Of a stretch of 34,938 bases of DNA, positions 1 through 34,938 are shown piece by piece. Under the pieces are notes generated by a model. It worked only from the letters and a program-made list of their open reading frames with translations, had not been told where the DNA came from and did not search any database. The translations under genes were made by a program, and so were the position numbers. Numbering within the stretch: the first letter of the stretch is position 1; each line of letters begins with the position of its first letter. Source of the stretch: a virus; the IMG/VR virus record IMGVR_UViG_3300037296_000122, positions 1 to 34,938 of that record; one strand, written 5' to 3'.

Positions 1-43
1 TAAAATAATGAAAGCCTACTACAAAGAAAAAAGCGAGTGGTAA
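1..43 (+). CDS. C-terminal end of the fibre-like gene at the right edge (circular join)
   Basis: If base 34938 is joined to base 1, the open frame starting at 33311 continues as HKIMKAYYKEKSEW and stops at TAA 41-43. The joined gene is exactly 557 codons (556 aa plus stop). The next gene starts at 47, so spacing is normal for this operon. The in-frame continuation is seen in the sequence; that the ends really join is inference. Confidence 0.65.
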   Translation, partial: KIMKAYYKEKSEW

Positions 44-46
44 TAG

Positions 47-337
47 ATGAATAATATCGAGATGGAATTTATACTTAAGACTCTGACTGTTATGGGTGGG
101 ATTTACCTTTTGATGTTCGGAGTTATAGCTTTCTTCTTGAAGGGTATTTATGAAAATACCAATATTATGAATACTAACAATGTGAGAGTTACTGAGCGAT
201 CGAGTAGTAATACAAAGAGAATCGATAAACTTGATGCTGACACTATTGAAATGAGTCGAAGCCTTCACGATTTTAAGAATGATATCGGTGCTAGGGTGGG
301 AACTCTTGAATATCGAATCACTGAGAAGCGCCAATGA
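47..337 (+). CDS. Membrane-anchored coiled-coil protein, possible holin or spanin-like lysis protein
   Basis: This 96-aa protein has one strongly hydrophobic segment at about residues 8-32 (LTVMGGIYLLMFGVIAFFL), followed by a polar helical region rich in K, R, D and E with heptad-like spacing up to the C-terminus. A single membrane helix followed by a soluble coil is seen in inner-membrane spanin subunits and in some holin or haemolysin-like phage proteins. It overlaps the M15 peptidase gene by four bases (ATGA), which supports translational coupling and a lysis role. No family is firmly recognised. It starts four bases after the stop of the fibre gene if the genome is circular. Confidence 0.6.
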   Translation: MNNIEMEFILKTLTVMGGIYLLMFGVIAFFLKGIYENTNIMNTNNVRVTERSSSNTKRIDKLDADTIEMSRSLHDFKNDIGARVGTLEYRITEKRQ

Positions 338-729
338 TTCTAATCTTCAAAAAAGGCGAATCCAAAGAGATAAGCGAGAACTTCAATATCAATGAGTTTC
401 ACTGTCAATGCGATTTTGAAGCTTGTTACTCAACTCAATTATCTATCAGGTTCTTAGCGAGCGCACAAAGCTCCAGAGTGGACTTTGGCAAGCGAATCAT
501 AGTCACAAGCGGAAATAGGTGCCAGTTAAGAAATCAAGAACTTAAAGATATGTTCGGAAGTGGTGGGAGAGTTTCAAAGACTTCATCTCATTTGATTGGT
601 GACGCCGCAGACTTTACTTGCGAAAAAAGAAGCGATCTCGATGAACTAGAGCAAGTTTTAAGAAAGCATTTTAAATACGTTAAAAGATATAAAACGCATA
701 TTCATGCCGATACACGGCTTTTAAAATAG
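334..729 (+). CDS. M15-family peptidoglycan peptidase (endolysin candidate)
   Basis: The 131-aa protein carries both signatures of zinc D-Ala-D-Ala carboxypeptidase or L-Ala-D-Glu endopeptidase enzymes of family M15. They are SSHLIGDAADF at residues 84-94, giving ligands H86 and D93, and THIHAD at 121-126, giving ligand H124. An N-terminal FNINEFHCQC segment matches the usual opening of M15_3-type proteins. There is no signal peptide, so release to the wall would need a holin or equivalent, fitting the membrane protein encoded just upstream. The family cleaves peptide stems of peptidoglycan; that this is the endolysin is inferred from its size and its place after the tail genes. A virion-associated role is less likely. 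Confidence 0.88.
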   Translation: MILIFKKGESKEISENFNINEFHCQCDFEACYSTQLSIRFLASAQSSRVDFGKRIIVTSGNRCQLRNQELKDMFGSGGRVSKTSSHLIGDAADFTCEKRSDLDELEQVLRKHFKYVKRYKTHIHADTRLLK

Positions 730-738
730 GGAGATTTT

Positions 739-984
739 ATGAATACACAAGACATTGACAAGCTAGAAGCAGGGATTAGATCAATTCAAGGACTTGTAAA
801 AGTTGGTGAGAAAGTTTTCGCTGATGGTAAAGTTGATATTAAAGACCTTGGAAACCTTCCAGAGCTTTTTAACGCTGGAACTGATGCAGTAAAAGCATTT
901 AAAGAAGCGAAAGAGATGCTTGAAGAAGTTAAAGACTTAGATGGAGAAGAGGCAATCAGAATCGTTAGCCTTTTATTTAGCTAA
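739..984 (+). CDS. Small hypothetical protein in the lysis region
   Basis: An 81-aa, mostly helical protein with no Cys, no signal peptide and no membrane segment. The middle contains FADGKVDIKDLGNLPELF and the end is acidic and helical. It has a good ribosome-binding site (GGGAG, eight bases before the ATG). It lies nine bases after the M15 peptidase and three bases before the next gene, so it is part of the late or lysis operon. I do not recognise a family. Small proteins of this kind are often found beside phage lysis genes, but no function can be assigned. Confidence 0.7.
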   Translation: MNTQDIDKLEAGIRSIQGLVKVGEKVFADGKVDIKDLGNLPELFNAGTDAVKAFKEAKEMLEEVKDLDGEEAIRIVSLLFS

Positions 985-987
985 GAA

Positions 988-1221
988 ATGGATATTGCGA
1001 CGGCTCTTATTCAGTCCCTTAAATTTGGTTTATCCCTTTGGGTTTCTAAAGAGTCTCGCAAATATCTCGATGAGGTTTTAGCCTTGGAGCAAAGTAAATA
1101 TGAAGAACTCAAAAAAGACAAAGATGATAGGGATCATGGTTATCTCGATAATATCGACAATCGGCTGTGCCTCATCGCTGAGACAGTCTCCAAGTTTGGA
1201 GGGGCGAAAGCTCAGAGTTGA
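988..1221 (+). CDS. Possible inner-membrane spanin-like (Rz-like) protein
   Basis: This 77-aa protein begins with a partly hydrophobic helix (about residues 2-19) and continues as a charged coil (KYEELKKDKDDRD). A lipoprotein gene begins inside it in another frame at 1100, the layout of Rz/Rz1 spanin pairs, where an inner-membrane coil and an outer-membrane lipoprotein fuse the membranes at lysis. The first helix is weak for a true transmembrane anchor, and the ribosome-binding site is poor, so the spanin call rests mostly on architecture. It could instead be an unrelated small lysis-region protein. Confidence 0.5.
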   Translation: MDIATALIQSLKFGLSLWVSKESRKYLDEVLALEQSKYEELKKDKDDRDHGYLDNIDNRLCLIAETVSKFGGAKAQS

Positions 1222-1381
1222 TGTAGAGAAGGGTGACTTCATGTATCAAACCACAGTTTGCAAAGGTGTCTGGCCATTCAAAAAGTGCTGGATTGTAAAA
1301 GAGAATTACGGCTTTTGTGAGAGTAAAGAAATGAGATCAAAGCTCGAGTCGATGGGCTTCATGTTGAGCATATCTAAATAG
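1100..1381 (+). CDS. Small lipoprotein, possible outer-membrane spanin (Rz1-like)
   Basis: The 93-aa product starts KNSKKTKMIGIMVISIISTIGC, a basic n-region, a hydrophobic core and a lipobox (STIG then C23), so it should be exported and lipidated. The 71-aa mature part has three more Cys, including CKGVWPFKKC. A GGAG lies ten bases before the ATG. The first 122 bases overlap the 988-1221 gene in another frame, as in overlapping Rz/Rz1 pairs. Rz1 proteins are usually proline-rich and this one is not, so a host-modifying lipoprotein is the alternative. The lipobox is directly visible; the lysis role is inferred. Confidence 0.62.
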   Translation: MKNSKKTKMIGIMVISIISTIGCASSLRQSPSLEGRKLRVDVEKGDFMYQTTVCKGVWPFKKCWIVKENYGFCESKEMRSKLESMGFMLSISK

Positions 1382-1391
1382 CTTTTGTCCG

Positions 1392-1412
1392 TGATCTGTC
1401 CGAGATCATTTT
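1392..1412 (+). terminator. Weak hairpin-plus-T element after the late operon
   Basis: TGATCT and AGATCA form a perfect 6-bp stem with a GTCCG loop, followed by TTTT. It lies just after the last rightward late gene (ends 1381) and before the leftward integrase module. Placement suits a transcription stop, but the stem is short and AT-rich and the T-run is only four bases. Confidence 0.3.
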
Positions 1413-1457
1413 GATGCTATGTCAAAACACTAAAATTAAAGGCTTATTTTTGGTTGG

Positions 1458-1475
1458 TTATCGGTTCGATTCCGA
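1458..1475 (+). other. tRNA T-arm-like fragment
   Basis: The bases TCGGTTCGATTCCGA form a 4-bp stem with the canonical TTCGATT T-loop. No matching acceptor, D-arm or anticodon is found around it and no CCA follows, so it is not a tRNA gene. It may be a decayed tRNA piece near attP or a chance match. Confidence 0.3.
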
Positions 1476-1501
1476 CGTTTAAACATAATGATTGTGCGCG
1501 T

Positions 1502-1527
1502 TTTTGCGCGGCTTGTGCGCGATTTAA
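1502..1527. repeat. GCGCG-rich direct repeat, copy 1 (left of attP)
   Basis: TTTTGCGCGG, then CTT, then GTGCGCGATTTAA. It matches copy 2 at 1664-1689 at 23 of 26 positions; the only differences are the three central bases. Another GTGCGCG lies just upstream at 1494-1500. The copies flank the tRNA 3' end, so integrase or accessory-factor binding is plausible. Confidence 0.75.
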
Positions 1528-1566
1528 AAAGGTGATCTTGTGAAGGTTGATTATGATTGGCTTTCA

Positions 1567-1597
1567 TGGTGCTCGGAGGGGGACTTGAACCCCCACC
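1567..1597 (-). other. attP core candidate: 3' end of a leucine-type tRNA
   Basis: On the minus strand this reads GGGGG-TTCAAGT-CCCCC, a perfect 5-bp T-stem with its loop, then TCCGAGC, a discriminator A and CCA. This is the T-arm and 3' acceptor strand of a tRNA; the GGGGGTTCAAGTCCCCC arm is typical of bacterial tRNA-Leu. The 5' part of a tRNA is absent: the bases upstream in tRNA sense are AT-rich and unrelated. A tRNA 3' end about 330 bp from an integrase gene is the classic attP arrangement, in which integration restores the host tRNA. Confidence 0.85.
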
Positions 1598-1663
1598 ATA
1601 TTTTTTTAAGTATCTAAATTTACGTTTGAAAATTCTTTAAGTTGTTGTTTTTGTGTTTTGCGA

Positions 1664-1689
1664 TTTTGCGCGGAACGTGCGCGATTTAA
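1664..1689. repeat. GCGCG-rich direct repeat, copy 2 (right of attP)
   Basis: TTTTGCGCGG, then AAC, then GTGCGCGATTTAA. It is 23/26 identical to the copy at 1502-1527, in the same orientation. Its right end overlaps the stop codon of the small leftward gene at 1686-1916. The two copies sit about 65 to 70 bp on either side of the tRNA fragment. Confidence 0.75.
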
Positions 1690-1916
1690 TCCGGAACAAT
1701 TTCTTTGAAGTATATGACTCTCTTGTTGTCTTTCTTTACTACTTGATAAAGTTCAAACTCTATTAATTCCAGTACTTTTTCTGAATATTCTTTTTTATCA
1801 TTCGACCTTGGCTCAATAGCCAATTGGCAACAAGCATCTCCATAGTTGATAGACTTTTCCATTGAGAATCCGTTCCTATCAATTAGAGTCACCTTCATCT
1901 TTCTTATATATTCCAT
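1686..1916 (-). CDS. Small hypothetical protein downstream of integrase
   Basis: A 76-aa protein beginning MEYIRKMKVTLIDRNGF and ending in mixed charged and beta-like sequence. The frame is open further upstream, to 1967, but that would overlap the integrase. The ATG at 1916 lies just after the integrase stop and has AAGGGA immediately upstream, so it is the preferred start. It is the last gene of the leftward operon and its stop lies in the second attP-flanking repeat. Position suggests a possible excision or directionality role, but it lacks a recognisable DNA-binding motif. Function unknown. Confidence 0.6.
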   Translation of the reverse strand: MEYIRKMKVTLIDRNGFSMEKSINYGDACCQLAIEPRSNDKKEYSEKVLELIEFELYQVVKKDNKRVIYFKEIVPD

Positions 1917-1923
1917 AATTCCC

Positions 1924-3186
1924 TTAGTTAAAAAACGAGTTAACTTTCTCTTTATCAGCACGAACATATCGACTCATTAAAGTCTTAACATCGACACCGC
2001 TTGCTTCTTCTAATATCTTTAAATTTCCATTTACTTGCTCATTCATCTTAGATAGTCGTATATGCTTAAGCTCGTACATGTGAAGTAAATTCTTCTTTGT
2101 TGGTTTATATCCGGCCATCTTTCTTGCGTCAACCCACGCTTTATTTAAACCACCTTGAGAGATATTATTTCCATAGGCATTAGTGAAAACAAAGTCATTT
2201 TTGCTTGATGATGAATCTTGTTTAAGTATTATGTCTCTTGCGATCTTGCTTAGTTTTAAAGTTATTGAAGCCAACTTGTCGCCAGCTTTACGAGACTTTC
2301 GACCTTCAACGTTATCAGTCCCAGAGAAGTGAGAGTCAAAAGTAATTGTGTTATTATTCAAGTCTACATTTTCCCACTTTAAGGCGCGTATTTCTCCAGG
2401 TCTTACTGGGTAGATAGTTAGTAATAACATCAACCCTCGAAGCTTCACATCGTTAACGTGAGCTATTATATCGAGTCCAACGGCTTCGGTCATAGTATGC
2501 TCTCTAAGTCTTGATTTTCCAATTGTACCGATATCGACGACCTTGGTTATGTAGTCTCTTTTTTGAGCGAATAAAAGAATAGTTTTAAGTTCTGACTTAG
2601 CTTTCCTAAGAGTGTTATCAGTTCCCTCGAAGTTATCCTCAAACTTAGAAATATGATATTTCCTGATTTTATCGATTGATATATTAGCAAAGAACTCCAG
2701 TAGGTGCTTATGAGATTTCTTTTTATCCCTCAAACCCTCAAAGGTTAGCTGTCCTTTTTTATATCTCTTCTCGTGATGCTTCATATAGGAGAGAAGGAAG
2801 TTTTTAAAGATTAAGTTTTCTTGCTTCTTTTTGCTTTGATAGTCGTTGACATTGAACTCACCATTTTCTAAATCTCTTTTGATAATTCTGTATGTATAGA
2901 TAATGTCGGACTCAAACTTAAGACGTTCCTTGTCTTTAGTTCGCCTTATGGTTACGCGTTTGCTTTCGCCGTCCATATCTTCAATCTTTGCTGAAATTCG
3001 GAATAGGCTAGGAGGTTCTTTACATGAATCACATACAGGAAATTCAACATTTTCCTTAGTTTTACGACCTGTAAATTTACCACCGCACTCGCAAGTATTA
3101 CCTTTCACATCGGCATATATTTTAGCACTCAAGAAATTCCCTCTATTTGTTGGGTTATGAATGTTAAAAAGTACGGCCTTTGTCAT
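1924..3186 (-). CDS. int: Tyrosine recombinase / phage integrase with N-terminal zinc ribbon
   Basis: The 420-aa protein has a CxC...CxxC zinc-ribbon-like segment (C32, C34, C52, C55), a helical SAM-like core-binding region at about 120-215, and a C-terminal catalytic domain. Box I is VRPGEIRALKW, with the presumed catalytic R262 and E265. A basic turn at 296-304 may supply the catalytic Lys. LMSRYVRA holds the presumed nucleophile Y407. The usual HxLRH box appears as YELKH (371-375), so His becomes Tyr and Arg becomes Lys, and the later GH/W position is not obvious. The nearest GGAG is 13 bases before the ATG, suggesting weak translation. It is expected to recombine attP (1567-1597) with a host tRNA gene. 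Confidence 0.93.
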   Translation of the reverse strand: MTKAVLFNIHNPTNRGNFLSAKIYADVKGNTCECGGKFTGRKTKENVEFPVCDSCKEPPSLFRISAKIEDMDGESKRVTIRRTKDKERLKFESDIIYTYRIIKRDLENGEFNVNDYQSKKKQENLIFKNFLLSYMKHHEKRYKKGQLTFEGLRDKKKSHKHLLEFFANISIDKIRKYHISKFEDNFEGTDNTLRKAKSELKTILLFAQKRDYITKVVDIGTIGKSRLREHTMTEAVGLDIIAHVNDVKLRGLMLLLTIYPVRPGEIRALKWENVDLNNNTITFDSHFSGTDNVEGRKSRKAGDKLASITLKLSKIARDIILKQDSSSSKNDFVFTNAYGNNISQGGLNKAWVDARKMAGYKPTKKNLLHMYELKHIRLSKMNEQVNGNLKILEEASGVDVKTLMSRYVRADKEKVNSFFN

Positions 3187-3228
3187 GGTAGTTCAATTTC
3201 TCCTGTGGAAATTTATTTTCTAGTTGCG

Positions 3229-3519
3229 TTAAGTTGTTGTTATTTTATTAATTAACTTGTCTATTATTTGATTCAAGTTGTGAGCGTGATCCTCTTTGTC
3301 GATATGTTTTTGATCTAATAGCTTCTTGTAATCTGTCGGCTCTAATCCATTTTCTATTTCTGTATTTATTGGCAAAGATAGTGCTATTGGTATCTCTTGA
3401 AATTGATCGACTTTTGTTTCTTTACCATTAACCATGGCAATTAAATCTTTACCTTCATTTCTAAAGGCTCTAATCTCAAGCCGCCCTCTCATTATGTTCT
3501 TGTATATTGTTACTCTCAT
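3229..3519 (-). CDS. Hypothetical protein upstream of integrase
   Basis: A 96-aa protein starting MRVTIYKNIMRGRLEIRAF, with a beta-rich first half (VNGKETKVDQF) and a helical, charged end (NLNQIIDKLINKI). It has no Cys, no membrane segment and no signal peptide. AAGG lies about seven bases before the ATG. It is one of the small genes in the leftward operon and precedes the integrase by 42 bases. No family is recognised and no function can be given. Confidence 0.65.
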   Translation of the reverse strand: MRVTIYKNIMRGRLEIRAFRNEGKDLIAMVNGKETKVDQFQEIPIALSLPINTEIENGLEPTDYKKLLDQKHIDKEDHAHNLNQIIDKLINKITTT

Positions 3520-3543
3520 CTTTTACCTTCGCACTCTATGTGC

Positions 3544-3765
3544 TTATAAAAATGCTTCTATTTTACTTATTGTGAAGTTTTTACTATCCCAACCATTAGA
3601 AACTCTCTTTGTTTCTATAGATAATGTTGAATTAACAATCTCATAAATCTCTGAAACCTCAACCATTTCATCCAGCTCAATTAATGCTCTCGTTTCAATA
3701 GCCTTTCCAGATCCACCTTGATAGTTGTCAGGTTGAAAAATTGTGTATTTTATTAGTAGTTTCAT
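3544..3765 (-). CDS. Small hypothetical early protein
   Basis: A 73-aa protein (MKLLIKYTIFQPDNY...) with predicted beta-strands at the start, an acidic middle (ALIELDEMVEVSEIYEIV) and a C-terminal KIEAFL. A strong GGAGGG lies six bases before the ATG, which supports translation. It is set between other short leftward genes with 24-32 base gaps. It has no Cys and no transmembrane helix. I do not recognise it. Confidence 0.65.
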   Translation of the reverse strand: MKLLIKYTIFQPDNYQGGSGKAIETRALIELDEMVEVSEIYEIVNSTLSIETKRVSNGWDSKNFTISKIEAFL

Positions 3766-3797
3766 ATTCCCTCCATCACCGCATAACGGTTAGTTGA

Positions 3798-4004
3798 TCA
3801 CCAGACGTAAGTCGCATCACCTTTTATGTCTCGATGCACTTCTAAATTTCCATATATTTCAATGTCGCTATGATTTAAATCTTCTTTTTTTATTAAAGGG
3901 TCGTATCTTACAGGTGCGCCGTTTTCAATTAGAGAGTCTATAAAATCTGAATAGTTCATTCTTTGAAAATCGACCTCCAAAACGTGCAACATTCCTTTAC
4001 TCAT
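3798..4004 (-). CDS. Small hypothetical early protein preceded by the 26-bp cassette
   Basis: A 68-aa acidic protein (MSKGMLHVLEVDFQRMNYSDF...). It follows copy 1 of an exact 26-bp repeat that ends in its ribosome-binding site: GGAGAAG stands right before AAATG. Thus its translation signal is shared, base for base, with the genes starting at 4286 and 4450. It has no recognised domain, Cys or membrane segment. Confidence 0.65.
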   Translation of the reverse strand: MSKGMLHVLEVDFQRMNYSDFIDSLIENGAPVRYDPLIKKEDLNHSDIEIYGNLEVHRDIKGDATYVW

Positions 4005-4008
4005 TTCT

Positions 4009-4034
4009 TCTCCATACCCATAAGGGTTATTTAA
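4009..4034 (-). repeat. 26-bp hairpin/ribosome-binding cassette, copy 1
   Basis: One of three identical 26-bp copies (others at 4292-4317 and 4455-4480). In gene sense it reads TTAAATAA, then the inverted repeat ACCCTTATGGGT, then ATGGAGA, which contains the Shine-Dalgarno sequence of the next gene. It lies entirely in the gap between two genes. Confidence 0.9.
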
Positions 4035-4040
4035 TCCAAC

Positions 4041-4286
4041 TTAAAATTTAACCATACCAAAAACCACAAAATCTTCTGCTTGCTCATAATCTGTAATATA
4101 GGTAATTATTCTAGAAACAGCATTGCCAGTGTACATATTGTGATTGTCAAACTCTCTTAGGCATACAATTTGACCAACTTGAAAATCTCTGTCATTTCTT
4201 CTTATCTCAAATGTTTTAGTCTCTTCTAATACATCTTGGAAATAATCAGTATGCAACTTAAGTTCTTGGTCATAATGTTTATCCAT
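4041..4286 (-). CDS. DUF3850-type ASCH/PUA-fold protein
   Basis: The 81-aa product matches the DUF3850 pattern: an HxLKL-like opening, YFQDVLEETKTFEIRRNDRDF, VGQIVCLREFD, then YTG and a final hydrophobic strand. This small family belongs to the ASCH/PUA-like fold, thought to bind RNA or modified nucleic acid, and is common in phage early regions. The frame is open up to 4304, inside the repeat. The ATG at 4286 is chosen because GGAG lies six bases upstream and the family starts near the HxLKL segment. It is preceded by copy 2 of the 26-bp cassette. The biochemical role is not established. Confidence 0.85.
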   Translation of the reverse strand: MDKHYDQELKLHTDYFQDVLEETKTFEIRRNDRDFQVGQIVCLREFDNHNMYTGNAVSRIITYITDYEQAEDFVVFGMVKF

Positions 4287-4291
4287 TTCAT

Positions 4292-4317
4292 TCTCCATAC
4301 CCATAAGGGTTATTTAA
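4292..4317 (-). repeat. 26-bp hairpin/ribosome-binding cassette, copy 2
   Basis: Identical to copies at 4009-4034 and 4455-4480. It contains the TAA stop (4310-4312) of the 46-aa gene upstream and the GGAG used by the DUF3850 gene downstream. Confidence 0.9.
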
Positions 4318-4450
4318 TCTTTAACAATGCTTTCTCTAAGTTATCTAACATAGGCTTTTTGTTTTGCTCCCCAAGGTGCATATCCCAAGCAATTAGCTTT
4401 TGAAGCTCACCGATAATCAAACACAAAGCCTCTTTTTCTTCTTGATTCAT
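4310..4450 (-). CDS. 46-aa hypothetical protein
   Basis: Read directly from the minus strand: MNQEEKEALCLIIGELQKL, then IAWDMHLGEQNKKPMLDNLE, then KALLKIK and TAA at 4310-4312. It is helical, with charged and leucine-rich faces. The ATG at 4450 has GGAGAAAGA just upstream, in copy 3 of the 26-bp cassette, and its stop is inside copy 2, so it exactly fills the interval between repeats. That fit and the good ribosome-binding site support it as real despite its size. No family recognised. Confidence 0.6.
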   Translation of the reverse strand: MNQEEKEALCLIIGELQKLIAWDMHLGEQNKKPMLDNLEKALLKIK

Positions 4451-4454
4451 TCTT

Positions 4455-4480
4455 TCTCCATACCCATAAGGGTTATTTAA
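4455..4480 (-). repeat. 26-bp hairpin/ribosome-binding cassette, copy 3
   Basis: Identical to copies 1 and 2. It lies between the stop of the 91-aa gene (4482) and the start of the 46-aa gene (4450). A looser relative (TATGGAGAAAGAATG preceded by an AGCC...GGCT inverted repeat) is found at about 4757-4790, inside coding sequence. Confidence 0.9.
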
Positions 4481-4481
4481 A

Positions 4482-4757
4482 TTAAGAAAGCAGACCTAGA
4501 ATCTCTTTCATCTTTTTTATATTTTGACCTTTCACGGCGAAGCCAATCATTCTAGCAGCTTCATCAAACTGAGATTCGCTAATAAAGCTCTTCTTTTCTT
4601 CAACTTCATAAATTATAGTAATCGGATATTTATATTTTCCCTCGGCTATACTTAGAAATGTAGCTCCTACTCTTGGGTTTTTATCGTCTACGTCTAAGAT
4701 GTTTTCTAACTCGTATTTCTCGCAATACAACGTAGCTTCTTTGGTTATTCTGCTCAT
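4482..4757 (-). CDS. Hypothetical early protein
   Basis: A 91-aa protein (MSRITKEATLYCEKYELENI...) with a central strand-rich stretch (YPITIIYEVEEKKSF) and a C-terminal helix (NIKKMKEILGLLS). Its ATG overlaps the stop of the preceding coiled-coil gene (ATGA) and GGAG lies seven bases upstream, so the two are translationally coupled. One Cys, no membrane segment. Function unknown. Confidence 0.68.
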   Translation of the reverse strand: MSRITKEATLYCEKYELENILDVDDKNPRVGATFLSIAEGKYKYPITIIYEVEEKKSFISESQFDEAARMIGFAVKGQNIKKMKEILGLLS

Positions 4758-5053
4758 TCTTTCTCCATAGCCTCACTGGGCTTTAATTCTGATAGGGTTT
4801 TTCTTGCTTTGTTTTCAACTTCATCAAAAAGATTTTGCAAAGCCTCCAAGCTTGAGAACTCCGATAGGTTTAGTTTTTGATTCCTAATATCACTAAAAAA
4901 CTCAACACAAGCTTTCAGCTTCTCGTTTTCAGATTCTAACTTTTCATAATCCTTAATCGAATCTTCGCAGTCTTCTACGCATCCATTTAAGAGTTTATTA
5001 TCTGATTTCAGTCTTTCGTTTTCAGATTTTAATCTTTCATTTTTCAGTGCCAT
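4754..5053 (-). CDS. Small coiled-coil protein
   Basis: A 99-aa protein whose first 50 residues are an extended leucine heptad coil (ALKNERLKSENERLKSDN...), with a second helical region after LNLSEFSSLEALQNLF. Its ATG directly follows the TAA of a 20-codon mini-gene (5054-5116). The coil suggests self-association or partner binding; no family is recognised. Confidence 0.68.
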   Translation of the reverse strand: MALKNERLKSENERLKSDNKLLNGCVEDCEDSIKDYEKLESENEKLKACVEFFSDIRNQKLNLSEFSSLEALQNLFDEVENKARKTLSELKPSEAMEKE

Positions 5054-5116
5054 TTAATTGTTTACTTTGATGTGGTCAAATGCTCCTGACATCGCTAATC
5101 CTTTTACTAAGCTCAT
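5054..5116 (-). CDS. 20-aa mini-gene (possible leader peptide)
   Basis: Read from the minus strand: MSLVKGLAMSGAFDHIKVNN, stop TAA at 5054-5056. AAGGAATAAG immediately precedes the ATG, which is a strong ribosome-binding site. The stop codon touches the ATG of the coiled-coil gene (5053), so ribosomes ending here could restart on that gene. It may be a coupling leader or a tiny functional peptide. Confidence 0.45.
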   Translation of the reverse strand: MSLVKGLAMSGAFDHIKVNN

Positions 5117-5140
5117 CTTATTCCTTTCTTATAGTAGCTA

Positions 5141-5419
5141 TTAAACTGTAGTTTTTATTTTAAATATTCTAATAACTAGTCTTTGAATAAAGCTGTATTC
5201 AATTTCATCTTTAGCTAATTTAAAATAAGCCTCATCACGCAATAAGGTCAATTCGGTAGGGTAATCTTGAGGTAATCCATAGTTATTAAGAATTACTTGG
5301 GCATGTTAAACAACCCTGTTACATCGCCATATTAATTCTTGATTAGTCCGACATTGGTGAGGAAGCATTAACTCGTGTAGGGCATACCTTAAAAAGTCTA
5401 TCTTAATATCTGTCTTCAT
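5141..5419 (-). pseudogene. 92-codon gene split by an in-frame TAA
   Basis: The ATG at 5419 has GGAAAG just upstream and overlaps the preceding gene's stop. It reads 37 codons (MKTDIKIDFLRYALHELMLP...) to TAA at 5306-5308. The same frame then stays open for 54 more codons (HAQVILNNYGLPQDYPTELT... to KIKTTV) until TAA at 5141-5143. The second half has no ATG, GTG or ribosome-binding site at its start and looks like protein in composition. The simplest reading is a single nonsense change in a former 92-aa gene. A stop read-through, or an assembly error, is possible. Function unknown. Confidence 0.6.
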
Positions 5420-5523
5420 TTCTTTCCTTTAATCTTCTCTTTGATTTTATCTTTAATCTTAATCCCTAAAAATATAGGAAATAAAATAATCTTTATTGGT
5501 GTTGGTATGTTGAATCCGCTCAT
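5416..5523 (-). CDS. 35-aa hydrophobic-basic membrane peptide
   Basis: Read from the minus strand: MSGFNIPTPIKIILFPIFLG followed by a lysine-rich tail (IKIKDKIKEKIKGKK). One hydrophobic segment at residues 9-20 is followed by a strongly positive C-terminus. GGAAAG is a few bases before the ATG and its TGA overlaps the next ATG, so it is tightly coupled. It probably inserts in or lies on the inner membrane; role unknown. Confidence 0.55.
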   Translation of the reverse strand: MSGFNIPTPIKIILFPIFLGIKIKDKIKEKIKGKK

Positions 5524-5547
5524 TTCTTTCCTTCGGTTGTGTTTAAA

Positions 5548-5718
5548 CTATTTGTTCGGTGTTAATATTTTTGTTTTTCCGCAAATCTTACACTCATGTA
5601 TTTCTCTAATTAAATATTCTTGGTTTTGATTCCAAAAGTACGGGGATACTGTTGCCGTTAGGGGTTTCCACCAGTGATTACAAAATGCTTGAATAAATAA
5701 TAGTTTTATATTTTTCAT
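5548..5718 (-). CDS. 56-aa putative zinc-binding protein
   Basis: Read from the minus strand: MKNIKLLFIQAFCNHWWKPL, then TATVSPYFWNQNQEYLIREI, then HECKICGKTKILTPNK and TAG. C13/H15 and C43-x2-C46 form two halves of a possible zinc knuckle. GGAG is upstream, about nine bases from the ATG. It lies between a 121-aa hypothetical gene and the 35-aa membrane peptide. Small zinc-ribbon proteins like this are common in phage early regions, usually without known function. Confidence 0.6.
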   Translation of the reverse strand: MKNIKLLFIQAFCNHWWKPLTATVSPYFWNQNQEYLIREIHECKICGKTKILTPNK

Positions 5719-5735
5719 TTACAGTTCTCCACCAT

Positions 5736-6101
5736 CTATTGGTTAAATTTAATCTTTAATAAATTAATAAATCTTGCCGTTCTAATCCAGTCAATTTCAT
5801 TGTTTGGAGTAGGGTTAATTATTTCCATCTGTCTAGATTTTAAATTGATTTCACCTAGTTTAAATTTTGTTATTCTTGATTGTTTTTTAAGTATTGCACC
5901 AATAGAGAAGTAGTGATTCTTCTTTCTATTGGTTAGTATTTCAACATCATGTATTTGTTTTCTATGTGAATAATCCATAGGTATGATTCTTTTAATTGAA
6001 ACATTCTCTAAGCCACGACAACCAACAATAGAGATTTTTCTACCGTGAAAATCGCAAATTATTTCCCTTGCTTCATCTTTATCTTTAACTCTATTTTTCA
6101 T
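5736..6101 (-). CDS. Hypothetical early protein
   Basis: A 121-aa basic, beta-rich protein (MKNRVKDKDEAREIICDF...). Two Cys (C16, C28) and many Lys and Arg are present; there is no membrane segment. Its ATG overlaps the TGA of the 70-aa gene upstream and has AGGAAA eight bases before it. No known family is recognised. Confidence 0.68.
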   Translation of the reverse strand: MKNRVKDKDEAREIICDFHGRKISIVGCRGLENVSIKRIIPMDYSHRKQIHDVEILTNRKKNHYFSIGAILKKQSRITKFKLGEINLKSRQMEIINPTPNNEIDWIRTARFINLLKIKFNQ

Positions 6102-6310
6102 ATAGTATTTCCTGTACTATAATCTACTGTTATTTCAAATTTCTTCATAAAATCTCTTTCGGTTCTCACATAATAAACATGGCTCTGTGGGTTTCTATAA
6201 ACCAAAAAGTAAAACCATCTTCTAAACAATTTAAGACCTATGGAAAATTCAAGAATATAAGTCTTTCCAGTTTTTAAATGCAAAAATGGTTGTTTTTCTA
6301 AATTAATCAC
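6098..6310 (-). CDS. Small hypothetical protein (GTG start)
   Basis: A 70-aa protein that begins INLEKQPFLHLKTGKTYILE and is aromatic-rich in the middle (LFRRWFYFLVYRNP). The start is GTG at 6310, with GGGAG eight bases upstream. It is coupled to the next gene by a 4-base overlap. The PFLHLKTGKTY opening suggests a small beta-barrel fold, but no named family can be supported. Confidence 0.65.
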   Translation of the reverse strand: MINLEKQPFLHLKTGKTYILEFSIGLKLFRRWFYFLVYRNPQSHVYYVRTERDFMKKFEITVDYSTGNTI

Positions 6311-6337
6311 AGTTTTCTCCCTTCCATAATCCCATCC

Positions 6338-6487
6338 TCATATTTCAACTTCGCATCTTTCACAAACTTTGCTTATGTCAGACTTCATTTTCTTTTTTGA
6401 AGTTGTTCTTATTTTTGAAAGCAAGATCATTTCTTCTTTGAGTCTTAAGTCCATTGGTAAAATTCTTTTTCTTATTTCTTTATTCAT
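6338..6487 (-). CDS. 49-aa basic protein with CxxC end
   Basis: Read from the minus strand: MNKEIRKRILPMDLRLKEEM, then ILLSKIRTTSKKKMKSDISK, then VCERCEVEI and TGA. It is highly basic and ends with a CxxC pair. Its ATG follows the stop of the upstream gene by two bases, with AGG five bases before it. Tight packing supports it as real. It may be a small nucleic-acid-binding protein; function unknown. Confidence 0.5.
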   Translation of the reverse strand: MNKEIRKRILPMDLRLKEEMILLSKIRTTSKKKMKSDISKVCERCEVEI

Positions 6488-6489
6488 TT

Positions 6490-6720
6490 CTACCTTTTGT
6501 TGTGTCCGCATAAAAATTCATTACAGCCGCATTTTTCACAATGATCTAGCACTTTTTTATTTTCAAAATTAACTATGCACTCTCTTAAATCTTCGCAATA
6601 ATCTTCCATAAACTTGTCATTAGATTGAAGCTGAAAGTCTGTTAATCTACTCAATAGAGATGTTACAACTAGGTTCATCTTTCTTTTGGGTGAAGCTTTG
6701 CCCCTTATTTGAATGTTCAT
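6490..6720 (-). CDS. Cysteine-rich putative zinc-binding protein
   Basis: A 76-aa protein from the ATG at 6720, chosen because GAGGGC precedes it and it overlaps the TGA of the 29-aa gene. The frame is open to 6780 but that would overlap the small gene. The C-terminus HCEKCGCNEFLCGHNK provides a CxxCxC...CxH cluster likely to bind zinc. The N-terminal half is basic. No known family is recognised. Confidence 0.6.
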   Translation of the reverse strand: MNIQIRGKASPKRKMNLVVTSLLSRLTDFQLQSNDKFMEDYCEDLRECIVNFENKKVLDHCEKCGCNEFLCGHNKR

Positions 6721-6806
6721 AAAAATGCCCTCACAAATTGATAAACGTAATACCAAAACCATGTGCAGATAATCGCACACAGTCCGAATGCTCTTGCACC
6801 GTTCAT
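6717..6806 (-). CDS. 29-aa single-pass membrane peptide
   Basis: Read from the minus strand: MNGARAFGLCAIICTWFWYY, then VYQFVRAFL and TGA. Nearly the whole peptide is one aromatic-rich hydrophobic helix. The ATG overlaps the TGA of the metalloprotease lipoprotein and its TGA overlaps the next ATG, so it is coupled on both sides. Sitting right after an exported lipoprotein, it could act in the same envelope process. Confidence 0.5.
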   Translation of the reverse strand: MNGARAFGLCAIICTWFWYYVYQFVRAFL

Positions 6807-7516
6807 TTACTCACCACCGTATAACACGTCTTTCCCAGATACAGTTTGTACCAAACACGTTTGCAATAAGTTTTGTATTCGCTTGATGACTCCACTGGTG
6901 CTTCATAGTTTGGGTCAACAATACATTTTGAAACTGCACGACCTACAACATAAGGAGTCTGATATTGCCTTCTTTCTGTTTTTTTAAAGTCGTGACCATA
7001 TCCAAGTTTGTGGGAAATTTCGTGATGCGTGTTGCTTGCTGCGTATGCAAGCGAATAATTTTGGTGAAACTTTCTATTCATCCAAATCGTATCAGAATTA
7101 GGGTAGGTGTATCCGACTGTAGAATTGTTTTTGTAATACATTACAAAGTTAAGTGCTGGTTTTTTGCCTCTTAAATTCGCTATCGTTTCTTCGCGGCTAT
7201 CGTCTTTATTGGCTTCAAACCTAGAAGCATTTAAAATATAATTACTATAGCAAGATGAATTGACCGCTTGATCCATAGCCTTAGAGGTAGCCCAGAATTT
7301 AGCAATTTCTTGATTTGTAAAACCTTTGAAAGATTTCACATCAAGAGTATTTTTATCCTCTGAAACCTCTTTGAGTTCAACCTCTTTAACGCTCTCAATT
7401 GGCTCTTCAATAGTTGATTTAATCAAATTTCCCTGTGAATCTTTAATTATCTTTTTCCACTCAATCGATGAGCAAGAGGTAATGAATAATAATAGTACTA
7501 AATTAATTGTTTTCAT
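6803..7516 (-). CDS. Lipoprotein with a metzincin-type zinc protease motif
   Basis: The 237-aa product starts MKTINLVLLLFITSC, a lipoprotein signal with lipobox LFITS-C15. Residues 165-175 read HEISHKLGYGH, an exact HExxHxxGxxH zinc-binding motif with catalytic E166, as in metzincins. Upstream, YTYPNSDTIWMNRKF resembles the edge-strand region preceding the active helix. Cys at 89, 198, 218 and 231 may form disulfides. It should be anchored in the envelope and cut proteins or peptides there. It lies in the early operon between a 60-aa gene and a 29-aa membrane peptide. Superinfection exclusion, surface change or toxin-like roles are possible; none is proven. Confidence 0.82.
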   Translation of the reverse strand: MKTINLVLLLFITSCSSIEWKKIIKDSQGNLIKSTIEEPIESVKEVELKEVSEDKNTLDVKSFKGFTNQEIAKFWATSKAMDQAVNSSCYSNYILNASRFEANKDDSREETIANLRGKKPALNFVMYYKNNSTVGYTYPNSDTIWMNRKFHQNYSLAYAASNTHHEISHKLGYGHDFKKTERRQYQTPYVVGRAVSKCIVDPNYEAPVESSSEYKTYCKRVWYKLYLGKTCYTVVSK

Positions 7517-7685
7517 TTTTATAATTCCTTGAGTGTTTTATGTAGCTCATTGTTGGTTTTATTATTCTGAAATAAAAATTCCAGAATCTATATTCTTTTG
7601 ACTGAAATGCTCCCCAGTTTCCATCTACAGAATCTTTTGAAAAACCCACCTCAATAACTCTTTTTTCGTTCTCTATCAGTGTCAT
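7503..7685 (-). CDS. Small hypothetical protein
   Basis: A 60-aa protein (MTLIENEKRVIEVGFSKDSV...) with an aromatic-rich middle (YRFWNFYFRII). AGGGGG six bases before the ATG is one of the strongest ribosome-binding sites in the operon. It overlaps the lipoprotein gene by 14 bases. No family recognised. Confidence 0.6.
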   Translation of the reverse strand: MTLIENEKRVIEVGFSKDSVDGNWGAFQSKEYRFWNFYFRIIKPTMSYIKHSRNYKNENN

Positions 7686-7694
7686 TTTATCCCC

Positions 7695-8081
7695 CTAATA
7701 TATAGCTGCGTGACCGCAACCCATCCATGATCCATCTTCTTTTTCGCCGTAGTGGTTTTTTTCTAATACCTTGTGACCTGTCGTAAGTTTTTCAGCATAA
7801 ACAAAATCAACATCGTCAAATATAAAATCGTGCCTTGGACTTTCTCCAATTTGCTTTATTTCAAAGTTAACTTTTAGTTCTTTAAAACTGACAACGCCGC
7901 TTTTGTTTCCATCGTTCATCTGAACTCTTGCGCCTTTTGCATAAGAGGTATGTCGTGAGCTTTCTTTTACTGGAAAGTTTAAAGAGTACTCCCCATTCTT
8001 TCCGACTAACCCGAGAGTCGTCCTCATGTTGCCATATTCAAGGCGTATCTTTTCACGTGTACTAATCCTTATCTTTCTCAT
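7695..8081 (-). CDS. Hypothetical beta-rich early protein
   Basis: A 128-aa protein (MRKIRISTREKIRLEYGNMR...) with alternating hydrophobic strands (FKELKVNFEIKQIG, DFIFDDVDFVYAEKL) and a C-terminus SWMGCGHAAIY. GAGGGG precedes the ATG. It follows the replication genes after a 91-bp gap that carries a small hairpin. No membrane segment or known motif; function unknown. Confidence 0.65.
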   Translation of the reverse strand: MRKIRISTREKIRLEYGNMRTTLGLVGKNGEYSLNFPVKESSRHTSYAKGARVQMNDGNKSGVVSFKELKVNFEIKQIGESPRHDFIFDDVDFVYAEKLTTGHKVLEKNHYGEKEDGSWMGCGHAAIY

Positions 8082-8101
8082 TTTCCCCTCTCAAATTAAT
8101 T

Positions 8102-8129
8102 GCCTAGCCCTTAAAAGAGGTGACTAGGC
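8102..8129 (-). other. Hairpin in the gap after the replication genes
   Basis: GCCTAG (8102-8107) and CTAGGC (8124-8129) are perfect inverted repeats with a 16-base loop. The element sits in the 91-bp non-coding gap between the loader-like gene and the 128-aa gene. No T-run follows on the minus strand, so it is not a clear terminator; RNA processing or protein binding is possible. Confidence 0.4.
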
Positions 8130-8172
8130 GTATAAACACATAATTAGTTATGCCCCTCTGTGGCGGTTAAAT

Positions 8173-8805
8173 TTAAGCCCTTTCTTTAATCTTAAAACTA
8201 CACTCTTTGACTGACTTGCCTCTTGTGTAGATATAATCTTTCGTTTCAAATCTAGTAGAATTGTCTTTTTCAGCTTGCTCTTTAACTCTTAAATTTTGCT
8301 CTCTGATTTTTTGAATCGCTCTTTTTGGATTGCCATTCGCAAGAACTAAGTCAGCAAGTGCAATTCTTGCAAAGCATTTTTGTCCTAAAATCTGAGCGTA
8401 AATATCATCAACGTCTTTCATGTTTTCTTTGTGCCAGAAATCTATGTATCTAGTTAGAGTTTCTTCTCCGAGTATTCTTTTTAAATCTTTATAGTTTTCT
8501 TCGTACTGAGCTTGATCTTTAGAAGCTTGCTCATCAGGCTTTCTAACCTCACCAACTGCCGTTTTCTTACGGTTCAATACTTTTTTAATTTGCGTAGTAG
8601 TGGGGAATTGAGAGTCTTCGACGTTTACAATTTCTTCAAGAGTCTCTTCGATTTGTAGGCAACTAAAGCCCCAAATTGTTAACCTGTCGGCTATACGACT
8701 AATCTGACTAGCCGTAACTCTCGATCTGAAATCTCCAGTGTAATTTTGCAAAGTGTTAGCTATTGCTGATTTTATTTGAAATTCATTTTGTGTTAAATCT
8801 CTCAT
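8173..8805 (-). CDS. Replication accessory protein, helicase-loader candidate
   Basis: A 210-aa helical protein starting MRDLTQNEFQIKSAIANTLQ. Its ATG overlaps the stop of the replication initiator, with GGGAG five bases before it. In lambda-like phages the gene immediately after the O-type initiator usually encodes the helicase loader (P or DnaC-like) or a partner. There is no P-loop, so it is not an AAA+ DnaC-type loader; the assignment rests on position, size and helical character. The C-terminal 60 residues are basic (RAIQKIREQNLRVKEQAEK). Confidence 0.55.
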   Translation of the reverse strand: MRDLTQNEFQIKSAIANTLQNYTGDFRSRVTASQISRIADRLTIWGFSCLQIEETLEEIVNVEDSQFPTTTQIKKVLNRKKTAVGEVRKPDEQASKDQAQYEENYKDLKRILGEETLTRYIDFWHKENMKDVDDIYAQILGQKCFARIALADLVLANGNPKRAIQKIREQNLRVKEQAEKDNSTRFETKDYIYTRGKSVKECSFKIKERA

Positions 8806-9641
8806 GCTACTCCCATTTGATTTCTTTTTTCTTTTTGTTTTTCTAGGTATTCTTCATATGTTTCATTTTGAAATTTGTCTGAGTCGCTATTAGCTCCATA
8901 TTCGCCGTTCAAGACGTTTATAATTTTCTCTTGATCGATTAGCCACGTTAGACTCGCAACCCAGTTAGAATCGCCTATTTCGCCCCTTAAAATCGGTGTA
9001 GACTTTACATCTCGAAAGCATTCTTCCCATGTTTCAATTTTCTTTAATTCCTTGTTGAGTTTTATTATTTCAAAGAATTTCTTTTTAGAATCACTCTTCA
9101 AGCCCTTACAGAAACTAAAAGGTTTATGCTTTCCACAAACATCGTTCCAACTTTGAAAAACCTTATCGAACAAATCTGGTTCAATGCTCTCTAGTTTTTC
9201 TTTTTCTTGATCTTGTTCTTTATCTTTTACTTGTTCTTTTACTTGTTCTTTTTCTTTTTCTTTTTCTTTTTCTTCAACCCTTTTTGAAGGGTATTCAAAG
9301 GGTATTAAAACCCTTTCTAATAATCCGTATTTTTTCAACTTTTCTATTACTGGTATATGAGGACGGCACTTAGAAGATAGTTTTCCATATTGAAAATCAA
9401 CAAAAGTATTGAGCCAATATTTACCATCTTCATATTTTTCAATACGATTACCGAACTTCTCTAAATCTTTCTCAGTTACTTCTAGTCCAATCTGAAAAGA
9501 TGCAAGCTCAGCGTCAAACTCAACTAATCCAGCATGATCGCAGTTGCATCTCAACCATTCCCATAAGCACTTTAACTCTGGACTCAACCTTCTAAACCAC
9601 TTCTTTGAATACAAACTTGTATCTGTAAATCTTTTTGCCAT
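8802..9641 (-). CDS. Phage replication initiator (O/DnaD-like organizer)
   Basis: A 279-aa protein. The N-terminal about 110 residues (MAKRFTDTSLYSKKWFRRLS... WLRCNCDHAGLVEFD... HIPVIEKLKKYGL) match the winged-helix domain usual in phage replisome organizers. A Lys/Glu repeat linker follows at about 122-153, then a C-terminal domain with WNDVCGKHKP and WLIDQEKI. The ATG at 9641 is chosen over an upstream TTG. The linker region contains inverted ACCCTT/AAGGGT repeats (9277-9316) that could be an origin, as lambda ori lies inside O. It is expected to bind the origin and recruit the replicative helicase. Confidence 0.75.
   Translation of the reverse strand: MAKRFTDTSLYSKKWFRRLSPELKCLWEWLRCNCDHAGLVEFDAELASFQIGLEVTEKDLEKFGNRIEKYEDGKYWLNTFVDFQYGKLSSKCRPHIPVIEKLKKYGLLERVLIPFEYPSKRVEEKEKEKEKEQVKEQVKDKEQDQEKEKLESIEPDLFDKVFQSWNDVCGKHKPFSFCKGLKSDSKKKFFEIIKLNKELKKIETWEECFRDVKSTPILRGEIGDSNWVASLTWLIDQEKIINVLNGEYGANSDSDKFQNETYEEYLEKQKEKRNQMGVA
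9277..9316. other. Candidate replication origin: four ACCCTT/AAGGGT repeats
   Basis: In 40 bases there are two ACCCTT and two AAGGGT motifs in alternating orientation. The last pair is perfect: AAAGGGT, six bases (ATTAAA), ACCCTTT. They lie in the initiator gene next to its highly repetitive, T-rich coding linker (about 9195-9275). Iterons inside the initiator gene are known from lambdoid phages. Function here is inferred. Confidence 0.35.
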
Positions 9642-9679
9642 TTCCCTAATTCCCCTCAATCTCTCTCAATTACGTTGTG

Positions 9680-10012
9680 TTATGCTTGTTCTCTTAAATA
9701 TTCCATTTTGCTGTATTCATACTCACTGGCTTCAATTAAAAGCTCACTCTCAACGCTCTCAATTGCCTCTTTGGTGAGATAACCTGTTACATCGAAGCGA
9801 TTATCACCTTCAACTATCTCGACGCTCAGATCGTCAACGTAGGCAGGATTTCCAGGATCTAATCTCGTTTGCTTTTCTTCTTTAACGAGAGTTCCACTAA
9901 TTTCGCAAGTTACTGACGAATCTAATAAGTCACCATGTCTTGATAGAAAACTTGCATGACAAGATAAAATGAAGTCTTTTATTTCTAGTTCTGTATCTAT
10001 TTTGTGATTCAT
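9680..10012 (-). CDS. Hypothetical early protein
   Basis: A 110-aa acidic protein (MNHKIDTELEIKDFILSCHA...) with a beta-rich middle (SVTCEISGTLVKEEKQTRLD) and an acidic helical C-terminus. AAGGAAAATT precedes its ATG. It lies between the exonuclease and the replication initiator, where lambda-like phages often carry small recombination or single-strand-binding accessories. No OB-fold signature is clear. Function unknown. Confidence 0.65.
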   Translation of the reverse strand: MNHKIDTELEIKDFILSCHASFLSRHGDLLDSSVTCEISGTLVKEEKQTRLDPGNPAYVDDLSVEIVEGDNRFDVTGYLTKEAIESVESELLIEASEYEYSKMEYLREQA

Positions 10013-10038
10013 AATTTTCCTTTTATTAATTCAAGAAA

Positions 10039-10082
10039 TATCTGCGACAGCCAAAACCGATCAAAGTTAACTGCCGCAGATA
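10039..10082 (-). other. Strong hairpin between exonuclease and downstream gene
   Basis: TATCTGCG and CGCAGATA are perfect 8-base arms, continued past one mismatch by CAG/CTG, with a 20-base loop (10051-10070). It almost fills the 74-bp gap downstream of the exonuclease gene. No T-run follows in the minus direction, so it may protect or process the operon mRNA, or bind a protein, rather than end transcription. Confidence 0.55.
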
Positions 10083-10086
10083 CGTC

Positions 10087-10704
10087 TTAGGCCGCTTGGA
10101 GAAGCCTTAATTTTTCATATTTTTCTTTAATTAATTCAGTGCAAATTAAGATTTTTTCTTGCATCGATTTTATAAATTTCTCATCACGATTAACGACAAC
10201 ATGAAGTCCCATGATCTCAGGATGATAAGAGCCAAAAACCCATTGATCGAAACCAGTTACCATCATTGAGCCTTGAACTTGCTGCATGTATTTTGCGGGT
10301 AGATCGTTAGCGCTAAGATAACCAACATGAGTATGGGCCATTGGACATTTGAGTTCTAAGCCAATTTTTTTATCAAGATCAATTGCATCAGGTGAGCAAC
10401 CAAAACCGCCCAAATCGGACTCTAAGAAGCCAACAGGCTTAAAGTTATGGTCATAAGAGAAGTTAAAGAAATCCAAAGCTGCTTGCTCTAATCTATTTCC
10501 TCGCTCCATTGCTTCACTTTTATAAAACTCGTCAGGCTTTCCAAGAATTAACTCAGCGACGGCACGATTTATAACGTGTTCATGTGAAGCTGATAATTTT
10601 CCAGTTTTAGTTATTATTTGGTCATAGTTTGAAGCTGTGATCTTTCCAAGTCTTGCTTTAAACCAATCGTCTTCGCCCTGAGTACATTCGATTATTTTAT
10701 ACAT
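10087..10704 (-). CDS. YqaJ-family phage recombination exonuclease
   Basis: The 205-aa protein has the lambda-exonuclease/YqaJ core: GCSPDAID with catalytic D106, GLELKCP with E117 and K119 (ExK), and YMQQVQGSMMVTGFDQ with the conserved Gln pair. An N-terminal ITASNYDQII matches the family GxTAS-like substrate loop. These enzymes digest one strand of double-stranded DNA ends to give 3' overhangs for a partner annealing protein. The gene overlaps the ERF annealing gene upstream, the usual two-part recombination system. Confidence 0.92.
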   Translation of the reverse strand: MYKIIECTQGEDDWFKARLGKITASNYDQIITKTGKLSASHEHVINRAVAELILGKPDEFYKSEAMERGNRLEQAALDFFNFSYDHNFKPVGFLESDLGGFGCSPDAIDLDKKIGLELKCPMAHTHVGYLSANDLPAKYMQQVQGSMMVTGFDQWVFGSYHPEIMGLHVVVNRDEKFIKSMQEKILICTELIKEKYEKLRLLQAA

Positions 10705-11443
10705 TTCCTATTTCCTTATTCTTTTTCAATCCAATTCTTTTTTGTCTAAGTAGTAGAATTGCGGATTTCGCTTCATTTATAGTTAAGTCTTCCAAGTTAC
10801 TAACCTTTAGATAGTTGAAAATTCGTTCTCTATCAGCTCCAGTGTTCTTTATTAAATCCTCAATCTCATCAATCATTAAGGTTGTTGCCATAGTGTCCGT
10901 GGCTCTTCGTGCATCATCGTCAGACTCGGCACTAACTAATCCTAGAGCGTTCTCAAGACCAGCTCTCTTTGCAAAAGTTATTGAAGATTTGGCTCTTTGG
11001 CTTTGGTTCATTCGAGCGTCGTCATGTAGGTTGTAAAAGAAATATGAAGACGTTTTTTCGTGACCTCCACTATGATATATCGTTGTAACCAGTTCACTTT
11101 GGTCTTTGTCGAGCTTAACAATGTCAAAAGAATAAGACAGACCGTTAGAGGCAAGAAAGGGCTTTATAATTGCCACGATTTCATCGAGTGGAGAATAGTT
11201 ATATTGAGTTGTACTCCCAGACTTAGAAGTAAACTTAACCTGTTTTCTTTTTACTATAATAGGGCAGCTCTTTTGAAAGTTAGATAAAGCCTCTTGGAAT
11301 AGCTTTTTTTGCTGCCGCTCTTCCATTTTTATTTGAATATCCAGAAACTTTTCAAGCCTATCGGGATCAATGTCTTTTCTTTTCACTATTTCAATAAGTG
11401 CAGACTGTATTTCACTATCTTCTTTTTTTATTATATCGCTCAT
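10697..11443 (-). CDS. erf: ERF-family single-strand annealing protein
   Basis: The 248-aa protein carries the ERF pattern: YNYSPLDEIVAIIKPFLASN and GLSYSF at about 81-106, then QRAKSSITFAKRAGLENALG and the acidic SDDDAR. ERF proteins coat single-stranded DNA and anneal it to complementary strands, aiding recombination and circularisation of phage DNA. The C-terminal region is charged, usual for partner binding. GAGGTG lies upstream of the ATG. It is co-transcribed with the YqaJ exonuclease downstream, with an 8-base overlap. Confidence 0.9.
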   Translation of the reverse strand: MSDIIKKEDSEIQSALIEIVKRKDIDPDRLEKFLDIQIKMEERQQKKLFQEALSNFQKSCPIIVKRKQVKFTSKSGSTTQYNYSPLDEIVAIIKPFLASNGLSYSFDIVKLDKDQSELVTTIYHSGGHEKTSSYFFYNLHDDARMNQSQRAKSSITFAKRAGLENALGLVSAESDDDARRATDTMATTLMIDEIEDLIKNTGADRERIFNYLKVSNLEDLTINEAKSAILLLRQKRIGLKKNKEIGNV

Positions 11444-11712
11444 TACGCCACCTCTCTTTTTAACTGCTCAAATTTTGTATCGACCAACTCTTGAGATTGA
11501 GCCTCAATGTCTTCTTTCATTGTTTCTGATAGTTGATTTATGAAGTTGTATTTTTCTTTATGAATAGAGCTTGTTACTTTAACGTCGATATCTTCAACAG
11601 AAGCCTCTTCGTCGCCTCTATCTAAACAAATTGTGTATTTCACATTCACCTCAAGGAATAAATCACCGCAAAGTTTTCTATTAAAAGTTAAAGTATCTTT
11701 AAAATCAGCCAT
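11443..11712 (-). CDS. Hypothetical early protein upstream of ERF
   Basis: An 89-aa acidic protein (MADFKDTLTFNRKLCGDLFL...) with strands in the first half and a helical C-terminus (LSETMKEDIEAQSQELVDTK). The ATG at 11712 is chosen because GGAGG stands five bases upstream; the open frame upstream offers only TTG. Its stop overlaps the ERF start. Position suggests an accessory to recombination, but there is no recognised family. Confidence 0.65.
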   Translation of the reverse strand: MADFKDTLTFNRKLCGDLFLEVNVKYTICLDRGDEEASVEDIDVKVTSSIHKEKYNFINQLSETMKEDIEAQSQELVDTKFEQLKREVA

Positions 11713-11812
11713 GTTTGCCTCCAAGCTAGGCGCACCGATGCACCTTGTAGTTTTTTCACTATTATTTATTTAGTCTTGATAAATTTTATTGATTTGTTAA
11801 AGTCTTCCTGAC

Positions 11813-12049
11813 TTAAGCTGCTTCACTTTCTTTTTCTACAATGTGAAACAGTTCTTTTTCATCTAAACCAGTGAATTGCGCCAACAACTCTCTGGTAGTT
11901 TCGTTAGGACAGTGTCCTTGAACATAAAGAATATTTCTCCATGTTGAGAACGAAACGCCTAAAAATTTAATTGCATCTAGTGCTACGCTTGGGTTTGTTC
12001 TTTTCGCTTTTCTGACCCAATCTTTAATTAACTTTCTGTTTGTTTCCAT
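11813..12049 (-). CDS. Cro-like small DNA-binding protein
   Basis: A 78-aa protein, first gene of the leftward early operon, divergent from the XRE repressor. The stretch SVALDAIKFLGVSFSTWRNI followed by QGHCPNETTRELLAQFTGLD resembles an XRE-type helix-turn-helix. AAGGAAGG is the ribosome-binding site. By position and size it is the Cro-type regulator that would bind operators at 12065-12174 and lower repressor synthesis. The motif match is moderate, so Cro identity is largely positional. Confidence 0.65.
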   Translation of the reverse strand: METNRKLIKDWVRKAKRTNPSVALDAIKFLGVSFSTWRNILYVQGHCPNETTRELLAQFTGLDEKELFHIVEKESEAA

Positions 12050-12064
12050 GTAATGACCTTCCTT

Positions 12065-12078
12065 GGATACAATTGTAT
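12065..12078. promoter_or_regulatory. Operator 1 (GGATACAATTGTAT)
   Basis: Contains the perfect 12-base palindrome ATACAATTGTAT (12067-12078). It overlaps the -10 element of the leftward early promoter, so a bound repressor would block the early operon. A near copy (GGATACAATCGTAG) is at 12161-12174. Confidence 0.6.
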
Positions 12079-12082
12079 ACCA
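12074..12082 (-). promoter_or_regulatory. Leftward early promoter, extended -10 (TGGTATACA)
   Basis: In the minus sense TGGTATACA fits an extended -10 (TGnTATAAT) and lies 30 bases upstream of the Cro-like ATG. No good -35 is seen 17 bases upstream (TCTTTT), which is tolerable for extended -10 promoters. Confidence 0.45.
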
Positions 12083-12109
12083 GTCAAAGCTCTTTTAAAA
12101 GACTTTTAT

Positions 12110-12123
12110 ATACTATTGTGTAT
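12110..12123. promoter_or_regulatory. Operator 2 candidate (ATAC-N6-GTAT)
   Basis: ATACTATTGTGTAT has ATAC/GTAT half-sites, as in operator 1, but with a 6-base instead of a 4-base centre. It overlaps TATACT (12109-12114), a candidate rightward -10 for the repressor gene. Confidence 0.4.
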
Positions 12124-12158
12124 TTTTTTCAATTTAATAAGGGATTACAATAAGTTAT

Positions 12159-12557
12159 ATGGATACAATCGTAGATTTTTCCATTTTCCTCAAAGAGGCA
12201 AGAAGTAAATCTTCACTTTCTCAATCTGATTTCGCTGAAAAGATTGGCATACCGATGGCAACTTTTAAGAGTTATGAGATGGGAAAGAGAGCGCCATCAT
12301 TGAATATAGCTATTTCTATCTGTCATAATCTTGGAATAAGTATCAGTGAGGCGATAGGGGAAGTTTCGCCAATAGAGAAGCCAAAAAAGGTCATCGATCT
12401 CGCACAATTCCTTTCTACGACAGCACAAAACTCTGAACTAATCAACCTTATAAGCCAACTACCAAAGAACGATGAATCTAAAGAACTTATTGAGGATTTA
12501 AAGGGAATGATAGAGTTTGAAATCAAGCGGAATCTTGATCTATCTCAAGAGGCTTAA
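12159..12557 (+). CDS. XRE-family phage repressor (short CI-like)
   Basis: The 132-aa protein has a clear helix-turn-helix at about residues 18-64: LSQSDFAEKIGIPMATFKSY followed by EMGKRAPSLNIAISICHNLG, the XRE/HTH_3 pattern. The C-terminal half is helical and lacks the Ser/Lys peptidase domain of RecA-cleavable CI or LexA repressors, so induction must act differently (for example by an antirepressor or by turnover). An operator-like sequence overlaps its own start codon, indicating autoregulation. It diverges from the Cro-like gene across 109 bp. No close Shine-Dalgarno is seen; AAGGG is 15 bases upstream. Confidence 0.85.
   Translation: MDTIVDFSIFLKEARSKSSLSQSDFAEKIGIPMATFKSYEMGKRAPSLNIAISICHNLGISISEAIGEVSPIEKPKKVIDLAQFLSTTAQNSELINLISQLPKNDESKELIEDLKGMIEFEIKRNLDLSQEA
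12161..12174. promoter_or_regulatory. Operator 3 candidate overlapping the repressor start
   Basis: GGATACAATCGTAG matches operator 1 at 12 of 14 bases and begins at the G of the repressor ATG. Repressor bound here would limit its own synthesis. Because it is also coding, the match could be partly chance. Confidence 0.45.
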
Positions 12558-12702
12558 GAAGCTCTAACTTTCTTTTTTTAGTGATCTTCACTTCAATATA
12601 AACGTGCAAACCTTCAAAAACAAAAGTCTCTTCTAAATCTTTACTATTCTTAAATCTACTTAGTGCCAACCTTATTCTACTTAGCAAGTCACATATAACC
12701 AT
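12523..12702 (-). CDS. 59-aa possible protein convergent with the repressor
   Basis: Read from the minus strand: MVICDLLSRIRLALSRFKNS, then KDLEETFVFEGLHVYIEVKI, then TKKRKLELLKPLEIDQDSA and TGA. The amphipathic start and strand-like FVFEGLHVYIEVKI look protein-like. It overlaps the 3' end of the repressor gene by 35 bases on the opposite strand. There is no good ribosome-binding site before its ATG, so it may be a decayed or unusually started gene. Function unknown. Confidence 0.35.
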   Translation of the reverse strand: MVICDLLSRIRLALSRFKNSKDLEETFVFEGLHVYIEVKITKKRKLELLKPLEIDQDSA

Positions 12703-12743
12703 ATATTAATTTTACTTAACTAAAACCTATGACAAAATTAATT

Positions 12744-12773
12744 ATTCTTAAGGCTTAATTTTCCCTTAAGAAT
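12744..12773. promoter_or_regulatory. 10-bp inverted repeat upstream of the secreted-protein promoter
   Basis: ATTCTTAAGG (12744-12753) and CCTTAAGAAT (12764-12773) are perfect arms around a 10-base AT-rich centre. The right arm lies where the -35 of the next promoter should be. It could be an operator or activator site, or part of an mRNA end for the convergent genes. No T-run follows. Confidence 0.5.
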
Positions 12774-12791
12774 AACATCAAAACAGTCGTG

Positions 12792-12797
12792 TATAAT
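12792..12797 (+). promoter_or_regulatory. Promoter -10 (TATAAT) for the secreted small protein
   Basis: A perfect TATAAT lies 28 bases before the ATG at 12826. There is no good -35; instead the region holds the right arm of the inverted repeat, suggesting regulation by a bound protein. This would let the gene be expressed apart from the lytic operons. Confidence 0.5.
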
Positions 12798-12825
12798 ACT
12801 TACTCAAATTAACAAAAGGAAATAT

Positions 12826-13155
12826 ATGAAGTTTTTATTATTATTTTTATCTCTTTCGGTCTTTGCAGCAAATGATAATTATCACGAGAGTTTCATGTTG
12901 GGTTGTGCGGATGCCTTTCAATCTATGGAATCTCTAAGCGGGGGGAAGGTTTCTTTTAAAAGTTCGGAACTTAATAGGGAGTGCCAAAATATATTTAATA
13001 ACTTTGTGAGTACTACAGACTTTAAAAAAACAAAACCATATAGAATAATGTCATGTATGTACTCTGTCGCAGGAATCTATAGGTCTATGCTTCCAAATGA
13101 AAAGCTAGGGGTTAATGATCTTCATAGGGTTTCATCAAGTTTATGTAAAAAATAA
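12826..13155 (+). CDS. Secreted small cysteine protein, likely lysogenic-conversion (moron) gene
   Basis: The 109-aa precursor starts MKFLLLFLSLSVFA, a Sec signal peptide with probable cleavage near A14/A15. The mature part has four Cys (27, 53, 77, 107) that could form two disulfides, consistent with a periplasmic protein. AAAAGGAAAT precedes the ATG and a TATAAT is 28 bases upstream. It has its own promoter and sits between the repressor and the late operon, the usual place for genes expressed in lysogens. No family is recognised; host-envelope change or exclusion of other phages is possible. Confidence 0.72.
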   Translation: MKFLLLFLSLSVFAANDNYHESFMLGCADAFQSMESLSGGKVSFKSSELNRECQNIFNNFVSTTDFKKTKPYRIMSCMYSVAGIYRSMLPNEKLGVNDLHRVSSSLCKK

Positions 13156-13185
13156 AATCAATTAATTTCTTACATGGCCTATTCA

Positions 13186-13262
13186 GAGCCTAACTGTTTT
13201 TTATACCGTCTTAATAATCGATCTCGATAAATAGGTATAAAGAAACTCACCAGTTAGGGAGC
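13186..13262 (+). promoter_or_regulatory. Large imperfect inverted repeat before the sigma-like gene
   Basis: The left arm (13186-13207) is GAGCCTAACTG, a T-run, then TATACC. The right arm (13234-13262) is GGTATA, AAGAAACTCAC, then CAGTTAGGGAGC. CTAACTG/CAGTTAG and TATACC/GGTATA pair perfectly. The right arm includes AGGGAG, the ribosome-binding site of the sigma-like gene, so the structure could control its transcription or translation. Confidence 0.45.
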
Positions 13263-13266
13263 TGCA

Positions 13267-13944
13267 ATGCTTGACAAGGAAACAGTCATTAAGAAGGCGA
13301 GCGAGTATTTAGATTACTCAATTAACAAATACGCCTTTACTCAGTCCAGAGAGACAAAAGAAGATATTAAGCAAACTGGATTCGTTAGAGTCCTCGAAGC
13401 GTTTGAGCGTATCGATGAGAGCATGAACTCTTGGAAGTCTTATATTCAGAATCATTGCAACGGTGCCGTGCTTGACTACCTTAAAAGCCCTAAAAATTCA
13501 CGAAAAACATCAGAGCTATTCGATGGCACTTACATAGAAGCGGACGACCTCATTAATATGGGAATGTTCTACAATTCAGCACATGAAACAAAATTAAATA
13601 TTAAATGGGACTTAGTCTCAAGGATGGCAGCAAAAGATGACAGAGTTCTCTTGGTTGCTCGGTTCCTCCTTGGTTACACAATTTCAGATGTATCAACCAA
13701 CGCAACAATGAGCCGAGAGTCTATAACGTGCAAATTTCAAGATTTCTGTAGCTCTCTCGACGATGGTTTTAATGTTAATGACCCTTGGACTAATCAAATA
13801 ATCTACGCCTTTGGTCTATCTCACAGGTTCAGCGTGAGCGAGCATGACAACGGTTGGGGGTGGGATAGCGAACCAATAAACATATTTGTTACAGATATGA
13901 AGTTTCAAAAGAAGGTTTATACGCCTCAAATGGATTTGATATGA
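13267..13944 (+). CDS. Phage sigma-70-family-like RNA polymerase sigma factor
   Basis: A 225-aa protein. Residues 33-72 (DIKQTGFVRVLEAFERIDES... WKSYIQNHCNGAVLDYLK) follow the region 2 pattern of sigma factors: DLxQxGxxGLxxAxxxFD...SFxTYxxxxIRGAxLDYLR. The GAVLDYLK end resembles the FliA/sigma-28 or sigma-B version. Residues 115-163 (LVSRMAAKDDRVLLVARFLL and GYTISDVSTNATMSRESITC) resemble region 4. The roughly 60-residue C-terminal tail is unlike known sigmas. It heads the late operon, so it probably directs host RNA polymerase to late promoters. The region 2 match is clear by eye; activity is inferred. Confidence 0.65.
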   Translation: MLDKETVIKKASEYLDYSINKYAFTQSRETKEDIKQTGFVRVLEAFERIDESMNSWKSYIQNHCNGAVLDYLKSPKNSRKTSELFDGTYIEADDLINMGMFYNSAHETKLNIKWDLVSRMAAKDDRVLLVARFLLGYTISDVSTNATMSRESITCKFQDFCSSLDDGFNVNDPWTNQIIYAFGLSHRFSVSEHDNGWGWDSEPINIFVTDMKFQKKVYTPQMDLI

Positions 13945-14624
13945 TCGATTTAAGAATGGGCGACTGCCTTGAGGTTATGAAAGATATTCCAGACAACTCT
14001 ATTGATATGGTTTTGACTGATCCTCCTTATGGCATGGACTATCAGTCTTCTTGGAAGACTGATAGTAGTAAGAGATTCAGCAAAATAAAAGGCGATAAAA
14101 AACCTTTTGTTTGGTTTCTTAGAGATGCATTTAGGGTGTTGAAAGATGATAGCTGTATCGTTGTGTTTACGGACTGGAAAAACCAAGAGGCATTTAAGTT
14201 AGTCTTAGAAATAGCTGGATTTAAAGTTAAGTCTCAAGTTGTTTGGAATCGTATGCACCACGGTATGGGTGATTTAAAAGGTGCTTTTGCACCTATGCAC
14301 GACATTGCGTGGTTCGCTGTTAAAGGCAATTATAAATTTAAAGGCAAGAGACCTAAAGACGTTCTTAGTCACAAAAGACTAGGTGGTCACGAAATAAGCC
14401 ACCCAACTATGAAGCCTGTAGGCTTAAATGAAGAGATACTTGAAAGCACCACAGGTAGTGACGATGTTGTGCTTGATTGCTTTATGGGAAGCGGCTCAAC
14501 CGGAGTAGCTTGCAAGAATCTAAATAGAAGATTCATAGGTATTGAAATGGATGAGAACTATTTTAATATTGCCAAGGATAGGATTAATAATACACCACAA
14601 CAAAACTTGGCAAAGGTGGTCTAA
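13941..14624 (+). CDS. Beta-class DNA methyltransferase (N6-adenine/N4-cytosine)
   Basis: The 227-aa enzyme has motif IV TDPPYGMDY at 26-34 and motif I FMGSGSTGVA at 181-190, followed by FIGIEMDENYF. HPTMKP at 154-159 is the conserved HPTxKP box. The order IV, target region, I makes it beta class. Such enzymes move a methyl group from S-adenosylmethionine to adenine N6 or cytosine N4. No restriction nuclease gene is adjacent, so it is an orphan, probably for protecting phage DNA or for marking sites. The target cannot be read from sequence. It overlaps the sigma-like gene by four bases. Confidence 0.93.
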   Translation: MIDLRMGDCLEVMKDIPDNSIDMVLTDPPYGMDYQSSWKTDSSKRFSKIKGDKKPFVWFLRDAFRVLKDDSCIVVFTDWKNQEAFKLVLEIAGFKVKSQVVWNRMHHGMGDLKGAFAPMHDIAWFAVKGNYKFKGKRPKDVLSHKRLGGHEISHPTMKPVGLNEEILESTTGSDDVVLDCFMGSGSTGVACKNLNRRFIGIEMDENYFNIAKDRINNTPQQNLAKVV

Positions 14625-14625
14625 A

Positions 14626-14982
14626 GTGAGCGAGAGAAACGAGAAAGGGCACTTTAAGAAGGGTCACAAGCCTAAGAATACGCTTGAGCCTGAGTTTAAA
14701 TGTATTAGAGCAGCTGTAAAGACTGAGTTGGCGCGGGTTACTAAGTTGCTAACGGTCAAGAAGAGTGAGGCAAACGCTGTCCTCAATTCAAATGATAGCA
14801 CTTACCTCCATGACATCATGAAGGATGCTCTCAAGAAGAAAAAGAACAACGTAATAGAATATTTCATAGATCAAACGATTGGAAAGGCATCACAGGCGAC
14901 TAAGGTTAGCGTGAGCCAACTTCCTGATGATGATTTGCTTGAGATGGTTAGAGAAGCTTTGGAGAGTATAGATGAAGATTAA
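14626..14982 (+). CDS. Small terminase subunit candidate (DUF5681-like)
   Basis: The 118-aa protein starts at GTG 14626, one base after the methyltransferase stop. The frame is open upstream, but that would lie inside the methyltransferase. The N-terminus ERNEKGHFKKGHKPKN resembles the basic GxFKxGxxxN opening of DUF5681 proteins. The helical middle and IEYFIDQTIGKASQ resemble the end of that family. Such proteins precede phage terminase genes and are thought to act as DNA-recognising small subunits. Here TerL lies 1.2 kb downstream, separated by three small genes. Confidence 0.6.
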   Translation: MSERNEKGHFKKGHKPKNTLEPEFKCIRAAVKTELARVTKLLTVKKSEANAVLNSNDSTYLHDIMKDALKKKKNNVIEYFIDQTIGKASQATKVSVSQLPDDDLLEMVREALESIDED

Positions 14983-15385
14983 GCTAAGAGATGCAAAGAA
15001 AGAAGATATTGCGTTCATTACATCAACGTGGATGCGAGCGCTTTGGGGTTCTAAGAGCTACAAGAATATCAAGAAGTCGATCTTTATGGATGAGCATCAT
15101 GCAATGATTCACGACAGAATGAAGAAAATGCTTTGCACGATTGCTTGTGATCCTGAGAATGAGAATGTTATTTTTGGTTATATCGTCTATTCAAAGCCTA
15201 ACGTGATCCATTTCGCCTATACAAAGGGAGCCTTTAGAAACTTTGGTATCTGTCGGCAGCTCATTGAAGACTCGTTTAAAGAAGAAAGCAAATTCATTGT
15301 CACTCATACAACGGACTACACAAGAGATTTATCAGGTAAGTTTGACTTAACTTATAACCCTTATCGCTTCTATGAGGTCGCATGA
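14972..15385 (+). CDS. GNAT-fold protein 1
   Basis: The 137-aa product shows a GNAT layout: IKLRDAKKEDIAFITSTW at the start, a central strand (FGYIVYSKPNVIHFAYTKG) and the acetyl-CoA-binding loop FRNFGICRQLI at 88-98 (RxxGxxxxL). GNAT proteins transfer acetyl groups from acetyl-CoA. Similar proteins occur in many podovirus genomes, and T7 gp13 belongs to a related fold, so acetylation of host factors or a structural role is possible. The pyrophosphate loop is degenerate relative to Q/RxxGxG/A, so activity is uncertain. It overlaps both neighbours by a few bases. Confidence 0.75.
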   Translation: MKIKLRDAKKEDIAFITSTWMRALWGSKSYKNIKKSIFMDEHHAMIHDRMKKMLCTIACDPENENVIFGYIVYSKPNVIHFAYTKGAFRNFGICRQLIEDSFKEESKFIVTHTTDYTRDLSGKFDLTYNPYRFYEVA

Positions 15386-15786
15386 TTAAATTAGAAGGTT
15401 TTCCAGTTCCTCCAAGCACCAATGCACTCTATAAGAATGTAGGGCGTAGGCGAGCCAAAACAGACGAATACAAAGAGTACGAGTTCGACTGTGAAGTTTG
15501 GTATTGCTCAAATATTAAAGCTGTTAAACGAGCTATTAAATACCTTGGTGACTTCCCGCTTCTTACTATTAAGCTTGAGTACAATCTACCAAAATCAAAG
15601 CTATTCACTAAGCAAGCGAAAGTTAAAAAGTATGACTTATCAAATCGAATCAAAGCCCTTGAGGATCAACTCTTCAGGTTGCTTGAGCGTGATGATTCGT
15701 GTGTTTTTGAGATTCACGCAACTAAATATATGTCTGATTTAAACAACGTTAACATAACAATATCAAACTACTCGGAGGGAGTATGA
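15382..15786 (+). CDS. RusA-like Holliday-junction endonuclease
   Basis: The 134-aa protein carries the RusA core: VKKYDLSNRIKALED at 81-95, with D85, N88, K91 and D95, followed by ERDDSCVFEIHATK at 102-115 with an acidic pair and a final Lys. The N-terminal FPVPPSTNALYKN matches the RusA opening strand. RusA cuts four-way DNA junctions symmetrically. In this packaging operon it may clear branches before or during DNA packaging. It overlaps the GNAT gene by four bases. Confidence 0.85.
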   Translation: MIKLEGFPVPPSTNALYKNVGRRRAKTDEYKEYEFDCEVWYCSNIKAVKRAIKYLGDFPLLTIKLEYNLPKSKLFTKQAKVKKYDLSNRIKALEDQLFRLLERDDSCVFEIHATKYMSDLNNVNITISNYSEGV

Positions 15787-16190
15787 AACCAACTAACATC
15801 ACTATGGTGAGATTTCACCAACCAATAAGAATAGGCGGCAAGATGGAAAACGCTGTGAGTCTCGATCAAGCACTTCACGCCAAGAAATTTAAGCTAAGTT
15901 TCTCTCAGGGCTTCGTAGTAATCGAAGAGAAGGGCGTTTCTGGGGCTGTATTTGTAGGTCTTGCCAACGTTGCCTATATTCATGCAGACATTGAAGGGCG
16001 AATTGTTAATACAGGCTTAGAAGAGCAAATTACAAGCAATGATGGCCTCACTCTTAACCTGTCAGATGTTAATGCTAAAGAAGCAATGAAGATCGTAAAA
16101 CAAACAAAAGACAAGAAAGTTTTAAGTGATTGGCTCTCTAAAGAAACAAGAGTTTCAGTTTTTGACGCTATCAAGGCACAAATAAAATAA
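15783..16190 (+). CDS. Hypothetical phage protein before large terminase
   Basis: A 135-aa protein with a strand-rich N-terminal half (GFVVIEEKGVSGAVFVGLAN) and a helical C-terminus: KEAMKIVKQTKDKKVLSDWL, then SKETRVSVFDAIKAQIK. The last helices resemble a short domain seen at the end of several small phage proteins, but I cannot name it. GGAGGGAG precedes the ATG and its stop is immediately followed by the TerL start. It is probably a packaging or head-assembly accessory. Function unknown. Confidence 0.68.
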   Translation: MKPTNITMVRFHQPIRIGGKMENAVSLDQALHAKKFKLSFSQGFVVIEEKGVSGAVFVGLANVAYIHADIEGRIVNTGLEEQITSNDGLTLNLSDVNAKEAMKIVKQTKDKKVLSDWLSKETRVSVFDAIKAQIK

Positions 16191-17618
16191 ATGTCATACG
16201 AACTTGATGTACTTATTAAGGAGCTTATACGTCGCAAGAATATAATCGAGCGAGTAAGTGCATCAAAGAAAGTTGACGAGTTAGCATTTCAAAAGCAAAA
16301 AGACTACATCGCTGACAGAGAGCATCACCGATTTAGATCAATGAAATGTACAAGGCGAGCGGGGAAGTCCTCGGCTGATGTGCTTGAGAACTTCCTAATA
16401 GCCGACCAATTCCCAGAGTCTCGCCTGATCTATGGAGCTTTAACGCTTGACTCATCAATTGAGATTGCATGGGATATGTATCTAGACTTTGCTGAGCAGT
16501 TTAAGATTAACTTGAAGCCAAGAGCGGGTAAATATCTTATATGGCCCAATGGTTCAAAGCTTAGGTTCTTTGGTCTTGATTCATCTCAAAAAGAAATGCG
16601 CAAGATTCTAGGGCAAAAGCTTCGCAAGGCTTCAATCGACGAGGCAGGCTCAATTACTGTTGATATGAAGAAAGTCGTCTATCAGATGATTATGCCAGCT
16701 CTTTCAGATTTACGCCCTAACTCATGGATGACACTACTTGGAACGTGCGAGAACATACCTAACACATTCTTTGAGAAAGTAACAGAGGGTAGGGAGGTAA
16801 CCGTTCCTTGGTCTCGTCATGAGTGGACGGCATACGATAACCCTCACATGGTTGAGCAGTGGACTGATGAGATAAACGATCTAAAAACAACAAATCCTAA
16901 AATTATAGAGGCTTCATGGTTTAGAACTCACTTTCTTAATGAGTGGTGTACTGACGATGATCTTAGAATCATATTCTTTGACGATCAAAACAAGGTTGAT
17001 AAGCTTCCAGATGGTCATGAGTGGTCGTATATCCTCGGTGTTGACATTGGTTACAACGATGCCAACGCTTTTACGGTGGTTGCGTTCTCTTACACCTCTC
17101 CAAATGTTTATTTTATAGATAACTTTAAGAAAGCTGAGATTGATCTATCAGGTGTTGCAGCGATTATTAAGCATATAAAAACAAAATACGACATTATGAA
17201 AGTGATTATCGACGGTGCAAATAAGCAGGGTATCGAAGAAATTAAGAATCGACATGGCTTGCAACTTCAAATTGCTGAGAAAACAGACAAAGCAACATAT
17301 TTAAGACTCATGAAAGATGATTTTGTTACCAAGCGTGCCTTCTTACTCGATAAAGAAACTGAACCACTGCAAGAAGAGTGGGAAGCTTTGCAATGGGTTA
17401 ACGATCAAAAAGAGAAAGAAGACCCACGTTGTCAAAACCACTCTTCGGACTCGGCTTTATATGCTTGGCGAGAAGCTAGGCATTTTACTTATAGAGAAGA
17501 GGATAAAGAACCTCACCGCGACACTTCCGACTATATGGAGAAGAGAGCGAAAGAGGAAGCGGAACAAATGAGGCGAGAAGCTGAGGAGCGAGACGAATGG
17601 AATCCGATGAATTGGTAA
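16191..17618 (+). CDS. terL: Terminase large subunit
   Basis: The 475-aa protein has the ATPase and nuclease parts expected of TerL. A Walker A variant CTRRAGKS is at 53-60 and Walker B ASIDE at 147-151. The RNase H-like nuclease has D285 in ILGVDIGYND, D341 in VIIDGANKQG and D420 in NHSSDSALYA. TerL pumps DNA into the procapsid and cuts it at the end. Its length is normal. The last codons overlap a 66-aa gene; the C-terminal tail is highly charged. Whether packaging is headful or at cos ends is not shown, but circular permutation would fit headful. Confidence 0.97.
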   Translation: MSYELDVLIKELIRRKNIIERVSASKKVDELAFQKQKDYIADREHHRFRSMKCTRRAGKSSADVLENFLIADQFPESRLIYGALTLDSSIEIAWDMYLDFAEQFKINLKPRAGKYLIWPNGSKLRFFGLDSSQKEMRKILGQKLRKASIDEAGSITVDMKKVVYQMIMPALSDLRPNSWMTLLGTCENIPNTFFEKVTEGREVTVPWSRHEWTAYDNPHMVEQWTDEINDLKTTNPKIIEASWFRTHFLNEWCTDDDLRIIFFDDQNKVDKLPDGHEWSYILGVDIGYNDANAFTVVAFSYTSPNVYFIDNFKKAEIDLSGVAAIIKHIKTKYDIMKVIIDGANKQGIEEIKNRHGLQLQIAEKTDKATYLRLMKDDFVTKRAFLLDKETEPLQEEWEALQWVNDQKEKEDPRCQNHSSDSALYAWREARHFTYREEDKEPHRDTSDYMEKRAKEEAEQMRREAEERDEWNPMNW

Positions 17619-17797
17619 AATTAGTAAATATATTAAAAGAAAATAAAATTTCATATTACAAAGCTGGAGAGGTTGAACTCAAGTTTGATTATTCAGCATA
17701 TTCAGATAGCACAATTCCAGACAGTGAAGAGGAAGAAAATGAAGATGAGCTTCTTTATCTATCATCAGGCGTAAAGGGAATTAAACGTGAACGATAA
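17597..17797 (+). CDS. Small acidic protein between terminase and portal
   Basis: A 66-aa protein (MESDELVKLVNILKENKISY...) with a DSEEEENEDE acidic run. It overlaps the end of TerL by 22 bases and the portal GTG by 11 bases. Small genes are often found at this position in podoviruses. No motif indicates function. Confidence 0.6.
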   Translation: MESDELVKLVNILKENKISYYKAGEVELKFDYSAYSDSTIPDSEEEENEDELLYLSSGVKGIKRER

Positions 17798-19610
17798 TCA
17801 ACATGGTATGAATTGGTACACTCTTACAGGTAAAGATTTGGCTCAGGCCATAACTAAGAGGGTAGATACAATCTCCGAGAATCAATCATATATGCAAGAT
17901 AGAAATAGTATGTATATGTGTATGTATGGTAACACTCACGATTTTGGGTTTGGTTCGGTTGCTTTTGATAGTACCGAGATGGTGCAAGGATTAACTTTAA
18001 ACGTCGTTCAAATTATGATTGATACTCTAGCAAGTCGAGTAGGTTCTAATGAGCCTAGACCTTACTTCTTAACTGATGAAGGCAATCACAAACAACAAGA
18101 ACAAGCGAAAAAATTAAATAAATTTGTTCATGGTCAATTCCACAAATCTAAAACCTATGAAAAATCAATGAAAGCCTTTTTACTTGCGGGTGTTCAAGGA
18201 ACTGGGATTCTTAAGCACTATAAAGAGGGTCAAGCGATAAAGTCTGACTGGGTTGTACCTGATGAAATCTTTGTAGATCAAAGAGAAGCAATGTATGGAA
18301 GCCCTAAGTCATTATTTCAGTGTCGTTATGTGGCCAGAGAAGTATTAATTGCAAAATATCCTAATTTCAAAGAGCAAATTGAAGAAATAGACTATTCTCC
18401 TTTTGATGTTGTTGGTGATGATACGCTTTCAAATATGGTTAAGATTATAGAGTCTTGGCATTTGAGAAGTGGTGAGAACTCTACCGATGGTAAGCACGTT
18501 ATTTCAATCAAAGACATTGTTTTATTTGAAGAGGAGTACGAAAAAGATCGCTTTCCATTTTCATTTTATAGGGTGTTTGACAATATTCTTGGCTTCTATG
18601 GTCGAGGTATTGCCGAGGCTCTTGCTCCGATTCAAATGGAAATTAATAAAACGATTAAAAGAATATCTAAGTGTTTGCATTATATGAGTGTACCAAGGGT
18701 GTATGTCGAAAGGGGAGCTAAGATCGTTGAGGGTCACATAAATAATGATGTTGGCTCTATCGTCGAGTACGATGGCCGTCCGCCTATCTTTGGGGTCGCT
18801 CAATCAGTCTCCCCAGAGCTTGCAAACCACCTTGAGAACCTTTATAGAAAGGCTTTTGAAGTTGTTGGACTATCTCAGTTGACAGCTCAAAGCATGAAGC
18901 CTGCGGGTCTGAACTCAGGTAAGGCACTTAGAGAGTATAATGATATTGAAACTGAAAGATTTAAAAGAATAGCTAAAGCGTGGGAGGCTTTTCATCTAGA
19001 TATTGCCGATCACTATATTGATTTGGCTCAAGAAATATCCGAGGAACACAAGGACTATGCTGTCCTAGCAATTGATAAAGCTGGAACAAGCAGAATCAAG
19101 TGGAAGGATGTTAATTTAAGCCGTGATGCCTATGTAATGCAATCTTACCCTACAAGTATGCTACCAAAAAACCCATCAGGTCGCCTTGAGTACGCTCAAG
19201 AATTACTTCAAGCTGGGTTTATTGGACAAGAAGAGGGTCTTGCACTTCTCGACTTCCCTGATATTCAAGCAGCAACGAACTTAAAAACTTCTAATTATAA
19301 AATGGCAAATAAGATCATCAACGGATTTATTGACGGCAAGTTTATTGAGCCTGATATCTACCATCAAAACGCTTTAATGATGCCATTCATACAGCAAGCT
19401 CTTGTTTATTACGAGACTATGAATCTACCAGAGGAAAACTTAGACCTGTTCAGAATGTGGATAGATCAAGCACTTCTCTTAATCAACCCACCACAAGAGC
19501 AAATGACCGAAATGGAAGGCGAGGTTGATGCAATAGCTGAGAACCAAATGGCAGAAAATACAGAATTAGTTAACGAGGCAGAAATGCCCACTGAACAACC
19601 AGTAATATAA
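17787..19610 (+). CDS. Portal protein
   Basis: The 607-aa product begins at GTG 17787, with AAGGGA upstream. Early sequence (LTLNVVQIMIDTLASRVGSN, then EPRPYFLTDEG) and later PIQMEINKTIKRISKCLHYM, with the region TAQSMKPAGLNSGKALREYN, match the layout of podovirus portal proteins. These form the dodecameric ring through which DNA enters and leaves. The length suits the family. It is followed by scaffold and capsid genes, in the classic order TerL, portal, scaffold, capsid. The extreme C-terminus is acidic. Confidence 0.92.
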   Translation: MNDNQHGMNWYTLTGKDLAQAITKRVDTISENQSYMQDRNSMYMCMYGNTHDFGFGSVAFDSTEMVQGLTLNVVQIMIDTLASRVGSNEPRPYFLTDEGNHKQQEQAKKLNKFVHGQFHKSKTYEKSMKAFLLAGVQGTGILKHYKEGQAIKSDWVVPDEIFVDQREAMYGSPKSLFQCRYVAREVLIAKYPNFKEQIEEIDYSPFDVVGDDTLSNMVKIIESWHLRSGENSTDGKHVISIKDIVLFEEEYEKDRFPFSFYRVFDNILGFYGRGIAEALAPIQMEINKTIKRISKCLHYMSVPRVYVERGAKIVEGHINNDVGSIVEYDGRPPIFGVAQSVSPELANHLENLYRKAFEVVGLSQLTAQSMKPAGLNSGKALREYNDIETERFKRIAKAWEAFHLDIADHYIDLAQEISEEHKDYAVLAIDKAGTSRIKWKDVNLSRDAYVMQSYPTSMLPKNPSGRLEYAQELLQAGFIGQEEGLALLDFPDIQAATNLKTSNYKMANKIINGFIDGKFIEPDIYHQNALMMPFIQQALVYYETMNLPEENLDLFRMWIDQALLLINPPQEQMTEMEGEVDAIAENQMAENTELVNEAEMPTEQPVI

Positions 19611-19622
19611 AACGGAGCTGTA

Positions 19623-20582
19623 ATGGATTTAGAACAAGCACAACCACAAGAAGGAGTGAGTCCTAATGTCGCGAATAAAATCGCATCACAAGAAGATTCA
19701 ACAACGAACGAAAGCCCATTTATGGAGAGCGAGCCGACTATTGAAGACGCTATTGCCGCAATGGAAGGTGAAAGCCAAGGTGAAGACGAGAAAACTCAAG
19801 AAGCACCTAAACAAGAAGTAAAAGAAGAGCCAAAAGCTGAAACTAAAGAAGAGAGTCTCTCATCTGAGAAGTTTGTTGAACTTGCAAGGCTAGAGAGTAA
19901 ACATCAAGCTGAAATGCTTGAGATGAAAAAGAAGCTTGAAGGGTTTGAAGGTAAGAAGTCCAAAGACGAGCTTCTTGCTGAGCTTAAAGCTGAGTATAAA
20001 AAGAATCCTCGCGAGTTCTTAGAGAAGGAACTAGAGGGGTCTTACGACTCGTTAAGCGACTTTATTTTGAATGAAGAGGAAAGAACCGCTGAAAGTAAAA
20101 CAATGAGCGTAATTGATGAATTAAAAGCTCAGGTTAATGAATTAAAAGAAGAAAGAAATCAAGAGAAAGAGACTCAAAAGACCGAAGCTGTAAAAAAGCA
20201 AGAGAGCGAGTTTAAGGATAGTATCAAAAACTTTGTGTCTGAGAACGAGGATTTTTCACTTGTGAAAGAACTTGATGAGTCTGGAACGGTTTTTGATGTA
20301 ATGATGGAGCATTTCAACGAGACAGGTAAGACAATGGATATCAACGATGCTTGTCAAAAGGTCGAAGATTACTACGTTGACTCTGTTAAAAAGATTATGC
20401 ACATAGAAAAAGTTAAAAATCTTTTTAATCTCGATAATATACCAAAGAAGCAAAATGAAAGTGAAGAGAATGAAAACCAGTCAGAAACAATAACGAATGA
20501 TCTTGGAACTCAATACTCGGAATCTGAAATAGATTCTATGTCTGATGAAGAGAGAATGAGGCTTGCCCTAGAGATGATCTAG
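19623..20582 (+). CDS. Capsid scaffolding protein
   Basis: A 319-aa, highly charged protein dominated by Glu and Lys, with long coiled-coil stretches (about 75-120 and 155-205). There is no Cys except C242 in the helical C-terminal part. Position between portal and major capsid protein, together with the coiled-coil composition, is diagnostic of scaffolding proteins that shape the procapsid and then leave. No protease motif is seen. GGAGCTGTA precedes the ATG. Confidence 0.85.
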   Translation: MDLEQAQPQEGVSPNVANKIASQEDSTTNESPFMESEPTIEDAIAAMEGESQGEDEKTQEAPKQEVKEEPKAETKEESLSSEKFVELARLESKHQAEMLEMKKKLEGFEGKKSKDELLAELKAEYKKNPREFLEKELEGSYDSLSDFILNEEERTAESKTMSVIDELKAQVNELKEERNQEKETQKTEAVKKQESEFKDSIKNFVSENEDFSLVKELDESGTVFDVMMEHFNETGKTMDINDACQKVEDYYVDSVKKIMHIEKVKNLFNLDNIPKKQNESEENENQSETITNDLGTQYSESEIDSMSDEERMRLALEMI

Positions 20583-20592
20583 GTTTTATTTT

Positions 20593-20618
20593 CAAAGTTA
20601 TTTTTTGTTCGCCAGTTA
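20593..20618 (+). promoter_or_regulatory. Candidate sigma-28-like late promoter before the capsid gene
   Basis: CAAAGTTA (20593-20600) and GCCAGTTA (20611-20618), ten bases apart, resemble FliA/sigma-28 elements (TAAAGTTT, 11 bases, GCCGATAA) at 6/8 and 5/8 positions. The element is in the 86-bp gap before the major capsid gene. CCAGTTAG also occurs at 13250-13257 before the phage sigma-like gene. Confidence 0.35.
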
Positions 20619-20668
20619 GTGAATTTATTTTTTTAAACACAAAACTAAACTCTAACAAGGAATAAGAA

Positions 20669-21859
20669 ATGACTTTAGACTTAAACAAGGCGAGAGCAGT
20701 TTTAAAAACTCTCTACACGCCAAAAGCAGTAGAAAATTTATGTTACCAAGAGCACCCGTTTCTTGCTTTAATGCAAAAAAACGATCAGTTCTATGGTCAC
20801 AATAAGCAAATCCCTTTAATTTACGGTTCAAACAGAGGTAGATCAAGCTCTTTTGCAAAGGCTCAAGCAAACAAAGGTAACTCAGCGTTCGCAGCTTTCT
20901 TTACAACAAGAGTTTCTGACTACTCGATTGCATCTTTTGATGCTGAAACTGTTGAGGCTTCGGAAAATGATAAAGGTGCATTTGTTAACCTTATCAAGCA
21001 AGAAGTTGATGGAGCTATGATGAGCGCCGCTCAATCTGACTCTCAAGCTATTTGGGGTAACGGTTCGGGTTCAATTGGTGAGATTGCTTCAATTTCTGTT
21101 GATACTTTAACTCTTACAAATGTTGAGGACATCATTCATTACGAGATTGGTCACTATTTAGAAGCTGCCGCACTTGAAACATCAGGGGCAACAAGAGTTG
21201 GAATCATGAAAGTTATCGCTCTTGACAGAGATTTAGGAACAATCACGGTTGATACTAAGTCGACTTCTCTTGCAGTTGGTGACTTTCTTTTCACTGATGG
21301 TGATAGAAACTCTAAAATGAGTGGATTTGAGGCTTGGATTCCAAGAATCGCGCCGACAAGTGGAGATAGTTTCTTTGGTCTTGATAGATCAGTAGATTCT
21401 ACTAGGCTTGCGGGTGTTAGATTCAACGGTGTTGGTATGTCAAATGAAGAGGCACTTGTTAAAGGTCTTGCTAGGCATTCGAGAGAAGGCGCTAGGCCAG
21501 ACTTCGCATTCATGAACTCTGGAAGATGGGGAGACTTACTTCTTGAGCTAGGTTCTAAAGTTAACTATGTTGACGTTAAAACTGGTTATGCTGATATCGG
21601 ATTTAGAGGTGTGCAAGTTCACGCTGGTAAGAGAACGATCACAGTCCTTTGTGATGATAATGTTGCAAGCGATCAAATCGCTGTTGTAACAAGAAAATCA
21701 TGGCAACTAGACTCTCTTAAGAAATCAATCAGAATCCTTGATCTTGATGGAAATAAATTCCTAAGAGAAAGTGATGCTGACGGTTACGAACTTAGAGTTG
21801 GTGGTTATAAGCAAGTTCAGTGTAATGCTCCAGCATACAACATGAACATAACGTTTTAA
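20669..21859 (+). CDS. Major capsid protein
   Basis: The 396-aa protein begins MTLDLNKARAVLKTLYTPKA and later holds QEVDGAMMSAAQSDSQAIWG, then EALVKGLARHSREGARPDFA, and a C-terminal strand GGYKQVQCNAPAYNMNITF. Size, a mixed alpha-beta layout without signal peptide, and position after scaffold support an HK97-fold coat protein. AAGGAATAAGAA gives strong translation. A candidate late promoter lies upstream and an intrinsic terminator directly downstream, which would make this the most expressed late gene. Confidence 0.92.
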   Translation: MTLDLNKARAVLKTLYTPKAVENLCYQEHPFLALMQKNDQFYGHNKQIPLIYGSNRGRSSSFAKAQANKGNSAFAAFFTTRVSDYSIASFDAETVEASENDKGAFVNLIKQEVDGAMMSAAQSDSQAIWGNGSGSIGEIASISVDTLTLTNVEDIIHYEIGHYLEAAALETSGATRVGIMKVIALDRDLGTITVDTKSTSLAVGDFLFTDGDRNSKMSGFEAWIPRIAPTSGDSFFGLDRSVDSTRLAGVRFNGVGMSNEEALVKGLARHSREGARPDFAFMNSGRWGDLLLELGSKVNYVDVKTGYADIGFRGVQVHAGKRTITVLCDDNVASDQIAVVTRKSWQLDSLKKSIRILDLDGNKFLRESDADGYELRVGGYKQVQCNAPAYNMNITF

Positions 21860-21865
21860 TTAATC

Positions 21866-21887
21866 GGGGGCTTCGGCTCCCTTTTTT
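21866..21887 (+). terminator. Intrinsic terminator after the capsid gene (TTCG loop)
   Basis: GGGGGC, TTCG, GCTCCC form a 6-bp stem (one G-T pair) closed by a C(UUCG)G tetraloop, followed by six T. It starts seven bases after the capsid stop, and the ribosome-binding site of the next gene follows the T-run directly. It should let only part of the polymerases continue into the tail genes. Confidence 0.88.
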
Positions 21888-21896
21888 GGAGAATCT

Positions 21897-22256
21897 ATGA
21901 AAAATTATTACGATATGTATGGAATGGTTGAGCCAAAAGGCGTGATTGTTCCATTAAAAATATCTTTGGCCGCAGATGCTTCGGTTTCATCTTTTTCGGG
22001 TAAGGCTGTTCAATCAGTTACGAAAAGTGGGACGGGTGAGTATACGATTGTTTTAAAAGATACTTACAACAAACTTTTATCTTCGGTTGTTTCAACTTTT
22101 GGTGCTATCTCTGACATCTTTCCGTATGTGAAAAGTGAAAGTGTTTCATCTAAAGAGGTTGTGATTGCTACAAATGATGGTTCTGTTGATGCTGATACGG
22201 CTGTGGCCCATGAGATACACGTTGTTATTGTAACAACTAAATCATCACTGGCGTAA
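21897..22256 (+). CDS. Small beta-rich virion protein, possible head decoration protein
   Basis: A 119-aa protein (MKNYYDMYGMVEPKGVIVPL...) rich in Ser, Thr and Val with many short strands (SGTGEYTIVLKDTYNKLLSS), no Cys and no charge clusters. GGAGA follows the capsid terminator, five bases from the ATG. Small proteins after the coat gene are frequently decoration or head-completion proteins. The sequence alone does not prove this. Confidence 0.6.
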   Translation: MKNYYDMYGMVEPKGVIVPLKISLAADASVSSFSGKAVQSVTKSGTGEYTIVLKDTYNKLLSSVVSTFGAISDIFPYVKSESVSSKEVVIATNDGSVDADTAVAHEIHVVIVTTKSSLA

Positions 22257-22258
22257 TC

Positions 22259-22507
22259 ATGATTATGAATGGAAACGATAAAAGAAAAATTGCTCAGACT
22301 ATTGTTAAGCAAATGGTTCCCACAGAGGTTGCAGACGTGGAATACGACGCATCTCTTGGTTTTGAGGCGTGCGCCAGAGATATAATGAAAGCGATCAAGG
22401 AAGATAACGCTGTATTACTCGGACGCGCTTTAAAATCTCTTGGAGACATGATTCATGAGAAGAGTAATTATTCTAAAAACGTAAGTATTAATATAGGGGA
22501 TAAGTAA
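22259..22507 (+). CDS. Small hypothetical late protein
   Basis: An 82-aa helical protein (MIMNGNDKRKIAQTIVKQMV...) with KAIKEDNAVLLGRALKSLGD and a polar tail. It lies between the beta-rich head protein and the head-tail adaptor, and its stop overlaps the adaptor start by one base. Possibly a head-tail connection or assembly accessory. No family recognised. Confidence 0.62.
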   Translation: MIMNGNDKRKIAQTIVKQMVPTEVADVEYDASLGFEACARDIMKAIKEDNAVLLGRALKSLGDMIHEKSNYSKNVSINIGDK

Positions 22508-23142
22508 TGAGTGGAACGGTCTCTCTTTCTGATTTAATAATAAAAATTAGACGTCGCTCAAACATGGAGAGATCAAAGCTAGTTACTGATTCTGAAATCA
22601 CCGACTATATAAATACATCTATTGCAGACCTCTACGACCTGATTATTGATTGTAGAGGCGAGCAATATTTTGAGTCTAGTGTTGATATCACTATGATAAA
22701 CGGCTCGGAGCTTTACGATCTACCACTTGACTTTTATAAAGTTGAAAGCGTTTTGACGGACTCTGGATATCCCATAAATACGTTTGATAGAAGGGACGCT
22801 CACCACAAGGCTAAGAATCTCTCTTATAGTATTAGGGGGAATAAATTTGCAGTTAATCGCTCTGACTCTAACCAAAAATTAAAAATGTTTTATATCCCGC
22901 TTGCTCCAACTTTGGTTGCTCCAGAAGATACAACAGATTTTTACAATGGCTGGGAAAGATACGTTGTATGTGATTGCTCAATAATTTGCCTTAACAAAGA
23001 GGAAAGCGACACGGCACAACTGGAAAGAGAACTAGACAGAATGCAAAGACGAATCAAATCATCATCAGATAAAAACACTCATCAACCATCAAGGGTTGTT
23101 GATGTCGAAGGGCGTTTTCATGAAGATAGAGAAATTTACTAA
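22507..23142 (+). CDS. Head-tail adaptor protein
   Basis: The 211-aa product has the adaptor pattern: LIIKIRRRSNMERSKLVTDS, then EITDYINTSIADLYDLIIDC, GSELYDLPLDFYKVESV, and a C-terminal helical RMQRRIKSSSDKNT followed by PSRVVDVEGRF. The INTSIADLYDLI helix and YDLPLDFYK strand are usual in gp11/P22 gp4-class podovirus adaptors that fit beneath the portal. Its gene is in the right place, between head and tail nozzle genes. It overlaps the next gene by 23 bases. Confidence 0.8.
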   Translation: MSGTVSLSDLIIKIRRRSNMERSKLVTDSEITDYINTSIADLYDLIIDCRGEQYFESSVDITMINGSELYDLPLDFYKVESVLTDSGYPINTFDRRDAHHKAKNLSYSIRGNKFAVNRSDSNQKLKMFYIPLAPTLVAPEDTTDFYNGWERYVVCDCSIICLNKEESDTAQLERELDRMQRRIKSSSDKNTHQPSRVVDVEGRFHEDREIY

Positions 23143-23422
23143 ACTACTAAACGCAGATCAATTTCTTTCGAGATTGCAATTTAATATAGAAAAATTTACC
23201 AATCAATTTTCAAGCAATCCTTTTATTAAGGGAGTTTTATTGAAAGAAATCTCTCTATCAACGGTTGAGAAGGGTTTTGAGCATGGTTTATCAGTTGTTC
23301 CACAGGGCTTTATCGTTGTTGATAAAAATGCAAATGCTGTCGTGTGGAAATCAAATGTCGATGATGTTCGTATATATTTCAAATCAAGTGCTTCGGTCAC
23401 TGTAAACATATGGGTGTTTTAA
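23120..23422 (+). CDS. Small tail-associated protein
   Basis: A 100-aa protein from the ATG at 23120, chosen over upstream TTG and ATG codons because AAGGG precedes it and overlap with the adaptor is smaller. The C-terminal half has FEHGLSVVPQGFIVVDKNA followed by strand-rich SSASVTVNIWVF, a pattern (HGL..P.GF.VVD) seen in small phage tail proteins. It abuts the nozzle gene directly (stop 23420-23422, start 23423). Exact role unknown. Confidence 0.62.
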   Translation: MKIEKFTKLLNADQFLSRLQFNIEKFTNQFSSNPFIKGVLLKEISLSTVEKGFEHGLSVVPQGFIVVDKNANAVVWKSNVDDVRIYFKSSASVTVNIWVF

Positions 23423-26413
23423 ATGCTACAAAAACAAATTATAGATATTGAGCTTGCTCAAGGTATTGAGACTCAGGTTGACGATAAGATTGTTCAAGGT
23501 AAGAACTTGGTACTTGAAAACGCGACGTTCAATAAGTTTAAAGCTTTACAGAAATGTGGAGGTTTCTCAGAATATCCTCACGCTACCTTGGATGATGGCA
23601 GTATACTAGGTTCAGTAGAATCAGTTTTCAAAAACGGCAAAAGCTTAATGTGCGTAACCTCAGATAGATCGTTTTATCGATTTGATGAGATAGAGCAAAA
23701 ATGGAGAAGGCTTGAGGGTGCACTGTTTCCATCTAAAATGGATTCTTACGGTGTTAAGTACTCAGGAAACACTCAAAATAAACCCGACATAGACTTTAAC
23801 GAGAGGCTTGGTTTTGTCGCAACAGTGTTTGAAGAGTTTCGCCCAACTGTTGCGGGTGACTATAGAGTTGTTTTAACTGTGAAGGACATCGATAAGGAAG
23901 AGGAGAACTCCGTTGTCGTCGAGGTTGACTCAAGAAATCCGAGAGTCGCTTGTTTTGATAATGGTGACAATGCTTTTTATGTCGTTTACTATGTTGAGTC
24001 AGGCAGTATCTCATATAAGATATATAACTCTTCTCTAGTTGAAATAAAAAAAGGTTTCTTTACGGGTGATACGAGTGTTGGTGTTATATCTCACGACAGA
24101 GTTGGTGACTCTTCATATCTTATTTTTAAAGACACTTCTATTGCTACAGATAGCAGAATAACAATTTTTGATTTTGATTTCGATAACCCGACAACTCCAA
24201 TAGTTAACACTTCTCTTTATTCAAATCCAGACGGATTCAATAATAAGGGATTTAGAGTTCTAAAAACTGATACAAATATCTTTTACGCAAGTATTAACAA
24301 TGATGATAACGTTGAATTAATTGGCTACAATTTAGATAATACAATCGTAACTCATCCCAGAAATGAAGTCATTATTGAGGGTTCACTTAATATGGCTCCC
24401 GATAAGGTTGAAATCGGTGTTAATTCGGGCGTTCTCACTGTTTTTGTGGGAGGACTCTCGGACACTATAGGTTATGGGACTAGAGTCGACACAATACTCG
24501 CTTTTACTTTTGATATCTCTATTGGCTTATTCACTCCAATAAATGAGTACAAAAGTTACGGCATGGTAATGAGAAGTAACTTTATACAAGAAGGGTCATA
24601 TTTTTATGGCCTAGTCGCTCACAAATCAAGCGTTCAAGCCACAGACTTTTTTTGCAGGATTAGCGTGTCAATTGAGCCGTTCGAGATCATAGAAAGCACA
24701 ACAAAGGCAGTTAAGGTTGATATATTGGCGAACACTTTAAAGGGTGCATCGTCAGGAGTCGGAGACTTTAGTTTGCAGTCATCAATTAAAAAATCAGGAG
24801 CTTGCTTTTATATAGCTCACGAAAGAGCTAGACGTTTTATCGCTGAGACTGATGAATCAACAGATGGCTCCAGCATATTTGTTTTAAAGGTTGATATGGG
24901 AGACTTCTCAGCACAGTTTGATGAGTTTGGAAGTACCTCTTTAGTCGTTGGTGGATTGGTACTCGATACTGATGGCGATACGGTAAGTGAAAATGGATTC
25001 ATGATCGCCCCTGAGGTTTTTAAGATAGGAGATAACGGGGCTGGGTCTTTAACCGCTGGAACTAGAGGTTATAAGCTAGTATATGAACACTACAACTCTA
25101 AAGGTGAGTTAGTTAGATCAACGCCAAGCGCCTCAAAATCCTTTACAAATACGGCGAGTAAGGAAAACATAATATCCTTCGTTGCCTCCCCCTTTACTTA
25201 CAGGGGTAAAAACTCGAGCAAGGTTGTCGTCTATCGAACTATTGCAAATGGAACTGTTCACCATAGGTTAAAAGCTTTTGAGCTAAGCGCTGAGTATTTT
25301 CCCTATGAAGAAATTGCAACTGTGGATGATATTAGCGACTCAGCTATTGAGTCCAATGAGATTCTATACACTGAGGGCGGTGAGATTCAAAACGACTCAG
25401 CCCCTTATGCGAGGTCTGTGACGGTTGCAAAAAACAGAGTATTTTTAGCTGACTTAGATATTCCAAATGAAATAGGTTATTCAAAATTAGGACAGTACGA
25501 AATCGGCCCAAGTTTTTCAGATTTCTACAGGATAGCAATTGACTCTTCACAAAGAGATGAAAAAGGAACTGTCAAAGCAGTTTCGGCTCTTGATGATAAA
25601 ATTATTTTATTTAAAGAGAGCGCGATTTACTACATCGTTGGTAGTGGCCCAAATAATAACGGGCTAGATGATGATTTTTCAACGCCAGAGTCACTTTCAT
25701 TTGATGTTGGTTGCTCAGATATTAACTCAATTTTACTCTTGCCCGATGGTATCTTGTTTAAATCGTTAAAAGGTTTCTACTTTATTGATCGTGGTTTATC
25801 CCTTTCTTATATTGGAAATGCCGTTCACGAGTTCAATGATTCCCCTGTCAAATCCTCCCTTATCGTCGAGAAAGAGAACGAGGCGAGGTTTTACTTGGAG
25901 TCAGGGAAAACTCTCGTCTTCCATTACTTACTTCAAGAGTGGGACACTTTTACTTATTCTGGAGACTCAGCTGTAAATATTAACGGTGATGTTTATTTTG
26001 TTAAAGATAAAAACATTTACAAGAATGATAATACTTTCACTTTTGACGATACTTTCTACTCAATGAAAGTTGTTACACCTTGGCTTAAAATAAGCTCACT
26101 ACAAGGGTTTCAAAGAGTGTACAGGTCAATTGTCACGGGAGAGTATAAAAGCCCTCACGATCTCGTCATAAGGGCGTATTTTGATTATGACGACACATAT
26201 TTTGAGGATCATGTTATTTCGGTTGATGGAAGTAACACTCTTCCCAATTACAGCTTTGATGCTCACATAGGAAATCAAAAATGTTCTGCCATAAAATTTG
26301 AAATATTCGATAATCCTACAAGTGGAGGTGAGTCGATGGAACTTAATGTTTTATCGGTTCAGTACGGCGCCAAGAAGGGTGTCAAGAAATCAAATATAGC
26401 TCAAAGGTTTTAA
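23423..26413 (+). CDS. Large tail nozzle/stabilization-like protein
   Basis: The 996-aa protein is almost all beta-strand. It opens MLQKQIIDIELAQGIETQVD, followed by NKFKALQKCGGFSEYP, the usual start (ligand-like parameter line plus GG.. motif) of podovirus nozzle or stabilization proteins. Later VSALDDKIILFKESAIYYIV and DVGCSDINSILLLPDGILFK, then GFYFIDRG, show propeller-like repeats. It is larger than T7 gp12 but normal for this phage type. It is expected to form the hexameric tube under the adaptor. Its stop overlaps the next ATG. Confidence 0.82.
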   Translation: MLQKQIIDIELAQGIETQVDDKIVQGKNLVLENATFNKFKALQKCGGFSEYPHATLDDGSILGSVESVFKNGKSLMCVTSDRSFYRFDEIEQKWRRLEGALFPSKMDSYGVKYSGNTQNKPDIDFNERLGFVATVFEEFRPTVAGDYRVVLTVKDIDKEEENSVVVEVDSRNPRVACFDNGDNAFYVVYYVESGSISYKIYNSSLVEIKKGFFTGDTSVGVISHDRVGDSSYLIFKDTSIATDSRITIFDFDFDNPTTPIVNTSLYSNPDGFNNKGFRVLKTDTNIFYASINNDDNVELIGYNLDNTIVTHPRNEVIIEGSLNMAPDKVEIGVNSGVLTVFVGGLSDTIGYGTRVDTILAFTFDISIGLFTPINEYKSYGMVMRSNFIQEGSYFYGLVAHKSSVQATDFFCRISVSIEPFEIIESTTKAVKVDILANTLKGASSGVGDFSLQSSIKKSGACFYIAHERARRFIAETDESTDGSSIFVLKVDMGDFSAQFDEFGSTSLVVGGLVLDTDGDTVSENGFMIAPEVFKIGDNGAGSLTAGTRGYKLVYEHYNSKGELVRSTPSASKSFTNTASKENIISFVASPFTYRGKNSSKVVVYRTIANGTVHHRLKAFELSAEYFPYEEIATVDDISDSAIESNEILYTEGGEIQNDSAPYARSVTVAKNRVFLADLDIPNEIGYSKLGQYEIGPSFSDFYRIAIDSSQRDEKGTVKAVSALDDKIILFKESAIYYIVGSGPNNNGLDDDFSTPESLSFDVGCSDINSILLLPDGILFKSLKGFYFIDRGLSLSYIGNAVHEFNDSPVKSSLIVEKENEARFYLESGKTLVFHYLLQEWDTFTYSGDSAVNINGDVYFVKDKNIYKNDNTFTFDDTFYSMKVVTPWLKISSLQGFQRVYRSIVTGEYKSPHDLVIRAYFDYDDTYFEDHVISVDGSNTLPNYSFDAHIGNQKCSAIKFEIFDNPTSGGESMELNVLSVQYGAKKGVKKSNIAQRF

Positions 26414-26742
26414 TGGTATCAATGTACGCTGAATATATAAAAGAACGCGAAGGGAAACAGATCATCGAAGATGAGAAGGGATTTGCGACTTTTATGATTA
26501 AGGGAACTGAGTGTTACATTGCAGACATATTTATAAAAAAAGAATTTAGAAACGCCGGCGCTGGTTCAAATTACGCCGATCAAATATCAATTATTGCTCG
26601 CGAGAATGGTTGCGAGGTTTTAACTGGCTCAGTTACTCCCAGTTTTAGAGGGGCAAGTGTTTCGATGCAAGCTCAATTAAAATATGGGTTTGAGATTTCC
26701 TCAGCTCACGAAGATTTTATTTTACTTAAAAAGGAATTGTAA
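26413..26742 (+). CDS. GNAT-fold acetyltransferase-like protein 2
   Basis: The 109-aa protein has the acetyl-CoA loop in IFIKKEFRNAGAGSNYADQI: R46-N-A-G49-A-G51 fits the RxxGxG/A motif better than GNAT 1. A following strand (GCEVLTGSVTP) and the LKYGFEISS end complete a short GNAT core. It lies between nozzle and ejection genes, where T7-like phages carry the GNAT-related gp13 internal virion protein, so it may be packaged or act in assembly. It overlaps both neighbours. Confidence 0.8.
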   Translation: MVSMYAEYIKEREGKQIIEDEKGFATFMIKGTECYIADIFIKKEFRNAGAGSNYADQISIIARENGCEVLTGSVTPSFRGASVSMQAQLKYGFEISSAHEDFILLKKEL

Positions 26743-27662
26743 TGGGTGGTAAAAATAGTATGTTTCGTAAACCTTTGGGGGCTGGTAGTAGCTCGGTAAA
26801 TAGTGCTGTTGAGGGTGCTGTTGGAAAGGATGTTAAGGGTTTTTTTGATGCCTCTGGATCGTTAATGGCAGGTAATATCGGTGGAGCTGTTGATGCAGTT
26901 GGGAACCCTTTCGAGCAACCAGAGCTTGAAGAGGCTGAGTTAAGCCCAGAGGATTTAGCAAGATCGAAAACTTTTGCAGGGCAACTAGATCAAGATATTA
27001 GCGGAAATAAAAACTCGCTTGCTATAGCTCAGTACAAGCAAGCTCAGCAAGACGGTTTAAAGAGCGCTATGGCGCTTGGTTCTTCGGTCAAGGGGGTTTC
27101 AAACCCTGCTTTAATGGCAAGAAATGTCGCTCAAGCCGCTGACGGTCAAGGGCAAGCACTCGCGCAAGATTCTGCGATGATGAAAATGCAAGAAAGACAG
27201 AATGCTTTACAGCAAATGAACTCTTATATTGCGGCGAAAGAGGGTGTTGCTTTAAATCAAGCAAACATGGCAAACCAAGCAAATATCGCTAATTCAAACG
27301 CTAATAAGCAGCTTATTGGTGGCATCGGTGGTGCTGCTGCAACAGTGCTTGCATCAGATAAAAACAACAAAAAGAACATTAAGAAAACAGATGGCGAGGC
27401 GGGTGACAAGGCAATGGAGATGCTTAGTGCTTTGGATGCTTATAGTTTTGAGTATAAAGATAGGATGGGCAAGAAAGGCGAACACGCTGGCATTATGGCT
27501 CAAGACCTTGAGAAGACCGAAGCTGGAGAACAGATGGTTAAAGAGACTCCAGAGGGTAAAGTTGTAGATTTTGCTCAAGGCTTCGGATTGCTTTTAGCTG
27601 CTCAAACAGAACTAAAAAAAGAACTCGATGAAATGAAAAAAAAGAAGGTGAAAAATGCCTAA
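26742..27662 (+). CDS. Virion protein with C-terminal S74 intramolecular chaperone domain
   Basis: The 306-aa protein has a Gly/Ala/Gln-rich, helical N-terminal 200 residues like small ejection proteins (LAIAQYKQAQQDGLKSAMAL). From about 204 an S74-type domain follows: ASDKNNKKNIKK, then YSFEYKDRMGKKGEHAGIMA and QDLEKT, VVDFAQGFGLLLAAQTELKK, then a C-terminal coil. S205 and the following Lys fit the self-cleaving Ser/Lys dyad of endosialidase-type chaperones that trimerise fibres. Finding it here, outside the fibre genes, suggests a trimeric tail-tip or needle protein. Cleavage is inferred. Confidence 0.82.
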   Translation: MGGKNSMFRKPLGAGSSSVNSAVEGAVGKDVKGFFDASGSLMAGNIGGAVDAVGNPFEQPELEEAELSPEDLARSKTFAGQLDQDISGNKNSLAIAQYKQAQQDGLKSAMALGSSVKGVSNPALMARNVAQAADGQGQALAQDSAMMKMQERQNALQQMNSYIAAKEGVALNQANMANQANIANSNANKQLIGGIGGAAATVLASDKNNKKNIKKTDGEAGDKAMEMLSALDAYSFEYKDRMGKKGEHAGIMAQDLEKTEAGEQMVKETPEGKVVDFAQGFGLLLAAQTELKKELDEMKKKKVKNA

Positions 27663-29046
27663 ACTACTAAATGATACGCCTGACTTTTTTGAGATTCAAA
27701 GAGATGATGGCTCGACAATGAATATTGCTAAAAAGGGTTTAACTCCAGCGAAGATTGAATATTTTCAAGGTATGAGTGGAACTGATAAGCCGAGTTCAAT
27801 TAATAGGGATGCTGTCGCAGCTCAATCGCAAGAAAATTATAATATGGGTGGAGACATCTATAGTAAAAATAAATTACCACCTATTCCAAATGCGGTTGAT
27901 CCAATAATACAAGATCAAGTTGCAACTCAGGAAGCGGCTCCGACAGAGCTTGTTAATAGAGTGAATTTTGAAATAGACGAGCAACGAGAACCCTCTCGAA
28001 TTGATAGCTCTACTCCAATGGATAGGTATAAAAGCTCGTCGAGAGAAACTGCAAATCTTCAAGCTGATGCGGCGAGTGATTCAGCTATTCTTCTAGGTGA
28101 TTTATCAAGTCAAAACCAAGCACTAACAAACCAATTCAAAGAAAGAGAAGAGCAACTTAAATTAAAAGAAGCTCAAGCTCAAAAAGACTATGAAGACGTT
28201 TCAAGGGAATATTTTGAATCCGAAGAGATCGATCAGGATAGATATTGGAGTGATATGTCAACGGGTCGCAAGATTGCCGCGGGTATCGGGTTAGTTTTCG
28301 CCTCATTGAACCCTCAAGCAATGCAAACTGCTTTAGGTGCAATAAATAGAGCTGTAGATAGGGACATTCAAGCTCAAAAGATTGAATTAGGTAAGAGAAA
28401 AGAAAAAATGGGTGAGGCTAAAAGCCTTGTCGGTAAGTTTTATCAAAAATACAAAGATTTGGACTCAGCGGAACTTGCGGCGAAAGGTGTTGCGATTGAA
28501 AGCATTAAGTTAAAACTACAGGCTCAGGCTGAGAAAACAAAAAGCTCGGTAATAAGATCAAAAAATGAGACAGCAATTGCTCAGATAGAAATGGAACAAC
28601 AAAAAGTTCAATCTAAACTCAAAAATAAGCTTGTCGATATTGGCGGCTACACTGGAACTTTAGATAGCCCAACAGAGGCGAAAGGCTTCAGAGAAGCTAT
28701 GAACAACCTTCAAACCGCTGAGACTTCAATTAACAGACTTTTAGAGATCAACAAGAAAACAGGTAAATCTTTAAGCCCTAATCTCAACGCTGAGGCTGAG
28801 GTTTTACAAAAATCTTTAATCGGTTTACTAAGAGTTCCATTGACAGGGCCGGGCGCAATGAACGCTTCGGAACAAGCTTTATTGGAAAGATTAGTAGCAA
28901 ATCCAACAGACATTTTCTCGCTAGATTCTAACACTGAAATAAAGCTAAAAACGCTATTAAAAACTATCAAGAATAAAGCAAGCAACGAAGCCAAAAACCT
29001 CGGACTTACAAGCAACGAGCAAAGACTAGGATTTAAAAAGTCATGA
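27655..29046 (+). CDS. Internal virion / DNA ejection protein 1
   Basis: A 463-aa, largely alpha-helical protein. A long coiled coil at about 160-185, a hydrophobic stretch at about 206-232 (KIAAGIGLVFASLNPQAM) and a Gln/Lys-rich coil at 235-330 are typical of podovirus ejection proteins that leave the head with the DNA and build a channel through the envelope. No enzyme motif is visible. It overlaps the S74 gene by eight bases and the next ejection gene by four. Assignment is by composition and gene order. Confidence 0.75.
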   Translation: MPKLLNDTPDFFEIQRDDGSTMNIAKKGLTPAKIEYFQGMSGTDKPSSINRDAVAAQSQENYNMGGDIYSKNKLPPIPNAVDPIIQDQVATQEAAPTELVNRVNFEIDEQREPSRIDSSTPMDRYKSSSRETANLQADAASDSAILLGDLSSQNQALTNQFKEREEQLKLKEAQAQKDYEDVSREYFESEEIDQDRYWSDMSTGRKIAAGIGLVFASLNPQAMQTALGAINRAVDRDIQAQKIELGKRKEKMGEAKSLVGKFYQKYKDLDSAELAAKGVAIESIKLKLQAQAEKTKSSVIRSKNETAIAQIEMEQQKVQSKLKNKLVDIGGYTGTLDSPTEAKGFREAMNNLQTAETSINRLLEINKKTGKSLSPNLNAEAEVLQKSLIGLLRVPLTGPGAMNASEQALLERLVANPTDIFSLDSNTEIKLKTLLKTIKNKASNEAKNLGLTSNEQRLGFKKS

Positions 29047-31847
29047 AAGTTCTCGACCTTAAGACCAATAAACTTGTTGATGATTACTTTGATATTGAAA
29101 ACAAGGTTAGTGCTGGCGAGTATGCTTTTGAGAAAGGCGATATTGAGGTTGTTTCTCCAAGTGGTGAAAAAGGTGTAATTCCTTCGGCTAATATAAAAGA
29201 CGCTTTTAAAACAGGGTTTAAATATTACACGCCACTAATGAAAAAAGAGGACGAACTCAAAAAGGAATACGGCGAGGGAATTGGTGCCGAAGTCGCTGCG
29301 GGTGGCTTAGGTGCTGCAAGAGGGATTACTTTTGGAATCTCGGATCAAATTTTAACCAAATTAGACTTACTAAAACCAGAGGCAATAAAGGCCTATAGAG
29401 ATTTAAATCCTACCTCTTCACTCCTTGGAGAGATTGGCGGGACTGTTGGCCCCGCATTGTTGTCGGGTGGTTCCAGTTTACTTGCTAAGGGTGCAGCTAA
29501 AACACTCCCCTCACTAGCCTTAAAAGGTGGTATGGGCGCGGGTAAAATCGCAGCAAAGGGTATTCAAGGTAAAATAGCAAACAAAGCGGTTTCTAAGATA
29601 GTTGAGAATACAACTAAAGCTGGCGTTGGTTCGGCTGTTGAGGGTGCTCTTTATGGTACGGGTCAATTAATTTCAGAGGACGCTCTCGGTGATGCTGAGT
29701 TTAACGCTGAAAATCTTCTAGCTTATGGTGCCGAGGGTGCCGCATACGGTGGTTTAATTGGTGGAGCTATACCTTTAGTCGGGTCGGCAATTGGAAAGGT
29801 CGCAAAAGGCTCTAAGAGGGTTATTGATAAGAATTTGCTAAAGCAGCTTGGCGTTAAAAACGCTGACGATATAATTGAAAGAAATGCTCAAAATCAAGAA
29901 TTTGAATCTATAATTGAAACAATCCAGAAAAAAGAATATCCAAATATTGTGAAGGCTGGAGAAACTCTTGGGATTGAGCCAACTCAAGGAATGTTATCAA
30001 GTAATAAACTTATTCAAGACTTGGAATCTTCTATTTCTCAAGCTCCTACATATTACGGGGGGAAAGTAGCAACCGAAGTTGATGCTGTTTATGACGGTCT
30101 TAGCGGTGCTATCGGCGAGACTGTGGGCGATATTGCTCAAGGGCAAAGAAAATCATTGTTTGAGGCTGGCGAATCAATAAAAACAAATCTATCCAATGAT
30201 CTAAATGAAAAAATAAGCGGCGCTAAAAAGTTTTACAAAGAGCTTGATGAAACGTTTGGTTCTAGTCCCGTTTCTATTGAGATTAAGGATGGTTTGAAAA
30301 AAGATCTTTTAGGTTCTAACGCCAATAGACTATTCAAATCTAAAGATGTTGAAAGTATAAATAGCATGATCGACGCAATAGAAAGTGTAAGTGATGCTAA
30401 AACCGTAAGAACATACATCGGAAAAGAAATGAGCGCGGCTTATAGAGCTGGCGATTTCAATAAATATGAAATATTTGACACTGCATACGACTCTATAACT
30501 AAATTAAGAGAGGACGCAATAAGACAAGCCTCTGGAAATTCAGAGGAAATTATTAATGGATTGAATCGAGCAAATAAGTCTTACGCTGGAATTTTTAAAG
30601 ACTTCGGTGATGTTGCCAAGGCTTTGAAGATTGGTAAAATCAAGGGAGTTAGCCATCTTGAGGATGCTCTTAATGCTATTGAACCCGAAAAGGTTGCTCA
30701 AAGATTTTTTTCAAACAAAAACTTTTCTAATAATGCAAAATTAAAAGAGTTATTCCCAGAGTCTTTTGAGACAGCGAGACAAGTAAAGCTTGGAGATATT
30801 TGGGATAAGTCACAAACTCCTAAAGGTGAAATTTCTGTTCGTAAATTTGTAAATAATATAAAAAAACTAGGAAAAGAAGAGAGTGATTTAATATTTGGGG
30901 CTGACAAGAGAGAGACTCTTGAGGCTATTGAAACACTCGCTAACTCGATTCCTGATAAAGTAGGGCCATCTGGTACAGCTCAAGCACAAGACCTTTTTAA
31001 TTTCTTTTCTATATACACTCAAGGTAGAGATGCGATCAGGTATGCTCTTTATAGAAAGGGCGAGAAAGGAATAAATAAATATCTAAATGAAACTGTAGAT
31101 GTATTTAAAAACATCGAGAGAAGCTCAAATCAAGCCAAGGTTGCAATCTCTGACTCAGTTGAGTCGTTTATAAAAGGGACTTCTCAAGTTCCTACAATCG
31201 CAATGCTGAACGCTGGAGAGTCAAGGAACTACGATCAAGCTATTAAGTACCTTGCTGAGTATGAACTGCAACCAGAGGAAACTTTGGAGAAGATTACAGG
31301 TAAAAATAAGATGTTATTTGATAATGCTCCAAAGACCTCGGAGGCTTTCGCTGGTAAAACTATGCAAGTTTTCCAATTCTTAAAAGAAAAACAACCCGCG
31401 TCTTATGATGGTATGGGTTACTTCAATAAATACCAAACTAGCAAATCCGAAAAAATGAAATTCATGCGTTACTATAATTATGCCAATGATCCTAAAAGGG
31501 TATTTTCAGACCTTAAAAATGGCTTTGTTCGCCCAGAGGGTGTTGAGACTATGAGGACTCTTTATCCAAGAATGTATGAAGAGCTATATAACGAGATAAC
31601 TTCGAGAGTGGCAGAAAAAGAAGACCTAACTTATAAGCAAAAGAAAAACCTCTATAATATGCTTTCAATCGTTGGGGCTTCTTCTTTGATTCCAGACAAT
31701 TTAAAAATGCTTCAAGGTCAAATGCAAGAGACACAAGAGACTGTTAAGGCCCAAACAAATCAAAATAAAAACAATCTAAGAGTTACAGGTTTGAGAGAAG
31801 TTTCTCAGGCTGACAGATTTAAAACTAAACTCGATAAGATATCATAG
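29043..31847 (+). CDS. Large internal virion / DNA ejection protein 2
   Basis: The 934-aa product has a short beta-like head (VLDLKTNKLVDDYFD), then glycine-alanine-rich hydrophobic stretches at about 80-105, 130-175 and 230-260 (GAEVAAGGLGAARGITFGIS), and long helical regions to the end. This is the usual make-up of the large ejection protein of podoviruses. No transglycosylase or peptidase motif is seen, so any wall-degrading activity must lie elsewhere. It is the last gene before a 64-bp gap leading to the fibre genes. Confidence 0.78.
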   Translation: MKVLDLKTNKLVDDYFDIENKVSAGEYAFEKGDIEVVSPSGEKGVIPSANIKDAFKTGFKYYTPLMKKEDELKKEYGEGIGAEVAAGGLGAARGITFGISDQILTKLDLLKPEAIKAYRDLNPTSSLLGEIGGTVGPALLSGGSSLLAKGAAKTLPSLALKGGMGAGKIAAKGIQGKIANKAVSKIVENTTKAGVGSAVEGALYGTGQLISEDALGDAEFNAENLLAYGAEGAAYGGLIGGAIPLVGSAIGKVAKGSKRVIDKNLLKQLGVKNADDIIERNAQNQEFESIIETIQKKEYPNIVKAGETLGIEPTQGMLSSNKLIQDLESSISQAPTYYGGKVATEVDAVYDGLSGAIGETVGDIAQGQRKSLFEAGESIKTNLSNDLNEKISGAKKFYKELDETFGSSPVSIEIKDGLKKDLLGSNANRLFKSKDVESINSMIDAIESVSDAKTVRTYIGKEMSAAYRAGDFNKYEIFDTAYDSITKLREDAIRQASGNSEEIINGLNRANKSYAGIFKDFGDVAKALKIGKIKGVSHLEDALNAIEPEKVAQRFFSNKNFSNNAKLKELFPESFETARQVKLGDIWDKSQTPKGEISVRKFVNNIKKLGKEESDLIFGADKRETLEAIETLANSIPDKVGPSGTAQAQDLFNFFSIYTQGRDAIRYALYRKGEKGINKYLNETVDVFKNIERSSNQAKVAISDSVESFIKGTSQVPTIAMLNAGESRNYDQAIKYLAEYELQPEETLEKITGKNKMLFDNAPKTSEAFAGKTMQVFQFLKEKQPASYDGMGYFNKYQTSKSEKMKFMRYYNYANDPKRVFSDLKNGFVRPEGVETMRTLYPRMYEELYNEITSRVAEKEDLTYKQKKNLYNMLSIVGASSLIPDNLKMLQGQMQETQETVKAQTNQNKNNLRVTGLREVSQADRFKTKLDKIS

Positions 31848-31859
31848 AAGTAAATTAAT

Positions 31860-31916
31860 CTCATCAGTCATTGAGGTCTAGGGCAAAAATCCAAATCCAA
31901 TAGGAGGACTGATGGG
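31860..31916 (+). promoter_or_regulatory. Long-range hairpin burying the start codon of the next gene
   Basis: CTCATCAGTC (31860-31869) pairs with GACTGATGGG (31907-31916) over ten positions with one T-G pair. The right arm contains the ATG at 31912-31914, and the ribosome-binding TAGGAGG sits at the base of the 37-base loop. Folding would hide the start codon. Confidence 0.5.
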
Positions 31917-32268
31917 AAGACGACATTTTACAAAACCATTTAATATTTTAAACGAGCAAGATGCTAGCACAGGTTTCGAGTCTGCGTGGACTGACGTTTC
32001 ACAATACGACAATATTAGTTACTTGATAGATTGGACTGATACCGTTGATGGTGTTTTGTCTGTTGTCTCATCTGATAAAAACGGCGGCGGTGTAGAGCAT
32101 AAGCTAGACTTCGGTTCTATTATTCCAATAAATGACTCTGTAGTTCCTAAACAACATCAAATTGTTATTAACACAATCGCTCAAAGCTTTTTTAAACTTT
32201 CTTTTGAGTCAACGTCTGGGACGGGTGTTTTGAACGCTGTCATAACCATGACAAGTAAGGGGGCGTAA
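31912..32268 (+). CDS. Small beta-rich tail-associated protein
   Basis: A 118-aa protein (MGRRHFTKPFNILNEQDAST...) composed of short strands with Ser/Thr/Asp turns and no Cys, suggesting a beta-sandwich. AGGAGG precedes its ATG, but the start is inside a long hairpin. It overlaps the fibre gene by one base. It is probably a fibre-attachment or tail-surface protein; no family is certain. Confidence 0.65.
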   Translation: MGRRHFTKPFNILNEQDASTGFESAWTDVSQYDNISYLIDWTDTVDGVLSVVSSDKNGGGVEHKLDFGSIIPINDSVVPKQHQIVINTIAQSFFKLSFESTSGTGVLNAVITMTSKGA

Positions 32269-33314
32269 TGAGCTTATATGTATTTCCTCCAGTTTCGCTT
32301 TCAATTGCTTCGGCACCTACGAGTTTCGTAAAAGACAATATTAATGTGACGGTCACTGAGAATGATAGTGATGTAACCCAAAACAAACCATTGCCTAGTA
32401 AGTTATTTATTGAAAAAGATGGCGAGTCTATACCTGTTAATAAGGATAGCGTAACGGCTGCAAACACTGTTGCTATACCTGTCGAGATCGTTGCTGTAGA
32501 TGGCGCAGAAATCAACATAACGGCTGGCGATATCAACGTCCAGACATCACACACAGGGGTAAATTTTGACTCTCAGAGAATTGGCAACGGTACAAATCTA
32601 CTTGATGTTAATGCTAGTGGTGAGGCACTTGTTAATGATGCACTTTCTCATACAAAACTAGATGCTGTAATTGCCAAGGACTTCGCAACAGAGGTAACTC
32701 TTGCGGCTCTTTTGGCTAAGATCATAGCAGCACCATCAACAGAGGCAAAACAAGATTTAGTAATTGCTGAACTAGAGAAAAAAGCTGACTTAACCGAGAC
32801 TCAACCTGTTAGCGTTGCTGCTTTACCACTTCCGAGTGGCTCATCAACAGAGGCGAAGCAAGACGATAATATTGCTGAATTAGTAGCAATAAAAGCTATT
32901 GATTTTTCAACAGAAACAACTCAAGCCGCTGTCAGTGGTAAGTTAACAACAATTAGTGACAACATAATAAGCCTTTTAAATACTGCAAAATTATCAATAT
33001 CAAGAGTTGTTGGGCCAATACTTCCAGCATCTACGCAAATACCAAAAAGCTCATCACTACCTCTTGAGATAGTCGCATCAACAACAAAAATCACAAGAAA
33101 AATTCAAACAATTGAAGATGTTGGTGAGTTTATAGGTCTTTACATCGGAGCTGCAAGCAGCGAAACGCTTCACTGTATTCTACCTCTTGCGGGTGGTGAA
33201 GTTGATCTAAACCTTCCAGTAGGTACCCGCCTTTCAATACGACACATGAAAGACACAAATATAACATCATCAACTTTCTTTTCAGCAAATCTTTTCTGGG
33301 ACAACGTACTATGA
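32268..33314 (+). CDS. Tail fibre-like protein with STEAKQD repeats
   Basis: A 348-aa protein. The N-terminal 110 residues are beta-rich and Val/Asp-rich. At about 138-225 a degenerate repeat appears: ATEVTLAALLAKI, STEAKQDLVIAEL, STEAKQDDNIAEL, STETTQAAVSGKL. The last 100 residues form a strand-rich domain ending in a Trp (FWDNVL). Repeats of the ST.AKQD type are found in phage tail fibres as trimeric helical rods. Its stop overlaps the next start (ATGA). It is likely to be the rod or linker for the receptor-binding protein. Confidence 0.75.
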   Translation: MSLYVFPPVSLSIASAPTSFVKDNINVTVTENDSDVTQNKPLPSKLFIEKDGESIPVNKDSVTAANTVAIPVEIVAVDGAEINITAGDINVQTSHTGVNFDSQRIGNGTNLLDVNASGEALVNDALSHTKLDAVIAKDFATEVTLAALLAKIIAAPSTEAKQDLVIAELEKKADLTETQPVSVAALPLPSGSSTEAKQDDNIAELVAIKAIDFSTETTQAAVSGKLTTISDNIISLLNTAKLSISRVVGPILPASTQIPKSSSLPLEIVASTTKITRKIQTIEDVGEFIGLYIGAASSETLHCILPLAGGEVDLNLPVGTRLSIRHMKDTNITSSTFFSANLFWDNVL

Positions 33315-34938
33315 AAAACATTTTAACTTTAATCGCATTTATTCTTGTCTCCTTTGAAGCTTTTTCGGCTGCGGGTTCATTCCCTCAAGGCGATCATGTA
33401 AAGCTCTTAAAAGACAAAATTGAGTATAAAAATTCAAAAATACAAATAATAGGTGGCTCAGGCCAACCCAAGACTTTAGGTGTGGAAGCCGAAGAGGGTT
33501 CAATTTTAAATAACGCTCAGGCATTATTCCACAAGAAAGGTGTTGCAAATACTGATTGGGATAAGGTTATTGTTGATCGCGATCTCTGGAATATCTTTAG
33601 AGAGTCAAAATTTGAGGTCTCAATTGAAGGTTGGGCGCTATCAAGTACGTGTTTGCCCGATTATGAGCAAGTCATTCCTTGGTTCAGAAAATCTCTGAAA
33701 CTTATATGTGACGATGAAAATTTTACTTTAACTGAAGAGTCAACAGATATTGCGGGGGTGGATGCAACAGGATTGGCGAGTGTCTACGTTAAAGCTAGTT
33801 CGGCGGGTGTTAAACTAAAAGTATTAGCTAATGGCGTAACCGATATTGAGCAAGAACTACCTAAAATAGAAAAAATGAGAAGGTTTCAAATTCCTTTTGT
33901 TGTTGACGATACTTCAAATGGAATCGAGATATCAGCAACAAGCTACACAGGAACAGTCTATATTGATAACGCAAAACTAGGCATAGCTCCAGAGGGGTAT
34001 ATATCTAATGTTAATGGTACGAGGTTTATAGGCTCTATGGCATTTCTTAAAAGTAGCCCCATCGATACAGACTGTAGGGTAAATTCTGCTTCAACTTCTT
34101 TTGTTTTAGCCAATTTAACAGGATGTAATACCGCAGGAGTTTTTAAGAACTTAATTCCAGATGAGTCAACATTGAGACCTTCTTTTAAACTAAATGTTGT
34201 TAGTGGGAATACCTACAACTTTCTAGTTAATGACTTTATATACCAATATAATGCCGATGCTATTTGTGAAACGGCTATTTCAGTAGACGGTGGTACAACT
34301 AATCACATACTAAGAAGAAAATCAAGAAATGACACCGCTTATTACGATCAAAGTCAATCAGGTTCAAGCTACGAATTTACGGCAACAACAACAGGGGAAA
34401 TTGTAGTTCAATACCGAACAAGAAATAGTGTCGCTTCTCAATGTGAATTTATGAATAGGCTTGGTGATGTTAAGATTTCAGTCTACGAATACCCAGACCT
34501 ACCACAAGCTATATTAAAGCAGAATACAGAGTTGACGGCTAAGACGGCTAATGCCTTAGGTGCAAAAGTTTCTTCTCTGGGAGCTGTTTCTGATGCACCT
34601 TTTGACTGGCTATCTTGTTCTAATCCAAGCACAGGAACCTATACTTGTATTTTCTCGGGAACATTCTACACGGTATCACCTATCTGTACGGTTACTACAT
34701 CGAGGGGAGATAACAATAGAAATGAAGATGTAGTCACATCTTCTACAGGAATTACTGTCAGGTTAGGTGCTACAACTACAGCTGCCAGCTCTTCCTTTAA
34801 CATTAACTGTTCCAGAGGGAAACCAGACTATAACAAATCAATAGAAATGATAGGCAAGCTCAACCAAACCTCAATAGCAAAAGACGAAGATAAATATACA
34901 GAGACAGAAAAGAAGTGGGGTTTCTGGAATGGTGAGCA
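33311..34938 (+). CDS. Fibre-like adhesin with Sec signal peptide (runs off the right edge)
   Basis: From ATG 33311 the frame is open for 542 full codons to the end; joining to base 1 gives 556 aa. It starts MKNILTLIAFILVSFEAFSA, a clear Sec signal peptide with likely cleavage after S19 or A21. The mature part has a lectin-like beta-sandwich region (QIPFVVDDTSNGIEISATSY, then VYIDNAKLG), several Cys (for example around TCLPDYEQ, LICDDEN, INCSRGKPDY) and a polar end. It follows the repeat fibre by a 4-base overlap. Virion proteins normally lack signal peptides, so this may be an exported, disulfide-bonded surface or fibre-related protein. The role is inferred from place and strand content. Confidence 0.72.
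   Translation, partial: MKNILTLIAFILVSFEAFSAAGSFPQGDHVKLLKDKIEYKNSKIQIIGGSGQPKTLGVEAEEGSILNNAQALFHKKGVANTDWDKVIVDRDLWNIFRESKFEVSIEGWALSSTCLPDYEQVIPWFRKSLKLICDDENFTLTEESTDIAGVDATGLASVYVKASSAGVKLKVLANGVTDIEQELPKIEKMRRFQIPFVVDDTSNGIEISATSYTGTVYIDNAKLGIAPEGYISNVNGTRFIGSMAFLKSSPIDTDCRVNSASTSFVLANLTGCNTAGVFKNLIPDESTLRPSFKLNVVSGNTYNFLVNDFIYQYNADAICETAISVDGGTTNHILRRKSRNDTAYYDQSQSGSSYEFTATTTGEIVVQYRTRNSVASQCEFMNRLGDVKISVYEYPDLPQAILKQNTELTAKTANALGAKVSSLGAVSDAPFDWLSCSNPSTGTYTCIFSGTFYTVSPICTVTTSRGDNNRNEDVVTSSTGITVRLGATTTAASSSFNINCSRGKPDYNKSIEMIGKLNQTSIAKDEDKYTETEKKWGFWNGE

Follow-up and report, generated by a model that had tools for sequence, protein, structure and literature searches.

Two podoviruses, 7-11 and phiEco32, switch to their late genes by means of experimentally proven sigma factors of their own, gp47 and gp36, respectively (PMC8948821). 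The 7-11 sigma promoters are bipartite (GTAAtg-16-aCTA), lie before late genes and are read by gp47 (PMC8948821). Among prophages, PBSX has Xpf, which one paper lists as a sigma factor with two domains (PMC10141391). Here we describe a locus in a 34,938-base virus record, referred to below in its full length as the window, together with relatives gathered by terminase and capsid protein searches among virus contigs.

The reading frame that an earlier note on this DNA had described as sigma-factor-like is a real gene of 225 codons with an ATG start, and the string GAVLDYLK that the note had singled out lies at residues 66-73:

13267..13944, plus strand: phage sigma factor, 225 aa (NCBIfam TIGR02937, E=1.4e-8; PHROG 1740, E=7.4e-8; Pfam Sigma70_r2, E=8.6e-5)

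These three sigma-family matches are far beyond chance and bear out the likeness. The protein is laid out as region 2 (about residues 4-74), a variable linker (75-112), region 4 (about 114-163) and a C-terminal extension (166-225). Of the two regions that the earlier note had assigned, region 2 is the best-supported part of the protein: the Pfam alignment spans residues 22-74 with 22.7 bits, just missing the curated cut-off of 24. Region 4 is weak by sequence, giving when taken alone weak Pfam matches in the orthologs only (E=0.018 and 0.048). The profile comparison proposed as a check matched both regions jointly, with the TIGR02937 (sigma70-ECF) alignment running from residue 24 to residue 153; the window protein scores 34.6 bits, below the curated 42.9, and the orthologs in G004 and G005 reach 44.5 bits, above it (best ortholog E=1.5e-11). 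Each of the three distinct family members is matched by PHROG 1740 ("RNA polymerase sigma factor"; best ortholog 4.2e-12), although most cellular control genomes give matches to this profile too, so that a match alone does not tell a phage sigma from a host one. The earlier label "FliA-like" did not survive: the FliA/WhiG model gives 21.2 bits against a cut-off of 189.6, in region 2 only and with no region 3 detected, and sigma70-ECF and PHROG 1740 fit far better. Judged by its sequence, the gene encodes a sigma-70-family protein of a two-domain, ECF-like kind (region 2 plus region 4).

The last 60 or so residues had been called novel, and they indeed match nothing in Pfam, NCBIfam or PHROGs, yet they are strongly conserved across the three distinct phage sequences (NQIIYAFGL, DNGxGWDxEP, KxVYxxQMxLI); we count this conserved extension of a predicted phage sigma as new here. 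For the structure comparison, also proposed earlier, AlphaFold produced poor models in two runs on three sequences (mean pLDDT 53.9 and 53.0). The PDB neighbours that Foldseek found for the first model are mostly sigma factors, namely sigma-28, SigH, SigE region 2 (TM 0.71 to the target) and T4 gp55 (7d7c; TM 0.47 to the target), but none has an E value below 0.1, and we treat the likeness to the sigma fold as supportive only. Many neighbours of the low-confidence model in a viral structure library are likewise phage sigma factors; a search of the PDB by sequence gave no sigma match.

Three other contigs carry full-length orthologs (two near-identical to each other) at 56-61% identity to the window protein, and the clade is small, with three distinct sigma sequences. 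The orthologs occupy the same position as in the window, in front of the block with the terminase, portal and capsid genes; in G001, which is long enough to show it, the gene comes directly after the immunity region. The claim that it heads the late operon stands: the virion block opens with it wherever it occurs among the relatives, and in the window this rightward block begins at 13267 and runs on to the last position. Its genes are, in order, sigma, methyltransferase (window only), small terminase-like, acetyltransferase-like, RusA-like, a short gene, large terminase, portal, scaffold and major capsid. The landmarks used below are:

13941..14624, plus strand: N6/N4 DNA methyltransferase (Pfam N6_N4_Mtase, E=1.5e-39), overlapping the sigma stop
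16191..17618, plus strand: terminase large subunit, within the sigma-headed block (PHROG 2, E=1.8e-29)
20669..21859, plus strand: major capsid protein (PHROG 14242 major head protein, E=5.3e-15)
31912..32268, plus strand: conserved small protein of 118 aa, from the gene that comes first behind candidate promoter 2 (also kept in L037 and L038)

The methyltransferase gene is inserted between the sigma and small terminase-like genes and is absent there in the orthologous loci. No phage in the collection of isolates matches the major capsid protein of this phage group, and the 118-aa protein has no match in Pfam. The adaptor protein (22507-23142) matches Pfam SU10_adaptor (E=1.9e-9), which ties the virion module to SU10-like podoviruses. 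SU10 is described as a podovirus in a paper that also deals with phiEco32 (PMC4281155); because the adaptor family is named after it, podovirus morphology is plausible for the window phage.

Outside this clade, the sigma profile found no match in the whole records of the other 23 distant terminase relatives, many of which are fragments; host genomes scanned for terminase and for sigma contained no relatives, and degenerate-codon scans for further orthologs returned the known ones only, the remaining matches being by chance. Weak partial matches to region 4 alone occur in sigma-less G027 (26051-26191) and G012 (35662-35745), within frames of 199 and 166 aa that may be HTH genes with another role.

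Both the domain matches and the neighborhood bear on a different reading of the protein, as a sigma-related late regulator rather than a true sigma: an HTH protein like ArpU/RinA or Q that works as antiterminator or activator at a site close to its gene. A RusA resolvase is encoded near the sigma gene, as in lambdoid late-regulator regions; one ortholog matches Phage_antitermQ weakly (E=0.0064, residues 117-159), at 16.9 bits against a cut-off of 26 and with no match in the window protein; and one family member matches the Q-like PHROG 79 (0.0088). The last of these does not discriminate, because the proven sigma 7-11 gp47 has an equally weak PHROG 79 match (0.0058). Q proteins, moreover, are without region 2, the next reading frame begins at 13941, before the sigma stop at 13944, leaving no room directly downstream for a late promoter and a Q site, and the element described below is located at two distant genes, which speaks against a local antiterminator. 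We take the resemblance to Q to be an HTH-level match, as far as the alignments go, and regard this reading as quite unlikely.

Downstream of the sigma gene, just two gaps in the late block exceed 40 nt (20583-20668 and 31848-31911). Alignment of the gaps across phages revealed a shared core; with an upstream box added to it, the two-box pattern (A/C)AGTNA-N10-13-YAGTYANNGAR has exactly two copies in the window, both in these gaps:

20595..20623, plus strand: two-box element, candidate late promoter 1 (AAGTTA-N12-CAGTTAGTGAA), beginning 74 bp before the major capsid gene
31848..31875, plus strand: two-box element, candidate late promoter 2 (AAGTAA-N11-CAGTCATTGAG), beginning 64 bp before the gene at 31912

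The first is kept in L002/L004, L005 and L006/L007 (the 6-kb contig of L005 ends before the sigma position), and the second in G001 and G004. The near-identical pattern is expected by chance 0.06 times per genome, a figure to be read with the knowledge that the pattern was refined after the sites had been seen; leave-one-out prediction is the fair measure. A matrix from which a genome's own capsid site had been excluded predicted the second-gap site in three of three genomes (p=0.0004, 0.0018 and 0.0006), and the 16 leave-one-out tests on control gaps all gave p >0.06, none reaching p=0.05. Aligned to each other by a plain local method within one genome, the two late gaps gave no significant result (p 0.11-0.95), and we therefore relied on the prediction across genomes. 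When a 16-nt matrix built from the capsid gaps of four phages only was run over both strands of the window, the capsid site ranked first, a site in the sigma leader (13246) second and 31860 third.

The element also accompanies the sigma gene, which independently supports a late role for the protein. Sigma-bearing relatives have it at matching places, upstream of the capsid gene in all of them, whereas the sigma-less relatives gave one match in 285 kb, and it is found in none of 13 sigma-less capsid upstream regions (a few of these are near-duplicates, and 11 of the 13 gaps are just 11-36 nt long). What the computation shows is homology, synteny and a conserved two-box element that co-occurs with the sigma gene. 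Since 7-11 has low-copy bipartite elements before late genes that are read by gp47, we propose that the two-box elements are promoters for a phage sigma holoenzyme; the candidate pair, as delimited from sequence, is counted as new here.

A true sigma might instead act elsewhere, with the two-box element serving as the site of another protein or as a host-sigma promoter. The link between element and sigma gene is a correlation, and the sigma gene itself has no upstream copy with both boxes, as this explanation would allow; set against it are the presence of the element in all sigma-bearing relatives and its absence from sigma-less capsid upstream regions. A host promoter finds little to build on in the capsid gap, where the interval 20500-20700 holds no sigma-70-type promoter-like site; the interval 31780-31950 has one weak match of that type (9 of 12), ending at 31845. 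No RNA folding signal was seen in the late gaps, and for that reason an RNA-hairpin reading of the element was rejected as well. Overall we consider a separate reader of the element rather unlikely. Another candidate, CTCGATAA as a -10 motif, was discarded: it has five exact plus-strand copies, several of which are Leu-Asp-Lys codons within coding sequence that track protein conservation. Just ahead of candidate promoter 1, at the end of the scaffold gene, lies a further feature, for which a consensus scan found one instance against 0.0 expected in shuffles:

20567..20583, plus strand: terminator-like hairpin (CCTAGAGATGATCTAGG-TTTT)

The placement of gene and elements also speaks to a third possibility, that the phage sigma acts on host genes, and so on host physiology, rather than on a phage late switch. 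Some Bacillota phages are reported to have sigma factors that shift host physiology, and phage sigma factors acting on host dormancy have been described (PMC9429907). In our phages the sigma gene comes first in the virion block of all relatives that show it, and the repeated elements lie inside that same block, both of which argue against a host-directed role, and we hold it to be very improbable.

The leader of the sigma gene has features of its own:

13189..13266, plus strand: sigma leader hairpin, in which CCTAACTG (13189-13196) pairs with CAGTTAGG (13251-13258)
13246..13261, plus strand: box-B-like half-site CTCACCAGTTAGGGAG, at the sigma ribosome site and within the leader hairpin, with no upstream box

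The 3' arm of the inverted repeat overlaps the ribosome site AGGGAG. Compared with shuffled sequences, the leader folds at z=-2.4 in the window and z=-3.1 in its L002 equivalent, and the hairpin is unsupported in the L006 equivalent (z=-0.2); it is likely a translational or processing control. The half-site stands out against leader shuffles in the window (p=0.0002), is borderline in G004 (p=0.058) and is unmatched in G001 (p=0.74). Because it overlaps the sigma ribosome site, translation signals may explain part of its conservation.

Further left, the window has the genes of a temperate phage:

1924..3186, minus strand: integrase (PHROG 1, E=9.4e-29)
12159..12557, plus strand: CI-like repressor, part of the immunity region and located upstream of the sigma gene (PHROG 8, E=2.1e-11, and others)

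The predicted integrase marks a temperate lifestyle. Beside it, on the minus strand at about 1568-1597, is a sequence resembling a tRNA 3' end, GGTGGGGGTTCAAGTCCCCCTCCGAGCACC, flanked by two 30-nt direct repeats (1498 and 1660); ARAGORN found no complete tRNA, and the interval 1498-1690 is probably attP together with arm sites for the integrase. A near-palindrome, GGATACAATTGTATACC (12065-12081), lies between the divergent repressor genes, has a half copy at the repressor start (12161-12169) and is likely the operator. G001 has a different palindrome, of the GCGAATACGC type, at the operator position, and therefore the immunity specificities of the two phages probably differ. The slot between repressor and sigma gene (12826-13155) holds a small protein with a signal-peptide-like start, and G001 has a lipoprotein-like gene there; these are possible lysogenic conversion genes. 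In the leftward early gaps, three copies of a 40-nt repeat with CTCCATACCCATAAGGGTTATTTAA (3995-4480) lie directly before start codons, a possible early regulatory or translation element. At the ends of the record, a gene runs off the right side (34938) and lysis genes open the left (1). G001 has this order unbroken, as a long gene, lysis-type genes, a lipoprotein and the integrase, because of which the window record looks like a near-complete permuted genome.

Our main reading, to which we give a probability of roughly 0.7, is that a sigma of the phiEco32/7-11 kind directs the host core polymerase to two late two-box promoters. After induction or infection, the phage sigma would bind host core RNA polymerase, and the holoenzyme would be directed to the phage-specific promoters at 20595-20623, before the major capsid gene, and 31848-31875, before the gene at 31912. 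Transcription of the capsid and distal virion genes would be raised above read-through from the operon head, with the major capsid gene as the main target, and the leader hairpin over the ribosome site may hold back sigma synthesis. Core binding, the element's function as a promoter, its recognition by the phage sigma and the timing are the steps that we infer; the late genes are probably switched on by a re-aimed host polymerase, not by antitermination. The earlier observation is thus confirmed and its interpretation partly supported: the late role gains from the two-box element, whereas the proposed distinctness of such a switch in a podovirus does not hold in principle, phiEco32 and 7-11 having come before (PMC8948821). 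A bolder version, which we find doubtful though worth stating, is that a temperate lineage swapped lambda-type antitermination for its own sigma acting on a new class of two-box promoters, with the clade-specific C-terminal domain and the leader hairpin keeping the sigma silent in lysogeny as a built-in lysis-lysogeny lock.

For a phage group with a major capsid protein unmatched among isolates, the locus offers a sigma-promoter pair that can be tested. If the main reading is true, a phiEco32-type strategy known from large lytic podoviruses also drives the late genes of a small phage that has an integrase and a repressor, which raises the question of how the phage sigma stays off in a lysogen; a sigma paired with a promoter class of its own might also serve as an orthogonal expression tool.

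Among known systems, 7-11 resembles the window phage through its SaPh711_gp47: a PHROG 1740 match (1.1e-38), region 2 plus a region 4 (weak in the window protein), a bipartite motif in the gaps before late genes and a hairpin before the sigma gene. It differs in its 90-kb genome, with the sigma gene in a leftward cluster, in the length of gp47 (185 aa, without the C-terminal extension), in the sequence of its promoter boxes and in the type of hairpin (PMC8948821). The phiEco32 factor gp36 shares PHROG 1740 (1.9e-45) and plausibly the podovirus setting and is an ECF-type sigma for middle and late genes, but its promoters are single elements (tAATGTAtA), the genome is 77 kb and gp36 is reported to have no homology to region 4 (PMC8948821). 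Direct pairwise comparison of the window protein is very weak with gp47 and not significant with gp36, and the link to both therefore rests on the PHROG profile; on sequence grounds, a distant relationship to the phage ECF-type sigma factors is the best placement for the window protein. Xpf, likened here by description, resembles it in being a small prophage-encoded positive control factor of the two-domain sigma type, and belongs to a defective prophage of a Gram-positive host, Bacillus subtilis. T4 gp55 is a sigma-like late factor of a phage and appears among the structural neighbours; it depends on a coactivator as well as the sliding clamp, and a -10 box is all that it recognises. FliA (sigma-28) is represented among the fold neighbours too, and a geometry of the two boxes like that of FliA promoters was considered, which we do not claim. 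Taken against these systems, late genes run by a phage sigma in a podovirus have precedents in principle, and what is new, besides the candidate promoter pair and the conserved tail, is the setting in a small phage that carries an integrase and a repressor.

Follow-up and report, generated by a model that had tools for sequence, protein, structure and literature searches.

The window (the whole stretch of DNA analysed, 34,938 bases, equal to the complete IMG/VR record, which is classed as linear) encodes a fibre-like protein at 33311–34938 (542 codons lie inside the window, and the frame is still open where it ends) that begins with a Sec signal peptide at 33311–33373; these, like the modules and neighbouring genes of the fibre given below, lie on the plus strand. 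The signal is confirmed as real at the level of sequence comparison, since it is kept in relatives. Judged by the same comparisons, the gene is a member of a mosaic family, made up of fibre-like phage genes that close the tail module. We lean towards the view that the product is a Sec-exported, fibre-like protein of phages of Bdellovibrio-like predators, resembling the mosaic adhesive trimer (MAT) fibres of Bdellovibrio, and that it acts in the host envelope and not as an ordinary virion fibre. For the window fibre we infer export, trimerisation, disulphides, surface display, a predator host and an adhesive function. The first-pass annotation is partly supported overall, its export signal and its fibre character having both held.

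Signal peptide and its conservation in relatives

Window 33311–33373 encodes MKNILTLIAFILVSFEAFSAA, in which n-, h- and c-regions are all present. The cut is predicted after residue 21 (SAA/GS) in preference to residue 20, for which position −3 would be Phe. Scoring used a rule that asks for a hydrophobic core, a net positive start and a small-x-small site. In its strict form this rule excluded the window signal on account of Glu16 in the c-region; the relaxed form allows one charged residue there. Under the relaxed form, 2.9% of 20,000 shuffles of the N-terminal 45 residues of the protein itself pass, and 0.45% reach the window score. Among the loci of the earlier collection, 16 of 525 distinct ORFs with a length of 200 aa or more pass; in forty phage stretches added later, with any start in the first 60 codons allowed, 20/380 pass the signal rule. 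As sequence evidence for the signal, conservation in relatives is stronger than the rule score. Even a divergent relative, L200, aligns with the window protein from residue 1 (29% identity over 1–224). The claimed export signal is therefore borne out by its three regions and by its conservation in many relatives, and the proviso that relatives might start downstream and lack the signal is contradicted, as they keep it.

The podophage relatives were found through the portal and then followed downstream. Four contigs (G010, G011, G012 and G018) possess genes related to the 348-aa and 934-aa genes of the window, and a signal-bearing fibre stands next or next but one after the 348-aa relative in 5/5 podophage contigs (these four and the window), that is, in those having the 348-aa relative and DNA continuing into the following genes. 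The fibres of G010, G011 and G018 measure 594–751 aa where complete; that of G012 is cut by the contig end. A scan with the first module of the podophage fibres gave 21 loci, of which L195, L196, L197 and L206 coincide with the contigs G011, G010, G012 and G018, and L198 begins at a contig edge. A signal is present in 19 of the 21, in 16 by rule and in three by eye (L210, L211 and L215). No signal is seen in L214, and L212 was left out of the count, since it shows no clear fibre. For fourteen of the 21 the match is confined to the part after the signal, and 12 of the fourteen carry one. In L207, L209 and L215 the signal is joined to what we take, from their repeat motifs, to be classic phage shaft repeats. 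Some of the signal-bearing contigs may come from phages of hosts other than Bdellovibrio-like bacteria. A separate podophage contig, G014, encodes by eye a signal-bearing papain-like protease (L166, 5459–6346; NQGACGSCWAF).

A second set of relatives was gathered by scans with the N-terminus of L002 and then with its 72-aa post-signal module, which gave 39 loci. In 12 of these a signal immediately precedes the module, and VNA/KTLKVD is one example of the cleavage sites; since several are near-identical, the independent lineages number fewer than 12. The remaining 27 hold the module inside ordinary fibres with no credible signal, and a rule match in L132 was not counted because it used an internal start. 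The same relationship is seen in the ordinary phage fibres of cyanophages and others with GGTG or 'NGDITITPNGTGDIVLDG' shafts, which share their shaft modules with the family but differ in having the module internal and no signal peptide. Among nine fibres of annotated records picked from the homology matches (eight phage records and one plasmid), none has a signal. These signal-less fibres, together with the small-x-small signals conserved in many divergent relatives, argue against the notion that the hydrophobic N-terminus of the window protein is an uncleaved anchor or a chance resemblance and that the protein remains in the cell as an ordinary fibre; Glu16 and the strict-rule rejection speak for that reading, which we consider very improbable.

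Where upstream DNA could be read, the gene order in the siphophage group of this set is tape measure, 256 aa, 149 aa, 74 aa and signal-bearing fibre, and the shaft starts right after the cleavage site with no docking domain, as judged by position. In L002 (1411–1454) the 74-aa ORF, which ends in VENASFEA, overlaps the fibre start in the +1 frame. A frameshift fusion of the two was rejected on account of the +1 frame difference, the lack of a slippery site by eye and the hydrophobic stretch downstream of the overlap. The L076 gene directly after the signal-bearing fibre (4328–4684) also has a signal-like N-terminus (MKYLILLLISLNSFA) and is a possible exported partner.

Modules and cysteine content of the window protein

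Residues 22–93, to which no domain is assigned, sit between the signal and a first beta module (33590–33988; residues 94–226), whose relatives are the 'NPGFE' modules of other phage fibres with a signal (31–35% identity), and for which the name 'jelly-roll' is an interpretation. It is followed by a central Cys-bearing module (34004–34498; residues 232–396), possibly a relative of the TNF-like tip of Bd2734, and by a second Cys-bearing module (34550–34897; residues 414–529) common to G010, G018 and others. The beta-rich, sugar-binding sandwich proposed at first draws its only support from sequence relation to other modules, the AlphaFold models of the window protein (P0001) and L002 being unusable (mean pLDDT 31 and 32). 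Searches with P0001 returned nothing from Pfam at E up to 1 and matches of E 0.17 or worse from PHROGs, and neither it nor the window portal matched INPHARED; genome contigs searched with the portal alignment gave one Rhodobacteraceae MAG (35%).

Of the 521 residues of the mature protein 10 are Cys, whereas 23 Cys occur among the 5173 residues of eleven other structural or packaging ORFs in the same phage (Fisher p 5e-4, with the comparison ORFs hand-picked and residues treated as independent), in agreement with the first description of it as Cys-bearing. The mature counts in relatives are 12 (L002), 0 (L076), 6 (L077), 12 (L078), 12 (L079) and 15 (L081). Because the mature part of L076 has no Cys, disulphides are not a general reason for export; export to an oxidising compartment is plausible for most relatives and is not needed for L076. 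The L076 fibre (1984–4326) carries at residues 654–760 a C1q domain tip (Pfam E 6e-12), placed here on a signal-bearing phage fibre.

Bdellovibrio phage phi1422, MAT fibres and a role in the envelope

The G018 fibre matches three INPHARED records, two of which are the one Bdellovibrio phage phi1422, the third being the uncultured podovirus ct8d5349, whose relative is also signal-bearing. The phi1422 protein, gp68 (AFC22588.1, 'hypothetical protein'), is a 614-aa modular protein with a signal peptide (N-terminus MKFMIAFIIALFSVTMATA, then the cut and Q), encoded behind gp67 ('putative tail-fiber protein') and ahead of a small membrane protein. It is the sole such gene found in an isolated phage, and that phage was isolated on Bdellovibrio. 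Its signal, modular make-up and position after the tail genes are like those of the window protein, although gp68 does not match P0001 directly and is linked to it via modules of G018, L203, L076 and L081; moreover, phi1422 is a myovirus, whereas the window phage appears podovirus-like by its portal and tail genes. According to the available parts of PMC3391216, phi1422 is in the phiPLPE group and is listed as lytic; the terms 'signal peptide' and 'gp68' are absent from the main text as available. The rule finds no signal-bearing fibre in four phages of that group from non-predators (Vibrio CP-T1, Aeromonas 56, Pectobacterium ZF40 and Iodobacter PLPE); three rule matches, one in 56 and two in ZF40, were dismissed, being a frame on the reverse strand, an exonuclease by annotation and a hypothetical protein encoded well before the tail-fibre genes. 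By the same rule no signal-bearing fibre is found in a second Bdellovibrio phage, phi1402, whose gp39 has a signal yet by eye looks like a lysis protein. Literature searches on signal peptides of phage fibres, with passages of PMC3556154, PMC12309495 and PMC12989515 among the text covered, turned up no description of such proteins.

Bdellovibrio bacteriovorus has 21 MAT fibres with signal peptides and swapped tips, several of them shown on the predator surface, and the deposited structures are of fibre-tip constructs only, among them 8OKW (Bd2734 691–843), a solved tip (PMC10769870, as excerpted). The G011 fibre matches one PDB chain, 8OKW_C, with E 6.2e-5 for the whole fibre and 1.5e-5 for the module alone, and so has a module in common with the Bd2734 tip. 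A profile of the G011 module with the window, L002 and L078 sequences matches 8OKW at E 2.9e-10; the window-family profile alone does so at E 0.039, ranked below OspA repeat proteins. The OspA matches of profile A12 were dismissed as weak single stretches, the entries presumably being engineered repeat proteins. An hhalign comparison of the window and G011 module groups was negative (0.8% probability), and at the limits applied the PDB yielded nothing for phi1422 gp68, G018, ct8d5349 and L002. By sequence, then, the link to the MAT tip is firm for G011 and suggestive for the window protein. MAT fibres and the window family are alike in possessing a signal peptide and a phage-fibre-like mosaic with swapped beta tips. 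The MAT fibres are trimeric and have a conserved beta-rich domain of ~130 aa right after the signal, and the window gene differs from theirs in being phage-encoded in a late tail module, not on a predator chromosome. The Bdellovibrio parallel drawn in the first-pass annotation has become more than a parallel, given that phi1422 carries such a gene and that the G011 member shares a module with a solved MAT tip; by analogy, a Bdellovibrio host for the window phage is suggested by these same two observations.

In the mechanism that we propose, late tail transcription and coupled translation would make the fibre-like protein, whose N-terminal signal peptide would replace the virion-docking part of ordinary phage fibres. 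Sec would carry the protein across the inner membrane before lysis, its cysteines could pair beyond that membrane, and the modular beta protein with changeable tips would work like the MAT surface fibres, the adhesive fibre acting at the infected cell's envelope, within it or on its surface, or being released from it by lysis. We favour an envelope role because phi1422 gp68 stands beside an annotated tail fibre, not instead of one. The conservation of the signal, the sister phages without the gene, the MAT-tip match and the Cys enrichment point the same way, whereas the tail-module location is that expected of a virion fibre. Against a MAT-like predator fibre stand the absence of such a fibre from phi1402, the weak match of the window tip, the negative hhalign result and the chance that some signal-bearing contigs have other bacteria as hosts.

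The location directly after the tail genes, at the end of their module, also fits a true virion receptor-binding fibre on a detour, which would be exported by Sec, fold and be oxidised in the periplasm and join tails at lysis. Its modules are those of phage fibres, and Cys-rich tips would gain from an oxidising compartment. However, the siphophage shafts start right behind the cleavage site without a docking domain, phi1422 has its own tail fibre in gp67, and L076 needs no oxidation; we regard this detour as unlikely, if worth serious attention.

Returning to the favoured envelope role, the presence of signal-bearing fibre genes in many viruses suggests that fibres are made for the exterior of the infected cell and not only for virions, and raises the general question of why a tailed phage exports a fibre rather than mounting it on the virion. 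MAT fibres have been proposed to decide which prey Bdellovibrio recognises; the origin of their phage-like make-up is, to our knowledge, an open question. A phage-side family with a MAT-like export signal, and in one member a MAT tip, offers a concrete exchange route. It is conceivable, though improbable, that predator phages carry their own MAT-like exported fibres, trade tips with MAT genes and re-aim or disable the prey attachment of infected or lysogenic predators, and that the MAT repertoire grew by capturing such genes. The foremost testable gene of the signal-bearing family is phi1422 gp68.

Gene slot and layout of the record

The fibre gene is the last of the tail module, with the lysis genes close behind it; the window as a whole has 37.2% GC. 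It is preceded by a 118-aa tail-module gene (31912–32268) and a 348-aa tail-module protein (32268–33314), the stop of which overlaps the fibre start (ATGA); from this overlap and the gene order we infer late, coupled expression. Downstream of it are a small membrane protein with a coiled coil in a holin- or spanin-like position (47–337) and, as the next gene of the lysis cassette, a Peptidase M15 endolysin (334–729). L002, a close relative of the window fibre (62% identity over residues 145–542), spans both window ends, from which we conclude that the record is a circle cut inside the fibre gene. The window end corresponds to L002 3383 and the window start to L002 3611, leaving ~227 bp of L002 (in its own numbering) without counterpart between them; on the linearised circle, this comparison places the last codons and stop of the fibre gene at window 1–8, with the stop at 6–8. 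The gene at 47–337 is 67% identical to its L002 counterpart. The break (window 1 and 34938), falling inside the fibre tip, could reflect population variation.

The window phage possesses integrase- and repressor-like genes, as read from the translations, which would suit a factor for lysogenic conversion or exclusion, of the kind of lambda Lom. Once exported to the cell surface, such a factor would alter adhesion or would mask the phage receptor, as a guard against superinfection or binding to debris. Lom is a precedent, being like the window protein signal-bearing and encoded among tail genes (PMC12309495, available sections), but it is an outer-membrane barrel and not a fibre. The start overlapping the upstream stop points instead to late co-translation, and phi1422 is listed as lytic (PMC3391216, in the parts cited above); we hold such a factor to be quite unlikely.

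An S74 chaperone domain (E 1.7e-10) occurs in the window not on the fibre but on a 306-aa protein (26742–27659) among ejection-type genes, and an S74 end was not found in L002, a further point of difference from the MAT fibres. Between the lysis genes and the integrase (1450–1480) lies a tRNA T-arm-like sequence, at which ARAGORN reports no tRNA; from its T-arm motif we take GGTTCGATTCC to be a possible attachment site.
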